In this document: piece after piece, positions 1-40,567 of the stretch
Position numbering within the stretch: position 1 is the first letter of the stretch
How the letters are laid out: each line of letters begins with the position of its first letter
Notes under the pieces: generated by a model
Seen by the model: the letters and a program-made list of their open reading frames with translations, nothing else
What the model was told of the DNA's origin: nothing
The model's database searches: none
Source of the DNA: a virus
IMG/VR virus record: IMGVR_UViG_3300033551_000014
Location: 1 to 40,567 of that record
DNA length: 40,567 bases
Strand: one strand, 5' to 3'
Position numbers and translations under genes: made by a program

Positions 1-127
1 AACATCAACACCGCAAAGACGCCTGATGACCTCAAGGCCGTGTTTGCAGTTATCTGGAAGTCGGACCTGCGCCAGACAGACAAACTCGAACTGCGAGAGG
101 CGTATGAAGCCAAGAAGGCGGACTTAG
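1..127. repeat. Terminal overlap of a circular assembly (copy 1)
   Basis: These 127 bases are identical to 40441-40567 at the other end of the window. A reading frame (39985 to 171) passes through the join without a break, so the sequence is a circular or circularly permuted genome of 40,440 bp. The size of 127 is a common assembler k-mer, so I read it as an assembly overlap and not as a biological terminal repeat. A headful-packaging P22-like terminase fits a permuted genome. Confidence 0.95.
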
Positions 128-171
128 CCTCTGGCTATGTGGCGCCTAACTTTGATGGGATGCAGCAATGA
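1..171 (+). CDS. 3' part of putative ssDNA/recombination-associated protein (starts at 39985)
   Basis: This is the C-terminal 56 codons of the gene that begins at 39985. Across the join the product is 208 residues. The frame is open from base 1 and stops at 169-171, overlapping the ATG of the next gene at 168 (ATGA), which shows translational coupling. Function is discussed at the 39985 entry. Confidence 0.85.
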   Translation, partial: NINTAKTPDDLKAVFAVIWKSDLRQTDKLELREAYEAKKADLASGYVAPNFDGMQQ

Positions 172-371
172 CCGTTCCGAAATGTACTAGCTGGCTTGGT
201 CACAAGTTTGAGGGCCGATATTCATACACCAATCCAGTCATGATGAAGTTCATGGAGCGCGTCACCAAGATTGACCGTCTTCCAACGGATTTCATGGAAG
301 CGTCTAGAGATTGCTCGTACGAACGAGACATTTGCGTTCGGTGCGGTCATGTCATTGAGCGGAAGCCATGA
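168..371 (+). CDS. Small hypothetical protein with Cys pairs
   Basis: This 67-residue protein is unrecognised. It begins in an ATGA overlap with the preceding gene and ends in an ATGA overlap with ninB. A C-terminal CVRC pair plus an N-terminal Cys and His could bind a metal ion, as in small zinc-ribbon-like phage proteins. That is inference only. Its position between recombination genes suggests a DNA-metabolism accessory role. Confidence 0.7.
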   Translation: MTVPKCTSWLGHKFEGRYSYTNPVMMKFMERVTKIDRLPTDFMEASRDCSYERDICVRCGHVIERKP

Positions 372-763
372 CGAGCTTTCACCTAGTCAACGAAACGGTA
401 CGCCGTAACTGTATCTCCGCGATACTCAATGCGCCTGCAAATTGGGTTGTGTCGATAAAGGAGCCGACGCGCTCAGCAGACGCCAATTCAAAGATGTGGG
501 CTATGCTCAGCGATGTGTCTAAAGCCCGTCCTGAAGGTCGCCAGTGGACGCCAGAGGTATGGAAATGTGCCTTCATGCACAGCCTTGGGCATCAGGTGGC
601 ATTCGCAGAGGGCCTAGACGGTTCGGGTCCGTTCCCGATTGGCTTTCGATCATCGAAGCTATCGGTTCGTCAAATGAGCGACCTGATTGAGGTTATCACG
701 GAATATGGGACACGCAACGGGGTTGTGTTTTCCGACACTCGGAACGGAGGATGGATGGAATGA
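368..763 (+). CDS. ninB: NinB family recombination protein
   Basis: This 131-residue protein matches the lambda NinB (Orf) family in length and pattern: a conserved WVVSIKEPTRS block near residues 27-37, the NSKMWAMLSDVS block near 40-51, then a W-KC-FMHSLG segment and the RSSKLSVRQMSDLIE helix. Lambda NinB/Orf is a recombination mediator that binds single-stranded DNA and helps load recombinases at gaps. The gene is coupled at both ends (ATGA at 368 and 760) and lies beside a YbcO-like nuclease, a typical nin-region arrangement. Confidence 0.9.
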   Translation: MTSFHLVNETVRRNCISAILNAPANWVVSIKEPTRSADANSKMWAMLSDVSKARPEGRQWTPEVWKCAFMHSLGHQVAFAEGLDGSGPFPIGFRSSKLSVRQMSDLIEVITEYGTRNGVVFSDTRNGGWME

Positions 764-999
764 AGATCGAATACGGAAATGGCACAACCGAGTACGGGCC
801 GGGGGTTCTCATCTCTTTGACCGGCAATGAGGTGGCAATTGCAATCACGGCTTGGCTTCATGCGCACAGCGTGCATATCGACGGCTCTAAAACCGTGCGT
901 GTCAATGGCGCTCTTTGCTCCGGTGGCGATGTTTACGTTGATCCTTCCTCAAGGGTGGTTGCAAAAGGAAAGGAATATTCCGGGCGCGGCCCCAAGTGA
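760..999 (+). CDS. Hypothetical protein in nin-like region
   Basis: This 79-residue protein has no recognised family. I use the ATG at 760, which overlaps the ninB stop and has GGAGG at 746-750, rather than the ATG at 751, which abuts the ribosome site. Short beta-strand-like segments (VRVNGALCSGGDVYVD) suggest a small beta-rich fold. The stop overlaps the GTG start of the next gene. Confidence 0.7.
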   Translation: MKIEYGNGTTEYGPGVLISLTGNEVAIAITAWLHAHSVHIDGSKTVRVNGALCSGGDVYVDPSSRVVAKGKEYSGRGPK

Positions 1000-1412
1000 T
1001 CCGGTCTCGTAAGTACCTTGATGGCAGTAGAGGGGCAACGTGCAAGTTCCGCATTCCCGGCCATTGCGTTGGCGGCACTGAAACAACCGTTGCCTGTCAC
1101 ATCAAGGATGGATCAAACGGCATGGGGATGAAGGCTAGTGACCTGTCGGTCGTGGATGGGTGCCGAGGGTGCCATTTTTGCATGGACCAGAACATGCTCA
1201 GCAAAGAGGAATGGCTGTTCTACGCATTGCGGGGCCTACAGGAGACGTTAGAGGCCCGTTTCGCCCTTGGCCTGCTCATAGTGCCAGTTGATGCAGAAAC
1301 CCTGTCCAGCGAGCGCCCTGTGAAGCCACGTAAGCCTAAATCAGAGCGGAAGGCCATCAACTCAAAGCCCTTCCCCAAACAGTCCAGAGGATGGAGGAAG
1401 AGAGAGGAATGA
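996..1412 (+). CDS. YbcO-like (DUF1364) nuclease
   Basis: This 138-residue protein starts with GTG in a GTGA overlap. The N-terminal half shows the DUF1364/YbcO pattern: CKFRIPGHCVGG with paired cysteines, then ETTVACHIKDGSNGMGMKASD, then a DGCRGCH motif with Cys/Cys/His ligands. The family is an HNH/beta-beta-alpha-metal type nuclease found in lambdoid nin regions, probably acting on recombination intermediates. The Lys/Arg-rich C-terminal tail (about residues 107-138) could bind DNA. Neighbouring ninB supports a recombination role. Confidence 0.82.
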   Translation: MIRSRKYLDGSRGATCKFRIPGHCVGGTETTVACHIKDGSNGMGMKASDLSVVDGCRGCHFCMDQNMLSKEEWLFYALRGLQETLEARFALGLLIVPVDAETLSSERPVKPRKPKSERKAINSKPFPKQSRGWRKREE

Positions 1413-1615
1413 TGGACGACAACAACGTAATTCCAATGCCACTGCCTTCGCTTCGAAACATGAGCACGGAACAGCTTAAGCGGTTTGTAGGCAGTAACCC
1501 TCGTAAATGGGCGAAAGCCTTTCTGGAAATTTATGAAGCTGATGAGGATGCTGTGATGAATGAGGATTGGGTAACGGCATGGTTCACGGCGGCTATGGAG
1601 GCAGCAAAGGAATGA
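1409..1615 (+). CDS. Small hypothetical protein
   Basis: This 68-residue protein is unrecognised. The start at 1409 has a strong purine-rich ribosome site (GAGAGGA) and an ATGA overlap with the upstream gene. The C-terminal half is acidic and helical. It is coupled by ATGA to the gcrA homologue downstream, so the two proteins are probably made together. Confidence 0.7.
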   Translation: MMDDNNVIPMPLPSLRNMSTEQLKRFVGSNPRKWAKAFLEIYEADEDAVMNEDWVTAWFTAAMEAAKE

Positions 1616-2184
1616 ACCCTAAGATCGTAGACTGGGAATCTCCGGGGCGCATCGACAAGCTGAAGGAAATGTGGGCCATTGGATACTCGGCCCTGCAAAT
1701 AGCGGACGCACTCGGAATACCAGGGAAGAAGAACGCAGTCATTGGAAAGGCCAATCGTCTCAATCTCGGCGCTCATCCGAATGGACATGCTTACTACAGA
1801 GCTACCGAAAGGGCTCGCAGACTAAAGGAACGCACTGAAAGCAAAGCCAAGAGGCATAGGGAAATGGATGGGTCACTCAGCCGCTCTAAATCATCTGGAC
1901 CAGTTCGTAAGCGTAAGCCTCCAAAGCCTGATGTTGTGATTGAGAAGGTAGTGGAGCGCAGGGCGTCGATTGATGGCCCTAGCATGAAGCCAGATTATCG
2001 GTTCCAGCGCTCTAAGGCATGGGAGGCTTTGGAGGGTAGCAATCCGGTGCCGCTAGAGAAGTTGGGACGTGGGGAATGCAAATGGCCCCTGAATGGACCT
2101 AACGATACGCATCTGTTCTGCGCTCTGCCAGCATCAGATCGGTACTGTTCAACACACACATATCTATCGCATCCGAAAACGTGA
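1612..2184 (+). CDS. gcrA: GcrA-family cell-cycle transcription regulator
   Basis: This 190-residue protein carries both ends of the GcrA family. The N-terminal helix-turn-helix-like block (about residues 14-51) contains KLKEMWAIGYSALQIADALG and NAVIGKANRL, matching the family pattern of LW--G-SA-QIA--LG and NAVIGK-HRL. The C-terminal block (about 152-190) has the Cys-Trp-Pro, Phe-Cys and Tyr-Cys-His residues of the sigma70-contacting region. The middle is Lys/Arg-rich and poorly conserved. GcrA in Alphaproteobacteria binds RNA polymerase sigma70 and acts at GANTC sites methylated by CcrM. I place the start at 1612 (ATGA overlap, AAAGGA site). A phage copy could redirect host transcription or drive later phage promoters. 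No CcrM-type methyltransferase was seen in the window. Confidence 0.9.
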   Translation: MNPKIVDWESPGRIDKLKEMWAIGYSALQIADALGIPGKKNAVIGKANRLNLGAHPNGHAYYRATERARRLKERTESKAKRHREMDGSLSRSKSSGPVRKRKPPKPDVVIEKVVERRASIDGPSMKPDYRFQRSKAWEALEGSNPVPLEKLGRGECKWPLNGPNDTHLFCALPASDRYCSTHTYLSHPKT

Positions 2185-2194
2185 GGGAATTGAG

Positions 2195-2413
2195 ATGAGC
2201 AATCCGTATGCCGGATATCACTACGAAACAATAGACGAGTACACTGAACGAATGGCATCGCTCAACCATGTGAAGAGAGTTGACGAATTAGTCGAGAAGA
2301 TGGGACGGCTGTTTTCAGGAGGAGGCGGAGATTATGGGTGCTACGCCGTAGCGGACGTTCAACAGCGCATTCGTATTCTAATGCACATGCTTTTGCCGGA
2401 GACAGAGAAATGA
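2195..2413 (+). CDS. Small hypothetical protein
   Basis: This 72-residue protein is unrecognised. The start at 2195 follows a GAGGGAATTGAG purine tract and sits ten bases after the gcrA stop. A GGGGG-like glycine run near residues 37-40 separates two helical halves. It is coupled to the next gene by an ATGA overlap at 2410. Confidence 0.65.
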   Translation: MSNPYAGYHYETIDEYTERMASLNHVKRVDELVEKMGRLFSGGGGDYGCYAVADVQQRIRILMHMLLPETEK

Positions 2414-2742
2414 CCGCTCGCAAACCCACAGAGAAAGCCACTGACGACATTACGATTGTTCCGGGTCCAGCAGTGGCCAAACAGCCAGCTCGCCAGCCCT
2501 ACGTGCTCCAAAGCGCTGTTGTGCTGTCTGAGCTAGATCGTCAGATGAGGGATGCACTATCCGAGATTGAGGTTGTGGAAGCCGATATCCTCTCCATTAC
2601 CGAAAGAGCCAATAGGGACAAGGCTGCAATTCAGGAACGCATGGAGCAGGAGATTACAGGACGTATGGAACGTAAGGCTGATCTTGAGCTAACAGTGGCT
2701 ATTGCTAGTGCTGGATTGGGGGCTGGGAAGGTAGGGGCTTAG
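2410..2742 (+). CDS. Hypothetical coiled-coil protein
   Basis: This 110-residue protein starts in an ATGA overlap. Residues about 45-100 form a long charged helix with heptad-like spacing (SELDRQMRDALSEIEVVEAD onward), so a coiled coil or oligomer is likely. No family recognised. It is the last gene before a terminator-like hairpin and the large structured RNA region. Confidence 0.65.
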   Translation: MTARKPTEKATDDITIVPGPAVAKQPARQPYVLQSAVVLSELDRQMRDALSEIEVVEADILSITERANRDKAAIQERMEQEITGRMERKADLELTVAIASAGLGAGKVGA

Positions 2743-2752
2743 GAATGAAGGA

Positions 2753-2779
2753 GCCCCGGCGCATTTAAGCAACCGGGGC
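2753..2779 (+). terminator. GC-rich hairpin, terminator-like
   Basis: GCCCCGG at 2753-2759 pairs with CCGGGGC at 2773-2779 around a 13-base AT-rich loop containing TTTAA. The downstream run (TTGCAATTT) is only weakly U-rich, so termination may be partial. The same seven-base stem with a TTTAA-containing loop recurs at 35258-35287, in front of the other large structured region. Confidence 0.6.
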
Positions 2780-2784
2780 TTGCA

Positions 2785-3280
2785 ATTTCTACGTGACGGC
2801 GTAGAGTGGAATTCAGTTGAGCGGTTTCTCAGGCCCTCAACCATGACCAAAGCGGGATGAACGCGTTTGGTAAGACTTGAATGCCACACATGGCCCATAA
2901 GTTCAAGCGCTTACCCCACAAAGTTATCCGCCAAGGTTCGTAGAGACAGGGTAAATCCCCTGTGACGGACAGCATGGCGCTGTTCTGTTTGATGGTAGTG
3001 CCCACTGGGTCACTCTACGTCTGCCGCGCAACCAGGGGGAACTGACAAGGCGCAAACCCAGTCCGTAGGGGAGAGGGGTGTCAGCAAGGGGATCGTCCCT
3101 TGGAAGCAACTCCCTAGCGCCAAGGCATGATCGCCGGAAGCGTGATCGTAAGCTCCGAACTCCGTCTCAAGGGACAGAAAAGGACCCGATCTGGACTGCT
3201 CCTTGTGCTTTCGGGCATGGGGAAGACAGTCCTTGATCACCAGCAACCGACCCCGAACTCAGGGACAGTTAAGGTAGAAA
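2785..3280 (+). ncRNA. Large structured noncoding RNA candidate A
   Basis: No convincing gene covers this roughly 500-base stretch of an otherwise overlapping operon. Reading the + strand I find many stems: GTTGAG 2816-2821 with CTCAAC 2836-2841; ACCAAA 2846-2851 with TTTGGT 2866-2871; CTTGAA 2876-2881 with TTCAAG 2902-2907, enclosing GCCA/TGGC; CGTAGAG 2939-2945 with CTCTACG 3013-3019, closing a multibranch that holds ACAGGG/CCCTGT (2946/2958) and ACAGC/GCTGT (2969/2979); GGCGC 3049-3053 with GCGCC 3117-3121, enclosing TAGGG/CCCTA (3066/3112) and CAAGGG/CCCTTG (3085/3097); GATCGC 3129 with a partner at 3142-3147; CCCGA 3185 with TCGGG 3211. I cannot assign it to a known family. It resembles in size and ornateness the large phage RNAs GOLLD and ROOL, but that is only analogy. 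Confidence 0.65.
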
Positions 3281-3289
3281 GAGAAGAAG

Positions 3290-3508
3290 GTGGAAAAGCC
3301 AAACGTGAACGAGGAAGTGCTGAAACAGGTAGAGGCCTACGTTCAGGACAAATATGCCTTCAACGAGGCAGAATACAATCGAATGAAAAAGGCGATGAAC
3401 GAAGCTCAGTTTGCATTTCTAGCCACTCTAGCAGCCCTAGAGGCATATAATAAGCCACTCGCGGATGTGCTTAGGGCTGAAGCGCTCAGATGCGGATGGA
3501 GGATTTGA
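3290..3508 (+). CDS. Small hypothetical protein
   Basis: This 72-residue, mostly helical protein starts with GTG behind a strong GAGAAGAAGG site and directly follows structured RNA candidate A. No family recognised. Its stop overlaps the next ATG as TGATG, so it is coupled to the following gene. Confidence 0.7.
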   Translation: MEKPNVNEEVLKQVEAYVQDKYAFNEAEYNRMKKAMNEAQFAFLATLAALEAYNKPLADVLRAEALRCGWRI

Positions 3509-3810
3509 TGACCGACGAAGAGAAAATCAAGGCCTTCTCTGACGCCCTAGAGAAGGGGATGGAGCAGGTTCTTCAAGGGATGGATTCGATGATGGAATCT
3601 ATGGATGAGCTAGCAATCCAGCTTCAAATTATGACCGAACATTACGTTGATCTGGCAGGTTGCGGCGATTGTGGGCATTGGGACCCAGAAAAAGAGGAGA
3701 AGGTCATAACTGCCCGCGCTGCACTGTCCGAATACGCAGAAGGCAAGGCTGAATGGCAGGAGTATCGTCTGACCATTCCCCAGCCAAAACAAACCATCCC
3801 CCACACTTAG
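3508..3810 (+). CDS. Small hypothetical protein
   Basis: This 100-residue protein is unrecognised. The start at 3508 is set by the TGATG overlap and the ATGGAGGA site just upstream. The first half is a helical, Met-rich segment. A CGDCGHW motif near residues 51-57 looks like a partial metal-binding knuckle. Confidence 0.7.
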   Translation: MTDEEKIKAFSDALEKGMEQVLQGMDSMMESMDELAIQLQIMTEHYVDLAGCGDCGHWDPEKEEKVITARAALSEYAEGKAEWQEYRLTIPQPKQTIPHT

Positions 3811-3831
3811 GGATAGAGGAAGAGAGAGATT

Positions 3832-4029
3832 ATGGACCGATTTGACGAGGAATATGTCTTCGAGCTTATCCGTGCCGCTTACGAACGCGGGTATCGCTGG
3901 GGCCAAGAAAACCCCGATAGTCGCCCGTTCCTGAACAAGGCTGCGTATGATTATGCAGATAAGGTATTGGGCGCCAATCGACAAGCTGACACTACCCCTC
4001 CCCAGCCCTCTACCACAACATCACAGTAG
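3832..4029 (+). CDS. Small hypothetical protein
   Basis: This 65-residue protein has an AGAGAGA ribosome site. The acidic N-terminus contains a helix with the AYERGYRWGQEN pattern, which recurs in small phage proteins of unknown role; compare the GHEVGYRAGREF segment of the gene at 36642. A Thr/Pro/Gln-rich tail follows. Function unknown. Confidence 0.65.
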   Translation: MDRFDEEYVFELIRAAYERGYRWGQENPDSRPFLNKAAYDYADKVLGANRQADTTPPQPSTTTSQ

Positions 4030-4039
4030 GAGAATGGGA

Positions 4040-4231
4040 ATGAGTGGTTGGAAACAAACGCACGATGGATGGCAGTACTTGGCGCCCGAAGGCGTCGAGG
4101 TTATGACCAAGATCGAGGATGATAAAGGCTCTCGAAACGAACAGGCGCTTGTCCGAAAAGGCAATCTTTGGTGGACGCCGGACGGGGCGATGTACGTTTA
4201 CTACACGCCCACGCATTGGAGGGATAAGTGA
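4040..4231 (+). CDS. Small Trp-rich hypothetical protein
   Basis: This 63-residue protein starts at 4040 behind TAGGAG. It is rich in Trp and Tyr with alternating polar residues, suggesting a small beta-sheet fold. The stop overlaps the GTG of the next small gene (GTGA at 4228). Confidence 0.65.
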   Translation: MSGWKQTHDGWQYLAPEGVEVMTKIEDDKGSRNEQALVRKGNLWWTPDGAMYVYYTPTHWRDK

Positions 4232-4380
4232 GTGGTCTTTACAGCATACTCCGCATTCCGCTTTTCGTGGGGCAGATAAACATTAAGTGGACGAGTAACA
4301 CCCTCTTCAGCGAACGATATGGATATGTTCCGACAATGGCTCTTGGGCCTATTCGCCTAACATGGAGGAAGTGGAAATGA
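4228..4380 (+). CDS. Small hypothetical protein (50 aa, GTG start)
   Basis: An open frame of 50 codons starts with GTG in a GTGA overlap and ends in an ATGA overlap with the next gene. The product begins MSGLYSILRIPLFVGQ and ends with a basic RKWK. One weakly hydrophobic N-terminal stretch could associate with membrane. Coupling on both sides is the main support. Confidence 0.6.
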   Translation: MSGLYSILRIPLFVGQINIKWTSNTLFSERYGYVPTMALGPIRLTWRKWK

Positions 4381-4505
4381 CCGTCGCATGGCTCCTAGCC
4401 CTTCTATCCCAAGCCAAAAGACGATCTAAGCCACGCACACAAGTAGAGATAACGGTATTCGGTCCAGATGATAGACGGGCCATTAGGATGGAGATGATGA
4501 AATGA
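4377..4505 (+). CDS. Small hypothetical protein (42 aa)
   Basis: A 42-codon frame lies between two ATGA overlaps (4377 and 4502). It has a short hydrophobic start (MTVAWLLALLSQA) followed by a basic segment (KRRSKPR). It could be a short membrane-anchored peptide. Unrecognised. Confidence 0.55.
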   Translation: MTVAWLLALLSQAKRRSKPRTQVEITVFGPDDRRAIRMEMMK

Positions 4506-4720
4506 GGGAAAGCAAGAAAGACCGAAAGGCTATAGCAAAGACAGTACGAGAGATACAGATCAGGTTAGTTGGATATCCGTCACGACAGGAATCTTATGGA
4601 GACGGATCGACGTGGACCGACATTGTGGAGGTTCCGTTAACTGACATGGAAACGATCTATTGGCTTCTGTGCAGGCTAGAACAAGAAATGGACGGGATAT
4701 CTCCGGAAGATTTGAAATGA
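4502..4720 (+). CDS. Small hypothetical protein
   Basis: This 72-residue protein has a basic N-terminus (RESKKDRKAIAK) and an acidic helical C-terminus. It is coupled on both sides by ATGA overlaps. No family recognised. Confidence 0.65.
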   Translation: MRESKKDRKAIAKTVREIQIRLVGYPSRQESYGDGSTWTDIVEVPLTDMETIYWLLCRLEQEMDGISPEDLK

Positions 4721-4851
4721 GCGAGCTTGTAAATTCCGTCCTGAACGCATGGCTTGGTCAGCAGCCTGAGCCAATCGACTGGGAAGCAAAGTCGCGGGCT
4801 GACGAACAGCGTATTAAGCGAATCCTGGAAGAAGCGGCGAAGAAGAAGTGA
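4717..4851 (+). CDS. Small hypothetical protein (44 aa)
   Basis: This 44-residue protein starts in an ATGA overlap at 4717. It is helical and charged, ending in EEAAKKK. Its stop forms a GTGA overlap with the membrane peptide that follows. Unrecognised. Confidence 0.6.
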   Translation: MSELVNSVLNAWLGQQPEPIDWEAKSRADEQRIKRILEEAAKKK

Positions 4852-4949
4852 GCCGTCTAACCTTCCGCCCACCACTAAAAGGCCTATCCCTTCTCTTCCT
4901 CATCTCCTTAGCTTTGATAGGGGTAGGGAAGTGGATGGGGAGTATCTAG
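4848..4949 (+). CDS. One-helix membrane peptide (33 aa)
   Basis: A 33-codon GTG-start frame encodes a basic head followed by a single hydrophobic helix (LSLLFLISLALIGVG) and a short polar tail. It is coupled to the upstream gene by GTGA. It belongs to a set of very small membrane peptides seen throughout this genome. Role unknown. Confidence 0.55.
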   Translation: MSRLTFRPPLKGLSLLFLISLALIGVGKWMGSI

Positions 4950-4959
4950 GAGGAATGAG

Positions 4960-5265
4960 ATGAGACGAGACGATGAAAAGACATGCGAGAACTGCATGTG
5001 GTCCAGCGGCTTCAGTCAGATTTGGGGCCATTGCAGAAACCCACGTAATTCGCAATCTGGAAGCGCTGGCTCGGATTACAGCCGTGCTGACGTTATCGTT
5101 CCCATGAGCATTCGCATCAACCAAGTCTGTGACCTTCACGAAGAGAAGGGTGTAGGGTCGAACCTACGAGATGCTTTCAAGATGGAAAGCTATCAGGTTT
5201 CAGAAGGCTCTACCGGTTTTATGGGCTACACTGCCTATAGCACTAAATGGCGCCGATCCGAATAG
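4960..5265 (+). CDS. Hypothetical protein with Cys motif
   Basis: This 101-residue protein starts behind TAGGAGGAATGAG. A CENC pair at residues 9-12, a CRNP near 26 and a later Cys (near residue 59) beside His suggest a bound metal. It is the last gene of the rightward arm and ends just before the convergent boundary with the leftward lysis genes. Confidence 0.7.
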   Translation: MRRDDEKTCENCMWSSGFSQIWGHCRNPRNSQSGSAGSDYSRADVIVPMSIRINQVCDLHEEKGVGSNLRDAFKMESYQVSEGSTGFMGYTAYSTKWRRSE

Positions 5266-5271
5266 TATGAT

Positions 5272-5293
5272 CCTCGGTTCTAACGTGCCGGGG
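5272..5293. terminator. Convergent-arm hairpin
   Basis: CCTCGG at 5272-5277 pairs with CCGGGG at 5288-5293 (one G-U pair). It sits exactly where the rightward and leftward transcripts meet, and overlaps the stop of the leftward gene at 5280. Only a short TTT follows on the + strand, so it is a modest terminator candidate. Confidence 0.45.
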
Positions 5294-5603
5294 CTTTGCG
5301 TTCTGCCTGTACAGCAGTCAATGCAGAGATATTGCTCGACAACTCGATAAGCACATCCTCCATGCGATCTAACCGGCTTGTGGTAGCGGTCTGGAAATCA
5401 ACGCGGCTCTCTGCTGAATTGCGTTGGTTCTCGGTGATGGTCGCAAGAGTAGCGCGATATCCTGCAACCTCTCCCTCTAGCGTCTCCAAGCGTCCCTGCT
5501 GAACATTCCAGATGAACAGCGCCATGGTGGAGACTACGGCTAGGAGAGCAGGAGCAGACCAAGCCTTAACTTGCTCAAGAGCGCTACTCACTTCTTCCGC
5601 CAC
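5280..5603 (-). CDS. Membrane-anchored coiled-coil protein, lysis region
   Basis: This 107-residue protein has one hydrophobic segment at about residues 17-34 followed by a long charged helix. The layout, an N-terminal helix then a periplasmic coiled coil, resembles an i-spanin or another lysis accessory. It overlaps the start of its gene with the stop of the three-helix membrane protein upstream. The last leftward gene before the convergent hairpin. Confidence 0.7.
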   Translation of the reverse strand: MAEEVSSALEQVKAWSAPALLAVVSTMALFIWNVQQGRLETLEGEVAGYRATLATITENQRNSAESRVDFQTATTSRLDRMEDVLIELSSNISALTAVQAERKAPAR

Positions 5604-5920
5604 TCATTCCATGCCTTCAGCGGGTTCTCTGAGGCCTTGTTCATCCATACCACGAGGTTCCGTCCGGTGATCCCCAAAACCCCTGCAATGCCGTGTGCGG
5701 CGTTCTCTGGCAGGTTTAGAACCGACACGATTGGGTCAGTTGCAAGGATGGCGACGAGCGCCCCTGCAATGATGGCAAGGATGGCTGTGAACCACGTATA
5801 GCGCTTTCGATCTAGGAGCACGGCAATAACAGCGGCTAAAGTTGAGAATACAAGGTACGTCGCTTTGATCCCTAGGGCTGCAACGAATTCAAAGGCCGTA
5901 CTGTTCACTCGAACCGCCAT
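5588..5920 (-). CDS. Three-helix membrane protein, putative holin
   Basis: This 110-residue protein has three hydrophobic segments (about residues 13-36, 43-63 and a weaker one at 71-93) and a basic, charged C-terminus. Size, topology and place in the lysis cassette fit a class I holin or an antiholin. I start at the ATG at 5920; the frame also has an in-frame TTG upstream. A second holin candidate lies at 6253. Confidence 0.65.
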   Translation of the reverse strand: MAVRVNSTAFEFVAALGIKATYLVFSTLAAVIAVLLDRKRYTWFTAILAIIAGALVAILATDPIVSVLNLPENAAHGIAGVLGITGRNLVVWMNKASENPLKAWNEWRKK

Positions 5921-5922
5921 TT

Positions 5923-6132
5923 TTAGCAAACCGCATCCAAAGCGGCATTGTGAGCAATGATCTCTTTTACCGTTTCCGGCGTATCGAGAGAGGCACTATA
6001 GGTTATCGGCTTTGCTATGTCGCAGAAGTCGCTAACGTAGATTGTCGCGGTTCCTGGAGTCCGTAGCGACGTGCAGGCTACTAAGCTCATCAGCATCGGC
6101 ACGAGCAGCGTTAGCTTGAGCAACCCGTTCAT
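5923..6132 (-). CDS. o-spanin (Rz1-like lipoprotein), overlapping the i-spanin gene
   Basis: This 69-residue protein begins with a lipoprotein signal (MNGLLKLTLLVPMLMSLVAC) whose lipobox LVAC puts the lipidated cysteine at residue 20. The mature part is short and ends in KEIIAHNAALDAVC, a pattern common in outer-membrane spanin subunits of phages of Gram-negative hosts. Its 5' third lies in another frame inside the i-spanin gene (6032-6256), the classic overlapping Rz/Rz1 arrangement. Role: outer-membrane disruption at lysis. Confidence 0.82.
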   Translation of the reverse strand: MNGLLKLTLLVPMLMSLVACTSLRTPGTATIYVSDFCDIAKPITYSASLDTPETVKEIIAHNAALDAVC

Positions 6133-6256
6133 CGTGGGCCTTCTTTGCTTCTGCATTGACCTCTGCCCTTCCTTCGGCTTTCCAGCGCTCCCGCTCAAGA
6201 TAGGACATAATGGCTGTCACAATCTTGAGCAGGGATAGGATGATTGAGAGCTTCAT
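6032..6256 (-). CDS. i-spanin (Rz-like)
   Basis: This 74-residue protein has an N-terminal hydrophobic segment (about residues 3-19) followed by a charged helix rich in Ala, Glu and Arg, typical of the periplasmic coiled coil of an inner-membrane spanin. It is shorter than lambda Rz. The start overlaps the holin stop (ATGA at 6253-6256), and the o-spanin gene begins inside it in another frame. Confidence 0.75.
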   Translation of the reverse strand: MKLSIILSLLKIVTAIMSYLERERWKAEGRAEVNAEAKKAHDERVAQANAARADADELSSLHVATDSRNRDNLR

Positions 6257-6432
6257 TTGCTTTCGAGGCGATTGCGCTCAAACACGAGCCACCAGAAAAA
6301 TGCTACGATAGCGCCAGACGCGCCAAGCACCTGCTGGAACAGGTCACCATCGGCCACACCGGAACCGAAGAAGACGCCACCAGCGGAGTAGAGAACGATA
6401 CGAACAAGCTGCTGAATAGTACCGAGATTCAT
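6253..6432 (-). CDS. Small putative holin (59 aa)
   Basis: A 59-codon frame starts at 6432 behind AAGGAC and ends in an ATGA overlap with the i-spanin gene. It encodes a glycine-rich hydrophobic segment (LYSAGGVFFGSGVAD) and a second strongly hydrophobic helix (SGAIVAFFWWLVF) followed by a basic tail. Two short membrane segments right after the endolysin gene fit a small holin. Confidence 0.68.
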   Translation of the reverse strand: MNLGTIQQLVRIVLYSAGGVFFGSGVADGDLFQQVLGASGAIVAFFWWLVFERNRLESK

Positions 6433-6444
6433 AGTGTCAGTCCT

Positions 6445-7233
6445 TTATGCAAAACGGGCACGGAGCCACGAGGAGAGGCGATCCCACAAAGATGGGGCAG
6501 GAGTAGGCATAGGCACGATAACGGGCTTGGCGGGCTCCGCAAGGGGCGGAACTGGCTTTGGAATGAACGACTCTTCGATGGACTTTGGAATAACCGGCTC
6601 AGTTAGTGCATCCTCGAACCTATCAGCGTAACCAGCGATCTTTGCGCCATTGGCCTTTACATCGCCGTTTACGGTCGCTCTGGCGCTGATGTAATCGGTC
6701 TTGGTCGCGTTGATGTAGTCAGCCAGCTTCTTGCCGGTGAACATCCCCTTCATGAGCCCAACAATGAGAATGCGGGCAGCGTATTCGGGGCGCTTGGCTA
6801 GATCGGGATGCGCAGAGAGGAATTCGCCAATGAGCTTGTTGAACTTCTCGTAATTCGCATAGCCCGTTAGCTGCACAAAACCACGGCCCCTATACGTGTA
6901 TCCGTCATTCTTCTCATCGTTGCCCATACGCCCGCCGTAAACCTCGTTAGCGAGCTTCTGAGCGTTCTTGACGAAGGGCTTGGCGCTTTCTACCGTGAAC
7001 CGGCTAGGCCATACCTGAGCGATCCTTGCGGCGCTGGTGTAGGTCAGGTTCTCGACAATGGGACGTAGGTTGCATTCGTGATTTGCCGTGGCTAGGGCAT
7101 AGGCAAGCTTGCGGGGATCACCGTCTCCATACGCTTCCCAAGCGGCTAGGATGGCGTTGAGAGATTCAACCTGCTCTTGGTCGAGTTTGCCGCCCTGTAG
7201 GGCTCTTGCCACATCGTAAATAGTCCCTGCCAT
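6445..7233 (-). CDS. Endolysin, GH19 chitinase-like
   Basis: The first 190 or so residues of this 262-residue protein match the GH19 lysozyme/chitinase-like endolysin family: the catalytic-type Glu53 in TANHECN, the following NLTYTSAARIAQVWPSRF block, and GYTYRGRGFVQLTGYANY near 110-127. The family cleaves the glycan strands of peptidoglycan. A Pro-rich linker (about 215-248) leads to a short amphipathic tail (LWDRLSSWLRARFA) that could bind membrane. No secretion signal is visible, so export through the holin is expected. Confidence 0.88.
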   Translation of the reverse strand: MAGTIYDVARALQGGKLDQEQVESLNAILAAWEAYGDGDPRKLAYALATANHECNLRPIVENLTYTSAARIAQVWPSRFTVESAKPFVKNAQKLANEVYGGRMGNDEKNDGYTYRGRGFVQLTGYANYEKFNKLIGEFLSAHPDLAKRPEYAARILIVGLMKGMFTGKKLADYINATKTDYISARATVNGDVKANGAKIAGYADRFEDALTEPVIPKSIEESFIPKPVPPLAEPAKPVIVPMPTPAPSLWDRLSSWLRARFA

Positions 7234-7256
7234 CTATCTACTCTCCTCTTGGGCTT

Positions 7257-8639
7257 CTAGTAGCCATAGAACATTTCCGTCATGCCTGAGATATTGTTGA
7301 TCTTGCCAACTCTCAGATTTGCGTTAATGGCCGTATCATTCACATAGACGATAGGCGGCTTTACCGTTCTGGTATCCTCAACGGTGAGCGTTCCGATATT
7401 CACGCAACTCTTGATCCCTGCCTTGCCAACCAAGGAAACCACGCTGCTATCGCCGCTGTTGAACGTGTGAGCATGTCCAATCCGAACAATGGACGCCACG
7501 CCCTGGTTCGCAACAGCGCTGTCATTGACAACGATCGGTGCGGAAGGAGAGCGGGCCTGTAGATGATCAATATCCAGATCGCCGCCAAGAACCTGCACAG
7601 CATAATGGCCAACGTTCTCTATGCTGAGATTACCGAACCGCGCAGATGGCTTATTGGGGCTTGTACCCTTCAGTCTGAGCAGACCGCTGCCCAGAACATT
7701 GCCGCTAAGGGTCGCTTCTGAAACAACGAGCTTTGCACCATGTCCCGGCGATATGGGCTTATTCAACCCTCGGACATTCATCGACCCTATAGAAATCATG
7801 CCGCCATTATGAATCCACGGCTCCACTGTTCCGTTAGCGACGAAATCGAGATTGAGGCTTCCGACATGCAGTTTAAAGTCATCGGAATCGACTGCCTTGA
7901 TAGATGACCCAGCATCAAGCCCCGACCCCTTCATGGATAGATAGCCGATGTTTGCTGTGAACCGACGCGATCCGGTATAATCATCGGGCTCGATATCGAG
8001 GCAATGGCGGTCTGTATCGTCGGGAGTTCCACCAAACAGGGACGCGCCGCCCTGCGTGTTATCCAGAGTTGCCGTACCGATATGCACCCTATCAGCATAG
8101 TGCCAGACAAGGTTCTTTCGCCCCGCCGTATGTGCCTTCAGCCGATGAATGACGATATTGTCGGAGAACTGCGTTGTTTCATTATCCCCGCCGATAAAGA
8201 CGTTATCACCCCGCGCATTGAAGGCAATGAGTTCGTCAATTTCCAGCCCATGCACATTGAAGATGAAGGCGCAGTGCATATGCTCGTTATTGTTCGATGC
8301 GATTTCAGGTACTGAACCATCAAGGCTTAGATCGCCACGAATGCGGATATTTTCGGATAGGGAATATCCCTTGCCAATGGATAGGAGACGAGTCCAAGAA
8401 CTAGCGCCGGGAGCCAGCTTAAGCTTAGTGTTCTTGCAATGGATATCGACGTTGCTAGGAACAAGGAAAGCCCATGCATTCGAGCCATCCTGACAGACGT
8501 AAAGCGTCTCGCCCTCGCACTCCATGCTGACAGGCTTCCCTGTCTGCGCATAAGCCATAAGGTCTTTGAATGCCTGCACATTAGTAGCGGCGGCTGAAGG
8601 GTCGTTATAGATGGCGCCGTATTCAGTGATGTGCTTCAA
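7257..8639 (-). CDS. Tailspike, beta-helix type
   Basis: This 460-residue protein begins with the pectate-lyase-like capping region common in phage tailspikes (YGAIYNDPSAAATNVQAF), then a long series of short strands with many Asn, Gly and Ile-x-Ile patterns, as in a right-handed parallel beta-helix. Its place directly after the tail-fibre gene suggests it is the receptor-binding or polysaccharide-degrading tip. The catalytic residues cannot be assigned by eye. Confidence 0.72.
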   Translation of the reverse strand: MKHITEYGAIYNDPSAAATNVQAFKDLMAYAQTGKPVSMECEGETLYVCQDGSNAWAFLVPSNVDIHCKNTKLKLAPGASSWTRLLSIGKGYSLSENIRIRGDLSLDGSVPEIASNNNEHMHCAFIFNVHGLEIDELIAFNARGDNVFIGGDNETTQFSDNIVIHRLKAHTAGRKNLVWHYADRVHIGTATLDNTQGGASLFGGTPDDTDRHCLDIEPDDYTGSRRFTANIGYLSMKGSGLDAGSSIKAVDSDDFKLHVGSLNLDFVANGTVEPWIHNGGMISIGSMNVRGLNKPISPGHGAKLVVSEATLSGNVLGSGLLRLKGTSPNKPSARFGNLSIENVGHYAVQVLGGDLDIDHLQARSPSAPIVVNDSAVANQGVASIVRIGHAHTFNSGDSSVVSLVGKAGIKSCVNIGTLTVEDTRTVKPPIVYVNDTAINANLRVGKINNISGMTEMFYGY

Positions 8640-10043
8640 TTACAACCTCGCATTAGCCACATAAGCGGAGATGGCTGCAACGTCATTAAGTGACGAAGAC
8701 GCCGTGATTGTAACAGACTTTCGCGATGCATTGCTGGCCTGTGGACCAACAGCAGCCGCGCTAGCGGTGAGCGTCATGGTTGGTGTCTTCGCCATTTCCA
8801 GCCCAAAGTCCGCCCATACCGTCGATGGCCTGCCCGCCGCCGTTGCGGCGCCAACGCGCTGGGTAAACGTATCTGTTTTGTAGTACCTTTCGGGACGGAA
8901 CACCGCGTTAACGTCACCCACCTCATACGGGCCGTACGATCCGGTCGCATTGGGATCGGCCTTAAAGCCCTCGTCAAAGAACTCAAAGACCGCTCCGCCT
9001 GTCGCCATGCCATTCGAGACAGCAGACGTACCCAAGATATTTCCCGCCTGCCATCCGGTTGTGCCCTGAAAGGTGCTACCGGCGGCTAGGGTTATGACTC
9101 GAACAATACCGACAGTTCCGTCTGTCGCGAGCCATGTTCCCGTGGTGTCTCCAGGAATAGCGAACTCACGAACTACGTCTGTATTTGCCTCGCCAGCGGA
9201 GATTGTGAAAAGGGCGACATAGGATCGCGTGGCCCCAGAGTTTCCGAGCCGATAGGCATAGGTTCCGGCAGGGCCTTTGAACCCTAGTCGCGCCACAACG
9301 GCCACTGCACTAGAGGTTCCCCACTTAAGGTCTCGTACATTCGAGCCTTCGAGGGTTTCTGCATAATTGAGATACTCCCCGGCTGCCAGGGAAGCGTCAG
9401 CTACCGTAATTGTGATCCGGTCACGGTAGCCACCAGCAGGGCTCAATGTCTGAACATTGACGCCTGTAATCGTGCCTGCTGACGTGACAAAGCTCATGAA
9501 GTTCTGGTCGGACAGATAGCGCCCGTTTGTCGTCCCGGAGGTCTGCCCATTCTCTTGGCTAACAAGCTTGTCACCGTTGACGGAGCGATTCCGTAGATAG
9601 TTCGGAGAAACTACCGGCTGGCCGCTGGCCCTGTAATAGAAAAGGCATCTCCAGTTTCCAGAACCTTCCGACACGAAGGCGGCAACATCTCCTGCCGCAG
9701 TTGTGATACTTGCGGCGTTGGGGAGAATAAGGGAGGTCGCGTTATAGGTGAGTGTCAAAGCGCCAGAAAAGCGCAAATACCTGATCGTACCGGCACGAAC
9801 CGTTCCGAAGCTGGTAATGGTGGTCGTTCCGGATACCGTAAGATACGCTTCAGATTGAGCGCCAATGTCGGTTGTCGTAGCGGATGCAATCGTGTCACTG
9901 GAAGTCCACCGGCCAATCATGCCAAGCGTGGCTTGAATGACATTATCCATCGTGGACATGTTTGCAATCGTGCCCTCAGTCGAAAACCCGCTGATGCTCG
10001 TATTGCTGGAATCGGTGGGAGATAGATCGGCTATTTCAGTCAT
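8640..10043 (-). CDS. Tail fibre / tailspike-associated protein
   Basis: This 467-residue protein is Thr/Ser/Gly/Ala-rich with repeated short beta strands. The N-terminal 140 residues (ending near FVSEGSGNWRCLFYYRASG) resemble a module found at the start or middle of many phage fibre proteins. I start at ATG 10043; an in-frame TTG lies two codons upstream. It lies between the SleB hydrolase and the tailspike genes, so it is probably a fibre or adaptor at the tail tip. Confidence 0.7.
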   Translation of the reverse strand: MTEIADLSPTDSSNTSISGFSTEGTIANMSTMDNVIQATLGMIGRWTSSDTIASATTTDIGAQSEAYLTVSGTTTITSFGTVRAGTIRYLRFSGALTLTYNATSLILPNAASITTAAGDVAAFVSEGSGNWRCLFYYRASGQPVVSPNYLRNRSVNGDKLVSQENGQTSGTTNGRYLSDQNFMSFVTSAGTITGVNVQTLSPAGGYRDRITITVADASLAAGEYLNYAETLEGSNVRDLKWGTSSAVAVVARLGFKGPAGTYAYRLGNSGATRSYVALFTISAGEANTDVVREFAIPGDTTGTWLATDGTVGIVRVITLAAGSTFQGTTGWQAGNILGTSAVSNGMATGGAVFEFFDEGFKADPNATGSYGPYEVGDVNAVFRPERYYKTDTFTQRVGAATAAGRPSTVWADFGLEMAKTPTMTLTASAAAVGPQASNASRKSVTITASSSLNDVAAISAYVANARL

Positions 10044-10083
10044 TTTCAACCACCGCTTTTGATGTGTTCATTGCTAACATTTC

Positions 10084-11613
10084 CTAGCCCGAAATACTAG
10101 AAGCGCTGCCGCTATAGGACGAAAGCCCTGTGCGTCCGGTAATTCTATCCTCTAGCGTTGGGGCGCGCTGCGTAAGGGCGTTATAGGCCTGTGCCTGAGA
10201 CATTCCCTGAGCCATCAGCGATTGAATAGGCGTCATGGGCTGGGGACGGGGGGCGCTGTACGATCCTGCACCGTTTACCGTTACCCTGAGCGGCGAAGAC
10301 TGTGCGGCCATCCGTGGCATAGCCTGCGGGGTGCGCATGGGCGCAATATCTGGCCTTCGACGCGGCAAAGGCACGGCAGACATAGGAGAAGGCACAACCT
10401 GAATAGGCGGCTGGTTCAACGGTACGAAGCTAGGCTGGACAATCGGGTTTGGAACTAGGCGGTTTGGAATGAAACCGGGCTGATTGAATACCGGAGCCAT
10501 CTGCGTTGCAACGCGCTCACCTAGAGCCGTATTCGCCGCATAGTTAGAATCCCTGGCGCGTGGATTAAATGGCTGGGGAGCCGTTACCGCTGTGGCCTGC
10601 TGGGCAGTAGGCACAGATGGCAAAGCCCGCTCTACGTTGCTCTGTGTGACCGTAAGCGATGCTCTGCGTGCTGCGTCATTGATCTGTGCCGAAGTTGGGT
10701 TGGGCATAGAACTGGCAGTGAATGGAACCGACTGCACAACACGAGTGGTTGGAGGCTGTCCAATATTAGACGGCGGGAGTTCAGGAAGGCGAACACGAGC
10801 GGGGGAAGGTGTAAGGGAGCCAAGGCCACCCGTTACCGTTGTCGGCGTCATATCCGGGATATGGTACGAGTAGATATTGCTGCCGTCTGCGGTGAGACGT
10901 GGCGTGACGGCGTTCTGCGTAGCCGCGATCATATCGACAGCACGAGTTGCATTCACATTCCCACGCTGCGCATTTACAGCGGCCATGGAAGGGGTGACGA
11001 TATCGGGCGCTGATGGCCTGCGCTGGGGCAGAGGAGGCGGAAGTGGCGTAACCTGCGCCATTTGAGCCGATGCGCTCATGCGAGGGTCACGCATCTGTCC
11101 AAGATCGTCGGACATGGTTCGGGGCGTAGGAGCCACACGGAGGGGCGGCGTCGTGTCCTGAAGGCTGGCGACGACATTGGGGATTTCGCCGGGAGGAACA
11201 GGGCGCGTTGGATAATAGAGATGGCCGTTACGCTCGATAGTCCCGTACTTGTTCTGACTATCGTGGAAAGGCGACTTAACCGATGGCGTCTTGTAGAACA
11301 GCGCACCGCCCGTATAGTCAGGGCGCGTTCCGCTCAGAACAAGATCAAGGGCTCGCTCACCGCTCTTATAGGTGTCGGAGCTGGTGGAGAACTGGCTAGG
11401 GTTGTTTCCCCCTGCACTTGTCGGGTTCCAGGCGCTAAACTCATTAGGCTGAAGAGCGGCAGCAGCAGGATCGGCGGGGAAGTCACCCGAATTGGCGCGA
11501 TTGAGAATGACCTGAATAACATCGGCCATACCCTCGACGCCTTCACCCCTAGCTTCACCAAGGGCCGTGCGGATAAGAATGTCACGCTGGTACGGAGTTA
11601 GTTCAGTGGCCAT
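10084..11613 (-). CDS. Virion-associated SleB-type cell wall hydrolase
   Basis: Residues about 8-135 of this 509-residue protein match the SleB/Hydrolase_2 family: IRTALGEARGEG with the likely catalytic Glu20, MADVIQVILNRANSGDFP, the QPNEFSAWNP block and TGGALFYKTP. These enzymes cut peptidoglycan. The remaining 370 residues are Pro/Gln/Ala-rich low-complexity sequence. A large protein of this type among ejection genes is more likely a virion enzyme opening the wall during DNA entry than the lysis enzyme, since a GH19 endolysin is encoded separately. Confidence 0.83.
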   Translation of the reverse strand: MATELTPYQRDILIRTALGEARGEGVEGMADVIQVILNRANSGDFPADPAAAALQPNEFSAWNPTSAGGNNPSQFSTSSDTYKSGERALDLVLSGTRPDYTGGALFYKTPSVKSPFHDSQNKYGTIERNGHLYYPTRPVPPGEIPNVVASLQDTTPPLRVAPTPRTMSDDLGQMRDPRMSASAQMAQVTPLPPPLPQRRPSAPDIVTPSMAAVNAQRGNVNATRAVDMIAATQNAVTPRLTADGSNIYSYHIPDMTPTTVTGGLGSLTPSPARVRLPELPPSNIGQPPTTRVVQSVPFTASSMPNPTSAQINDAARRASLTVTQSNVERALPSVPTAQQATAVTAPQPFNPRARDSNYAANTALGERVATQMAPVFNQPGFIPNRLVPNPIVQPSFVPLNQPPIQVVPSPMSAVPLPRRRPDIAPMRTPQAMPRMAAQSSPLRVTVNGAGSYSAPRPQPMTPIQSLMAQGMSQAQAYNALTQRAPTLEDRITGRTGLSSYSGSASSISG

Positions 11614-11881
11614 TGACGTTTTCCCAAGCTAGGGCAGATTTATCACGAATGACCAACGGCGTAAGCCCCCGAACGCCTATTACAGCGTCGAGGGCTTTAA
11701 CCATTAGCGAGAGCGTGGTATGGGGGTTGTTGCAAGTGGCGGTTTTCCCGACCCCACCTGCCGACTGACGAAAGCCACTTCGTCCAGTGAGGCTATAACT
11801 AGCACCCGATCCGCTTAGTTTCAAGCCATCATTGCCCAAAGAGCCAGTAGTCCGTCGCAAGCCATGCGAAAAGGACGTGCT
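11614..11881. other. Gene-poor stretch before the inverted cassette
   Basis: This stretch separates the leftward SleB gene from the rightward gene at 11882. A leftward frame ending at 11603 in an overlap with the SleB start reads plausibly (the last 33 codons, from ATG 11704, look protein-like), but it lacks a ribosome site and runs on into the antisense of the + gene. It could be a short coupled leader gene or a gene fragment left by insertion of the cassette. Confidence 0.3.
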
Positions 11882-12292
11882 ATGGGTAAAGACCGATTTA
11901 AGCGAGCGAACGGCGCCAAACATTGGGTGCAACTTGAGCACTACCTGCTCGAATGCGCGGCATGGAAGGCCCTGACGCCTAATGCCCGGATCGTCTACAT
12001 TGAGATCAAGAAGCGATACAACGGACGCAATAACGGCATGCTGGCCTTGAGCAGTCGTGACGCTGGCGATGCGATCAATGCTTCTCATAACACCGGAGCC
12101 CGCGCGTTGAGGGAATTGGTAGAGGCAGGATTTCTGGTCATCTGCACCGGAAGCTCATTCAACCGGAAAGTCAGGCTAGCAACAGAATATCGAATTACCG
12201 AGGCCAGAGATGATCGTGACGGGTTCGATCCGTTGCCGACAAAGGACTTCATGAAATCAAAACACAGTGGCATGGGTGACACCAAACGGTAA
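11882..12292 (+). CDS. Winged-helix replication-initiator-like protein
   Basis: This 136-residue protein has the fold pattern of the helix-turn-helix domain shared by plasmid and phage replication proteins: LPHYLL-like helix (VQLEHYLLECAAWKALTPNA), then RIVYIEIKKRYNGRNNGMLALS, a recognition region (DAGDAINASHNTGARALREL), and a beta wing ending in YRIT. I start at 11882 behind AAGGAC. It is the only sizeable rightward gene among the virion genes and is followed at once by three iteron-like repeats, so DNA binding at its own 3' side is likely. Replication or autoregulation are both possible. Confidence 0.7.
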   Translation: MGKDRFKRANGAKHWVQLEHYLLECAAWKALTPNARIVYIEIKKRYNGRNNGMLALSSRDAGDAINASHNTGARALRELVEAGFLVICTGSSFNRKVRLATEYRITEARDDRDGFDPLPTKDFMKSKHSGMGDTKR

Positions 12293-12402
12293 CGTACATG
12301 ACATACCACGACGCATTTCTCGTCCAAAATTAACCCCCTCGTAACGCACATGACACTTAATGGTTGAAATGACGGCTTTCATAAGTAACGTGGGTATGAC
12401 AC
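12289..12402 (+). repeat. Three iteron-like direct repeats
   Basis: Copies at 12289-12304, 12341-12356 and 12385-12402 share GTAACG followed by a variable stretch and ATGACAY. The first is GTAACGTACATGACAT and overlaps the stop codon of the winged-helix gene; the third has a two-base insertion. Spacings are 52 and 44 bases, about five and four helical turns, so the sites could face one side of the helix. They are candidate binding sites for the protein encoded immediately upstream. Confidence 0.6.
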
Positions 12403-12449
12403 ATATTGATCTACACCACTTCCCACAGCGGGCAACGGAGGATGAGAGC

Positions 12450-12548
12450 GTGCAGATGAACAACCGAAAGACAGCCGAGTGGTGGTTTGGCATTATCTGC
12501 CTAGCCCTGCTGTTTGCATTTATGGGCTGGTATCGAACCATTTCCTAG
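12450..12548 (+). CDS. One-helix membrane peptide
   Basis: A GTG start at 12450 lies eight bases after GGAGG; an ATG lies two codons further on. The product of 32 residues is a short polar head and a single strong hydrophobic helix (WFGIICLALLFAFMGW). It ends by overlapping, tail to tail, the leftward gene at 12545. It may be part of the inverted cassette with the winged-helix gene. Role unknown. Confidence 0.5.
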   Translation: MQMNNRKTAEWWFGIICLALLFAFMGWYRTIS

Positions 12549-14278
12549 CTTCCACCCAAAAGAGCACCGCGAGCAGCCAGTTCGGCAGCGGTAATGCCGC
12601 TCAATAGCGACTGCGGAACGGGGATAGGTGCTGCAATTGGAAGATTGGGCGTAGCAACGGCCTGAGCGGCTCGATTGGCTGCATTAACGCCCATTGTTTC
12701 ACTAGCCTTTCGTGCACCAGCACCTACACCGGCTGCGAGGAGGCCACCAATTGGTCCGAGTGGCGTCATAGAACCAGCAGTCACGCCAGCTACGCCACCC
12801 ATCCAGTTCGGCGCTCCGCTATTGCTGAAGCCAAACTTCCCCAGGAGCGTAACAAGGTTAGAGCCCGCCGTTCCATTCGCGACCTTTTCGAGTTCGGTTC
12901 GTTCCGCCGCATTGAATAGCTTACGAGTTGACGGATTGCGAAGAAGGGCTTGAAACTGAAGGCGCAGACCGTTTTCCATGCCGGATTTGTAGGTTTCAGC
13001 CTTTTGAATTGCTTCTTCGATCAGCCCAACCTTAGAAGCACGGCTCCACGTCGAGATGCCTCGCATAAGGCTGTTGGCCGCTTGCGTAGGGTCTGCGCCT
13101 CCAAGAATGTCTGCTGGCTTCAGCGACTGAATGAAGTTGTCCAATTCGGAAACGACTTTCGAACCCAAAGCGGCGTCTCGACCCTGAGCGCTGCCTGCAA
13201 CCTTACCGGCAAGCTGACGAATAAGGTGCAGGTCTTTCATGTCGATTGCCACACCCTGAGAAGTTTCATCGGCAATTCGCATGAGGGTGGACAGAAGGCC
13301 GGTCGCCTGCGGATCATTATCCGCGTTGATGCGAAGCTTGTTGGCAAACTGCTGTACATCGCCAAGGAAGCGGAAATATGCGTTGTCACTGATGGCGAGC
13401 GGCGTCCCACCGGTAGCAGCATCAAACATACTGCTGGCAGCGCTGCGCAGGCTTGCTGCGTTTGGGGCGCCTTGTAGTGCATTGGAGGTCATGCGGCTCT
13501 GTACCGCCCGCGTGGCGGCGTCTGCTACACCTTCGGCGGTTTTGCGAACTCCCGCCCCTACAGCAGGGATAGCGCCACCAACCAAGGCCGGGAGAACAGC
13601 ATTCTGGGTCGCTTCAAGAGGCGCTTGCCCCCGAACCATATTGTCCGCCGCCGTGAGGCCAAGAGTAGAGCCAAGCCCGCTTGCAATACGCGCGCCGGTT
13701 GATCCAGTGACGCCAAGGGCAGTTGAACCAATCGTCTCGCCACCTGCCAGCGTGAGGGCAGCAGGACTAAGCCCTTGCGCAACGGCACGCGGGGCGCCAG
13801 CAACCCCAAATGCGGCTAAGTTAGCTGCGGCAGAACCGGCAAGGTTGGCGATAGGATTGCCCTTTGCCAATTCTTCGCGACGACGACGAAGCCCTTCAAC
13901 CGTTTGTCCGTAGTCTCCGCCAGTCAGAACAGACCCAGCGCCAAGAATGGCGTCAGATGTATTTTGAAGCAGCGGGCCTACAACAGGAACCGTATTTATG
14001 CCAGCCAGCGTCGTTGCAATTGAGCCTTCGAGGTTTGTTGGCGCCGCTCGCGGCTCACTACGCGGTGCAATTGGTCCAGATGCAAACTGAGAGGCCTGAG
14101 AGGCTGCGGATAGCGCATCGTTGAATGCGGGCGATGGGTTTGCGGTCCCTGGCGTCTGCCCAGAAATACCCAGCGATGCCGCAATCTCGTCCACCGTGGC
14201 CTGTTGCTGTTCGGGAGACATGCGAAGAAACTCATCGCCAACCGTTACAGTCTGATTGCCGATTGTGAGTTTTGCCAT
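12545..14278 (-). CDS. Putative internal virion / DNA ejection protein (577 aa)
   Basis: This Ala/Gly-rich 577-residue protein lies in the position of the ejection genes of P22-like phages. Long hydrophobic Gly/Ala segments (around residues 155-240 and near 500-530) alternate with helical regions, as expected for a protein that forms part of the conduit through the host envelope. The N-terminus (TIGNQTVTVGDEFLRMSPEQQQATVDEI) resembles the start found on several alphaproteobacterial phage internal proteins. Function is inferred from composition and place. Confidence 0.65.
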   Translation of the reverse strand: MAKLTIGNQTVTVGDEFLRMSPEQQQATVDEIAASLGISGQTPGTANPSPAFNDALSAASQASQFASGPIAPRSEPRAAPTNLEGSIATTLAGINTVPVVGPLLQNTSDAILGAGSVLTGGDYGQTVEGLRRRREELAKGNPIANLAGSAAANLAAFGVAGAPRAVAQGLSPAALTLAGGETIGSTALGVTGSTGARIASGLGSTLGLTAADNMVRGQAPLEATQNAVLPALVGGAIPAVGAGVRKTAEGVADAATRAVQSRMTSNALQGAPNAASLRSAASSMFDAATGGTPLAISDNAYFRFLGDVQQFANKLRINADNDPQATGLLSTLMRIADETSQGVAIDMKDLHLIRQLAGKVAGSAQGRDAALGSKVVSELDNFIQSLKPADILGGADPTQAANSLMRGISTWSRASKVGLIEEAIQKAETYKSGMENGLRLQFQALLRNPSTRKLFNAAERTELEKVANGTAGSNLVTLLGKFGFSNSGAPNWMGGVAGVTAGSMTPLGPIGGLLAAGVGAGARKASETMGVNAANRAAQAVATPNLPIAAPIPVPQSLLSGITAAELAARGALLGGS

Positions 14279-15355
14279 TTACTGCCCAATGCTCCAAGGA
14301 ACGCCGCTAGAGGTCGTGCCGCCGTTTGGTTGCGGACGTGGCGCTTGGCCATACCCGCCAATTGCACCAGCCTGCGCCTGAAGCTTGGCGTAGCCATCAG
14401 ACACCGCTTGCTCAAGCTCCGTAAGCGACTTTTCAAACAGCGCCTTATCGCCTCGGGCCATTGCCTCTTCAAGGTTCGAAATAGCGCCTTCAGCCTTGCG
14501 GCTTTCGAAGTCGGTGATCTGTCCACCGCCACGAAGCACTTCACGCGCCTCAAGGAAGGTTCGATTGATAAGGCGATTTGTCTCAATCTGGAAATTGGCT
14601 CGTTCCGACTGTGGCATGGTCGGAAGCATCTGCTGGGGAACGCCCAGAATGTTGCCGAACTGCTCTTCCATGCCCTTTGCCTGATCACGAACAGACTGGA
14701 TTGCGGAGAGAGTCTGTTGCGTTGTCAGTGCTGCGGCAGGAAGATCAAACTGAGCACTACCCGTTCCACGCCCAAACACAGACCCGGCAGCGCGATCAGC
14801 ATTGAGGTCGTAAGGCCCAAGAAGGGAAACGCCTTCAGGAGTGCGGGCCGGGATCATCTCGCCAGTGTCGGATGGCTGAAGATAAACCGGATTGCCCTGA
14901 GCATCGCGCCCCCACTGTCCGCTAAGGCTTACTCGTGGACCGCTACCGCTTGCATCTGCCGGGGGCGTAATCCAAGATCCATCAGCGGGGTTATAGAGGC
15001 TCCCTCCAACACTCATAAGGCCGGAGCCAGGATCGGCAACCTTAGTTGCCTCCTGCAACGCAAACATGCCCTGTCCTGCATCAACGAGGGGGATTAGATC
15101 ATCACGGCCACGCTGCCGCAGCCATTCCTTAGTGGCGTTGGTTTCTTCCTGCTGCTGCATGAAGTCCTGTTGCTCTTGACCGTACTGACGATCCAGAGCC
15201 ATGCCCTGAGCGGCGCCCGAAGCAGCATCCCCAAGGTTAGGAGACAACAGGCCCGCACCAAGACCGAGAAGGGCATTACGACGCGGCGCTACCCAATCCG
15301 ATACGGGGTTCTGAAATGGAAGGAGGCCGGGAGCAGAGTAGGGAGCGCGTGCCAT
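14279..15355 (-). CDS. Putative internal virion / DNA ejection protein (358 aa)
   Basis: This 358-residue protein has a Gly/Ala-rich hydrophobic N-terminal part (about 28-55), a Gln-rich helix (QEQQDFMQQQEE) and a helical C-terminal domain. It abuts the 577-residue ejection candidate. Helical, Gln-rich composition is typical of P22 gp7/gp16/gp20-type ejection proteins, though no sequence match is clear by eye. Confidence 0.65.
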   Translation of the reverse strand: MARAPYSAPGLLPFQNPVSDWVAPRRNALLGLGAGLLSPNLGDAASGAAQGMALDRQYGQEQQDFMQQQEETNATKEWLRQRGRDDLIPLVDAGQGMFALQEATKVADPGSGLMSVGGSLYNPADGSWITPPADASGSGPRVSLSGQWGRDAQGNPVYLQPSDTGEMIPARTPEGVSLLGPYDLNADRAAGSVFGRGTGSAQFDLPAAALTTQQTLSAIQSVRDQAKGMEEQFGNILGVPQQMLPTMPQSERANFQIETNRLINRTFLEAREVLRGGGQITDFESRKAEGAISNLEEAMARGDKALFEKSLTELEQAVSDGYAKLQAQAGAIGGYGQAPRPQPNGGTTSSGVPWSIGQ

Positions 15356-15363
15356 TTAGGACC

Positions 15364-16065
15364 TCACAAGAAACCAAGACCAGTTGCCGCCAAGCCTGTG
15401 CCAACTTTCCACCAGGGCTGCGACTGCGTGGTGGTCGTTCCTGAAGTCGGAGCGGTGCCAGCAAACACGGACGCGCCGCGCTGGAGGGTATTCCAGCCTG
15501 CGTTGTTGGTCACATCGAACAGGCGTTCCGCATCAGTGGCCTTGGCAAGTGCCTGCGCATCGAGGATTTGACCGCCCTGAAGCTGTGCACCGGCTGGGAG
15601 CATGCTAGCCTGATAGAGGTTCGGAAGGTTCTGCAACGCCTGCTGCTGACGCCCGTAATCGTACTGAGCGAGCGAGCCGCCAACATCATTGATCAAAGCG
15701 TCTTCATGTGATCCAGAGCCAAAGCGCCCTGAGCCCTGAAGGATGGCGTTTGTATTGGTGCTCACATCATCAATGAGCCGCTGTCGAGTTGGATCGGCCC
15801 CGAAGTTGCCAGCCGCAATCTGAGCCTGCTGCCCAATGGCGTTCGTAATGCCCTGACCATAAGCAGCGTTGTTGGGATTGTTGGTGAGAGCGTTGACACC
15901 GCCCATAGTCGCGCTGGAAAGGTCAGGAGCGAGGGAGCCGGTAAATGGCCTGACGCCCGTCGAAAGCTGCGTATTAAGCTGGTTGCCAATCGTGGTTGCA
16001 GCCGCCTGCATAGCCGGATTGGTTAGGCCGGTGCTCTGTGATCCTGTATCTACATTGCCGCCCAT
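15364..16065 (-). CDS. Putative internal virion / DNA ejection protein (233 aa)
   Basis: This 233-residue protein has a low-complexity Gln/Asn/Thr/Ala-rich sequence with a short hydrophobic C-terminus (GTGLAATGLGFL). It forms a block with the two downstream ejection candidates. The GFGSGSHEDALINDVGGSLAQYDYGRQQQALQ-type region (described here by its first residues only, near 116-146) is a pattern common to small ejection proteins of podoviruses. Confidence 0.6.
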   Translation of the reverse strand: MGGNVDTGSQSTGLTNPAMQAAATTIGNQLNTQLSTGVRPFTGSLAPDLSSATMGGVNALTNNPNNAAYGQGITNAIGQQAQIAAGNFGADPTRQRLIDDVSTNTNAILQGSGRFGSGSHEDALINDVGGSLAQYDYGRQQQALQNLPNLYQASMLPAGAQLQGGQILDAQALAKATDAERLFDVTNNAGWNTLQRGASVFAGTAPTSGTTTTQSQPWWKVGTGLAATGLGFL

Positions 16066-16067
16066 AT

Positions 16068-16487
16068 CTAAAGCCTTTTCTCCAAACCGTTGCGAGCGCC
16101 GTCATAGGGTAAATAGTGGGGCAACACGGCTGTCCAATTCCTACCACAAATCCGATGCGCTTGCACACCTGCGTTAACCAATATGCGCTCTAGCATCTCT
16201 ACGCCTTCCCGCATTGTCTTGAGCCTCTGCTTAGGACCGCCCTCAATTCGACCCACGAGGGCAGTAGTCCATGCAACTAGATCGTCCCCATCCATATCAA
16301 GGGAAATGACCCAATAGCCTTCAGCGCCTTCGGTAGCTTCGATAACCCATGCATAGCCGATCATCAGCCGGTCATAGAGGCTTTGGACGCTAAATGATGG
16401 GTCTTGCCGCAAAGCTGGATATAGAGCGTCAACAATGCTGCCCCATTCGCTTGTGATCCGGTTAATGGGGATGGGCTTGAGGATCAT
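16068..16487 (-). CDS. GNAT-fold-like internal virion protein A analogue
   Basis: This 139-residue protein has the length and strand/helix layout of a small GNAT-like protein (AWVIEATEGAEGYWVISLDM, then a helix, then a strand). Podoviruses such as T7 encode a similar-sized acetyltransferase-like protein (gp13) next to their ejection proteins. The acetyl-CoA loop is not evident, so catalysis is doubtful. Coupled by overlap to the next upstream gene at 16487. Confidence 0.5.
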   Translation of the reverse strand: MILKPIPINRITSEWGSIVDALYPALRQDPSFSVQSLYDRLMIGYAWVIEATEGAEGYWVISLDMDGDDLVAWTTALVGRIEGGPKQRLKTMREGVEMLERILVNAGVQAHRICGRNWTAVLPHYLPYDGARNGLEKRL

Positions 16488-16840
16488 CAGAAGCTGTTCC
16501 CTCTCGATGCCTTGTCGCCCGGAATGTACGTCACACAGATATCAATCTGGTTGGCCGCGCTTGCCGTCGCCCGGAGCAACTGCCCCGCCTTCAGCACAAT
16601 GATGATATCGCGGCTGTATTCCTCCCGAGCCGTCATGGCCTTGAGGTTACGCAGATAGGTTGTCGTGGTCCCATCGTAATGGTCAATTGTCAGGGTAGGC
16701 GTCGAGCCGTTGATTTCCGCTGCATAGATCGCAACTACGATTGCACCCGATTGCCCACCGTCAAGGATGGTCGTAACGGTATTGGTCGTGAGCTTGGTGT
16801 ATCGGGTTTGGACATTGCCGCCTTGAATTGTATAGGCCAT
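16487..16840 (-). CDS. Small virion protein, beta-rich
   Basis: This 117-residue protein is composed of alternating beta-type segments (TVTTILDGGQSGAIVVAIYA; TPTLTIDHYDGTTTTYL). It shares a base with the gp10-like gene upstream. The pattern suggests a small beta-sandwich decoration or tail-accessory protein. No family assigned. Confidence 0.6.
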   Translation of the reverse strand: MAYTIQGGNVQTRYTKLTTNTVTTILDGGQSGAIVVAIYAAEINGSTPTLTIDHYDGTTTTYLRNLKAMTAREEYSRDIIIVLKAGQLLRATASAANQIDICVTYIPGDKASRGNSF

Positions 16841-18294
16841 TAGCGCGGGCCTCCCGTTGCTGCGACGATCATGTCAACGCCGAAGGTATAGGACCACGTA
16901 GCGCCAGCCGGGGCGTTCCATTCGAAATCAATGTTCTTTCCCCTTCCGCGCAATGGAGTGCGGCCAGACGCAACCTTGCTTTCCGGCGTCTTTTGCGTAA
17001 TCCCGTCTGACAGGCTGTCCGAAACACCTAGCGTCAGTGTCGAGGTTGGGCAATCATCCATGCTCGTTGCCCACGTAATGAGGCCAGAAACGGGGCTAGG
17101 CTGCGTAGAGGTTCGGATCGTTGCCGCTGCGTTCGGGCCTGAATAGGTGTTGAGGAAATAGTTGTTATCCAGAGCACCAAGGAATTGTTCACCGCCCTGC
17201 CAGAAACGATCATCGAAGGCGATTTCCGGCATATCGTCCCATGTTGCCCAGATCGCACCAGCCGAGTCCCAGGTATAGCCAGCCGTCGCCAAACGGGTCA
17301 GGTATGTTGCCGTACTTGTCCATGTAAACCAGCGATTGGTAACGCTAGGCGCCCAATTATAACCCAGCACCGTATCCGAGGCCGGATGCAGCCAAATGAC
17401 GATCTTGCGGAATGGATCAATCGTTGCCTGAACGTCCTTCAGTTCCAACGCGGGGACGAGGTTGAGGAAGTATTTATCCACGAACCCATCACCAATAGGG
17501 ACTAGGCCACCAGAGGAGAACTGCCAGAAGCCATTCGTGGAGAGGAAATACACCACGCCGTCAAAGCCGATGACTGAACGCGCCCCAACCGAACCTCTGC
17601 CGTCTGCGACCTCCTGAAGCGAGTAGAGAGCGCCACCCCCAGCATTGCCGAACTGGATAACCCGCATGCTTTCGCGCTGGAATACGATAGCTGCACCGCC
17701 CTTGAGGCGTACACCGGCAATTAGCTCCGCGCCGCTCTCTAGTGGCTGCTGATCAGAAGAGCCGTTCTTCCAGTCCGTGTGGTCGTTAAAGTCGCTATTG
17801 CGAATGAGGCGGTTATTCCGATTGCCTGAATTATCCTTGCAGTCGAGCGCAAAGACCATGTTGGCATTGACGAATAGCTGCCGGGGATCGCCTGCGTCTG
17901 CGATATAGACCGCAGCCCCACCCAACTCGATATTGTAGGCCCAGAGGCCATCAGTCGTGTTCGTATAGAGCAGGTAATCACCGAACTGCACCGCAGACCA
18001 GTCATCGCCCGGCGTGCAGGTGTACCCCGTCTCCAGTTCAAGGAATGTGTAATCCGCCTCTAGCGAGTAAAGGGATGACGAGGTGAAGGCAAAGACCTGC
18101 GTTGTGCCATCGCGCTTGACAGCAGTGACCATCCCTCTCGGAGCATCGGGCAATGCATCGCCACCACCCGGAAGAACCATAGTCGGGGCTGGTCCATAGC
18201 CATCAGGGATTGGCAGGACGTTGTTAGCCGTCCTGAGAATGCCGGGGGTCATTACCCCCCTATCTGGCGCGTATGGACCGAAGGGCACCTGCAT
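16840..18294 (-). CDS. P22 gp10-like tail stabilisation protein
   Basis: This 484-residue protein matches the packaged-DNA stabilisation/tail hub protein gp10 of P22 in length (472 in P22) and in pattern: the NNVLPIPDGYGP N-terminus, repeated beta-propeller-like strands, the GDYLLYTNTTDGLWAYN and RQLFVNANMVFALD blocks, and the GSVGARSVIGFDGVVYFLS block near residues 230-250. It plugs the portal channel after packaging and carries tail parts. The neighbours are adaptor and ejection genes, as in P22. Confidence 0.78.
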   Translation of the reverse strand: MQVPFGPYAPDRGVMTPGILRTANNVLPIPDGYGPAPTMVLPGGGDALPDAPRGMVTAVKRDGTTQVFAFTSSSLYSLEADYTFLELETGYTCTPGDDWSAVQFGDYLLYTNTTDGLWAYNIELGGAAVYIADAGDPRQLFVNANMVFALDCKDNSGNRNNRLIRNSDFNDHTDWKNGSSDQQPLESGAELIAGVRLKGGAAIVFQRESMRVIQFGNAGGGALYSLQEVADGRGSVGARSVIGFDGVVYFLSTNGFWQFSSGGLVPIGDGFVDKYFLNLVPALELKDVQATIDPFRKIVIWLHPASDTVLGYNWAPSVTNRWFTWTSTATYLTRLATAGYTWDSAGAIWATWDDMPEIAFDDRFWQGGEQFLGALDNNYFLNTYSGPNAAATIRTSTQPSPVSGLITWATSMDDCPTSTLTLGVSDSLSDGITQKTPESKVASGRTPLRGRGKNIDFEWNAPAGATWSYTFGVDMIVAATGGPR

Positions 18295-18947
18295 CAGAGA
18301 ATCCAGTCCGTATTACCGTAGAACCAACGGCGGTTGACCATCGTAATAGCCCGATCAACCCGAAGCATGCCGCGCTTGTTCTTCGAAATGGTGTGCTGGA
18401 TTTCCGGGATCGCCTCATCAAGCATCGACTTCCAAACCGGCCCGTTCTGCCAGTCCTGATTGTAACCGGCGCCCCACATCAAGGTTGCAGCGAGGTATAC
18501 GTCAGGATGATTTGTCAGCAGCCAATTCGTCGGCACGGCATCCGATAAAGCAAAGCGCTCACGATAGATGAACCGGAATGGATAGACCTGATCAACGATG
18601 CGGTCGAACTGAATGTCGCTCCCGACAATCGAATAGATACGGGGCTGACTCTCGGTGATTTCAGCAAGCGGATAAGTACCATTTGCCTGCGGCTGGATTT
18701 CCCGCTCATCCTCACTAGGGGGCGCGATAAACAGCGCAATCGGCTCAACCATCGAGAGTGACGAAATATCAATGAGCCGGGATGCGGCTACACTACTCAA
18801 GGTAGCCTCAACCTCAACGGCGCCGAGTTTACGGTTTAGCTTGGCCTCTGCAAGCTTGATCCAATCAGGAGCCTTACCCGACTGCCCTGCTCGCTCCATC
18901 CAATCGAGAGCCGAGGCCTGTAGATCGCTATAATTGTCCAAAGCCAT
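18294..18947 (-). CDS. Head-to-tail adaptor, P22 gp4-type
   Basis: This 217-residue protein opens with a helical region (YSDLQASALDWMERAG and IKLAEAKLNRKLG) and has FIYRERFALSD and TNHPDVYLAATLMWGA blocks that recur in podovirus adaptor/head-completion proteins. It is the ring protein that sits under the portal. Placement directly upstream of the gp10-like gene agrees. No lysozyme-like motif is obvious. Confidence 0.68.
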   Translation of the reverse strand: MALDNYSDLQASALDWMERAGQSGKAPDWIKLAEAKLNRKLGAVEVEATLSSVAASRLIDISSLSMVEPIALFIAPPSEDEREIQPQANGTYPLAEITESQPRIYSIVGSDIQFDRIVDQVYPFRFIYRERFALSDAVPTNWLLTNHPDVYLAATLMWGAGYNQDWQNGPVWKSMLDEAIPEIQHTISKNKRGMLRVDRAITMVNRRWFYGNTDWIL

Positions 18948-18950
18948 GGC

Positions 18951-19481
18951 TTAGCCTCGCTTGATACGAGAAGGCTTGATGGCCTTCAGGATATAGATGT
19001 ACTGCCCATTATCCGTAACATACGAGTGGACGAGATCGAAATCAGCCTCATAGCAGAAGCGATAATCCGTCATGGGCGTTGTTCCGACCTGATCGTAATT
19101 GGGCTGGGAAAGGTAGGTTAGCTGTTCAGGTCCAACAATGCGCGTATGCCCAGGATCGCCCCAAGCCCACGGCGATGTGTGGTGCGGGGAGATACCGAAG
19201 AACAATCCACCATCCTTAAGAATGCGCCAGATATCGGACCATTGATCGAAAAAGAAGCGCCAATCCCCTTGCTGCCCAATGTGCTCCATCACATCATAGG
19301 CGTGCATTTCTGTCGCGTAGTCGTCTGGGTATGGAAGGGGCAGAACGGCCAGATCATGCACCGTGTCAGGCTTATGCGTATCGGCAAAGTCCAGCGTTAC
19401 CAGATCATGCCACTGATCATCACCGTCCAGATAAAGCTTCTTGGTCTTGTTCGAACCACAGCCAAGCAGGATTTCAACCAT
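18951..19481 (-). CDS. Class I SAM methyltransferase-like protein
   Basis: This 176-residue protein starts at 19481, overlapping the glycosyltransferase stop. It has a motif-I-like SAM loop at the N-terminus (LLGCGSNK), a later acidic strand (LVTLDFADT), the DVMEHIG motif near residues 64-70 typical of methyltransferases with a -D--EHI- signature, and the WRILKDGG segment that follows. Substrate unknown. Because the gene is coupled to a glycosyltransferase inside the capsid region, methylation of a sugar on the virion or of the host surface is a reasonable guess. Confidence 0.72.
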   Translation of the reverse strand: MVEILLGCGSNKTKKLYLDGDDQWHDLVTLDFADTHKPDTVHDLAVLPLPYPDDYATEMHAYDVMEHIGQQGDWRFFFDQWSDIWRILKDGGLFFGISPHHTSPWAWGDPGHTRIVGPEQLTYLSQPNYDQVGTTPMTDYRFCYEADFDLVHSYVTDNGQYIYILKAIKPSRIKRG

Positions 19482-20118
19482 TGACCTGCTCCCTGATCCA
19501 CTCCAGCGGATCGCCGGTATAGGCCCTGAAGCCATCGTGGTGTCTTAGCTGAATAGCGGGGTCCAGGAGCACTTCGCCGCCCTTCTCGCGCCATAGCCTG
19601 CAAAAGCCGTAATCCTCGCCCCATAGGCTCCCGTCAATCACCTGATTGGGGAACCAGTTGCGCATCTCTTCGCCCTGATCAGTCGTGTAGGGCTCTGCAT
19701 TGTCCATGCGTTCGAAGACACTGCGATTGATCTTGATGAAGCCGCCCGGAAGGCCTTCAACCCGCATCAGGTCATCAACCTGTTCAGGGAGACCGCGAAC
19801 GTGGAATTTCACATCGTCGGACTTAGCGCGATATGTGCCACCTACTACGTCTTGAGGTCGCTTTGCGAGTGCGGTCAATGTTCCGCCCTTCCAGCTAATA
19901 TCGCTATCGATGAATATAAGGCAGTCTGCCTGACTTGTCTCTAGAAACCATTTGACCAGTTTGTTTCTGGCGGCGCCGATGAGCGAACAGCCCATCTCGC
20001 TTTTTACGAGATAATGGACCCCCTGCAAGTGACCCAAAAGAGTGTCAGCTAGTAGGGAGTCCAAGGTATTCGCATGGACCTTACCGTCGATAGTTGGAAT
20101 GCCCACGCATACGAGCAT
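19474..20118 (-). CDS. GT-A-fold glycosyltransferase-like protein
   Basis: This 214-residue protein shows a GT-A glycosyltransferase layout: VCVGIPTIDGKV at the N-terminus, an ARNKLVKWFLE helix, then the metal-binding DSD at residues 71-73 (FIDSDISW), a GGTYRAKSD block and the GEDYGFCRLWREKG motif near 168-181. Family members transfer an activated sugar. It sits between the head-fibre-like gene and the methyltransferase gene with overlaps on both sides, so the two enzymes probably work together on one acceptor, perhaps a capsid or tail protein. Confidence 0.75.
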   Translation of the reverse strand: MLVCVGIPTIDGKVHANTLDSLLADTLLGHLQGVHYLVKSEMGCSLIGAARNKLVKWFLETSQADCLIFIDSDISWKGGTLTALAKRPQDVVGGTYRAKSDDVKFHVRGLPEQVDDLMRVEGLPGGFIKINRSVFERMDNAEPYTTDQGEEMRNWFPNQVIDGSLWGEDYGFCRLWREKGGEVLLDPAIQLRHHDGFRAYTGDPLEWIREQVNG

Positions 20119-20336
20119 CAGGCGATAAGGCCCATTGCGGAGAGTGCGGCATGGATTTCATCGACAGCAGCCGCGATATTGGCTGGGGTCGTGGTGCCAG
20201 CAGTCAGAGCAGCCGCGAGAGTGCATGTCTGCTTAACTACAGGGGTGGAAGTACCGAAGAAACCCACCTTGTCGGTGGAGGTCTGACCAAGAACCGTGCC
20301 GTCAGGACCACCGTCAGAAAGCTGCTTTTTTGCCAT
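20118..20336 (-). CDS. Head-fibre-like small capsid protein
   Basis: This 72-residue protein begins MAKKQLSDGGPDGTVLGQ, followed by TDKVGFFGT and an Ala/Thr-rich helix. This SDG--DGT-LGQ---DKVGF-G pattern is characteristic of small head-fibre or decoration proteins (phi29 gp8.5-like N-terminal family). It lies just downstream of the coat gene in transcription. It is a possible acceptor for the adjacent glycosyltransferase. Confidence 0.7.
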   Translation of the reverse strand: MAKKQLSDGGPDGTVLGQTSTDKVGFFGTSTPVVKQTCTLAAALTAGTTTPANIAAAVDEIHAALSAMGLIA

Positions 20337-20348
20337 GATGGCTACCTT

Positions 20349-20522
20349 TCAAAGAGTGTGCGTTTTGAGGGATTGGATGCCCCGGATGACTTCAGCCGGG
20401 ACACCGTATTTGGTAGCGAGGAAGGATGCGGATTGCCCACTATTGCGGATGGCCAGGACCTGATTTCGCGTCAGGGTTGGAACAGCCGGCTTAAGCGTGA
20501 GCAGTGTAAACTTCCTCTTCAT
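20349..20522 (-). CDS. Small helix-turn-helix-like protein (57 aa)
   Basis: A 57-codon frame starts at 20522, five bases after the coat stop, and ends just before the head-fibre gene. Residues about 18-50 (RNQVLAIRNSGQSASFLATK then a second helix) look like a helix-turn-helix of the homeodomain/resolvase tail type. Role unknown; it could regulate or simply be a short virion-region accessory. Confidence 0.6.
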   Translation of the reverse strand: MKRKFTLLTLKPAVPTLTRNQVLAIRNSGQSASFLATKYGVPAEVIRGIQSLKTHTL

Positions 20523-20526
20523 GGCT

Positions 20527-21753
20527 TTATGCCGAACCGCTGAAGCGGACTGCCTGTCGTGGGTCGATTGCCTTTACCCCGTACAAAATATCCAAACGAT
20601 AAGCGCTCTCGTCGTTCACGCCGTCATAGACCGGGATCACGCGAACGTTGAGGCCCTTGTACGACTTACGAGCGACTTCGACAGCACCCGGAGGGGCAAC
20701 CAGCGGCTTCATGACCAGAGCGAAGGCATTCTTGCGGAAGGCCATGTTCTGACGGTAGGAGGTCGAGTTCGAACCAACACCGGTAATAGCCAGGGTGTTG
20801 AGGTCAGTCACACCAACCACAGCGCCAGTCTGGTTCGCGCCGGTCCAGATCAGGGCCGGAGAGAAGACCAAAGTATTGGAGCTATAGGAAACCACAGTGA
20901 ACTGCTTCAGGTACGAGGTCTGCGCCTTGGTCACAGGGTTAACGTCATAGACGCCAGCGCCGAGAGCACCAATGGTGAATACGTCGCCCGGATTGACGTT
21001 GAGCGAAGCCACCGTAATGGTCTGCTGATTGGTATCCTTGACCGCCGCATAGGTGATCGTGGAAGTCACAACCGACTGGTTGACCGTGCCGGTAATATCC
21101 GAGCCGGTGGTATGGGCAGGGACGTTCTGGCTCATATAGGTGTCAACGCCGCCGATCATGCCAAGAGAGCCGTCACGGTAAGCGTCACGGTTCGCGCCGT
21201 TGATGTAGAGCGAAGTCTGCGAACCCAGCATGCCCCAATAGTCGGCAGGGGAGAGAACCGAAGAGCGGCCATCGAATGGAACCGCACCTTCGTCAAGGCG
21301 CTGGGGAGCAAGGGCGTAGTCAGCGAACGAGTTCACCACCTGACCGGGAGTGCCCACCCAGTTCGGAACGTCCTTGTAGAGGTTCATCAGATCAAGATCG
21401 ACCTGATTGGCAAGCTGCACCATGGCAGGCTTGATAATGCGCTCAGACAGATCACCGATCTTGAGGGTGAGGTCCTGAGAGGTGAACTTGAAGGCAACGT
21501 GCTTGCGCTTGTTGACGACAATGGTCGTGGAGCCTTCGACAGCATCCTGAACGGCCATGACGGCGCCGTCAGTCACCTGAAAATCAGTCGGCTTACGAAT
21601 GGTGACGGTATCGCCAACCTTGTAGCCGTTGATGTTCTTGTCGAACTCGTCCTCATAACCACGGAAGACCTGATTGCCCATGACAAGGTTGTTGTCGAGG
21701 ATCGAGATTGCTTCGGCGGCGATAATGCTCGCGGTAAGTGTAGTATTTGCCAT
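20527..21753 (-). CDS. Major capsid protein, P22 coat type
   Basis: This 408-residue protein matches the P22 coat (gene 5) family: N-terminal helices, the KHVAFKFTSQDLTLKIGDLSER region, ANQVDLDLM, LSPADYWGMLG, the AYRDGSLGMIGGVDTYMSQN block near 185-210 (P22 has EAYRDGT), a beta-rich inserted domain and the C-terminal YRLDILYGVKAIDPRQAVR. It assembles the icosahedral shell with the scaffold encoded upstream. Confidence 0.9.
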   Translation of the reverse strand: MANTTLTASIIAAEAISILDNNLVMGNQVFRGYEDEFDKNINGYKVGDTVTIRKPTDFQVTDGAVMAVQDAVEGSTTIVVNKRKHVAFKFTSQDLTLKIGDLSERIIKPAMVQLANQVDLDLMNLYKDVPNWVGTPGQVVNSFADYALAPQRLDEGAVPFDGRSSVLSPADYWGMLGSQTSLYINGANRDAYRDGSLGMIGGVDTYMSQNVPAHTTGSDITGTVNQSVVTSTITYAAVKDTNQQTITVASLNVNPGDVFTIGALGAGVYDVNPVTKAQTSYLKQFTVVSYSSNTLVFSPALIWTGANQTGAVVGVTDLNTLAITGVGSNSTSYRQNMAFRKNAFALVMKPLVAPPGAVEVARKSYKGLNVRVIPVYDGVNDESAYRLDILYGVKAIDPRQAVRFSGSA

Positions 21754-21768
21754 TTAGGACTTTCCTTG

Positions 21769-22686
21769 TTAACGCGTCTTGCCTGCTTTTCTGGCTGCGA
21801 TATAGGCGCTCATGTCGTTACTGTCGGCCAAGTCAGCCAGTGACTTAGATACCTCCGGGCTAGACCCGGATTTGACAGTCGCGAGAGGCGCTATAGGCTG
21901 CTTCAGAACAGGTTTAGGCGCAGACTGCTTTGCGATGGCTTGCGCGCCGATACTGGCCTTATGGAGAAGCTTAAGGAGCATTGGGCTCCAGTTATCCTTC
22001 AGCACTTGTTCCGGGATGCCCTCGGAGTTTGCGAAGTTAACCAGCTTATCAATAGCAGGCCCGCGTGTTTCGGCGGTAATGCCAGGGATGATAGTCGAAG
22101 CAGCCTCAAGGGTTTCCTGAACTCGCTTGGCAAAATCTTGCTGCGATTTCTCAGTCCGCTGAGTCTCTGCGGTGCGGATAGTGCCTTCCAGTTCCGCTTT
22201 CTGGTCCCTAAGGGCCTCATACCGCAAACGATGCTGCTGAGTGCCGTAGGGGTCATTCTGTAGATGAGCCTGCCAGTCCGCTGCGGTGAGCTTCTGATAT
22301 TCAGCTAGCTCGGAAGCAACGCCCTTCAGCACAGCCCTTGCGTCTAGTTCCGCCTCGCTGACTTCGGCTTGTTTGACTAGCTGCTGTTCGCGCTCATCAA
22401 GTGCCTTGGCTCGTTCGGCTACAGTCTGGGTTTTCTTCGTATAATCAGCCTGCATAAAGAACTCACCTTCGAGTTCCTTGGGCACCTGAAACGTTTTCCC
22501 GTTCCGTTCTACAGTTACATACTCTAGTTCGGCAACTGGTTCAAGATTGTCTTCCGGGTCAACGTCCTCGGGACGAACGACCTCCTCGATATCACTCGAA
22601 GGGGCTTCGGTTTCAACTTCCGGCTCTACCACAACTTCCAGGGTTGCTGTTTCCAGTTCGGGAAGCGGGGCGATTTCGTCGGGCAT
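21769..22686 (-). CDS. Scaffolding protein
   Basis: This 305-residue protein is highly charged and helical: an acidic N-terminus (VVEPEVETEAPSSDIEE), long coiled helices with many Gln/Glu/Lys (about 85-200), and a basic C-terminal end (SAYIAARKAGKTR) of the type that binds coat protein. Length equals that of P22 scaffold (303), and it lies between portal and coat genes as in P22. It directs procapsid assembly and then leaves the shell. Confidence 0.82.
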   Translation of the reverse strand: MPDEIAPLPELETATLEVVVEPEVETEAPSSDIEEVVRPEDVDPEDNLEPVAELEYVTVERNGKTFQVPKELEGEFFMQADYTKKTQTVAERAKALDEREQQLVKQAEVSEAELDARAVLKGVASELAEYQKLTAADWQAHLQNDPYGTQQHRLRYEALRDQKAELEGTIRTAETQRTEKSQQDFAKRVQETLEAASTIIPGITAETRGPAIDKLVNFANSEGIPEQVLKDNWSPMLLKLLHKASIGAQAIAKQSAPKPVLKQPIAPLATVKSGSSPEVSKSLADLADSNDMSAYIAARKAGKTR

Positions 22687-22699
22687 AAGTGCAATCCTC

Positions 22700-24790
22700 T
22701 TAGGTTGTTGCGTTGGTATCGAACCCGTTCATTGCTGGACGGCGTGATGCGGCGTTGAGAAGGGCGATTCGTTCGCGGCTATCAATCTCAGCCTGAGCGA
22801 TGCGCTCCTTCATGGCGATTTCCTGCATGGCCTTTTCTTCATCGGCTGCGAGTTTCGCGGCGGTTATGGCCTTGTCCGCTTCGATGCGCGCCATATCGAT
22901 AGCTGCACCCTGCTTAAGCTGCTCGTTCTCGGCAGACAGTTCCGCGATCTTGGCTTTGCCCGCCTCAAGCAACTGCTGGACCTGCGGGGGAATACCCTGC
23001 TCGCCCATAGCCTGCGGAGGGATCATGCGTTTGATGCGCTCGGCAATCTCATCAGCGCCCTGCCAATCAAGCGACTTCACCAGGATATCACCCACGAGCG
23101 GAGCCGCTGCTGGATAGGCCTGAATAAGCTGCATCATCTGATCAGCGGTTTCCTGCCGCTGTGTCGTATAGCTCGGGCCAGTCGAAACCGTAAGATCATA
23201 CTTGCCAGCCGTAAGATCATGCAGAGCAATCACTGCTTGGCCGAACTCATCAACCTTGGGCTTTCCCTGCTCATCCATGACTTGGGTAGGCTGATTGACC
23301 TTGACGGTTTCTTGCGACCCATCATCTCCGATTACGCGAACAATGCGGGGAGCGTCGTATACGTGCGGAATGAGGTCAATAATGATCCGGCCCGTATGAC
23401 GAATAGCTCGGGAAAGGTTGTCGATGAAATGGAAGGTGGAAACGTCACCCTCACGCTGGCGAGCCATGATAGCCCGACCACTCGTTTCGTTCGATCTGGC
23501 GCCCAAGGAGGCGTCATAGATGCCGGTAATAGACTTGATATCGTCCGAGGCGTTAAGGGCCTCCTGAAGCGCCCCAGCAGCTGCACCACCATCGAGAGGC
23601 TGACGCATTGGAGGCTGCTTGCCCTGCGTATATTCAAGGAACGGGTGCGACTTGGTATTCGCGGTCTGCCAGCGCTCTTGGTCAACGTCAAAAGCACCTT
23701 CTTCACCGATATATGGAACACGAGGTGCAAGGGCGACCAGTTCGGTTCCCGAGGTGCGCCAGAAGTTAAGCATCTGCTGCGCGTCTTTGGCGCCATTGAT
23801 CAGGCTACGAAGGAAGCGCTTGCCATCGATCCAGAACTCATCCCCATAAACAGGGATAACCGGAATGTACTTACCGGGCCATTCGCGCTCCGACAGGACT
23901 TCCGCCCCCGTCATGATGCGTTGCATAACCTTGTGGCACTTGACGACGCGCCGAATGGGCTGCCCGAGTTGATCAACGTCAAGCGTAATCAGTCCTGCTT
24001 CCAAGGCCAGCGCAAGGTCGGGGTCTTCGGTCAAATCCTTCTCGTTGAAGGTGCGGCCATCGGCGCTTTTGACTAGCGTCTTTTCCGATGGTTCGCGCGT
24101 CCACCACTCAGCAACAAGAACACCATCCTCATTGAGCCAGTCACCGGTGATTTCCGTCCACGCATCGCTGTCCCAATCGGTCACAACCGCATCTGGGTAC
24201 TGGCGCTTGAACTCTTCTCTCGACAGCCGATCCACGACAAAGGCGTCATTCCAATCCGAGCTATCAGCAGCGGTAGAATTGGGATCACCATACACGCTGA
24301 GAGGATTAGCTACGCGGTTGATCGTGATATCGAGATCAAAGCTATCGTCATAGGCATAGTCGATGCCAACGCGGATATAGCCAAACCCGCCACCAGTTGC
24401 GCACTCGACAGCCGTGTCATACGCAACGTCTGCGTTACTGGTGTACTCAATGTTCCTGATCAGGCCATTGATGATCTCTGCCGTCTCTGGATCGCCAAAG
24501 CTATCGACAGGGTGAACCTTGATGGATGGCTTGTTCTGACGCGCATCATTGACAACCTGACGCACAACTGGACCAAGCTTATCGATTGTCAGGCAAGGAC
24601 GACCTTCTAGCTCACGCTGCTTGCGGATATTCGCAGGCCACTGATCGCGAGCGCGGACAAACAGCGTATCTTCACGATAGGCCAGCCGGTTATCCTGCTC
24701 ATGCTCTTCGGCACGGTCGAAGCACTTGCGGGCGCGAGACAGAATATCGTCATCCCTACGTGGCTTTTCTTTTTTGGTTTCCTTAGCCAT
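22700..24790 (-). CDS. Portal protein, P22 type
   Basis: This 696-residue protein matches the long P22-type portal in size (725 in P22) and motifs: RARDQWP near 46-52, RPCLTIDKLGPVVRQVVND, ATGGGFGYIRVGIDY near 130-146, the GARSNETSGRAIMARQREGD block near 420, and a long C-terminal helical, coiled region (about 580-680) corresponding to the P22 portal barrel. It forms the dodecameric packaging and ejection channel. Confidence 0.92.
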   Translation of the reverse strand: MAKETKKEKPRRDDDILSRARKCFDRAEEHEQDNRLAYREDTLFVRARDQWPANIRKQRELEGRPCLTIDKLGPVVRQVVNDARQNKPSIKVHPVDSFGDPETAEIINGLIRNIEYTSNADVAYDTAVECATGGGFGYIRVGIDYAYDDSFDLDITINRVANPLSVYGDPNSTAADSSDWNDAFVVDRLSREEFKRQYPDAVVTDWDSDAWTEITGDWLNEDGVLVAEWWTREPSEKTLVKSADGRTFNEKDLTEDPDLALALEAGLITLDVDQLGQPIRRVVKCHKVMQRIMTGAEVLSEREWPGKYIPVIPVYGDEFWIDGKRFLRSLINGAKDAQQMLNFWRTSGTELVALAPRVPYIGEEGAFDVDQERWQTANTKSHPFLEYTQGKQPPMRQPLDGGAAAGALQEALNASDDIKSITGIYDASLGARSNETSGRAIMARQREGDVSTFHFIDNLSRAIRHTGRIIIDLIPHVYDAPRIVRVIGDDGSQETVKVNQPTQVMDEQGKPKVDEFGQAVIALHDLTAGKYDLTVSTGPSYTTQRQETADQMMQLIQAYPAAAPLVGDILVKSLDWQGADEIAERIKRMIPPQAMGEQGIPPQVQQLLEAGKAKIAELSAENEQLKQGAAIDMARIEADKAITAAKLAADEEKAMQEIAMKERIAQAEIDSRERIALLNAASRRPAMNGFDTNATT

Positions 24791-24992
24791 AGCGCTCTAT
24801 CGTCCTGTGAATGTATGGGAGAATATCGGCTTCGGTTTCCGGCCATCCAGCGATATCGAAGTGCGCTTTGAGGCGTCGTGCACTGGTGCGGAGGAACTTG
24901 AGCAGATGATAGCCATCCCCCACGGTCGTTCCCATGACCTTGCGCCATTCGTTCTTGAAGAGGCGTTCTAGTTCGGACTGAGAGTTTATCAT
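24783..24992 (-). CDS. Small protein between terminase and portal
   Basis: This 69-residue protein starts at 24992 in an ATGA overlap with the terL stop and overlaps the portal start. It is helical with basic and aromatic residues (LERLFKNEWRKVMG). No family recognised. Small genes in this place may assist packaging. Confidence 0.7.
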   Translation of the reverse strand: MINSQSELERLFKNEWRKVMGTTVGDGYHLLKFLRTSARRLKAHFDIAGWPETEADILPYIHRTIERYG

Positions 24993-26542
24993 CCGAGCCA
25001 CCCGCCAGATGCGTATGAGACTTCCGGACGCTTCCGACGCGGTGCAACGGGCTCTGCAAAGGTCAACACCACAGCATCCCACTCGTCAGGAGACCGAACG
25101 CCGCGCTTGCGCATTGCCTCCTTGCTTTCGATAAGAAGATAGCTGTTGCCATTGTAGTGATAGCCAGGAGAACAAGCGTCGGCCTGAATGCCGTCTTCAT
25201 CGGGAACATCGGCGCCGCCCGGTTCGTCCAGCCAGTCACGAGAACGCGTCCACATCTCGGCACGGCGATTGAATGGGCCGGGGCGCTTCTCACCAGACGG
25301 GAGGACAATCTCGGATTGCTGCGGAGTGCCTGCGAAGTCGATTGGCACCCATACGCTCGAATAGGGTTCGCCCCAGCTTACGAGAAGGTCATAGACGCCC
25401 GCGCCAACGCCGCCCACATCGATAAAGCCGCGATCAAGCTTTTCCGTGTCAGTGATCTGCTTAAGCCAGTTTGCACCAGCTACAACGTCGATCTTCTGAC
25501 GGCTTTCCTTCTTGACGATCTTCCGGCCCTGACGAATGACCAGCGCGAAACGATCATCACCGAAGCGAGCCGGGTCGGCGCCAGCAATGCGCGGGCCAAT
25601 CGGTTCGCAGGTTTTCTTGCGGGCTCTGAGCATCAATTCAGGCTTGATGAAGCTGTCGTGCCCCGTCATCTGGAAGGCTTCTGAAGCTGTTGCTGGATAT
25701 TCCTGCTTGAACAGCATCGGGTCTTTGAGTTCCGCAATCTTGTTTCGGCGCCAGACCATGTGCTCAAGAGTTAAGCCATTCGACGCATGCGCATCATAAT
25801 ACTCTTGCTCGTCAGCGTCCATAACGAAGTCGCTATATACAGGTCTGCGATATTCGTCCTGCCAGAACCATGGGACAAACACAGCAATATAATCCCCGAT
25901 ACCGGCCTCTGCTTGCTGCCAGCGCTCGTGAAACTCTCCACCAACGCCGTTCGCGGTACTCTCAAGGATAATCTCTGTCCCTGGCAAATCTGGAATAGCC
26001 TGGATCACGCCAGCGAAGTGCGATGAAGCATTGGGCCAGAATGCTGCCTCAGAGCCGTGGAATAGCTGAATGGTCTGCGAACGGCCTACTGCCTTGGTTC
26101 CTGCCGTGCCAACCGCATACCCGCTTTCGAGGCGATCAAAGAACAGTTCCTTGGCATTCGCCGCGCCCGTTGATGGCTTAACCAATGTCGGGCAATGAGC
26201 ATGATACCGCTCCACCATGCCAAACAGGTTATTCGTTGCGTCCTGCTCATGCGTGAGGATGAAGCAACGAAGGCCGCGACGATGCGAGGTGCGATGATAG
26301 AACCTGCCGCCGATGTATGTAGAGATGCCCTGTTGTCGCCCTTTCAGCACGAGAGCGCGGACCTTGCCTGTTTGCTCTATCTGCGCTTCTAGACGACCGT
26401 GGAGATAAAGCTGGGCCTTGTTGAGCGTGAACGGCTCAATCGTTCCGTCCTTGGCCCTGATCTTGAGACACTTGGCTGCGTAGTGTGGATAGTTGTCTCG
26501 GAGCTTGCGGCGTATCTGACGCTCGCGCTCACTGATCATCAT
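24989..26542 (-). CDS. terL: Terminase large subunit
   Basis: This 517-residue protein has the ATPase motifs of TerL: Walker A KGRQQGIST near residues 67-75, a Walker B/catalytic segment (LFHGSEAAFW near 160-169), and the coupling motif STANGVGG near 195-202. The C-terminal nuclease half begins with GADPARFGDDR (about 321-331) containing the metal-binding aspartates, and continues with FIDVGGVGAGVYD. It cuts and pumps DNA into the procapsid by the headful mode expected with a P22-type portal. Two adjacent ATGs (26542, 26539) are possible starts. Confidence 0.93.
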   Translation of the reverse strand: MMISERERQIRRKLRDNYPHYAAKCLKIRAKDGTIEPFTLNKAQLYLHGRLEAQIEQTGKVRALVLKGRQQGISTYIGGRFYHRTSHRRGLRCFILTHEQDATNNLFGMVERYHAHCPTLVKPSTGAANAKELFFDRLESGYAVGTAGTKAVGRSQTIQLFHGSEAAFWPNASSHFAGVIQAIPDLPGTEIILESTANGVGGEFHERWQQAEAGIGDYIAVFVPWFWQDEYRRPVYSDFVMDADEQEYYDAHASNGLTLEHMVWRRNKIAELKDPMLFKQEYPATASEAFQMTGHDSFIKPELMLRARKKTCEPIGPRIAGADPARFGDDRFALVIRQGRKIVKKESRQKIDVVAGANWLKQITDTEKLDRGFIDVGGVGAGVYDLLVSWGEPYSSVWVPIDFAGTPQQSEIVLPSGEKRPGPFNRRAEMWTRSRDWLDEPGGADVPDEDGIQADACSPGYHYNGNSYLLIESKEAMRKRGVRSPDEWDAVVLTFAEPVAPRRKRPEVSYASGGWLG

Positions 26543-26807
26543 CCAACTCTTCTAGAGCAGTTTCGTGCGAAATGGTTAGAGAGCCGCTATGGTCGATTGC
26601 AGCAAGGCGCGCATGAATGTACGGGGCCGCCTTCTCGGCAGCCCACATGCGATCTTCCTTGTCGGATGTTTCGTCTCGCAGGAGCTTTAGCATGTAATCG
26701 AGTGGGGTAATCCCGCTCTCCTCGATAGCCTTGCGCTTCTCCGCGTTTACCTTGTTAGGAACACCGGCCTTGCGTCCAGCGCCCTCTCTTGCGCCACCTC
26801 TAGCCAT
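26529..26807 (-). CDS. terS: Terminase small subunit
   Basis: This 92-residue protein begins MARGGAREGAGRKAGVPNK, a basic start common to small terminase subunits, followed by a helical region (PLDYMLKLLRDE, DRMWAAEKAAPYIHARLAA). It overlaps the terL start by 14 bases. It recognises the packaging start site. Confidence 0.85.
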   Translation of the reverse strand: MARGGAREGAGRKAGVPNKVNAEKRKAIEESGITPLDYMLKLLRDETSDKEDRMWAAEKAAPYIHARLAAIDHSGSLTISHETALEELDDDQ

Positions 26808-26891
26808 TTGAATCTCGTTGAAACTTTTTCATGGTTCAGACTGCCATTAGCTTGGTCATAACCAGTTAGTTATCACTGCTCACATTCAGGT
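26808..26891 (-). promoter_or_regulatory. Intergenic region with inverted repeat upstream of terS
   Basis: In this 84-base gap ATAAC and GTTAT form an inverted repeat around six bases (26859-26874 approximately). A leftward TTGAAC in the end of the upstream gene lies about 17 bases before a weak TAACTA. It is a possible promoter/operator for the packaging genes, but the matches are poor. Confidence 0.3.
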
Positions 26892-27482
26892 TCAAGGGCG
26901 CTCTTCCCAATGGACCTTGAGCGTTCCGCTCGTTGTGCCTGTAACTGTCAGCCGAAAGTAGTATGTGTTCGCCGCAACGCCACGCTCATCGCCTGAGTTT
27001 ACGCCGACAGCGCCAGCGAAGTTTGAGTTGTCGCTTGTCTTATTACGGAGAATGTCGAGGACTGTCCCGCCCGTATGTGTCCCGCCTGCTGCGATGGAGA
27101 CAACGGGGGTATAGAAGGGCGCTGGGCGTTCGGACATGTTGTTGCGCCCGAAGACTGGTAGGATGGTTGAGAATGATCCGCCCTCTGTTCCGCCCGCGAC
27201 TGTCTCTAGCCTTACTTCGCCTGCAAGGAGGTTGATGCTGAGTGACCAGAGAATGACGTTGACTGGCACAACGATCTTGAACACCGTGTCAGTGGTGAAC
27301 TCGTAATAGGTGCGGAACTCTCTGCCTGCGAAGAAGCCAGTCTGTCCACTGTCCACCCGAAGGCGCCTGTTTGGACCGTCCCCGCCGTCTGTCATAAGAT
27401 CATTCGGGAGCGTCACGAACAGCGGGTTGTCTGTCGTATGCTGCTGATCATACTCGTCAGCAATAGTTACCTTGACGGCCAT
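26892..27482 (-). CDS. Putative virion structural protein
   Basis: This 196-residue protein is beta-rich and Gly/Thr-rich, with a C-terminal strand-loop set (YYFRLTVTGTTSGTLKVHWE) typical of phage decoration or fibre-accessory proteins. It is the first large gene of the late block, upstream of terS. A leftward TTGTAA lies about 17 bases before TAACAT in the upstream gap, a possible late promoter. Confidence 0.6.
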   Translation of the reverse strand: MAVKVTIADEYDQQHTTDNPLFVTLPNDLMTDGGDGPNRRLRVDSGQTGFFAGREFRTYYEFTTDTVFKIVVPVNVILWSLSINLLAGEVRLETVAGGTEGGSFSTILPVFGRNNMSERPAPFYTPVVSIAAGGTHTGGTVLDILRNKTSDNSNFAGAVGVNSGDERGVAANTYYFRLTVTGTTSGTLKVHWEERP

Positions 27483-27515
27483 TACATCTCTCCGACGCTT
27501 AGAGATGCCGGTATG

Positions 27516-27713
27516 TTAATGGCGTTCTGTGGTTTTTACAAGGCTACGTTCGCAGTCCCAATCGGATAGGCGCCGAGACAAGGAACGCGGGTCAATTGCG
27601 CTCTGAAGGGCCGTCATATAGCTGATATGTCCGTTTCTAGCAGCTTCGACCAAGTGCGCATGACCTTTGCGCAATAGCCAGTCATCGGTCTTGTTCTCTG
27701 TCAGCACAGGCAT
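27516..27713 (-). CDS. Small hypothetical protein
   Basis: This 65-residue protein is unrecognised. It is charged, with RKGHAHLVEAARNGHISYM in the middle and a basic C-terminal half. Its start overlaps the stop of the upstream membrane peptide. Probably the last gene of the early leftward group. Confidence 0.6.
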   Translation of the reverse strand: MPVLTENKTDDWLLRKGHAHLVEAARNGHISYMTALQSAIDPRSLSRRLSDWDCERSLVKTTERH

Positions 27714-27832
27714 GGCAACACGCTGCTTAAAAAGCGTCCCACAACCACCGTCCAGTATATCAATCCAATCCCAATGAACGGGAAGGCAATAAGCGATAGA
27801 ATAGCTACTTGCCAGTCTGGCAGGGTTCTCAT
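27701..27832 (-). CDS. One-helix membrane peptide (43 aa)
   Basis: A 43-codon frame starts at 27832 in an ATGA overlap and ends inside the start of the next gene. It encodes one strongly hydrophobic helix (VAILSLIAFPFIGIGLIYW) with a second hydrophobic patch and a C-terminal CLC. Role unknown. Confidence 0.58.
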   Translation of the reverse strand: MRTLPDWQVAILSLIAFPFIGIGLIYWTVVVGRFLSSVLPCLC

Positions 27833-27903
27833 TTAAACATGTACCTCATGGCTAGATAGGCGAAGATCATGAACGCAATCGCATAGCATACTGATGCAAC
27901 CAA
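27829..27903 (-). CDS. Possible membrane peptide, start uncertain
   Basis: The frame ending in an ATGA overlap with the 43-residue membrane gene reads as a single hydrophobic helix (YAIAFMIFAYLAM). No well-placed ATG or GTG is present; the TTG at 27903 is the nearest candidate and lies about 20 bases from a purine-rich AAGGGGAG. Support is the overlap and the hydrophobic pattern only. Confidence 0.35.
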   Translation of the reverse strand: MVASVCYAIAFMIFAYLAMRYMFK

Positions 27904-27929
27904 TCCGGCATACGCCGCTAGTTCTCCCC

Positions 27930-28142
27930 TTAGTCCTCTCCTCTTGGGTTGATGCCGGTTTCTTCGAATAGGCTGCGATCCATGGATTCACGCTTTGCCA
28001 TATCGACGGTCTTTTTGACGCCAGCATGATAGTCGTAACCATCCTTGCTGAAGTCCATAGCCGTTATAGCCGTTGCTACTCCCTGCAATCGCTGCATATG
28101 TTCATCGGCTACATTATGTTCATTCCACGGGTTTCCGCCCAT
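27930..28142 (-). CDS. Small hypothetical protein
   Basis: This 70-residue protein has a very strong AGGAGG site. It is hydrophilic (NPWNEHNVADEHMQRL; DGYDYHAGVKKTVDMAK). Unrecognised. Confidence 0.65.
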   Translation of the reverse strand: MGGNPWNEHNVADEHMQRLQGVATAITAMDFSKDGYDYHAGVKKTVDMAKRESMDRSLFEETGINPRGED

Positions 28143-28207
28143 CTCATCCTCCTGATTATGCGTCTCGCAGATTGTTGGGTGTTATTGGTTTAGATTGGCT
28201 TTGGCAA

Positions 28208-28282
28208 TCACAGGGTTAGCAGTAGATACATGGCGATTGGCGTCGCTATGATCCAAAACGCAACATATAGCTTTAGAAGCAT
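28208..28282 (-). CDS. One-helix membrane peptide (24 aa)
   Basis: A 24-codon frame starts in a TGATG overlap with the stop of the upstream gene. The product is almost entirely hydrophobic (VAFWIIATPIAMYLLLTL). The coupling makes translation likely despite the length. Role unknown. Confidence 0.5.
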   Translation of the reverse strand: MLLKLYVAFWIIATPIAMYLLLTL

Positions 28283-28689
28283 CAATATGCCCCCAAGGGT
28301 ATCGGGAATTCGTCTGGCTGGTCATCGCGAGGAAGGATCGTCAGCTTATAATCCACCTTGCCAAATTTGGTGAACGACATAGCGCATGCGCAAAGCCGCC
28401 CCCGATCTTTTGCGTCCTCAAAATCATCGCCACCCTCATAGATGGCGATCATCTCAACAGCTTCAGGCCACTCGCCTTCTATGCGACACTGTTGCTCGAA
28501 CACGTCGAAACTCACAGAGGCGCGCTTCCATGCCTCATCCCACTCGCTTTCCTTGAACGCCTTCGGGTCTCCATCCGGCGTAAAGACAAAGAACCAATCT
28601 GGCCCGCTCTCAGCGTAAAGAGCATCCTCAACATGCTGAAACGGATTCGGATCGTTACGGAACTGGGATTCCTTCTTATCGTAACTCAT
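28282..28689 (-). CDS. Acidic hypothetical protein
   Basis: This 135-residue protein is acidic and aromatic-rich (ESGPDWFFVFTPDGDPKAF), with a C-terminal strand region. Small acidic early proteins of this type are sometimes inhibitors of host factors, but no family is recognised. It is coupled upstream by ATGA (28686) and downstream by TGATG. Confidence 0.65.
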   Translation of the reverse strand: MSYDKKESQFRNDPNPFQHVEDALYAESGPDWFFVFTPDGDPKAFKESEWDEAWKRASVSFDVFEQQCRIEGEWPEAVEMIAIYEGGDDFEDAKDRGRLCACAMSFTKFGKVDYKLTILPRDDQPDEFPIPLGAY

Positions 28690-28868
28690 TCTTCATTCCC
28701 TGTTAGGTTAGTGGGTTGGGCTGTGAGGAAGTCACGCTTCTTGATCAGGGCATTTATCGCGGCAGACCAGGTTCGGTCTGGACGAATATTCTGCGCTTTC
28801 ATCGCCACGATCAAATAATTTATCGCACTATCGAGCTTTTTAACCTGAGCACTAACACTATCGCTCAT
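28686..28868 (-). CDS. Small helical hypothetical protein
   Basis: This 60-residue protein starts at 28868 behind GGAGGGCGAG. It is helical (QVKKLDSAINYLIVAMKA; SAAINALIKKRDFL). Unrecognised. Confidence 0.6.
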   Translation of the reverse strand: MSDSVSAQVKKLDSAINYLIVAMKAQNIRPDRTWSAAINALIKKRDFLTAQPTNLTGNEE

Positions 28869-29094
28869 CTCGCCCTCCAGCGCCATTTCGGATTGCCTCT
28901 ACCAGCCCTCCAGTTCCAACCTCCATCAGGTGATCCCATGCCGCCTGCTCGCATCTCTTTCGCTCGTTCAGAATTGCTCTGCAAACAGCCTGAGTAAGGA
29001 AATGCGGCACATACTCGTCTAACGTCTCCTGCAACATCAGTTGGGTTTCGTCCCATAGGTCCGCAGGAATTCCATTTATCGTTGTTTCGCTCAT
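28858..29094 (-). CDS. Small hypothetical protein, paralogue of the 29948 gene
   Basis: This 78-residue protein shares a pattern with the product of 29948-30181: IPADLWDE near the start, a central RAILNERKRCEQAA and a final EAIRNG. The common core is IP-D-W, AILNER and A-RNG. This is a frequent small family in phages of Rhizobiales-like hosts. The function is unknown; two copies suggest local duplication. Confidence 0.65.
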   Translation of the reverse strand: MSETTINGIPADLWDETQLMLQETLDEYVPHFLTQAVCRAILNERKRCEQAAWDHLMEVGTGGLVEAIRNGAGGRDER

Positions 29095-29110
29095 TTCACC
29101 CTCGTTAAGA

Positions 29111-29467
29111 TCATTGAATGGGTTTGGAGGCTTTGGAACGGGCGCGTTTGTTGCGCATGTAGTTCCGATTATAGGCTGCTTTGTCGAAGCCTGTACGAGG
29201 CCTACCTGGCCTTAGAGTAGTATCGACGGGCGGGGCTTGAGTACCCGCTGCGGGAGGGATTTGAACCCCAGACCTTCCACCGGCTGGCAGACGCTCTCCC
29301 GACTGAGCTACCAATTCGCCATTGCCTTGGGCTTCGCCTTTGTGCACGAAGCTGCCGCCCTTGGCTTTGACTTGCACGTCCTTCCGTGCTGCCATCGATT
29401 TCATGGCCGGACATGGCTGGCTTGACCAATGCCGTGTCTGGCAAACTTTGTGTAATGGCGCTTCCAT
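29111..29467 (-). CDS. Basic protein containing an in-frame tRNA-shaped segment
   Basis: The frame of 118 codons from ATG 29467 has a C-terminal end that looks like a true small phage protein (RPGRPRTGFDKAAYNRNYMR, then basic residues). Its middle (GELVAQSGERLPAGGRSGVQ) is the translation of a tRNA-like sequence at 29247-29317. No strong ribosome site is visible; starts at 29404 and 29395 are alternatives. The product may be a small DNA- or RNA-binding protein whose gene has taken in a tRNA fragment. Confidence 0.5.
   Translation of the reverse strand: MEAPLHKVCQTRHWSSQPCPAMKSMAARKDVQVKAKGGSFVHKGEAQGNGELVAQSGERLPAGGRSGVQIPPAAGTQAPPVDTTLRPGRPRTGFDKAAYNRNYMRNKRARSKASKPIQ
29247..29317 (-). pseudogene. 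tRNA-like remnant
   Basis: On the minus strand the D-arm is canonical (TAGCTCAGTCGGGAGAGCG) with the usual A14, G18-G19 and A21, followed by a variable-loop-like AGGTC and a T-loop GTTCAAATC. The acceptor arms do not pair (GAATTGG against CCGCAGC), the T-stem has a mismatch, and the anticodon loop lacks U33. It is therefore a degenerate tRNA or a tRNA-derived fragment, not a working tRNA gene. Confidence 0.7.
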
Positions 29468-29477
29468 GTCAAAAACA

Positions 29478-29510
29478 TACAGTAGTTTTAATGGTAGTGC
29501 AAATGGTAGT
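29478..29510 (-). promoter_or_regulatory. Three 12-bp direct repeats, operator-like
   Basis: AATGGTAGT occurs at 29490-29498 and 29502-29510, with a degenerate copy TACAGTAGT at 29478-29486, a 12-base period. They lie just upstream of the gene starting at 29467, and a TTGACA (minus strand, 29467-29472) follows. A protein binding site near a promoter is likely, though no good -10 box is visible. Confidence 0.4.
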
Positions 29511-29671
29511 TTGATCGGTCTACTCGCCCACCGTACCGATCAGAAGTGGGATTACCGAGGGAGGGAGGCTCGGTGCGATGGCTTTGAGGCGGGCCAAGGT
29601 TCACCACTGCCTCGGCTGTTTTGATTGGTTGTATCCGTTCGGATAGGTGCAGCCGCCTCAAACTCTATACC
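29511..29671. other. Noncoding stretch between leftward genes
   Basis: No supported gene on either strand. It holds one hairpin (ACCGAG with CTCGGT near 29554-29573). A copy of CCTCAAACTCTAT at about 29656 repeats the sequence at about 29764, which carries the ribosome site of the 28-residue gene. Confidence 0.4.
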
Positions 29672-29758
29672 CTATGCGAATAGGGTCATGTACGTCACAA
29701 AGCCTGAGAACAACAGGCCGAATAGGATTCCAAATGCGATTGCGTCTTCTAGTTCCAT
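29672..29758 (-). CDS. One-helix membrane peptide (28 aa)
   Basis: A 28-codon frame starts at 29758 behind GAGGGG. It encodes an acidic head (MELEDA) and a single hydrophobic helix (IAFGILFGLLFSGFVTYM). It is another of the mini membrane proteins of this operon. Confidence 0.5.
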   Translation of the reverse strand: MELEDAIAFGILFGLLFSGFVTYMTLFA

Positions 29759-29779
29759 AGTCCCCTCAAACTCTATGTT

Positions 29780-29944
29780 CTATTCCTTGTGGTCGTTTGG
29801 CTTTGGACGCGAATGTGGGTAAATTGGCTTTGTTGCCAACCACTTACGCACCAAACTCAAATCGCTCATGGTTCGATTATCGAAAATCCCCTTGTAGGTC
29901 GTATCAAACCACGTTTTGAAAGTCCCTGCAATGCGTTCGCTCAT
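29780..29944 (-). CDS. Small hypothetical protein (54 aa)
   Basis: A 54-codon frame starts at 29944, four bases after the stop of the upstream gene, with AAGGA in front. The product (starting MSERIAGTFKTWFDTTYKG) is basic and soluble. Unrecognised. Confidence 0.55.
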   Translation of the reverse strand: MSERIAGTFKTWFDTTYKGIFDNRTMSDLSLVRKWLATKPIYPHSRPKPNDHKE

Positions 29945-29947
29945 TCC

Positions 29948-30181
29948 TTACTTGCCTCCGTTGCGAATGGCTAGGGAGATGGCCTTATCGGCGCCGCTGG
30001 TCGTATCTGCGAACCTCAGCATGTCCTCCGCTATCTTCGCAGCGTTATTGCGCTCGTTAAGGATGGCATTGGCTATCTGTTGCGCTTGATCAACTACCGA
30101 CCAGTTACGAACAACCCGATCTTTGGCTATATCGTATGCGACTTCCCAAACGTCCTGCGGAATATAATCAGGCTTGCTCAT
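29948..30181 (-). CDS. Small hypothetical protein, paralogue of the 28858 gene
   Basis: This 77-residue protein shares IPQDVWEVA, AILNERNNAAKIAEDML and a final AIRNGGK with the product of 28858-29094. Helical. Family common in phages of related hosts; role unknown. Confidence 0.65.
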   Translation of the reverse strand: MSKPDYIPQDVWEVAYDIAKDRVVRNWSVVDQAQQIANAILNERNNAAKIAEDMLRFADTTSGADKAISLAIRNGGK

Positions 30182-30185
30182 CTCG

Positions 30186-30512
30186 TTACCCTTCTGTGAT
30201 TGTGGGGGATAGGGGCTGGGTCAAAGAAGCGAATTCCAACAATCTAGAGGCTAGTTCAGAAGCCGCAGAAGATGCTTTTGAAAGCGCCGCCTGCTGAGCT
30301 TCCTTAGCCGTTACAGCAGAAGCCGGGCCAATCCTTGAAGTCTCAATGCCTAGTTCTCGACAGCTAACGACCCATTCTCCACGATACGCTATGTGGCCTT
30401 GGCTTACCCAAACACGGATGCCATTGATATAGCACTCCCAAGACAGCGGCTCGACTTTACCTCTTTGCCCTTGGCTATAGCTAGTCGCATCTTTCCATTC
30501 GATCTCGCTCAT
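30186..30512 (-). CDS. Hypothetical protein
   Basis: This 108-residue protein has a beta-type first half (WECYINGIRVWVSQGHIAYR) and an Ala/Ser-rich helical second half. Its start overlaps the stop of the upstream gene (ATGA at 30509). Unrecognised. Confidence 0.6.
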   Translation of the reverse strand: MSEIEWKDATSYSQGQRGKVEPLSWECYINGIRVWVSQGHIAYRGEWVVSCRELGIETSRIGPASAVTAKEAQQAALSKASSAASELASRLLEFASLTQPLSPTITEG

Positions 30513-30805
30513 TCTGCCTTATCCTTTGATTGGGCTTGGGATAGGGCTGCGTTAATCTTGTCTTGTGCGGCCCAAACCCACTCATCATCGGACCTACCTG
30601 AGCACAAACCCTCCATAACGTCTGCCAGTTCTTTTGCGGATTGCAAAGCCTCCACCAACTCCGCAATGGTCTTGTCGCGGGCTTCTAAAGCATCGGCTAG
30701 CTCTTGGTCGAGGTCGCAGTCAGACACATCATAAAGCCGATTGTTGCGGTTGCTGGACTCCCACCACACAATGCGCTTGTTCAGTCGTTCAATCAGACCA
30801 CTCAT
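30509..30805 (-). CDS. Small coiled-coil hypothetical protein
   Basis: This 98-residue protein is helical with DQELADALEARDKTIAELVE and ELADVMEGL segments; the pattern LIERL--R---W is common in small phage proteins sometimes called ead/Ea22-like. Role unknown. Confidence 0.6.
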   Translation of the reverse strand: MSGLIERLNKRIVWWESSNRNNRLYDVSDCDLDQELADALEARDKTIAELVEALQSAKELADVMEGLCSGRSDDEWVWAAQDKINAALSQAQSKDKAE

Positions 30806-30826
30806 CCTATTCCCCTTATCCTTGTA

Positions 30827-31015
30827 TTAGGTTTGCTTTGGAGGGGCGAAAGCCTGGCTAACGCCGTCTCTAACTGACTTTGATAGTGCGTCCTCCGCGT
30901 TTGCAAGATCGTCAAGAGCAGAGCGTGTCTGAGGATCGCCCGCTGGCAGCTTCAGGAACCGAGTACGAGCCATGTACCAATCCATAGCGGCCTCAACCAC
31001 TTTTTCATCACTCAT
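30827..31015 (-). CDS. Small hypothetical protein
   Basis: This 62-residue helical protein (VVEAAMDWYMAR; LDDLANAEDALSKSV) is coupled by ATGA at 31012 to the gene upstream. Unrecognised family typical of early phage regions. Confidence 0.6.
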   Translation of the reverse strand: MSDEKVVEAAMDWYMARTRFLKLPAGDPQTRSALDDLANAEDALSKSVRDGVSQAFAPPKQT

Positions 31016-31128
31016 TTCCGCACCAGTTGGCTTACGTGGAACTTACGATGGGTTACGTCTATAATCCGGCGCTGCTTTTGAGTGTAGACAGTGCTGGAGC
31101 GATGGCTGGTGTAGTTGTAGCTGCTCAT
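31012..31128 (-). CDS. Small basic protein (38 aa)
   Basis: A 38-codon frame starts at 31128 behind GGAGG and is coupled on both sides by ATGA overlaps. The product is Ser/Tyr-rich then strongly basic, so it may bind nucleic acid. Unrecognised. Confidence 0.55.
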   Translation of the reverse strand: MSSYNYTSHRSSTVYTQKQRRIIDVTHRKFHVSQLVRK

Positions 31129-31298
31129 CTAAAGGCCTCCATTAACAGTGCGAAGTGAAAGAATGCGCTAGGGGCTATGATGATTAATCCGCCCCAGATA
31201 CCTTTCCTGACACAGTAAATGCAAAACCCGATTGTGACGGCAGAAAGGGAACCGGCCAGATATGCGCAGGCCAATTGCGATGTGATTGTGATCGTCAT
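31125..31298 (-). CDS. Two-helix membrane protein (57 aa)
   Basis: A 57-codon frame starts in an ATGA overlap with the lipoprotein gene and ends in an ATGA overlap with the 38-codon gene. It has two hydrophobic helices (about residues 9-29 and 35-53) joined by a short RKG turn. Tight linkage to a lipoprotein gene suggests a joint envelope function. Confidence 0.6.
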   Translation of the reverse strand: MTITITSQLACAYLAGSLSAVTIGFCIYCVRKGIWGGLIIIAPSAFFHFALLMEAFR

Positions 31299-31621
31299 AG
31301 CATTCGGACCTTACCGCCCTCACAGACGTAGATCATGTACAAACCGTACAAACACTCTGGTGTCGGAGGTGGCGGCACATACACAGGCTCAGGAAAGGAT
31401 ATAGGCTCTATCTCTGCTACTGTGGTAGGTTCTGGTGGTGAAACTGGCTGTACGGGGCTCTCTGTTGATTGTAGGGGCTTTTGGATGGGTGATGGTGGAG
31501 TAGTTATCGAAGCGCGATATTCGTAAGCTGCTCTCGATGACGCTCCGGGGTTGATCAGATCGTTCAGATCACATGCCGTGAGTGTTGGTGCGATGGCAAG
31601 GGGGAGAAGCAGCCGGATCAT
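31295..31621 (-). CDS. Phage lipoprotein, Pro-rich
   Basis: This 108-residue protein starts with a lipoprotein signal ending in the lipobox LTAC, lipidated Cys at residue 17. The mature part is Pro/Ser/Thr/Glu-rich (SPIQKPLQSTESPVQPVSPP) with two Cys near the C-terminus that could form a disulfide. It is made from the early leftward operon, far from the lysis genes, so a role in superinfection exclusion or receptor blocking is more likely than lysis. This is inference from known early phage lipoproteins such as T5 Llp. Confidence 0.7.
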   Translation of the reverse strand: MIRLLLPLAIAPTLTACDLNDLINPGASSRAAYEYRASITTPPSPIQKPLQSTESPVQPVSPPEPTTVAEIEPISFPEPVYVPPPPTPECLYGLYMIYVCEGGKVRML

Positions 31622-32025
31622 TTGGTTTCACCCATCTTGCGGATATAGAATACGCCAAGGGGATATCCGTTAGACACGTTCATGCTCTGTGCAATACCAA
31701 CGCATTCGAACTCTTTCCCAAAATATTCCCTTACAACCTCCTGAGCAGCCGATCGCGATTTAGGAACGCTACCCCAGTTCGTCATTCTGTCCTTCGTTGC
31801 AGCGCGGTACTTTTCATCGTCCCATGACTGCATGCGATCCGTGTAATAAGCCTCTGCGGTTCCATCACCCTTTTCGAACTCACGCCAGAGGTAATACTCG
31901 CTGTGGCTGTAGGGGTAATCCTCTGGTGTCCTGGTGCTGCTAGGCGAAACCCAATCGTATTGCTTGGCCTGAAACCAAATTGGGTGATTTTCTGAATACA
32001 TCACTCTTTCCGTCTTCTCAGTCAT
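31618..32025 (-). CDS. Hypothetical protein
   Basis: This 135-residue protein is polar and rich in Tyr and Trp (YPYSHSEYYLWREFEKGDG). Its stop overlaps the lipoprotein start (ATGA). No family recognised. Confidence 0.6.
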   Translation of the reverse strand: MTEKTERVMYSENHPIWFQAKQYDWVSPSSTRTPEDYPYSHSEYYLWREFEKGDGTAEAYYTDRMQSWDDEKYRAATKDRMTNWGSVPKSRSAAQEVVREYFGKEFECVGIAQSMNVSNGYPLGVFYIRKMGETK

Positions 32026-32053
32026 ATCTCATCCTCCTAGTTGAGTGGGTGGG

Positions 32054-32254
32054 TTAGGTGTTGCGCGGAGGCCAAGGGCACAAAAGGGCGTAACGCTTCC
32101 AGTGACCTTCAGCATTGTGCTGGATCGTCACCTCCCCATCTTCTCGATACTGCTTGGCATAGTGCATGATTTCAGCCTCTGCCTCGGCCATTTCTCCGTC
32201 TGCGCTGGCCACCGTCATCCCGTGCTGGCGCAGTCTAAATCTAATGCGGCTCAT
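32054..32254 (-). CDS. Small hypothetical protein
   Basis: This 66-residue protein starts at 32254 behind GGAAGAGAA in an ATGA overlap. It has a basic start (MSRIRFRLRQHG) and a helical acidic centre. Unrecognised. Confidence 0.6.
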   Translation of the reverse strand: MSRIRFRLRQHGMTVASADGEMAEAEAEIMHYAKQYREDGEVTIQHNAEGHWKRYALLCPWPPRNT

Positions 32255-32403
32255 TTCTCTTCCTTCTCTATGGTGTTTTGTGGGATGGGCTTTGGAGAGG
32301 AAAGATGTAGAAGCCGTTCTTTGTCCCTCGCCCTCCGAATCTTGCCGTACTTGACCCAATATCCGGGGCTGTGACGGTCGCCTTTTCGCGTATCCTTTTT
32401 CAT
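32251..32403 (-). CDS. Small basic protein (50 aa)
   Basis: A 50-codon frame with ATGA overlaps on both sides and an AGGGGAG site. The product is strongly basic (MKKDTRKGDRHSPGYWVKYG). Possibly nucleic-acid binding. Unrecognised. Confidence 0.55.
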   Translation of the reverse strand: MKKDTRKGDRHSPGYWVKYGKIRRARDKERLLHLSSPKPIPQNTIEKEEK

Positions 32404-32576
32404 CTCCCCTTGTACCCTCGATTTACATTCCGAGTAATTAGCTTGCCGTCGCAGTCGATTGTTTTTAGACCACGATCAGAGGCAAACTTGAGAAGAGCAT
32501 TTATCTTCAGTCCCGAATGAATTTGTGTTTCAGTCGTAAGCCGTTCGCCCTTTACCCATACGGAGTACAAATTCAT
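32400..32576 (-). CDS. Small hypothetical protein (58 aa)
   Basis: A 58-codon frame starts at 32576 behind AGGAGAGA and ends in an ATGA overlap. The product (MNLYSVWVKGERLTTETQIH at the start) appears to be a mixed alpha/beta fold. Unrecognised. Confidence 0.55.
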   Translation of the reverse strand: MNLYSVWVKGERLTTETQIHSGLKINALLKFASDRGLKTIDCDGKLITRNVNRGYKGR

Positions 32577-32628
32577 TTTTCTCTCCTATCTGCCTATGAG
32601 TAGACAACACCACCTTTCGACAACACCG

Positions 32629-33015
32629 TCAAGCACTAATTCCATATTTCTCCCACACCCTCTTTGCCTCTCCGGGCATGAGGTTTAGAACGGCTTCGAT
32701 CATTTCGGGCTTGTTCCCCGCAAGTGCCAGTTGCAGGATTTGCCTCTCCCGCTTGCCCATTGGATAGTCCATTTCAGGCGTGTGATTGGCTGGCCGTGGC
32801 TTTGCGTATCGCCCCGCGTCGTCTCTAGGCCGCTCAGGAATAGGCAGGAGGGCCAAAGCTCGGTTTATGTGGCCGGTATTGCCAGTTGAGCCTAAACCCG
32901 CTGTATGAACGCCTGTGGCCACCAAATCCGTATTCTGTCCCATCTCGATCCTCCTGATAAACTGATATTCGACCATTCCGCCTTCTTGTGGGGTGTAAGG
33001 TCTTAGTCTGGGCAT
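32629..33015 (-). CDS. Hypothetical protein with C-terminal helix-turn-helix-like region
   Basis: This 128-residue protein starts behind AGGAGG in an overlap. The last 50 residues (GKRERQILQLALAGNKPEMI, then NLMPGEAKRVW) resemble a sigma-region-4/LuxR-like helix-turn-helix. It could be a DNA-binding regulator, but this rests on pattern alone. Confidence 0.55.
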   Translation of the reverse strand: MPRLRPYTPQEGGMVEYQFIRRIEMGQNTDLVATGVHTAGLGSTGNTGHINRALALLPIPERPRDDAGRYAKPRPANHTPEMDYPMGKRERQILQLALAGNKPEMIEAVLNLMPGEAKRVWEKYGISA

Positions 33016-33578
33016 TCGTCATCCTCCTGGATATGGACTCCTAGCTTGGTTGCCAGCGTCCGGCTTATCTTCACCTGCTCGGAAATGGTCAGGAACTCCC
33101 CCGCAAAGTGCTGATCGGATCGCCTGATTGCCTCCTTGGCAGCTAGTTCCTGCTCAGGCGTTCGTGTCTTTGGATTGATCTTCTCCTCGAAAGCCTCAAC
33201 CATGCTTCTTACCCTCGCCATGGATTCAGGGGTTCTGGCAGCTTCTATGTCTGCGTCGTGGTCCCGTTGCTCTATCTGTCTTACTGCGGCATTGTGCATG
33301 CTCTTCGGGCCGTTAAGATGGCTTTGGACGGAACGAAGGTGTGACGAGAACTGCGCTATATTCGGAGCCCATGTTCTGTTGACGCCCTCTACGCGACCGA
33401 ACAGGAAATCCTCGCACGTGTCGATAATTGCCCCGGTCGTGTACCCATCGCATGCCTCCAGATACATGGCGGCTAGTTTCTGTCCCTCCTCCGCATCATT
33501 TGGATTGTTCAGCGGCAAACGACAGGAGCGGAAAAGCCTCTCGAATGCCTTCGTCACCTTGTATGCGTCGTACGCCAT
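33003..33578 (-). CDS. Hypothetical protein next to replication gene
   Basis: This 191-residue protein is helical and charged. It overlaps the replication-type gene upstream by 83 bases in another frame, with a good GGAGAG site for the start at 33578. It follows a replication-type gene as a helicase loader (lambda P-like) would, but I see no ATPase or DnaC motif. Role unassigned. Confidence 0.6.
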   Translation of the reverse strand: MAYDAYKVTKAFERLFRSCRLPLNNPNDAEEGQKLAAMYLEACDGYTTGAIIDTCEDFLFGRVEGVNRTWAPNIAQFSSHLRSVQSHLNGPKSMHNAAVRQIEQRDHDADIEAARTPESMARVRSMVEAFEEKINPKTRTPEQELAAKEAIRRSDQHFAGEFLTISEQVKISRTLATKLGVHIQEDDECPD

Positions 33579-33867
33579 TATCGCTCTCCATCTGGGCTGC
33601 TAGGTTTCCGAATATCGATCCTACTGATGCAGGTGATAGTTTCCGTGTGTCCTGCAACTCATCCTCCCAACATCCAGCCCGTAGCCATGAGGCAGGGTGT
33701 TTGATGTATTGATGTTCAGTGTTTCTGGTGTGAATGGCATAGCGCTCAACGCCTGCCATTATCTCTTGGTGTGTGGCTGACTTCAGGGCCTTTTCGTAGG
33801 CCTTCTTGGCTTCTAACTTGGCCACCCGACGCGGATAGCATTGCCAGAACGTGTCGAAGCTCATCAT
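33496..33867 (-). CDS. Replication-protein-like C-terminal domain
   Basis: This 123-residue protein matches the C-terminal part of phage O-type replication proteins: FDTFWQCYPRRVAKLEAKKA near residues 4-23, EIMAGVERYAIHT, QYIKHPASWLRAGCWEDE near 53-70. The N-terminal DNA-binding domain of a full O protein is absent, so it is a short form. Such proteins recruit the host helicase at an origin. Two ATGs (33867, 33864) overlap the previous stop. Confidence 0.65.
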   Translation of the reverse strand: MMSFDTFWQCYPRRVAKLEAKKAYEKALKSATHQEIMAGVERYAIHTRNTEHQYIKHPASWLRAGCWEDELQDTRKLSPASVGSIFGNLAAQMESDNGVRRIQGDEGIREAFPLLSFAAEQSK

Positions 33868-34487
33868 GCAACCTCCTCATGGTTCGCCCATGGCTGGCGA
33901 ACGCTCTCTTTTGCCAAAGAGATCAGAACATCACGAAAGGCTGTCGGTGTGGCGTTCGCTTCCTTTTTAGTTAGTGTCGGCTTGTTCGCTGCTTTGCCCC
34001 TTTGGTCATGAAATCCAACCTGATGGCTACCCGCAACTCTGTCCCAACGTAGTTGCGCAGGTTGATCGTAACCTCGGAAATACAACCAAGTAGCCTTTCT
34101 AGCTCGATGGCCATAGGCGGATTGCCAGACTTCCGTTACCCATCCACTCCCGCTACTAATCCACCTTCCAAACTGAGGTCTATGTAAGCCGTGCGCGGCC
34201 CATGCTCTGGATTTAGCCGGATGCTCCAGAACTCCGCCGTATTCGTTTACACTTTTCAGCGCCGACGCAAATGTGCCGCTATCATTCCCCGGTTTATTGT
34301 GGTCGCCACCCCATCTCTTGTGGTTTACCGCTGCTAGGGCACCCCAAAGCTGGCAAGGAGGATGCGCAACAACTGGGTATGGGCCATCATACTCTCTGGC
34401 ATCTCTAGAAATAGGCCAAGGGTCCACTTCTTGAAGTCCGAAGTAGCAACCACCTTCCTGCACAAACAAAGCAGCAACTCTGTACAA
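33864..34487 (-). CDS. Cytosine-methyltransferase-like protein with PC motif
   Basis: This 207-residue protein contains PVVAHPPCQLWGALA near residues 38-52, resembling the catalytic Pro-Cys of DNA cytosine C5 methyltransferases, followed by GGVLEHPAKSRAW near 82-94 (compare the ENV-type motif position) and YGHRARKATWLYFRG near 123-137. It lacks the full set of C5 methylase motifs and a clear SAM loop, so it is a minimal or divergent relative known from many alphaproteobacterial phages. It starts with TTG behind AGGAGAG, just after structured RNA candidate B. It could modify phage DNA against restriction. Confidence 0.65.
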   Translation of the reverse strand: MYRVAALFVQEGGCYFGLQEVDPWPISRDAREYDGPYPVVAHPPCQLWGALAAVNHKRWGGDHNKPGNDSGTFASALKSVNEYGGVLEHPAKSRAWAAHGLHRPQFGRWISSGSGWVTEVWQSAYGHRARKATWLYFRGYDQPAQLRWDRVAGSHQVGFHDQRGKAANKPTLTKKEANATPTAFRDVLISLAKESVRQPWANHEEVA

Positions 34488-34494
34488 TCTTCTC

Positions 34495-35025
34495 TCCTAA
34501 TTCAGCTTACACCTGTCACAGAAGACGTAGGGTGAGGTATCCCTCAGGCTTTACATCTCCGGTATTCTCTGGAGGCTAGTTCAACACAACCGACACTATC
34601 GACACTGTTTGCACTCCGGAAGCTCCCGGGTTCGCTATAGAGGGAGTCACCCCCTGGTACGCGCTTGGCTTATGGCCTAGCACCTCACCACTTTCGTCGT
34701 ATCGTAGGGACCGCTGCCTGCTAAATCCCTATGGCCGTCTTTTGAGCGGGTTCACGTCCCCCGTCTGCCAGCCGGTTATGTTGTAGGCACTGCACGTCAC
34801 TGGTAAGTCTGTGTGGTGTCTCTGGACAAGCCTCAACCATAGGTTCACAGCTTCTAAGCGTGACCTTGGGCAGAACTAGCGATATGTTGGGACTTGGCTG
34901 TTGCAACTAACTAAGGGTTGCGATATTTATAGCCTTATCCGAAACGCGCTGGACCCGCTTTCGGTCTATCGAGGGAGACTTGAGGCCTCCTTAGATAAGC
35001 ACAGTTTTAGACGAGAATTCTATCC
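34495..35025 (-). ncRNA. Large structured noncoding RNA candidate B
   Basis: About 540 bases separate two leftward genes in an operon that otherwise overlaps. Complementary stems (given as + coordinates) include GACGAG 35010-35015 with CTCGTC 35025-35030; GGCT 34896-34899 with AGCC 34931-34934 enclosing GCAAC 34903 and GTTGC 34917; AAGC 34828 with GCTT 34850 enclosing AACC/GGTT; TAGGGA 34705-34710 with TCCCTA 34726-34731; CGGG/CCCG (34747/34760); CTCCC 34623 with GGGAG 34642; CTCC/GGAG (34557/34571); TGAGG 34533 with CCTCA 34542. No long codon-like frame with a ribosome site is present. On the minus strand it shares short blocks with candidate A. No known family recognised. Confidence 0.6.
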
Positions 35026-35028
35026 TCG

Positions 35029-35238
35029 TCAACGCTTCGAGGCTCTTGGGCGAAACCGCTTGGGAGCCTCATGCTTTTCCAAAGCCGTCTTCACTTCGAC
35101 AGCCGGAAAATGCACGGCCTCAATCGTCCAAAACGAACGACCCATGTATACGCGATTTCCAACCAATGCGGTCTTATCGGAAACCATCACGGTCTGCGTG
35201 TTGTCGTCTTTGCGAACTCGACATTCATGCTGGTACAT
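35029..35238 (-). CDS. Small hypothetical protein
   Basis: This 69-residue protein starts at 35238 with AAGGAG six bases in front; longer in-frame starts would run through the hairpin at 35258-35287. The N-terminal part is strand-rich (CRVRKDDNTQTVMVSDKTAL), the tail very basic (PKRFRPRASKR). It may bind nucleic acid. It is directly upstream of structured RNA B. Confidence 0.62.
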   Translation of the reverse strand: MYQHECRVRKDDNTQTVMVSDKTALVGNRVYMGRSFWTIEAVHFPAVEVKTALEKHEAPKRFRPRASKR

Positions 35239-35257
35239 ATTCATCTCCTTTTTCATC

Positions 35258-35287
35258 GCCCCGGTTGGTTTAAACGCCTTCCGGGGC
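35258..35287. terminator. GC-rich hairpin upstream of the 35238 start
   Basis: GCCCCGG at 35258-35264 pairs with CCGGGGC at 35281-35287 around a loop with TTTAA. On the minus strand it is followed not by a U-run but by the ribosome site of the next gene, so there it may act as a processing or attenuating stem. On the + strand TTTCCTTT follows. It matches the hairpin at 2753-2779. Confidence 0.45.
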
Positions 35288-35296
35288 TTTCCTTTC

Positions 35297-35488
35297 CTAA
35301 GCCTTTGGAGGAAGAAAGTGCCTCTTTGCATTTTCTGGTAAAGCATCAACCATCTGTTCTGCGGCTAGTGGGGCGACAGACATTGCTCGACAGAGTGACG
35401 GAATACAAAGAGCCAGTTCGTGGGTCGTTATATCTTCCTTCGGTTGCCAGACGTACTTTAGTTTGAAGATCGACAAAACGTCGCTCAT
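35297..35488 (-). CDS. Small hypothetical protein
   Basis: This 63-residue protein is unrecognised (MSDVLSIFKLKYVWQPKED at the start). It ends ten bases before the GC hairpin and begins after the small structured element at 35529-35627. Confidence 0.6.
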   Translation of the reverse strand: MSDVLSIFKLKYVWQPKEDITTHELALCIPSLCRAMSVAPLAAEQMVDALPENAKRHFLPPKA

Positions 35489-35528
35489 CCTAATTTCCTT
35501 TTCATGAGTTACGTGGTAGGGTGGAGAT

Positions 35529-35627
35529 GTGAGGCGTCGTCTTTGACGTTATGGGTACTAGTCCGGTGCGTTCCCTAGTTTGCGGTTCGAAACGTATTTC
35601 TAGCGCAGTAAGCCGGTCACGCCTCAC
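35529..35627 (-). ncRNA. Small structured RNA candidate C
   Basis: A perfect 9-bp inverted repeat (GTGAGGCGT at 35529-35537, ACGCCTCAC at 35619-35627) closes a 99-base element in the gap 35489-35675. Inside are a CGTC/GACG hairpin, paired CCGG blocks and three CTAG/CTAGT words that may form further pairs. No gene fits. It could be a regulatory leader, a processed small RNA or a protein-binding site. Orientation is assumed from the operon. Confidence 0.5.
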
Positions 35628-35675
35628 TCTCCCCCTCCCAAGCCAATTATTACCTATTAATAGGGGTAGTGGAGA

Positions 35676-36038
35676 CTAGAGGGGACGGAAGAACGGCCAG
35701 ACCTCAACCTTAAGCCCTTTGCACTCTCCGTACTGAAGAGTTATCTTCCGGCATAGGTGGTCATCCTCCACGATCTTATGGCTTACGAGGGCGTCAATCG
35801 CAGCCTTCGCTCTCCCGTCCAAATCTGACCGTACACGGACTTTCTTGGGGTTGATGGTGATACTGACCTCAAACTCCCCTTTCACCTCTCCATGGCCGTT
35901 GTAATCCCACCCAGCGGCATTCTGCCATTGCTTGTATCTGTCGGTTCGAACTCTCCCCTTTCCTGGTACATTGGCGTAGAGAGAATTAACCCCGGGGGGC
36001 ACATGCTCGCTTTCGATGGTGATGGCGGCCTTAGGCAT
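35676..36038 (-). CDS. rusA: RusA family Holliday junction resolvase
   Basis: This 120-residue protein has the RusA length and active-site layout: RSDLDGRAKAAIDAL with Asp72 and Asp74, then VEDDHL with Asp92/93, matching the three catalytic aspartates of RusA (Asp70, Asp72, Asp91 in Escherichia coli). The start at 36038 overlaps the upstream stop. RusA cuts four-way junctions, resolving recombination intermediates or branched concatemers before packaging. Confidence 0.9.
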   Translation of the reverse strand: MPKAAITIESEHVPPGVNSLYANVPGKGRVRTDRYKQWQNAAGWDYNGHGEVKGEFEVSITINPKKVRVRSDLDGRAKAAIDALVSHKIVEDDHLCRKITLQYGECKGLKVEVWPFFRPL

Positions 36039-36237
36039 TCTTGTTCGCTTCCTTGGCCGCAGCTTCGGTTTCAATTTCACGGTCGTAGGCTCGACGGAAA
36101 CGTTCAAACCAGAACTCAGCGGTTTCACGCTTAATACTTACTTCTCGAAACGCCTCGATTAGATCAGACTGAACCTTCTTCCGCCACGTGTATGCGGCAT
36201 TAGCGATTTCCTGCTCTTCGGTTGGTTGCTCGCTCAT
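36031..36237 (-). CDS. Small helical protein
   Basis: This 68-residue protein starts at 36237 behind AAGGTG, in an overlap. It is strongly helical and charged (EAFREVSIKRETAEFWFERF). It overlaps the rusA start. Unrecognised. Confidence 0.62.
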   Translation of the reverse strand: MSEQPTEEQEIANAAYTWRKKVQSDLIEAFREVSIKRETAEFWFERFRRAYDREIETEAAAKEANKNA

Positions 36238-36488
36238 TTTGACACCTTCATAATGATCTTGAACAGTTTGGCATGAAGCCTGCAAAGCCGTTCATCTTGG
36301 CTCCAGTGCCATCCAGTTTCGAGAGGTGAGTCTTGCCATCCCGGCTTTTCCGTAGGATACTTCTTTCGGATCAAAGCACTAGCCTCAGCGTGTGCGGCAC
36401 CCTTCCTAGTCAGGAAGCTTCTGTTGGCAGTCGGAGCATAAAAGGCAGTACGCTGGACTTTACGCAAACTCAGCCCTTCCCAAGCCAT
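36234..36488 (-). CDS. Basic hypothetical protein
   Basis: This 84-residue basic protein is unrecognised; it has TRKGAAHAEASALIRKKYPT in the middle and HWSQDERLCRLHAKLFK near the end. ATGA overlap with the next gene. Confidence 0.62.
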   Translation of the reverse strand: MAWEGLSLRKVQRTAFYAPTANRSFLTRKGAAHAEASALIRKKYPTEKPGWQDSPLETGWHWSQDERLCRLHAKLFKIIMKVSK

Positions 36489-36489
36489 T

Positions 36490-36645
36490 CTAAATCTCCC
36501 CCCTATAAACAGCCCTGGTATTATCCTCTATCGCTTCCATACGTACCTTGTATGAATGCTCTAGGATAATGGCGAAGATGATGCCGCCGAAGATCATGAG
36601 CATGCCAGCAGCCAGCCATAGATAAGACTCTTGTTCGATGGTCAT
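36490..36645 (-). CDS. One-helix membrane protein (51 aa)
   Basis: A 51-codon frame starts in an ATGA overlap at 36645. It has one hydrophobic helix (about residues 8-28, AAGMLMIFGGIIFAIIL) and a charged C-terminal half. Likely cytoplasmic tail anchored in the inner membrane. Role unknown. Confidence 0.58.
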   Translation of the reverse strand: MTIEQESYLWLAAGMLMIFGGIIFAIILEHSYKVRMEAIEDNTRAVYRGEI

Positions 36646-36863
36646 GGGGTGTCCTCACCGAGTTGCGAATCTAGTGCCTCCTGTATTTTCTTGTACTGAT
36701 CTTCCCATGATTTTCCCTTGGTCATCCCTGCTTCGAAGCCCATCTCGTATGCCTGTTTCATCATCCACACACGCTTGACCTTCATCTCCTCAATTGCGAA
36801 CTCACGCCCGGCTCGATATCCAACCTCATGACCTGCCATGAACATGTCTTGGTCTTTGCTCAT
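36642..36863 (-). CDS. Small hypothetical protein
   Basis: This 73-residue helical protein (AGHEVGYRAGREFAIEEMKV) is coupled on both sides by ATGA. The G-E-GYRAGREFA pattern is common in small phage proteins. Function unknown. Confidence 0.62.
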   Translation of the reverse strand: MSKDQDMFMAGHEVGYRAGREFAIEEMKVKRVWMMKQAYEMGFEAGMTKGKSWEDQYKKIQEALDSQLGEDTP

Positions 36864-37051
36864 TCCTTAGGTTCCTTGTTGCGACGATAGGTGACGACTC
36901 GCTCAAGCCCCAATGCGTCTAGGATGGCCTTTCCTGGCTCTCTGCGGCCATTGATAACGTCACTGACGTAGGCTGCGGCAATCCCGTGTTTCTTAGCCCA
37001 CGCTGACTGCGTAGGCTTTGCTTGGGATGCAAGATGCTTGCGAACGTCCAT
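36860..37051 (-). CDS. Cro/XRE-like transcription regulator
   Basis: This 63-residue protein has a helix-turn-helix of the Cro/XRE type: TQSAWAKKHGIAAAYVSDVI then NGRREPGKAILDALGLE. The size suits a lone Cro-type repressor. It is the second gene of the leftward arm, 250 bases from the divergent promoters, so it probably represses or balances early transcription. No partner CI-like repressor is visible. Confidence 0.78.
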   Translation of the reverse strand: MDVRKHLASQAKPTQSAWAKKHGIAAAYVSDVINGRREPGKAILDALGLERVVTYRRNKEPKE

Positions 37052-37239
37052 CAGAACGAGAACTCCCTGACCGTGCCATCCTTGTGGTCACTGGGCTTAG
37101 TCTTAACCCAGCAGTTTGTGTGTTCGCTTCCGGTCACCAGCAGAAAGTTATGACGACGAAAGCCCTTGGGAGCCTTGCCGAAGTCCGTGAGTACATGCTT
37201 ACGGGTCATCAGTTGTGAAACAGTCTTAGGCTTCTTCAT
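37051..37239 (-). CDS. First leftward gene, hypothetical
   Basis: This 62-residue protein starts at 37239 behind GGAGGT. It is basic (SQLMTRKHVLTDFGKAPKGFRRHN). Its stop overlaps the regulator start (TGATG). As the first leftward gene it will be expressed immediately after infection. Unrecognised. Confidence 0.65.
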   Translation of the reverse strand: MKKPKTVSQLMTRKHVLTDFGKAPKGFRRHNFLLVTGSEHTNCWVKTKPSDHKDGTVREFSF

Positions 37240-37255
37240 GTCTACCTCCTTTTTT

Positions 37256-37345
37256 GGTGCACAATTCATCTCACATACGCTTTTTCGCGTCAACGATTAT
37301 TTTTGGTTGACAGCCGATTTTAGATATGGCGATATAGGGACACAA
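37256..37345. promoter_or_regulatory. Divergent early promoters with shared inverted repeat
   Basis: GTCAAC at 37289-37294 and GTTGAC at 37306-37311 form a perfect inverted repeat with an 11-base AT-rich spacer. Each arm supplies a -35 box: rightward TTGACA at 37307-37312 with GATATA about 18 bases on (37331-37336), and leftward TTGACG on the minus strand with a weak ATGAAT-like -10 near 37267-37272. Back-to-back promoters from one palindrome give a natural operator for the Cro-like protein at 36860. The -10 boxes are poor matches. Confidence 0.6.
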
Positions 37346-37358
37346 ACCGAGGTATGAC

Positions 37359-37616
37359 ATGAACACCGAAACACAGAAGAAGATCATTGAAGCCGTGCTT
37401 GGCAGTCCGGTTCGTTCGTCCATGTACGGACTGGCTGGGGAGCGCAACCCTGCTCCCTACGCGGCGGCAGACGACAATGCTCGTCAGGTCCATTTGCACT
37501 TCTCAAGCCATGACGAAGCATCGGCTATTTCCCGGCTTCTGAACTATTGCAGGGATCGTTATCCGGCTAGCACTGCAAGGGCTGAGATGGAATTTGGAAT
37601 GGAGGATGTGGCGTGA
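37359..37616 (+). CDS. First rightward gene, hypothetical
   Basis: This 85-residue protein follows the rightward promoter by about 15 bases of leader. It is mixed helix/strand (NARQVHLHFSSHDEASAISR). Coupled to the next gene by GTGA at 37613. Unrecognised. Confidence 0.68.
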   Translation: MNTETQKKIIEAVLGSPVRSSMYGLAGERNPAPYAAADDNARQVHLHFSSHDEASAISRLLNYCRDRYPASTARAEMEFGMEDVA

Positions 37617-37837
37617 CCGAGTACATTCACAAGATCGTTGGACCGATTGAACTGCAGGAGCACGAGACTTCGGAATTGATGCGCATTAGTGATGGCAGGC
37701 CATTGTGTTGTTCATTTGGGAGTTCGGTATGGCTTGACGCCAACAAATCCCCGTGGGCTGTTCCGGTTCTTGCGCAGATGCGCGGCCTAACCTCGTCCGG
37801 TCGTGGCGGAATCCTTATCTGGGGTGTCAGCGAATGA
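37613..37837 (+). CDS. Small hypothetical protein
   Basis: This 74-residue protein starts with GTG in an overlap. It contains ETSELMRISDGRPLCCSFG. No family recognised. ATGA coupling to the next gene. Confidence 0.65.
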   Translation: MTEYIHKIVGPIELQEHETSELMRISDGRPLCCSFGSSVWLDANKSPWAVPVLAQMRGLTSSGRGGILIWGVSE

Positions 37838-37977
37838 CCTTCCATCCCAAGCCCTACCGCTCCGACTTCAACGGCAAGCTCCAATGGTACACAAGCCACA
37901 AGACAGTAGAGATTGCGACTGTCTTCCTCGTGGTGGTTCTGCCGGTTTCGTGCTTGCTGGCGTCGGTGCTGCCGTGA
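37834..37977 (+). CDS. Tail-anchored membrane peptide (47 aa)
   Basis: This 47-residue protein starts in an ATGA overlap. A basic, aromatic head is followed by one C-terminal hydrophobic helix (TVFLVVVLPVSCLLASVL) that ends at the stop. Its stop overlaps the next GTG. Role unknown. Confidence 0.6.
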   Translation: MTFHPKPYRSDFNGKLQWYTSHKTVEIATVFLVVVLPVSCLLASVLP

Positions 37978-38279
37978 CGGAAATTATCGAAAACAAGACG
38001 AAGGCTATTATTCAATGGCTTAGGTCTCAGGCTCGGTACATCGAGGAAGACCCCAACCGATTTATCATGCATCCGAGCAAGCTTCTAGAAAACATCGCTG
38101 CGGATGAGATGGAGAAGATGATGGAGGAAATTAGGATTCTTCGGGAGACCAACGAGAGGCTGGTATTAGAAGCTATCACACCCTTAGGTGATGAATTTCT
38201 GGAGAAAGCTTTCTCCACACTCGGAGAGGAAATAAAATCCACTTATGAAGCCAACAAGGAAGATTCTAGCGATGGGTGA
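37974..38279 (+). CDS. Helical hypothetical protein
   Basis: This 101-residue protein starts with GTG in a GTGA overlap. It is mainly helical with a coiled-coil-like centre (DEMEKMMEEIRILRETNERL). Unrecognised. Confidence 0.62.
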   Translation: MTEIIENKTKAIIQWLRSQARYIEEDPNRFIMHPSKLLENIAADEMEKMMEEIRILRETNERLVLEAITPLGDEFLEKAFSTLGEEIKSTYEANKEDSSDG

Positions 38280-38508
38280 AATGACTGATAATTTGCGTCG
38301 TGGAGTTCAGGATTATGGCTATAGCCGTATATGGAACATCCCTGCGGCTGACGATCTGATGGATGACGCAGCGGATAGAATTGACGGCCTAGAAGAAGTT
38401 CTGAAGGCATTCCCTATTCGTGAAAACGAAACAGCCGAAGAGTACGTAACGATGGTGTTAGGCTGGTGGGTGACGATGGGTGCAAATTCCGTTTATCTCG
38501 ACACCTAA
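38272..38508 (+). CDS. Small hypothetical protein
   Basis: This 78-residue protein begins at 38272 with GGAAG nine bases in front; ATG 38281 is an alternative. An acidic helix (DDLMDDAADRIDGLEEVLKA) resembles segments common in small phage proteins. Unrecognised. Confidence 0.6.
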   Translation: MGEMTDNLRRGVQDYGYSRIWNIPAADDLMDDAADRIDGLEEVLKAFPIRENETAEEYVTMVLGWWVTMGANSVYLDT

Positions 38509-38521
38509 CCTGAAAAGAAAA

Positions 38522-38553
38522 GGCCCGGAGAGCGTTACGGCTCAATCCGGACC
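38522..38553 (+). terminator. Long hairpin after the first rightward gene block
   Basis: GG-CCGGA at 38522-38529 pairs with TCCGG-CC at 38546-38553 (one C-A mismatch), and GAGC pairs with GCTC inside, closing a six-base loop GTTACG. No U-run follows, so it may be an attenuator or processing site rather than a classical terminator. The gap 38554-38648 after it contains a TACAAT near 38623 that could be a -10 box for the next gene. Confidence 0.45.
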
Positions 38554-38648
38554 TAAGTAGCGGCAGGGGAGGATGAGGGATGCCGCAATCATCTTCTATC
38601 CCACTTCCCCAGCCATATACAATACCCAACCAATGAGGATGATTAGAG

Positions 38649-38810
38649 ATGCACACATATCAGGAATTGCTTGTCCGTCAGCTTGAGACAAGCGTTGATT
38701 TTCTGAAGCACCAGCGGAGCAAGTACGAAGTTGGAACGCCTCAGTTTCATCAGCTAACCAAGGAACTAGCACAGGCTGAGGTTCAGTTGGTTCGGGAGCG
38801 GATTAAATGA
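38649..38810 (+). CDS. Small coiled-coil protein (53 aa)
   Basis: A 53-codon frame starts at 38649 and ends in an ATGA overlap with the next gene. The product is a charged helix (ELLVRQLETSVDFLKHQRSK). Unrecognised. Confidence 0.6.
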   Translation: MHTYQELLVRQLETSVDFLKHQRSKYEVGTPQFHQLTKELAQAEVQLVRERIK

Positions 38811-39019
38811 GTGACGGTCTAGTTCGCGAGGAAGATTGGCTTAGGAACGACTGGGCTAAACGCCAGCGCATCGCCACGATTGCCAGAACGATTGACTACT
38901 ACCAATCCTGCTTGAATGCAGTTCCAGCGTTTACCGAGAACCGTAGCACAATCGAGAGCTATCTCAAAGGCTTCGACAACGCATGCGCCGATATGCTGGA
39001 GGTTCTAAATGAGCAATAA
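38807..39019 (+). CDS. Small helical hypothetical protein
   Basis: This 70-residue protein (EEDWLRNDWAKRQRIATIAR) is helical and coupled upstream by ATGA. It overlaps the Gp157 gene start by 11 bases. Unrecognised. Confidence 0.62.
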   Translation: MSDGLVREEDWLRNDWAKRQRIATIARTIDYYQSCLNAVPAFTENRSTIESYLKGFDNACADMLEVLNEQ

Positions 39020-39521
39020 GTACATCGCATTGGACGCCGATGAGGTTGCCCGTCAGGTCGAACGCCTCTTCACCGAATATCATGATGAAGTGGCTGATGA
39101 CGAAGCCCTGCGTATGGACCTCCTTGATGGCGAAACCGGCTTCTTCGAGATCATAGACAAGGTGCTTGATCATCGTCAGGAGGCGCTAGGAATGGCGTCT
39201 ATGACCAAGGAGCGGGCTACCGGCATGAAGCTACGCATAGACCGCTACGAGAGCCGTGCAGAGGCTATGACAAAGCTGATCATGAACCTGATGGAAGTTG
39301 CGGGCTTCGAGCGCGTAGAGCGTCCTGAAGCCACAATCTCTCGGACCAAGGGGCGCGATAGTGTGGAGATTACAGATTTGGAGGCAATTCCTCAGGGATA
39401 TGCCAAATTCGAGAAGAAGCCAGACAAGACAGCGATCAAAGCGGCTATCGATGCTGGGGCTGATATTCCTGGGGCTTCCGTCAAGAAGGGCGAACCTTCA
39501 ATCGTGGTGCGAACAAAATGA
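39009..39521 (+). CDS. Gp157 family protein
   Basis: This 170-residue protein matches the siphovirus Gp157 family: a helical coiled first half ending in IDRYESRAEAMTKLI, then the beta-rich end with ERPEATISRTKG, then KKPDKTAIKAAIDAGADIPG, the K-DK-AIKEALK-G--V-G pattern typical of the family. First linked to phage resistance in Streptococcus phage; commonly located with recombination genes. Its exact activity is not established. Confidence 0.85.
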   Translation: MSNKYIALDADEVARQVERLFTEYHDEVADDEALRMDLLDGETGFFEIIDKVLDHRQEALGMASMTKERATGMKLRIDRYESRAEAMTKLIMNLMEVAGFERVERPEATISRTKGRDSVEITDLEAIPQGYAKFEKKPDKTAIKAAIDAGADIPGASVKKGEPSIVVRTK

Positions 39522-39988
39522 TGCCAATTTCTGACTTTGTTCGGTTCATGAGGCATGTTTCAATTGGATCGGAGATTGGGGCCTGTTGGATTTGGATGGG
39601 CAACAAGCCGGACGGAAGATATGGCCATTTCTCCGTAAATGGTAAAACCGTAAAAGCTCACCGTTGGTTTTATGAATTCATTCATGAGCCAATTCCTGAA
39701 GAATTATTGGTACGGCACAAATGCGATAATCCGCAGTGCGTTAATCCAGACCACTTAGAAACTGGAACGGCATCTCAGAATACGCAGGACATGCACAAAC
39801 GAGGACGCGGAGCTGATCGTCGGGGAATTAAGCACCCACTCGTAAAGCTGACTGAGGCAGATGTTAGGGAAATTCGCAGGCTAAAGGCTTGTGGCCACAC
39901 CGAAACCTTTCTGTCGATGCGGTATGGAGTTGGTCGCTCACAAATCGGCAAGATCGTACACCGCATAAATTGGAAGCACATTGAATGA
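39518..39988 (+). CDS. HNH homing-type endonuclease
   Basis: This 156-residue protein carries an HNH_3-type nuclease: AHRWFYEFIHEPIPEELLVR at about 49-68, then HKCDNPQCVNPDHLETGT near 69-86 with the conserved His, Cys and Asn. The C-terminal 45 residues (LTEADVREIRRLKACGHTET, then FLSMRYGVGRSQIGKIV) form a helix-turn-helix of the kind that gives free-standing HNH enzymes their target choice. It has been inserted precisely with ATGA overlaps on both sides. Confidence 0.88.
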   Translation: MMPISDFVRFMRHVSIGSEIGACWIWMGNKPDGRYGHFSVNGKTVKAHRWFYEFIHEPIPEELLVRHKCDNPQCVNPDHLETGTASQNTQDMHKRGRGADRRGIKHPLVKLTEADVREIRRLKACGHTETFLSMRYGVGRSQIGKIVHRINWKHIE

Positions 39989-40567
39989 GCCAGCTAGACC
40001 CACGAATTGAGGCTATTCGAGCCAAATACGATCTGGATGCTTCCGATTTCTGGGAACTACCCCAGAAGCGAGGGACATGGATCGCTAAGCATTCGGCTTT
40101 GGAGGTCGTCGCCGTCAAAGCCAACATCGTTTGGTCCATGCCCCAGATCATTGAGGCAGCGAGCATCGACGGAATTGCCGCCATGGTGGTTATGGGAACG
40201 ATGGGGACGCGCTCTGAATGGGCGACGGGCGAGGCAGGGCCAAAGAACAACAAGAACGCCTACCCTTGGGCAATGGCTGAGAAGCGCGCCAAGGATCGTG
40301 TCGTTCTAAAGCTCAGCGGCATTGCAGGGCTTGTCTATTCCGAGGATGAGGCAGACGACTTCAAGCAGCCTGCTGACGCCCCTCCCAAGCCTTCTGCAAG
40401 GCCTGTGGACCCGACAAAAGTATTCAATGAGCATCTAACCAACATCAACACCGCAAAGACGCCTGATGACCTCAAGGCCGTGTTTGCAGTTATCTGGAAG
40501 TCGGACCTGCGCCAGACAGACAAACTCGAACTGCGAGAGGCGTATGAAGCCAAGAAGGCGGACTTAG
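39985..40567 (+). CDS. Putative ssDNA/recombination-associated protein (continues at base 1)
   Basis: The gene starts in an ATGA overlap and continues across the window join to 171, giving 208 residues. The centre (AYPWAMAEKRAKDRVVLKLSG, here about residues 93-112, then GLVYSEDEADDF) resembles the conserved part of phage single-strand annealing or ERF-like proteins, in which a KRA--R---- helix precedes an acidic linker. A Pro-rich linker near residues 127-142 leads to a helical C-terminal domain. Its neighbours Gp157, NinB and a YbcO nuclease support a recombination role. Confidence 0.65.
   Translation, partial: MSQLDPRIEAIRAKYDLDASDFWELPQKRGTWIAKHSALEVVAVKANIVWSMPQIIEAASIDGIAAMVVMGTMGTRSEWATGEAGPKNNKNAYPWAMAEKRAKDRVVLKLSGIAGLVYSEDEADDFKQPADAPPKPSARPVDPTKVFNEHLTNINTAKTPDDLKAVFAVIWKSDLRQTDKLELREAYEAKKADL
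40441..40567. repeat. Terminal overlap of a circular assembly (copy 2)
   Basis: Exact second copy of bases 1-127. It lies inside the 3' half of the gene that begins at 39985. Confidence 0.95.

Follow-up and report, generated by a model that had tools for sequence, protein, structure and literature searches.

Why would a phage carry a gene for GcrA, and would the protein act on phage promoters or on those of its host? The window (the whole virus record of 40,567 bases analysed here) holds such a gene, and the original prediction was that its product could bring host RNA polymerase to phage promoters at GANTC sites methylated by CcrM, or else block host GcrA. For the mechanism of GcrA we relied on PMC7403470 and PMC3667746.

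Sequence and predicted structure of the phage GcrA

In line with the prediction that both conserved ends of GcrA are present, the Pfam family GcrA (PF07750) matched residues 12–186 of the product with 61.8 bits (gathering score 26.9), and both ends matched solved GcrA chains (7ye1, 5yiu, 5yix), the closest being Caulobacter GcrA (Table 1). A profile of 48 phage relatives led by the window protein retrieved 7ye1 at 4e-51, and all 48 proteins in it matched PF07750; the only PHROGs matched by the protein are both without a named function. The start of gcrA is supported by the sister phage IMGVR_UViG_3300028590_000062 (L002), since DNA homology between the two phages begins at 1595, 17 bases 5' of the ATG. 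The location in the early region also fits, as gcrA lies in a plus-strand block with NinB-like and YbcO-like genes. The small ORF inserted between the nuclease gene and gcrA had no match in a PHROGs search and is absent at that place in L002, and a 52-base stretch at the end of the nuclease gene is 98% common to the two phages.

An AlphaFold2 model built from a 48-sequence alignment (mean pLDDT 79.7) was confident for a three-helix HTH (residues 13–49) and a C-terminal domain (about 141–190), with a poorly defined stretch after helix 58–88. In Foldseek searches, the HTH aligned with 5yiv_A, the DNA-binding domain with methylated DNA, at a TM-score of 0.83 by target length (rmsd 1.2, 42 columns), and the C-terminal domain with 5yix_B, which pairs the sigma-interacting domain with domain 2 of sigma70, at 0.72 by target length. 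GcrA entries (5yiv, 5yix, 7ye1, 7ye2) were the top four of 39 PDB matches, with probabilities of 0.98–1.00 and the modest E-values (0.014–0.11) expected of small domains. Among the nine BFVD matches at E 0.001 or better, seven were named phage GcrA and two had no name. Judged by sequence and model, the ORF is a true phage-encoded GcrA with both domains, laid out as Caulobacter GcrA is: an N-terminal HTH, a long basic linker and a C-terminal domain predicted to bind sigma70.

The host protein of Caulobacter crescentus (7ye1, 7ye2, 5yiv, 5yix) has the same two domains in the same order and belongs to the same Pfam family, and both of its folds appear in the model; identity in the Foldseek alignments was about 48% in the DNA-binding domain and about 28% in the sigma-binding domain. 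The window protein differs from it in a longer linker, in changed residues of the recognition region and in being phage-borne. Of the 47 positions that 18 or more of 20 Hyphomicrobiales GcrAs share, the window protein keeps 33, including W8, NAVIGK (41–46), R49, L50, L52, W158, P159 and Y178, as well as the C/C/C/H set of the C-terminal domain (C156, C170, C179, H182), which is the same in all 20 host proteins; the fold and the sigma-binding end thus look intact. The recognition region departs from that of all 20 host proteins: K40 stands in place of the host R, N48 in place of H and G38 in place of V. The turn is also one residue longer than in host GcrA. Given these changes, the DNA specificity, and with it the exact site that is read, may differ from the host's.

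Table 1. Features of the gcrA locus and of the divergent region in the window.
Feature	Position	Strand	Evidence or remark
gcrA homologue, 190 aa	1612..2184	+	ORF; Pfam PF07750 1.3e-16; PHROGs 16311, 12262
DNA-binding domain, residues 8–52, three-helix HTH	1633..1767	+	model helices 13–23, 27–34, 40–49; Foldseek 5yiv_A
Linker, residues 53–142, first half K/R-rich	1768..2037	+	low to moderate model confidence except helix 58–88
Predicted sigma70-interacting domain, residues 143–190, C156, C170, C179, H182	2038..2181	+	Foldseek 5yix_B
Small ORF overlapping gcrA start (ATGA)	1391..1615	+	ORF list; sister-phage alignment
YbcO-like nuclease, upstream, same block as gcrA	996..1412	+	Pfam PF07102 7.8e-12
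NinB/Orf-like recombination mediator, upstream, same block as gcrA	368..763	+	phrog_72 1.5e-26
Divergent intergenic region between minus- and plus-strand gene blocks, without GANTC	37270..37358		gene calls; GANTC positions
Small HTH repressor-like protein near divergent region	36860..37051	-	phrog_1468 1.9e-07; Pfam HTH_3 under cut-off

Two other parts of the window stood out. Downstream of gcrA, about 547 bases (2743–3289) hold little convincing coding sequence and fold better than every one of 100 shuffles (z -2.9), with no Rfam match; L002 has a gap of similar length in roughly this position, whose sequence shows little resemblance and whose fold is unremarkable (z -1.1). On the minus strand, 33864–34487 encodes a strongly conserved phage protein of unassigned function (phrog_12600, 5.5e-63) with a PPC motif, which we take to recall cytosine methyltransferases.

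Phage type and probable host

The genome is of the P22 type (P22 portal 4.4e-199, P22 coat 1.5e-53), and bases 1–25,000 of the window matched no phage record by megablast. The best terminase relatives among 24 loci in bacterial genomes (71–73%) were in Kaistia granuli, two Bosea and an Afipia MAG. PF07750 was found in four of the six genomes tried, the two without it being the Afipia MAG and Lysobacter; the strong matches were taken as chromosomal copies because their contigs differ in length from the prophage contigs. The predicted alphaproteobacterial host is borne out by these terminase relatives and by a GANTC depletion like that of Hyphomicrobiales DNA (see below), and the host is very probably an alphaproteobacterium of the Hyphomicrobiales, probably of a soil type.

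Spread and origin of phage gcrA genes

A scan of viral contigs with a DNA pattern for NAVIGK..R.L..L returned at least 120 stretches, and a gcrA ORF was found with the GcrA profile in all 120 listed; conservation of NAVIGK..R.L..L is built into this set, since the stretches were picked with that pattern. Adding the window, L002 and five named-phage loci brought the viral ORFs to 127, of which 112 were nonredundant. Recurrent neighbours of phage gcrA were helicases, primosomal proteins, DnaB-like proteins, Erf and exonucleases. The idea of a late-gene regulator, suggested by the Q-like place of gcrA after NinB/YbcO, was dropped as a general rule, as gcrA in other phages mostly adjoins such replication and recombination genes and has no constant place before the terminase. 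The idea of phages that pair GcrA with a CcrM-like methylase was likewise set aside: 11 loci had a methyltransferase-family neighbour, of several types and none shown to be CcrM, and no such gene lies next to gcrA in the window. Methyltransferase-family genes directly adjoin gcrA at L095:6460–7464, L180:7463–8662 and L117:8584–9276. One phage locus (L162) has two gcrA-like ORFs (4682–5134 and 8452–8853), and phage record MW202785.1 holds an ORF (L069:5578–6240) that fits the full GcrA profile and is not annotated as GcrA.

The window and sister proteins paired in a 122-protein tree, on a branch 1.2 changes per column long that lies away from the host proteins; support for the deep branches was weak. 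Among 297 genomes of Kaistia's order, 16 had a match at 1e-8, with identities of 29–41%, which argues against a recent capture of gcrA from any of the sampled hosts; recent capture is likewise not supported by the long branch, within the weakness of the deep tree. None of the nine other portal-relative records carried gcrA, several of them being fragments and one (L003) a piece of the same phage at 100% identity; the gene is thus accessory within its own phage group.

A break between the two halves of the gene in a sister phage

Over codons 1–142, 18 of the differences between the window and L002 are synonymous and 2 non-synonymous (dN/dS about 0.03), a mark of strong purifying selection, and the two proteins are identical in this part except at two positions. 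Beyond codon 142, nucleotide identity drops abruptly to about half, and residues 143–190 are about 52% identical at the protein level; the gcrA flanks are unrelated on both sides apart from short patches. No match closer than the sister phage was found for the C-terminal half, the best other reaching 46%. In a second pair (L114/L165), identity fell in a similar way across the sigma-binding core; the codons at its end were nearly identical, and conserved codons flanked the drop on both sides. Four of six domain-swap pairs checked were dropped, L099/L152 for a contig end, L150/L086 for being cut at a contig end, and L154/L146 and L142/L116 for the lack of a sharp break. Recombination is clear in the window/L002 pair only, since the sigma-binding domain evolves faster than the DNA-binding domain among host GcrA pairs as well, and any adaptive meaning would be a guess. 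That phage GcrAs retain the DNA-reading half while exchanging the sigma70-binding half, cassette-like, to match the host sigma factor, a reading weakened by the same behaviour of the host pairs, we hold to be highly doubtful; if true, GcrA would work as an interchangeable adaptor that links one constant methylation reader to the differing polymerases of alphaproteobacterial hosts. In any case, the window and L002 are a naturally occurring pair, almost alike in their DNA-binding halves and different in their sigma-binding halves, which is useful for testing domain function.

GANTC content of phage and host DNA

The window has 40 GANTC sites against 160–183 expected, making GANTC the rarest of the 24 words with the same bases. 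The ratio of observed to expected sites was 0.22 in the window, 0.15–0.22 in five named Hyphomicrobiales prophage loci, 0.19–0.64 in five other alphaproteobacterial loci and 0.55–0.96 in ten gamma- and betaproteobacterial loci. Portal relatives without gcrA were depleted too, except L012, so that the depletion reflects the host and not gcrA; as chromosomal stretches of Kaistia and Bosea were likewise depleted (coding 0.19–0.27, noncoding 0.29–0.41), the scarcity in the phage may only mirror that of the host.

The count of GANTC near promoters that the original prediction called for gave no sign that polymerase is steered to phage promoters through these sites. Only 4 of the 40 sites in the window are noncoding, at the same density as the coding ones (1.01 versus 0.98 per kb), and the divergent region contains none; over the 112 nonredundant gcrA phage loci, pooled GANTC relative to expectation was 0.32 in noncoding and 0.30 in coding DNA, with no noncoding enrichment. 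A site lay within 200 bp upstream of gcrA in 27 of 107 genes of these loci. The extended motif YGAKTCG, described together with GcrA/CcrM rewiring (PMC7987155), occurs once per strand in the window, at 22765 (+) and 36895 (-), and a GANTC at 26810 lies 3 bases upstream of the ORF that precedes the large terminase. In a positive control on host chromosomes, noncoding GANTC was slightly less depleted than coding GANTC, as were two of three control words, making the coding/noncoding contrast a weak instrument. Gene calls behind the GANTC and context counts in the window, the 112 loci, the neighbours and the host chromosomes were greedy ORF calls.

Possible roles of the phage GcrA

We consider the chances about even that the window GcrA brings the holoenzyme mostly to host promoters with CcrM-methylated GANTC and that the cell is thereby held replication-competent. 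The protein would be made early in infection and dock on domain 2 of host sigma70, and the sigma70 holoenzyme would then be brought to promoters with methylated GANTC, most of them belonging to replication and S-phase genes of the host and not to the phage; with host promoters as targets, infection would keep the cell in a replication-competent state. We infer host targets from the avoidance of GANTC by the phage and the published role of host GcrA, and since the phage has few GANTC sites and does not carry them at its promoters, host DNA would be the main pool of sites. By this analysis, action on methylated host promoters is more likely than activation of phage promoters through host-methylated GANTC, the main claim of the original prediction, which appears improbable to us. 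For the latter, a handful of functional sites would be enough for a regulator, and some GANTC do lie near starts, such as that at 26810 and the two YGAKTCG; however, these two are fewer than the estimated number with such flanks by chance among 40 GANTC, three quarters of the gcrA genes have no site close upstream, noncoding and coding densities are equal, and predicted GcrA sites in phage genomes show no positional asymmetry according to PMC9437464.

Two further readings would part the phage protein from host GcrA. With its changed residues in and beside the recognition helix, its longer turn and a divergent early region without GANTC, the window GcrA could be a sigma70 cofactor that recognises an unmethylated site or one specific to the phage and works at phage promoters, but the NAVIGK..RL core and the HTH fold are kept and a candidate phage operator was not found, albeit without a systematic search, and we rate this as unlikely. 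It might also compete with host GcrA by occupying sigma70 or methylated sites and so block the host regulon. Divergence from host GcrA on a long branch would suit a competitor, as would the DNA-binding-domain-only forms of other phages, but both domains are intact in the window protein and an inhibitor would not need both; we therefore find this hard to credit, no less so than action through GANTC at phage promoters. The short forms (about 69–76 aa; L084, L074, L103, L089, L149, L178, L087, L129, L088 and L151) could only compete, because they consist of the DNA-binding domain, and are possible natural competitors of host GcrA.

Relation to known phage GcrAs

A phage-carried GcrA is not new, having been in print since 2012 with the phiCbK protein gp222, a PF07750 member proposed to upregulate host replication genes (PMC3556154); what the window adds is a well-formed GcrA in a new phage lineage. 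The GcrA of phiCbK-like phages is likewise phage-encoded and of PF07750, but these are Caulobacter siphophages of 205–280 kb, whereas the window is a P22-type phage with a far diverged protein. GcrA-like proteins have also been described in Agrobacterium phage Atu_ph08 (gp5, PMC6630229) and Brucella phage Y17 (ORF4/ORF5, PMC11836647), and phage GcrA further appears in work on cyanophage Pam5 (PMC9382816), phiLM21-like prophages (PMC12429752) and a coral-associated phage linked to Rhizobiales (PMC11309003). Rhizobium phage RHph_Y1_10 and Microcystis phage Mwe-JY13 carry GcrA in genomes of 41–43 kb with gcrA upstream of the terminase genes, as in the window. The GcrAs of Atu_ph08, Y17, RHph_Y1_10 and Mwe-JY13 have no close sequence relation to that of the window; the L002 protein matched those of RHph_Y1_10 and Mwe-JY13 only in the C-terminal part. 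The literature searched yielded no functional test of a phage GcrA.

A P22-type phage of Hyphomicrobiales thus joins the carriers of GcrA, and such carriers are common, with at least 120 viral stretches. The evidence argues against the easy model in which a phage GcrA reads methylation on phage promoters.

Follow-up and report, generated by a model that had tools for sequence, protein, structure and literature searches.

Our analysis indicates that a virus record of 40,567 bases (IMG/VR IMGVR_UViG_3300033551_000014; the whole stretch of DNA analyzed here, hereafter the window) very likely encodes a real, conserved structured RNA of ~480 nt, which we refer to as RNA A. The conserved extent of this large noncoding RNA, at about positions 2811 to 3289 on the plus strand, is defined by homology to, and covariation with, a second phage contig (L018:3934-3454, minus strand). 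The comparisons below show that the fold of RNA A is conserved and that it does not depend on a coding frame. RNA A likely represents a new RNA family that is absent from Rfam, with the window and L018 as its only two known members.

Between an ORF ending at 2742 and an ORF starting at 3290, the 547 bases from 2743 to 3289 contain no credible gene, and PHROG families gave no meaningful match to the ORFs of this region on either strand. These findings uphold a sequence-only reading made before this analysis, which had described about 500 bases without a supported gene. Its claim of dense stems was also upheld, as the region contains 14 perfect stems of at least 6 bp with a span of at most 60 nt compared to 4.2 ± 2.0 in dinucleotide shuffles, none of 100 of which contained as many. 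Searching Rfam 15 revealed nothing at the gathering threshold and a single chance match up to an E value of 10, in agreement with the earlier failure to match the region to GOLLD, ROOL, or a group I or group II intron. The extent that had been proposed, 2780-3285, was corrected to about 2811-3289. A weak promoter-like sequence (TTGCAA-16-TAGAGT; 2780..2807, plus strand) was read from the sequence and remains an inference only.

The minimum free energy of the region corresponded to a z score of -2.9 when a 5' hairpin was included and -2.2 when it was excluded. For 60 control windows from the same genome, the mean z score was 0.0 with a standard deviation of 1.2, and one control reached -4.4. 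Due to this spread, folding energy alone is weak evidence, and we rejected it as sole proof of RNA A since its z score is only moderately unusual relative to the controls. The control at -4.4 was window 35201-35707 on the plus strand, which is antisense to the operon.

The homolog was found with an 18-mer from the core of RNA A (AACTGACAAGGCGCAAAC), which matched one other contig among IMG/VR contigs, IMGVR 3300023104_000012 (contig L018, phage record G3). BLASTN extended this match to 83% identity across window positions 2901-3290, and the full alignment of RNA A with L018 showed 78% identity over 474 aligned bases with indels of 1 or 2 bases. This alignment includes an invariant core of 63 consecutive identical bases (3026..3088, plus strand; alignment columns 221-283) that contains the 18-mer. 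G3 is a distant cousin phage with a gene order partly common with that of the window and other DNA that is little alike. Both RNA A and its L018 homolog have stops in every reading frame, which together with the single-base and 2-base indels excludes coding and, with it, the conserved reading frame that the sequence-only reading had named as a refutation. The folding z score of the L018 RNA was -3.2.

RNAalifold analysis of the window and L018 produced 118 consensus pairs, including 12 that were doubly compensated and none that were broken. The number of doubly compensated pairs compares with 6.0 ± 1.8 in shuffles and 0 to 1 when the partners were slid (35-48% of cells paired). This structure was fitted to both sequences, and the lack of broken pairs is partly by construction. 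Because RNAalifold had used both sequences, we performed an independent test from one sequence. In the structure predicted from the window only, 49 pairs differ in L018, and 23 of these 49 still pair, 9 by double change. When the same substitutions were dealt randomly, 26% of pairs were kept with 2.8 double changes, and none of 2,000 trials produced as many. Reciprocal analysis of the L018 structure applied to the window verified that 22 of 45 pairs were kept, with 10 double changes. The window and L018 thereby provide at least two diverged members with a shared, covarying secondary structure. Covariation among homologs was among the checks proposed by the sequence-only reading, and the large structured RNA that it had suggested is now supported by conservation and covariation in the absence of transcript evidence.

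Many doubly compensated pairs were also observed for the antisense strand, as Watson-Crick symmetry requires, and our strand call rests only on G-U-type single changes. Single changes of this G-U-consistent kind numbered 14 and 12 on the sense strand but only 7 and 7 on the antisense strand, suggesting an RNA from the plus strand. A DNA-level element, in which the inverted repeats would serve replication, recombination, or packaging by folding as single-stranded DNA, is compatible with compensation being visible on the antisense strand and with the ERF-type recombinase gene and the recombination linkers that, by inference, are likely part of the biology of this phage. We regard this explanation as very unlikely, since the G-U-consistent changes favor the sense strand as RNA and the operon and orientation of the element differ between the window and G3. 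We similarly consider it very unlikely that the region is a decayed gene or meaningless intergenic sequence. Folding energy taken alone, which is mildly unusual, would permit this interpretation, but an identical run of 63 bases and compensatory changes in phages that are otherwise largely diverged argue against it.

Four helices of RNA A are best supported. The helix 2852-2860/2924-2931 (2852..2931, plus strand) contains three doubly compensated pairs (GCGGGATGA/TTATCCGC in the window to AGTGGGTGA/TCACCCCT in L018), and the hairpin CAAGGGG/TCCCTTG (3085-3091/3096-3102, plus strand), which is CAAGAGG/TCTCTTG in L018, contains one compensated pair. A 3' composite hairpin of 21 pairs (3188..3238, plus strand) consists of an outer helix and an apical helix, both with compensated changes: the outer helix 3188-3191/3235-3238 changes from GATC/GATC to GGAT/ATCC in L018 through three compensated pairs, and the apical helix has one doubly compensated and four G-U-consistent changes. 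A three-hairpin domain (2939..3019, plus strand; hairpins at 2946-2963, 2964-2989, and 3000-3010) is closed by CGTAGAG/CTCTACG at 2939-2945/3013-3019. This closing helix, which had previously been claimed to close a three-stem unit, is unchanged in the homolog and, because it is invariant, is uninformative on covariation. The GGCGC/GCGCC stem that had also been claimed is present in the window but unsupported, with one mismatch in L018, and a compensated alternative at 3117-3120/3140-3143 fits better. The hairpin 2846-2851/2866-2871 is kept in both sequences and competes with 2869-2873/2911-2915, so the fold given for the 5' third is provisional.

The first and last ~127 bases of the window (1-127 and 40441-40567), as read from the sequence, repeat each other, which suggests a probably complete genome with a circular assembly. 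A gene for a GcrA-like protein raises the possibility, inferred from sequence alone, of an alphaproteobacterial host. The isolates closest by terminase, Pseudoalteromonas phage H6/1 (45%) and Vibrio breoganii phage 1.182.O (44%), are only distantly related, and the closest IMG/VR phages are G1 (3300028590_000062) and G2 (3300028592_000035). The window, G1, and G2 share many near-identical linkers of 35-130 nt (window 1361-1412, 3773-3827, 3999-4046, 29511-29589, 31008-31128, 38513-38642, and others), with mostly different and unrelated genes between them in these otherwise diverged phages, which likely reflects a cassette-exchange architecture inferred from the sequences. The linker at 31008-31128 has 121 bases that are 99% identical in all three phages and an apparent 38-amino-acid peptide (MSSYNYTSHRSSTVYTQKQRRIIDVTHRKFHVSQLVRK).

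RNA A is positioned between a linker ending at 2747 and a linker starting at 3773. The left border of this slot is a gene for a 109-amino-acid protein (2413..2742, plus strand) that is 95% identical in G2, and the right border is the conserved linker 3773..3827 (plus strand; 96% identity in G1 and 88% in G2). Downstream of RNA A is a gene with a GTG start for a 72-amino-acid protein of unknown function (3290..3508, plus strand); L018 carries an HNH gene at this place instead and has no counterpart. The same slot contains an HNH gene and a second gene in G2 and a different noncoding stretch of ~500 nt in G1 (L002:2460-2930, plus strand), which ends with a terminator-like hairpin and has a folding z score of about -1.5 to -1.9. 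Since slot contents differ among the three phages, we consider the slot an exchange site. A GC-rich hairpin just 5' of RNA A (2752..2780, plus strand) resembles hairpins in the linker at 35260-35290 and in G2, and it likely lies outside the conserved RNA as a linker or terminator-like element of a repeated linker type.

In L018, the RNA is followed after nine bases by the start of an HNH gene encoding a 172-amino-acid protein (PF01844; E value, 2e-8) with matches to HNH-type families only. The order of this locus is RNA, HNH, tRNA-Gly(UCC), and a second tRNA-like gene. The two adjacent tRNA-like genes (L018 2698-2841, minus strand) have very short D arms; the tRNA-Gly(UCC) has a shrunken D arm and an Rfam score of 30.5 bits, above the gathering threshold, and the second has a CCA anticodon. 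The RNA/HNH/tRNA unit is oriented opposite to the neighboring genes and operon, with the RNA between divergent genes. A putative promoter, TTGACT-17-GATTAT (score of 9/12), is located just before the conserved start and aligns with the TTGCAA-16-TAGAGT site of the window. RNA A stands alone in the window without an HNH gene in its slot, and its presence with HNH in L018 indicates that the RNA and HNH are separable. The nearest tRNA-like sequence to RNA A in the window is far off, at 29252-29312 (minus strand), with a score of 25.8 bits relative to an Rfam gathering threshold of 29 and no ARAGORN call.

Homing endonucleases are present in many phage group I introns, and a structured RNA locus with an optional HNH gene resembles a group I intron encoding an HNH homing endonuclease. 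The large size, the many helices, and a nearby HNH gene would fit a self-splicing intron or an intron-derived ribozyme. This possibility is nonetheless very unlikely, as no group I or group II intron model of Rfam matched RNA A even at an E value of 10, and RNA A does not split a gene: the upstream ORF is complete before it and a separate ORF follows.

We compared the L018 HNH protein to annotated phages and inspected eight relatives. The HNH proteins of L018, Sulfitobacter phage phiGT1, Xanthomonas phage Kintu, and Vibrio phages 2.095.A and 1.276.O form one subfamily, with 41-56% identity over the HNH core for most pairs, lengths of 161-189 amino acids, and no RuvC-like parts. Unannotated gaps of 470-550 nt (467-548) precede the related HNH genes in phiGT1, 2.095.A, 1.276.O, and Kintu. 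In phiGT1, the 641 unannotated bases before HNH are the longest gap of the genome and are reduced to ~548 nt with an upstream in-frame start (MT584811 34364-34911; L106 2261-2808, plus strand). This structured gap has a z score of -2.3 and contains a 5' motif (GGCTTAGGAATAAAG) and a GC hairpin resembling window 2734-2780. The gap of 2.095.A is 524 nt (7652-8175; z score of -3.1), that of Kintu is 489 nt (L110 1185-1673; z score of -4.5, including a terminator at the gap start), and that of 1.276.O is 467 nt, for which only the gap length was determined and no fold. The three folded gaps thus have z scores of -2.3 to -4.5. Three of the eight relatives, those of Microcystis phages Mae-JY35 and Mwe-JY08 and of Pantoea LIET2, lack such a gap. 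The open-access text of the phiGT1 paper did not mention the gap with the terms tried, and the open-access literature that we searched yielded no account of RNAs associated with this HNH subfamily.

A second structured RNA family was identified in Vibrio phages beside HNH genes or tRNA-Arg (L108 1270-1793, L112 2496-2800, and L114 1501-2001). Its alignment contains 10 doubly compensated pairs, it has no Rfam match, and homologs are present in other Vibrio phages. In Vibrio phage F89, whose HNH protein was not included in the subfamily comparison, an HNH gene is close downstream of this RNA, whereas in V. breoganii phages 1.242.O and 1.240.O the RNA is beside tRNA-Arg without an annotated HNH gene. 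The RNAs before HNH in phiGT1, 2.095.A, F89, 1.276.O, and Kintu are similar to the L018 RNA in size (470-550 nt) and position. However, the HNH-associated RNAs of phiGT1, the Vibrio phages, and Kintu showed no similarity to RNA A in either sequence or covariance-model comparisons, so their link to it is by position and size, and by neighbors. The 9- to 10-mers common to Kintu and RNA A were rejected as homology because their order is not conserved.

One alternative is a cis-acting leader, in which RNA A would form a structured 5' untranslated region of unusual length and control the next gene downstream. Within ~10 bases after the conserved end, both the window and L018 have a ribosome-binding site and a start codon, as expected for a leader. 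We consider this explanation unlikely because the downstream genes are unrelated (a 72-amino-acid unknown protein versus HNH), the analogous Vibrio RNA precedes different genes, only some of which are HNH, and 480 nt is long for such an element.

Another unlikely explanation is that RNA A is a partner that binds or guides the small HNH protein, similarly to omega (HEARO) RNA with IscB or IsrB. The L018 RNA is directly 5' of an HNH-encoding gene, as is HEARO RNA, and noncoding gaps of similar size precede related HNH genes in phiGT1, 2.095.A, 1.276.O, and Kintu. In contrast to HEARO systems, RNA A occurs in the window without an HNH partner, as the Vibrio RNA also can; neither the window RNA nor L018 matches the HEARO model of Rfam; the 172-amino-acid L018 protein contains the HNH domain only, with no IscB/IsrB-type RuvC-like parts adjacent; and the RNAs preceding the subfamily differ in sequence. 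A bolder reading, which we also regard as doubtful, is that this small HNH subfamily of alphaproteobacterial, Vibrio, and Xanthomonas phages is paired with fast-evolving structured RNAs of ~500 nt immediately upstream. If true, each pair would amount to an RNA-nuclease mobile element or an RNA-dependent nuclease that has not yet been described, with RNA A as an example that the window retained after losing the nuclease.

We attempted to detect further relatives of RNA A. BLASTN against phages and plasmids gave no match. Protein-guided searches with the neighboring genes found only G1 and G2, both without RNA A, as did a linker pattern search, and the genome search found none. Scans of viral contigs with a core 15-mer and of genomes with the 18-mer returned 83 loci besides L018, none of them a homolog: the two strongest (L104 and L099) were rejected as inside coding genes and the remainder as lacking similarity past the seed. 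RNA A was not found by BLASTN in 385 alphaproteobacterial genomes or by covariance model in 398 Pseudomonadota genomes. A second candidate, B, a gene-free stretch of ~540 nt within the leftward operon (window 34488-35028, minus strand), gave no signal comparable to that of RNA A, with z scores of -0.7 to -1.6, no Rfam match, no stem excess, and no homolog found. Candidate B and the noncoding slot stretch of G1 were rejected as relatives of RNA A due to a lack of similarity and of stem excess, and the apparent gaps of G1 and G2 in the slot of B were rejected as noncoding since both are coding.

GOLLD and ROOL are phage RNAs of unknown function that are often near tRNA islands and form RNA-only cages in vitro, with GOLLD members often exceeding 800 nt (PMC12286853). 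RNA A resembles them as a long multi-helix noncoding phage RNA; tRNA neighbors are present in L018 but not in the window. RNA A differs in its length of ~480 nt and matches neither Rfam model at gathering threshold or up to an E value of 10. GOLLD and ROOL are likely analogues of RNA A rather than relatives.

We propose a model where the region is the gene of a ~480-nt structured noncoding RNA carried as a cassette in a variable slot. In the window, RNA A would be read with the rightward operon and possibly also from its own weak promoter; in G3, it would form an inverted, self-standing unit with the HNH gene and a pair of tRNA-like genes. RNA A may exert its effect in trans as a folded molecule during infection, which is also the mode of action supposed for GOLLD and ROOL. 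The neighboring HNH gene, present in some phages and absent in others, may help the locus spread between phages via homing-type cleavage and recombination. On balance, we lean toward this view of an RNA gene that acts in trans and is spread by exchange and sometimes by an HNH gene. Both the trans action and the HNH-aided spread are inferred, without transcript evidence, and any biochemical role is suggested by analogy only.

Few large structured noncoding RNAs are known in bacteria and phages, and GOLLD and ROOL are still without a function. RNA A likely adds to these a family absent from Rfam that is backed by compensatory changes. That such RNAs recur before one HNH subfamily or beside tRNAs may provide a search rule for more RNAs, and cultured phages with analogous RNAs, Sulfitobacter phage phiGT1 and Vibrio phages 2.095.A and 1.242.O, are open to testing.

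Follow-up and report, generated by a model that had tools for sequence, protein, structure and literature searches.

A candidate minimal replicon inserted among the virion genes of a podovirus-like phage, with homologs in alphaproteobacterial prophages and small integrative elements

Introduction

In phage lambda, the iterons of the replication origin lie inside gene O and are followed by an AT-rich segment, and two iterons beside this segment suffice for unwinding (PMC7466680). The iterons of RepA_N initiators, including RepA of the Vibrio cholerae satellite PLE, are semi-palindromic (PMC7145576), and the initiator domain of PLE covaries with its origin (PMC8263062). Here, we describe a cassette in a 40,567-base IMG/VR virus record (IMGVR_UViG_3300033551_000014), referred to below as the window, and compare this cassette with its homologs and with these systems.

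The cassette and its relatives share with lambda O and its origin the order of winged-helix domain, iterons and AT-rich segment, the sites lying inside or just past the gene. However, the C-terminal part of O that meets P is absent here, the AT-rich part is short, and the gaps between the sites are 22, 32, 44 and 53 bp. The winged-helix N-terminal fold is likewise common to the RepA_N proteins (staphylococcal pSK41 and pTZ2162, and PLE RepA), and further similarities are the link between initiator and integrase in the satellite and the joint change of domain and iterons; semi-palindromic iterons are clear in many relatives of the cassette but weak in the window. Unlike RepA_N, the present family is alphaproteobacterial, lacks the C-terminal host-specific domain and a match to the Pfam RepA_N model, and combines a fixed multi-turn spacing with an adjoining AT-rich element. 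Because the C-terminal domain and the Pfam match that define these systems are missing, we do not place the module within either lambda O/ori or RepA_N.

Satellites provide another comparison. Relatives of the cassette in Rhodobacterales resemble PICMI, PICI and PLE in their size (3.9-8 kb), terminal integrase, replication-type module, variable cargo and lack of recognized particle genes, but integrate at tRNA 3' ends and have no known helper; the cassette in the window, in contrast to satellites, comes without an integrase. The similarity to Odn of phage ICP1 is that a phage carries the DNA-binding domain of a satellite initiator, but Odn is fused to a nuclease, whereas the domain described here stands alone with its own sites.

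Results and discussion

An insert among the virion genes

The portal protein encoded in the window is P22-like (PF16510, E 4e-199), and hence the phage is podovirus-like. A sequence-only reading of the window had placed a rightward winged-helix open reading frame between two leftward virion genes, an arrangement that we confirm:

10084-11613, minus strand: cell-wall hydrolase, the left-flanking virion gene (PF07486, E 9e-13; PHROG endolysin matches)
11636 to about 12440, no strand assigned: insert relative to related phages, about 0.8 kb, with an exact left edge and an approximate right edge
11882-12292, plus strand: winged-helix gene, 136 aa, initiator-type DNA-binding domain, with an AGGA ribosome-binding site upstream
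12450-12548, plus strand: one-helix membrane peptide, 32 aa from GTG; its L001 homolog occupies the corresponding position and points the same way (41% over 22 aa, E 6.6e-5)
12545-14278, minus strand: right-flanking gene of the virion block, with homologs at the equivalent position in L001, L002 and L010

The blastn identity to the nearest relative, L001 (92%), stops at 11635; the hydrolase of this phage shares 81% protein identity with that of the window. In L001 and in the more distant L002, about 40-50 bp separate the hydrolase start from the membrane-peptide gene. Given that identity ends at 11635 and that both relatives carry the membrane-peptide gene alone at this place, without the winged-helix gene and the array, a segment of about 0.8 kb is an insertion relative to related phages, as had been suspected. 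Its GC content is 0.52, compared with 0.58 in each flanking gene, its sole coding content is the winged-helix protein, and an assembly error at the junctions in the metagenomic data is unlikely. The membrane-peptide gene, which had been counted as part of the cassette, lies outside the insert: because L001 and L002 keep this gene without the rest (in L002 as a similar short rightward open reading frame), it is a resident of the phage lineage. The third repeat of the array overlaps the in-frame ATG of a 62-aa open reading frame, and the GTG at 12450, 8 nt after GGAGG, is the better and preferred start.

By profile search, the winged-helix protein is absent from eight related phage records, of which several are fragments and one, G002, is 40.6 kb long. 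In G002, which is close to the window in size, the gene occurs nowhere in the record, so that the lineage evidently can do without the cassette, and the idea that the cassette holds the phage origin is not borne out. The GC skew, dominated by gene direction, displays no clear switch at 12 kb.

The right-flanking gene has no family match in the PHROG, Pfam and defence/NCBIfam profile libraries; judged by its position, its product is possibly an ejection protein. This gene is mosaic, with approximately the first 260 residues of the product alone matching L001 7612-9765 (45%) and the middle part matched by L002 and L010. Elsewhere, the phage carries a gene for a GcrA-like cell-cycle regulator (1567-2184, plus strand; PF07750, E 2e-16), and the genes for NinB (368-763), a YbcO-like nuclease (996-1412) and a Gp157/Mu Gam-like protein (39009-39521, plus strand; PF05565) form a recombination module across the record ends.

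An initiator-type winged-helix protein without a C-terminal domain

The AlphaFold2 model of the 136-aa protein is good (pLDDT 82.5). By structure, it is most similar to N-terminal domains from RepA_N plasmid initiators (4pql, 5kbj, 4pt7 and 4pta) and next to DnaD; 4pql, 5kbj and 4pt7 head the Foldseek list (E 3.7e-3), only modestly above other winged helices. In VIA-align, 4pql (Z 8.2, rmsd 7.0, 104 aligned) and 4pt7 (Z 8.0, rmsd 6.0, 101 aligned) lead, and the family profile reaches the same RepA_N structure entries weakly (E 0.026-0.2). Weak PHROG matches (E about 1e-3) involve the N-terminal parts of replication-initiation, O-like and DnaD-like phage families; Pfam yields sub-threshold HTH_36 and HTH_Crp_2 matches alone, with the RepA_N model unmatched, and the defence and NCBIfam libraries yielded nothing useful. 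No solved lambda O structure appears in the Foldseek and VIA match lists, which excludes nothing. These fold scores are modest, and a winged helix by itself does not give function.

The aligned family proteins end 0-70 residues past the winged-helix domain, with the tail overlapping array sites, and the usual initiator C-terminal domain, the recruiter of the replisome, is missing from them. The nearest kin of the protein is found in a Devosia MAG (L023; 56% identity, pair support 99/97, dN 0.37, dS saturated).

A possible counterpart to the missing domain is encoded elsewhere in the window:

33496-33867, minus strand: stand-alone C-terminal half of a replication-initiation family (phrog_270 positions 179-271 of 383, E 4.8e-21)

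The winged-helix protein weakly matches positions 39-122 of the same phrog_270, and from these matches the two products could possibly constitute a split initiator. Adjoining 33496-33867 is a possible helicase-loader-like gene (33003-33578, minus strand); G002 has homologs of both.

Sites of changing sequence and conserved spacing

Exactly three matches to the pattern GTAACG-N2..6-ATGACA exist in the window (starting at 12289, 12341 and 12385), compared with 0.01 expected from shuffles, and this exact search agrees with the three repeats, 52 and 44 apart, of the sequence-only reading. From the family-wide spacing, a fourth, weak site was located at 12267:

12267-12281, plus strand: weak array site 0, GTGGCATGGGTGACA, 22 bp upstream of site 1
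12289-12303, plus strand: array site 1, GTAACGTACATGACA, exact pattern; overlaps the winged-helix stop codon
12341-12355, plus strand: array site 2, GTAACGCACATGACA, exact pattern; 52 bp past site 1
12385-12401, plus strand: array site 3, GTAACGTGGGTATGACA, exact pattern; 44 bp past site 2
12402-12418, plus strand: AT-rich element, CATATTGATCTACACCA, directly after site 3; counterpart of TATATACATCTAGCCA in relatives

The repeats of the window are imperfect dyads (GTAAC/ATGAC, 3 of 5 pairs) without the central A-tract on which RepA_N iterons often converge, whereas many relatives have clear dyads (GTCATGAAAACCGTGAC, CCCAAAAATTGGG). A blind scan of the window for three-site arrays ranks 12289 second, behind 13653 inside a gene. 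Thus, the window by itself is moderately significant, and it is the spacing across the family that carries the case.

Most homologous loci carry such an array, made up of four or five dyad-like sites close to where the gene ends. The site sequences vary by group: GTCAC-N7-GTGAC in Rhodobacterales, GTCAT-N7-ATGAC or GTGAC in Mesorhizobium-type loci, GTTCC-N7-GGAAC in L022, GTCCG-N7-CGGAC in L033 and AGTC-type in Devosia. The spacing, by contrast, is conserved: 22/52/44 in the window, 21/52/43 in Devosia, 22/53/44 in Rhodobacterales, and 22/32-33/32/44 and 23/32/22/44 in rhizobia. Each gap approximates a whole number of helical turns, about 2, 5 and 4 in the window. Lag analysis near the gene stop in 41 loci gave peaks at 22 (score 9.4), 44 (6.3), 32 (4.8), 76 and 53; control regions gave other, weaker peaks rather than this set. 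The spacing statistics leave out duplicates (L017, L019 and L061) and loci in which frames run on or are broken or the array is absent (L025, L035, L056, L057, L058 and L062). A generic dyad-cluster score separated the loci poorly (25 of 46 loci above 6 shuffles), and lag and anchor analyses were used instead.

Immediately past the last site comes a short AT-rich element of about 16 bp (TATATACATCTAGCCA in Rhodobacterales, CAGTATTATCTAGCCA in rhizobia, CATATTGATCTACACC in the window), the 3' half of which, CTAGCCAT, is conserved in sequence; it is possibly an unwinding element or a -10 region. In well-matched loci, the end codon of the winged-helix domain lies 145-187 nt from this element (162-169 nt in most Rhodobacterales, 154 in the window and 169 in Devosia), whereas in Rhodobacterales the stop codon precedes it by a variable 31 to 145 nt. 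The roughly fixed distance from domain to element despite the shifting stop implies that conservation of position serves the DNA rather than the tail of the protein. Three loci with the winged-helix gene (L030, L036 and L042) have no recognizable AT-rich element.

Distribution of the family

Searches of genomes, viral contigs and plasmids recovered over 40 homologous loci, nearly all of them in Alphaproteobacteria, with two recurring settings. In rhizobial prophages of 30-35 kb, the winged-helix gene is located between integrase/excisionase and terminase, an interval in which no other initiator was recognized in prophages L018 and L020. In Rhodobacterales, the gene resides in elements of 3.9-8.0 kb, where it lies between an integrase and a tRNA gene. 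In a search of 72,556 plasmid records, the gene was present on large replicons only; no free plasmid there has it as the only replication gene. Scans of the viral_contigs set with the single protein, or with the window and Devosia proteins together, detected no closely related phage protein, and named phages gave just one sub-significant match. We found no description of the family in open-licence papers, which is not proof of novelty.

A captured minimal replicon and the competing explanations

We consider it likely, with some reserve, that in this cassette the phage has captured a minimal theta-type replicon from a family spread over alphaproteobacterial prophages and small tRNA-integrated elements. 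This minimal-replicon reading follows from the combination of the lambda O order, RepA_N-like iterons and the precedent of domain-origin covariation in PLE; the initiator-like predicted fold and the family-wide array also lend support to the original suggestion that a replication-type DNA-binding protein is paired here with iterons. In its favor, too, is that prophages L018 and L020 have no other recognized initiator between integrase and terminase. Counting against it are the shortness of the AT-rich element, the missing C-terminal domain, the weak family matches, the poor dyads of the window, the lack in the plasmid collection searched of any plasmid with this gene as its only replication gene, and the three loci that have the gene but no recognizable element. 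The 136-aa protein would represent the DNA-binding domain of a RepA_N/DnaD/lambda-O-type initiator devoid of the C-terminal domain and would bind the sites at 12267, 12289, 12341 and 12385, probably as dimers. With these sites about 2, 5 and 4 helical turns apart, the bound proteins would all lie on the same side of the helix, and the dimers could strain or open the AT-rich element at 12402-12418 beside the last site, so providing origin activity. Because the C-terminal domain is absent, replisome or helicase loading would have to come from another protein, supplied by the host, by a helper phage or, here, perhaps by the product of 33496-33867. In this phage, the module may act as a second origin, may be a passive capture or may antagonize satellites.

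The main rival to the replicon reading is a regulator with its promoter, in which the protein, on its phased sites, would repress or activate transcription, the AT-rich element would be the -10 region, and the controlled gene would be the next one, namely, DUF6074 in rhizobia and the membrane peptide here. In agreement with this possibility, a -10-like sequence adjoins the last site at a fixed spacing, and the conserved half CTAGCCAT fits a promoter, or the site of another factor, as well as it fits an unwinding element. Moreover, the DUF6074 gene regularly begins soon downstream in rhizobial loci, two Rhodobacterales loci (L028 and L031) have a ribosome-binding site and an ATG shortly past the element, and winged-helix regulators are common among the fold matches. 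However, the best whole-domain fold matches are initiators, the position of the element is tied to the upstream gene rather than to the downstream one, and, in Rhodobacterales, the sequence diverges right past the element and the downstream genes vary. A promoter and terminator scan found nothing, in particular no sigma-70-like site, and few rightward genes were called near the element by a codon-usage gene finder, which is weak for such genes. On balance, we regard a transcription switch as doubtful, but both roles could coexist, and the cassette may be a self-regulated moron.

A different question is that of present use. That recombination with a satellite or a prophage brought in the module, which the phage now carries passively, is a serious possibility, if not the one that we would favor, and is compatible with identity as a replicon. 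The absence of the module from relatives, the GC content below that of both flanks, the weak site 0 with imperfect dyads, and the lack of any other viral contig containing the last site and the element by exact match (a search of viral_contigs, which possibly does not include the record of the window itself) all fit a relic. Conversely, the open reading frame is intact with a ribosome-binding site, 85 third-position versus 33 second-position differences separate it from the Devosia homolog, and all four sites keep the family spacing. The capture could also have been turned to use against satellites, with the DNA-binding domain of a satellite and its sites competing with satellite replication by a logic like that of ICP1 Odn. 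Related modules do occur in small satellite-like alphaproteobacterial elements, and a known phage took over the binding domain of a satellite initiator (PMC8263062); yet, no nuclease domain is present here, no satellite with matching sites was found, and the nearest element, L023, has different sites, which makes this use quite improbable. Least probable of all is that the repeats arose by chance next to an unrelated HTH gene. The sites in the window are short and imperfect, and the blind scan ranks one other place slightly higher, but three matches stand against 0.01 expected, and independent relatives with other site sequences have the same spacing.

Far more tentatively than for the cassette itself, the family might represent an undescribed, widespread class of minimal replicons. 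In such a class, a stand-alone initiator DNA-binding domain and helically phased iterons would form a mobile module in which the site sequences change and the geometry stays fixed. The module would be common to satellites and prophages and, by capture, to a phage of another type, where it would pair in trans with a separate C-terminal protein or act against satellites. If the replicon reading is right, Alphaproteobacteria would gain a very compact candidate origin module of about 0.5 kb with clear predictions, the fast turnover of site sequence at fixed spacing would be as expected under replicon competition, and a satellite-type replication module would sit inside the particle genes of a phage.

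Small tRNA-integrated elements in Rhodobacterales

In 13 of the 14 loci with a downstream tRNA gene, the 3' end of the tRNA recurs 5' of the integrase as a repeat of 14-26 nt, whereas only 2 of 67 random segments reach a length of 14 nt or more; these repeats bound the elements of 3.9-8.0 kb. Among the genes tested, unlike in known satellites, no primase or AlpA was recognized. These small tRNA-integrated elements (L028-L059), apparently an undescribed set in Rhodobacterales, look like a satellite-like group. The sequence-only reading had raised a satellite-like insertion for the window; this holds in part, in that homologs of the cassette reside in small satellite-like integrative elements, but the cassette itself has no integrase.

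A typical element, such as L045 3066-7476, in which the integrase was recognized, consists of the integrase gene, a gene for a protein of about 250 aa, the winged-helix gene with its array, and cargo. In many elements, the last gene encodes a protein of about 210 aa that starts with MGGxGSGR and has no Pfam match. In L041, the cargo beside the array includes a gene for a patatin-like phospholipase (7335-7895), a possible anti-phage gene.

Follow-up and report, generated by a model that had tools for sequence, protein, structure and literature searches.

We analysed IMG/VR virus record IMGVR_UViG_3300033551_000014, positions 1 to 40,567, and refer to this whole stretch of 40,567 nucleotides as the window. 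The window begins and ends with the same 128 bases (1-128 = 40440-40567), a direct terminal repeat that makes a complete genome of ~40.4 kb, either circular or terminally redundant, probable. Its portal gene is P22-like; among genome contigs, a related portal was matched once, in a distant prophage of an Emcibacteraceae MAG. Leftward early genes run from ~37240 down to 27000 and rightward early genes from 37359, over the record end, to ~5300, with late genes filling the remainder between. The divergent promoter region is presumed to be 37240-37358. A GcrA-like gene (PF07750) at 1612-2184 suggests an alphaproteobacterial host.

The stretch studied here, B, is in the leftward operon, whose presumed promoter is ~2.2 kb away. 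Its 541 bases exactly fill the space from the stop codon of the gene at 35029-35238 to the ribosome-binding site of the gene at 33864-34487. B was found in only one other viral contig, IMGVR_UViG_3300023099_000016 (G001, locus L029). Two further related phages, G002 and G003, are taken up below. The locus is arranged as follows.

35029 to 35238, minus strand: upstream gene, 69 aa, function unassigned; its protein is 96% identical in G001
34488 to 35028, minus strand: candidate RNA B in the leftward operon, gene-free by ORF and hexamer coding analysis
34555 to 35028, minus strand: core of B, conserved in G001 (L029), where 3 of its 474 bases are substituted
34485 to 34554, minus strand: 3' junction where similarity to G001 falls, with the ribosome-binding site and TTG start retained
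33864 to 34487, minus strand: downstream gene, 207 aa, TTG start, phrog_12600 (methyltransferase-like); an unrelated gene is found instead in G001
33003 to 33578, minus strand: operon gene further downstream, 191 aa, possibly for replication, phrog_18745; the anchor that places the G002 RNA at the locus of B

The initial annotation had described a gene-free stretch of ~540 bases between two leftward genes, and this description is borne out. Apart from one 61-aa ORF with a TTG start, no ORF of at least 50 aa lies wholly within B. No coding signal was detected in B, the hexamer scores ranging from -0.21 to -0.94 over the six frames compared with +0.36 for genes, confirming that B is without a credible gene. 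The annotation also regarded B as unusually rich in stems, and here the computation disagrees. B folds with a minimum free energy of -175.4 compared with -169.6 ± 6.7 for shuffled sequences (z -0.87), and 20 of 100 shuffles equal it. The opposite strand gives a folding z of -1.14, and control windows from the same genome have a mean of 0.01 ± 1.1. The folding energy of B is thus ordinary and, on energy alone, its stems are what any like sequence gives. In the same region, a smaller gene-free stretch (35489-35675, minus strand) has a closing stem GUGAGGCGU/ACGCCUCAC and a folding z of -1.82; no homologue of it was found in the related contigs.

Compared with G001, the core of B has changed less than the genes around it. 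The adjoining 69-aa gene differs by 5 changes in 210 bases (Fisher p 0.06 against the B core) and the replication gene by 31 changes in 576 bases (Fisher p 5e-6). The gene after B in G001 encodes 114 aa and is unrelated to the methyltransferase-like gene of the window; B is therefore conserved irrespective of which gene comes next. Part of this conservation could come from a block recently exchanged as a whole between the window phage and G001. At the 3' junction, 22 of 69 bases differ between the two phages.

A second untranslated region, in the other early operon, was also part of the initial annotation and is present. This region, A, lies ~6 kb from the presumed rightward promoter and is more stable than B (folding z -2.54). 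The two regions contain the following parts, the long-range helices being taken from predicted folds.

2743 to 3289, plus strand: candidate RNA A, gene-free, 547 bases, rightward operon; very probably a distant homologue of B
2798 to 2809, plus strand: longest long-range helix of A, 5' arm GGCGUAGAGUGG (predicted fold)
2846 to 2871, plus strand: motif-1 hairpin of A, ACCAAAGCG-GGAUGAA-CGC-g-UUUGGU
3010 to 3021, plus strand: longest long-range helix of A, 3' arm UCACUCUACGUC (predicted fold)
35010 to 35030, minus strand: 5' hairpin of B, GACGAG..CUCGUC, which starts within the stop codon of the upstream gene and is identical in G001
34939 to 34964, minus strand: motif-1 hairpin of B, CCGAAAGCG-GGUCCAG-CGC-g-UUUCGG, present in A too without gaps and with the bulged G retained
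34771 to 34783, minus strand: long-range helix of B, 13 pairs, 5' arm CAACAUAACCGGC, closing a domain of ~200 nt (predicted fold)
34582 to 34594, minus strand: 3' arm of the same 13-pair helix, GUCGGUUGUGUUG (predicted fold)
34533 to 34546, minus strand: 3' hairpin of B, UGAGG-GAUA-CCUCA, bordering the conserved core (by eye)

The 13-pair helix of B was matched in quality by 3 of 60 shuffles. In the place of the 3' hairpin G001 has another sequence that also forms a hairpin, AGGU-UAUAU-ACCU, again judged by eye.

Several comparisons indicate that A and B are very probably homologous. In the sense of transcription they align over their full length (Smith-Waterman score 463; shuffles 357 ± 22), and their similarity follows the transcribed strand of each operon, not the orientation of the genome. 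When B was slid over 1578 windows of its own genome, on both strands, A ranked first. A is the top window for B at two gap-permissive settings and fails at the strictest of three. Among 2128 background windows from other phage loci of like base composition, 0-1 reach the A-B score at the two gap-permissive settings and 12-19 at the strictest. A home-made simultaneous fold-and-align of A and B gave a weak signal (z 1.9; 1 of 60 shuffles). With only B (34841-34966) as its source, a covariance model had one non-self match in 319 kb, the A hairpin at 2846-2871, with 12.2 bits and an E-value of 0.52, or 0.0013 over the 801 bases around A; these E-values are optimistic, as the sub-region of B was picked after the motif had been seen by eye. 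The two motif-1 hairpins are each 26 nt and align without gaps, with all nine pairs and the bulged G retained. Between them, two pairs have changed on both sides (C-G to A-U and G-C to C-G); with two sequences only, a shuffle test on these paired changes is without power.

The related phages G002 and G003 carry a second type of RNA candidate. In the leftward operon of G002, the same replication genes are preceded by ~850 gene-free bases (L046:1-846). G003 has ~530 gene-free bases in its rightward operon, after the counterpart of the window gene at 2410-2742. Neither RNA has significant resemblance to B. They are plainly related to each other (type 2; alignment z 15) despite belonging to different operons of different phages, so that an interchangeable second type is found at both loci. 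Their folding z values are -1.94 for G002 and -1.95 for G003, and both end in an intrinsic terminator. In the type 2 alignment, 12 of the 37 predicted pairs have changed on both sides. Covariance had been suggested as a check on B: compensatory changes are seen in type 2, while for B itself covariation is confined to one hairpin in two sequences. Kinship between the A/B sequences (type 1) and type 2 through the 11-mer CCAAGGTCACG, shared by B and the G003 RNA, was considered and rejected, as structural alignment gave z 0.3-0.5 and model R2 misses the window.

A large gene-free stretch that is an RNA candidate thus occurs at all five readable loci in four phages. The genes downstream of it differ among B and A of the window, G001, G002, and G003. 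The GcrA genes near the A locus are 88% identical between the window and G003 though the RNA type differs. As the RNA type switches while the neighbours stay, the RNAs behave as cassettes. The proposal of a functional structured RNA in each early operon gains from the conservation, the likeness of A and B and the counterparts in relatives, and loses from the folding energy of B. Random-like folding energy with no conservation among relatives had been named as the outcome that would speak against it; the folding energy of B is indeed random-like, but B is clearly conserved.

We also searched for relatives and known families. There was no Rfam match in the window at gathering and none in 33400-36200 at E-values up to 5, which includes group I and group II introns; the genes flanking B are complete. 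The G002 and G003 counterparts gave only sub-threshold chance matches to Rfam. Searches by blastn of the phage (50,697 records) and plasmid collections returned no match, and the closest kin of the window may be outside this set. No match was accepted among 385 alphaproteobacterial genomes, where one to model R2 (E 0.0096) was taken as chance. Scans of the viral contigs with the replication gene (A2) and GcrA (A8) returned the known relatives only, and A2 had no match in the genome contigs. Beyond G001, the motif-1 scan of the viral contigs hit only another phage's portal gene, in two copies of that phage, by chance. Exact matches to the type 2 hairpins beyond G002 and G003 fell in coding DNA or lacked profile support. 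Type 1 and type 2 would be new classes of a known kind, the large phage RNAs, and the arrangement of one RNA per operon with exchangeable types is, as far as could be checked, undescribed.

B probably functions as an RNA, and one of a kind not described before. Our preferred reading, with a probability of about 0.4, is that B is a noncoding structured RNA of ~500-540 nt within the leftward early transcript, with A as its diverged paralogue, and acts on its own operon. The RNA would fold co-transcriptionally and act on the operon that carries it, one copy per operon. It might, for example, keep RNA polymerase elongating through antitermination or anti-pausing, as putL and putR do in HK022. It could also set the ending or processing of the long transcript. 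No clear intrinsic terminator was found downstream of B on its strand, with one weak candidate at 28605, so such a target, if any, would be Rho-dependent termination or pausing. The RNA types would be exchanged among phages as cassettes. A narrower version is doubtful: that alphaproteobacterial phages carry matched type-specific cassettes, one ~540-nt RNA per early operon, for RNA-only control of transcription or of the operon. For this idea, type 1 is present at both loci of the window phage, and type 2 in G002 and G003 was read at one locus each.

An RNA within an operon has precedent. The EAR element of the Bacillus eps operons is a structured RNA of ~120 nt inside a long operon and promotes antitermination. 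Compared by description only, EAR resembles B in being within the operon, not at its start, and differs in its length and hosts. HK022 carries two similar cis-acting RNAs, putL and putR, one per early operon, which allow RNA polymerase to read through terminators for 10 kb or more (PMC9378689). The put RNAs are ~70 nt with two stem-loops and lie at the start of the early promoter or up to ~270 nt away (PMC9378689). In the arrangement of loci, which is what we compare here and not sequence, A and B are like put in that each early operon has one of two similar copies, oriented in sense and with no fixed downstream gene. They differ from put in being ~540 nt (seven times longer) and mid-operon, ~2.2 and ~6 kb from the promoters. 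Antitermination of the put type works through the zinc-binding domain of the RNA polymerase beta' subunit. Here large phage RNAs occur as pairs, with each early operon holding one member, and close relatives carry either of two sequence types at these loci. From this arrangement a single phage is expected to have RNAs of the same type, one in each operon, and involvement in the expression of early genes is suggested.

The chief rival, possible but on the whole unlikely, is a stand-alone large RNA of the GOLLD/ROOL kind that would be cut or terminated from the operon transcript, build up during infection and act in trans as an RNA particle or RNP. RNAs of that kind are abundant and stable and form homo-oligomers. 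GOLLD and ROOL are structured RNAs of about 600 to over 800 nt found in phages, with no known protein partner or role (PMC12286853). A and B are also large, predicted to be structured and phage-borne, and a size of 500-650 nt together with long-range helices resembles this kind. The intrinsic terminator at the type 2 ends would suit a separate RNA as well, whereas type 1 is without its own terminator. Abundant large phage RNAs without an assigned role exist (GOLLD and ROOL, PMC12286853; ICP1, PMC7567579); in ICP1, a noncoding RNA of ~800 nt is the most abundant phage transcript (PMC7567579). B is like the ICP1 RNA in being a large gene-free phage stretch between genes. However, abundance has been shown for ICP1, while B is a candidate predicted from sequence and has no homologue in the 50,697 phage records. 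In contrast to GOLLD and ROOL, A and B have no Rfam match (E up to 5), are between early genes and are two diverged copies; one copy per operon suits a role in cis better. GOLLD and ROOL are also often near tRNA genes, yet no tRNA genes were found in the window and none adjoins the RNAs of the relatives, where there is one tRNA-Gln, in G002, ~8 kb off.

That B is a long leader controlling the translation or stability of the next gene, riboswitch-like or autoregulatory, is improbable. A ribosome-binding site directly follows the RNA, TTG or GTG starts are used in the genes after A, B, and the B of G001, and the start site is retained in G001 where the remaining 3' edge differs. However, the gene that would be controlled varies, being methyltransferase-like in the window and, in G001, an unrelated one of 114 aa, with yet others after A and in G002 and G003, which makes a gene-specific leader unlikely.

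Very improbable is the absence of any selected function, with B as a decayed gene or spacer that is nearly identical in G001 through a recent common origin of the block. The shuffle-like folding energy of B, its single close relative and the p of only 0.06 against the adjoining gene are consistent with this. Against it are the independent counterpart A in the same genome, the counterparts with covariation in G002 and G003, and the retention of 540 untranslated bases twice in a compact 40-kb genome.

A DNA element, such as a replication origin or a packaging or recombination site, would fit the position of B upstream of a replication-initiation-like gene (33496-33867) and the recombination suggested by cassette exchange, but it is the least probable reading given that 34400-35300 has no direct or inverted repeats of at least 12 bases, no repeat families and no sign of an iteron-type origin, that A and B agree in the sense of transcription and not in genome orientation, and that pairs change in a compensatory way in type 2.

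Other features of the early operons were noted. The GcrA-like genes (window 1612-2184; L064:13214-13789) are near-identical over the first ~140 residues and then diverge sharply, at what is likely a recombination junction. The G003 counterpart of the window gene at 2410-2742 is split over two frames near its end (L064 ~12861; G003 ~31861), which may reflect a frameshift, an assembly error or recoding. The rightward operon also contains two genes for HNH endonucleases (39518-39988 and 996-1412), which are possible agents of cassette exchange. The ends of several unrelated early genes (window 3508-3810; G003 30760-30950) have a common tail, IPQPKQTxPHT, suggesting a repeated DNA element that overlaps gene ends. 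A G+C-rich hairpin, with AA kept before its 3' arm, is found three times in the early operons (2752-2782, plus strand; 35258-35290, minus strand; 38530-38556, plus strand). It is terminator-like on the opposite strand and is perhaps a guard against antisense transcription.
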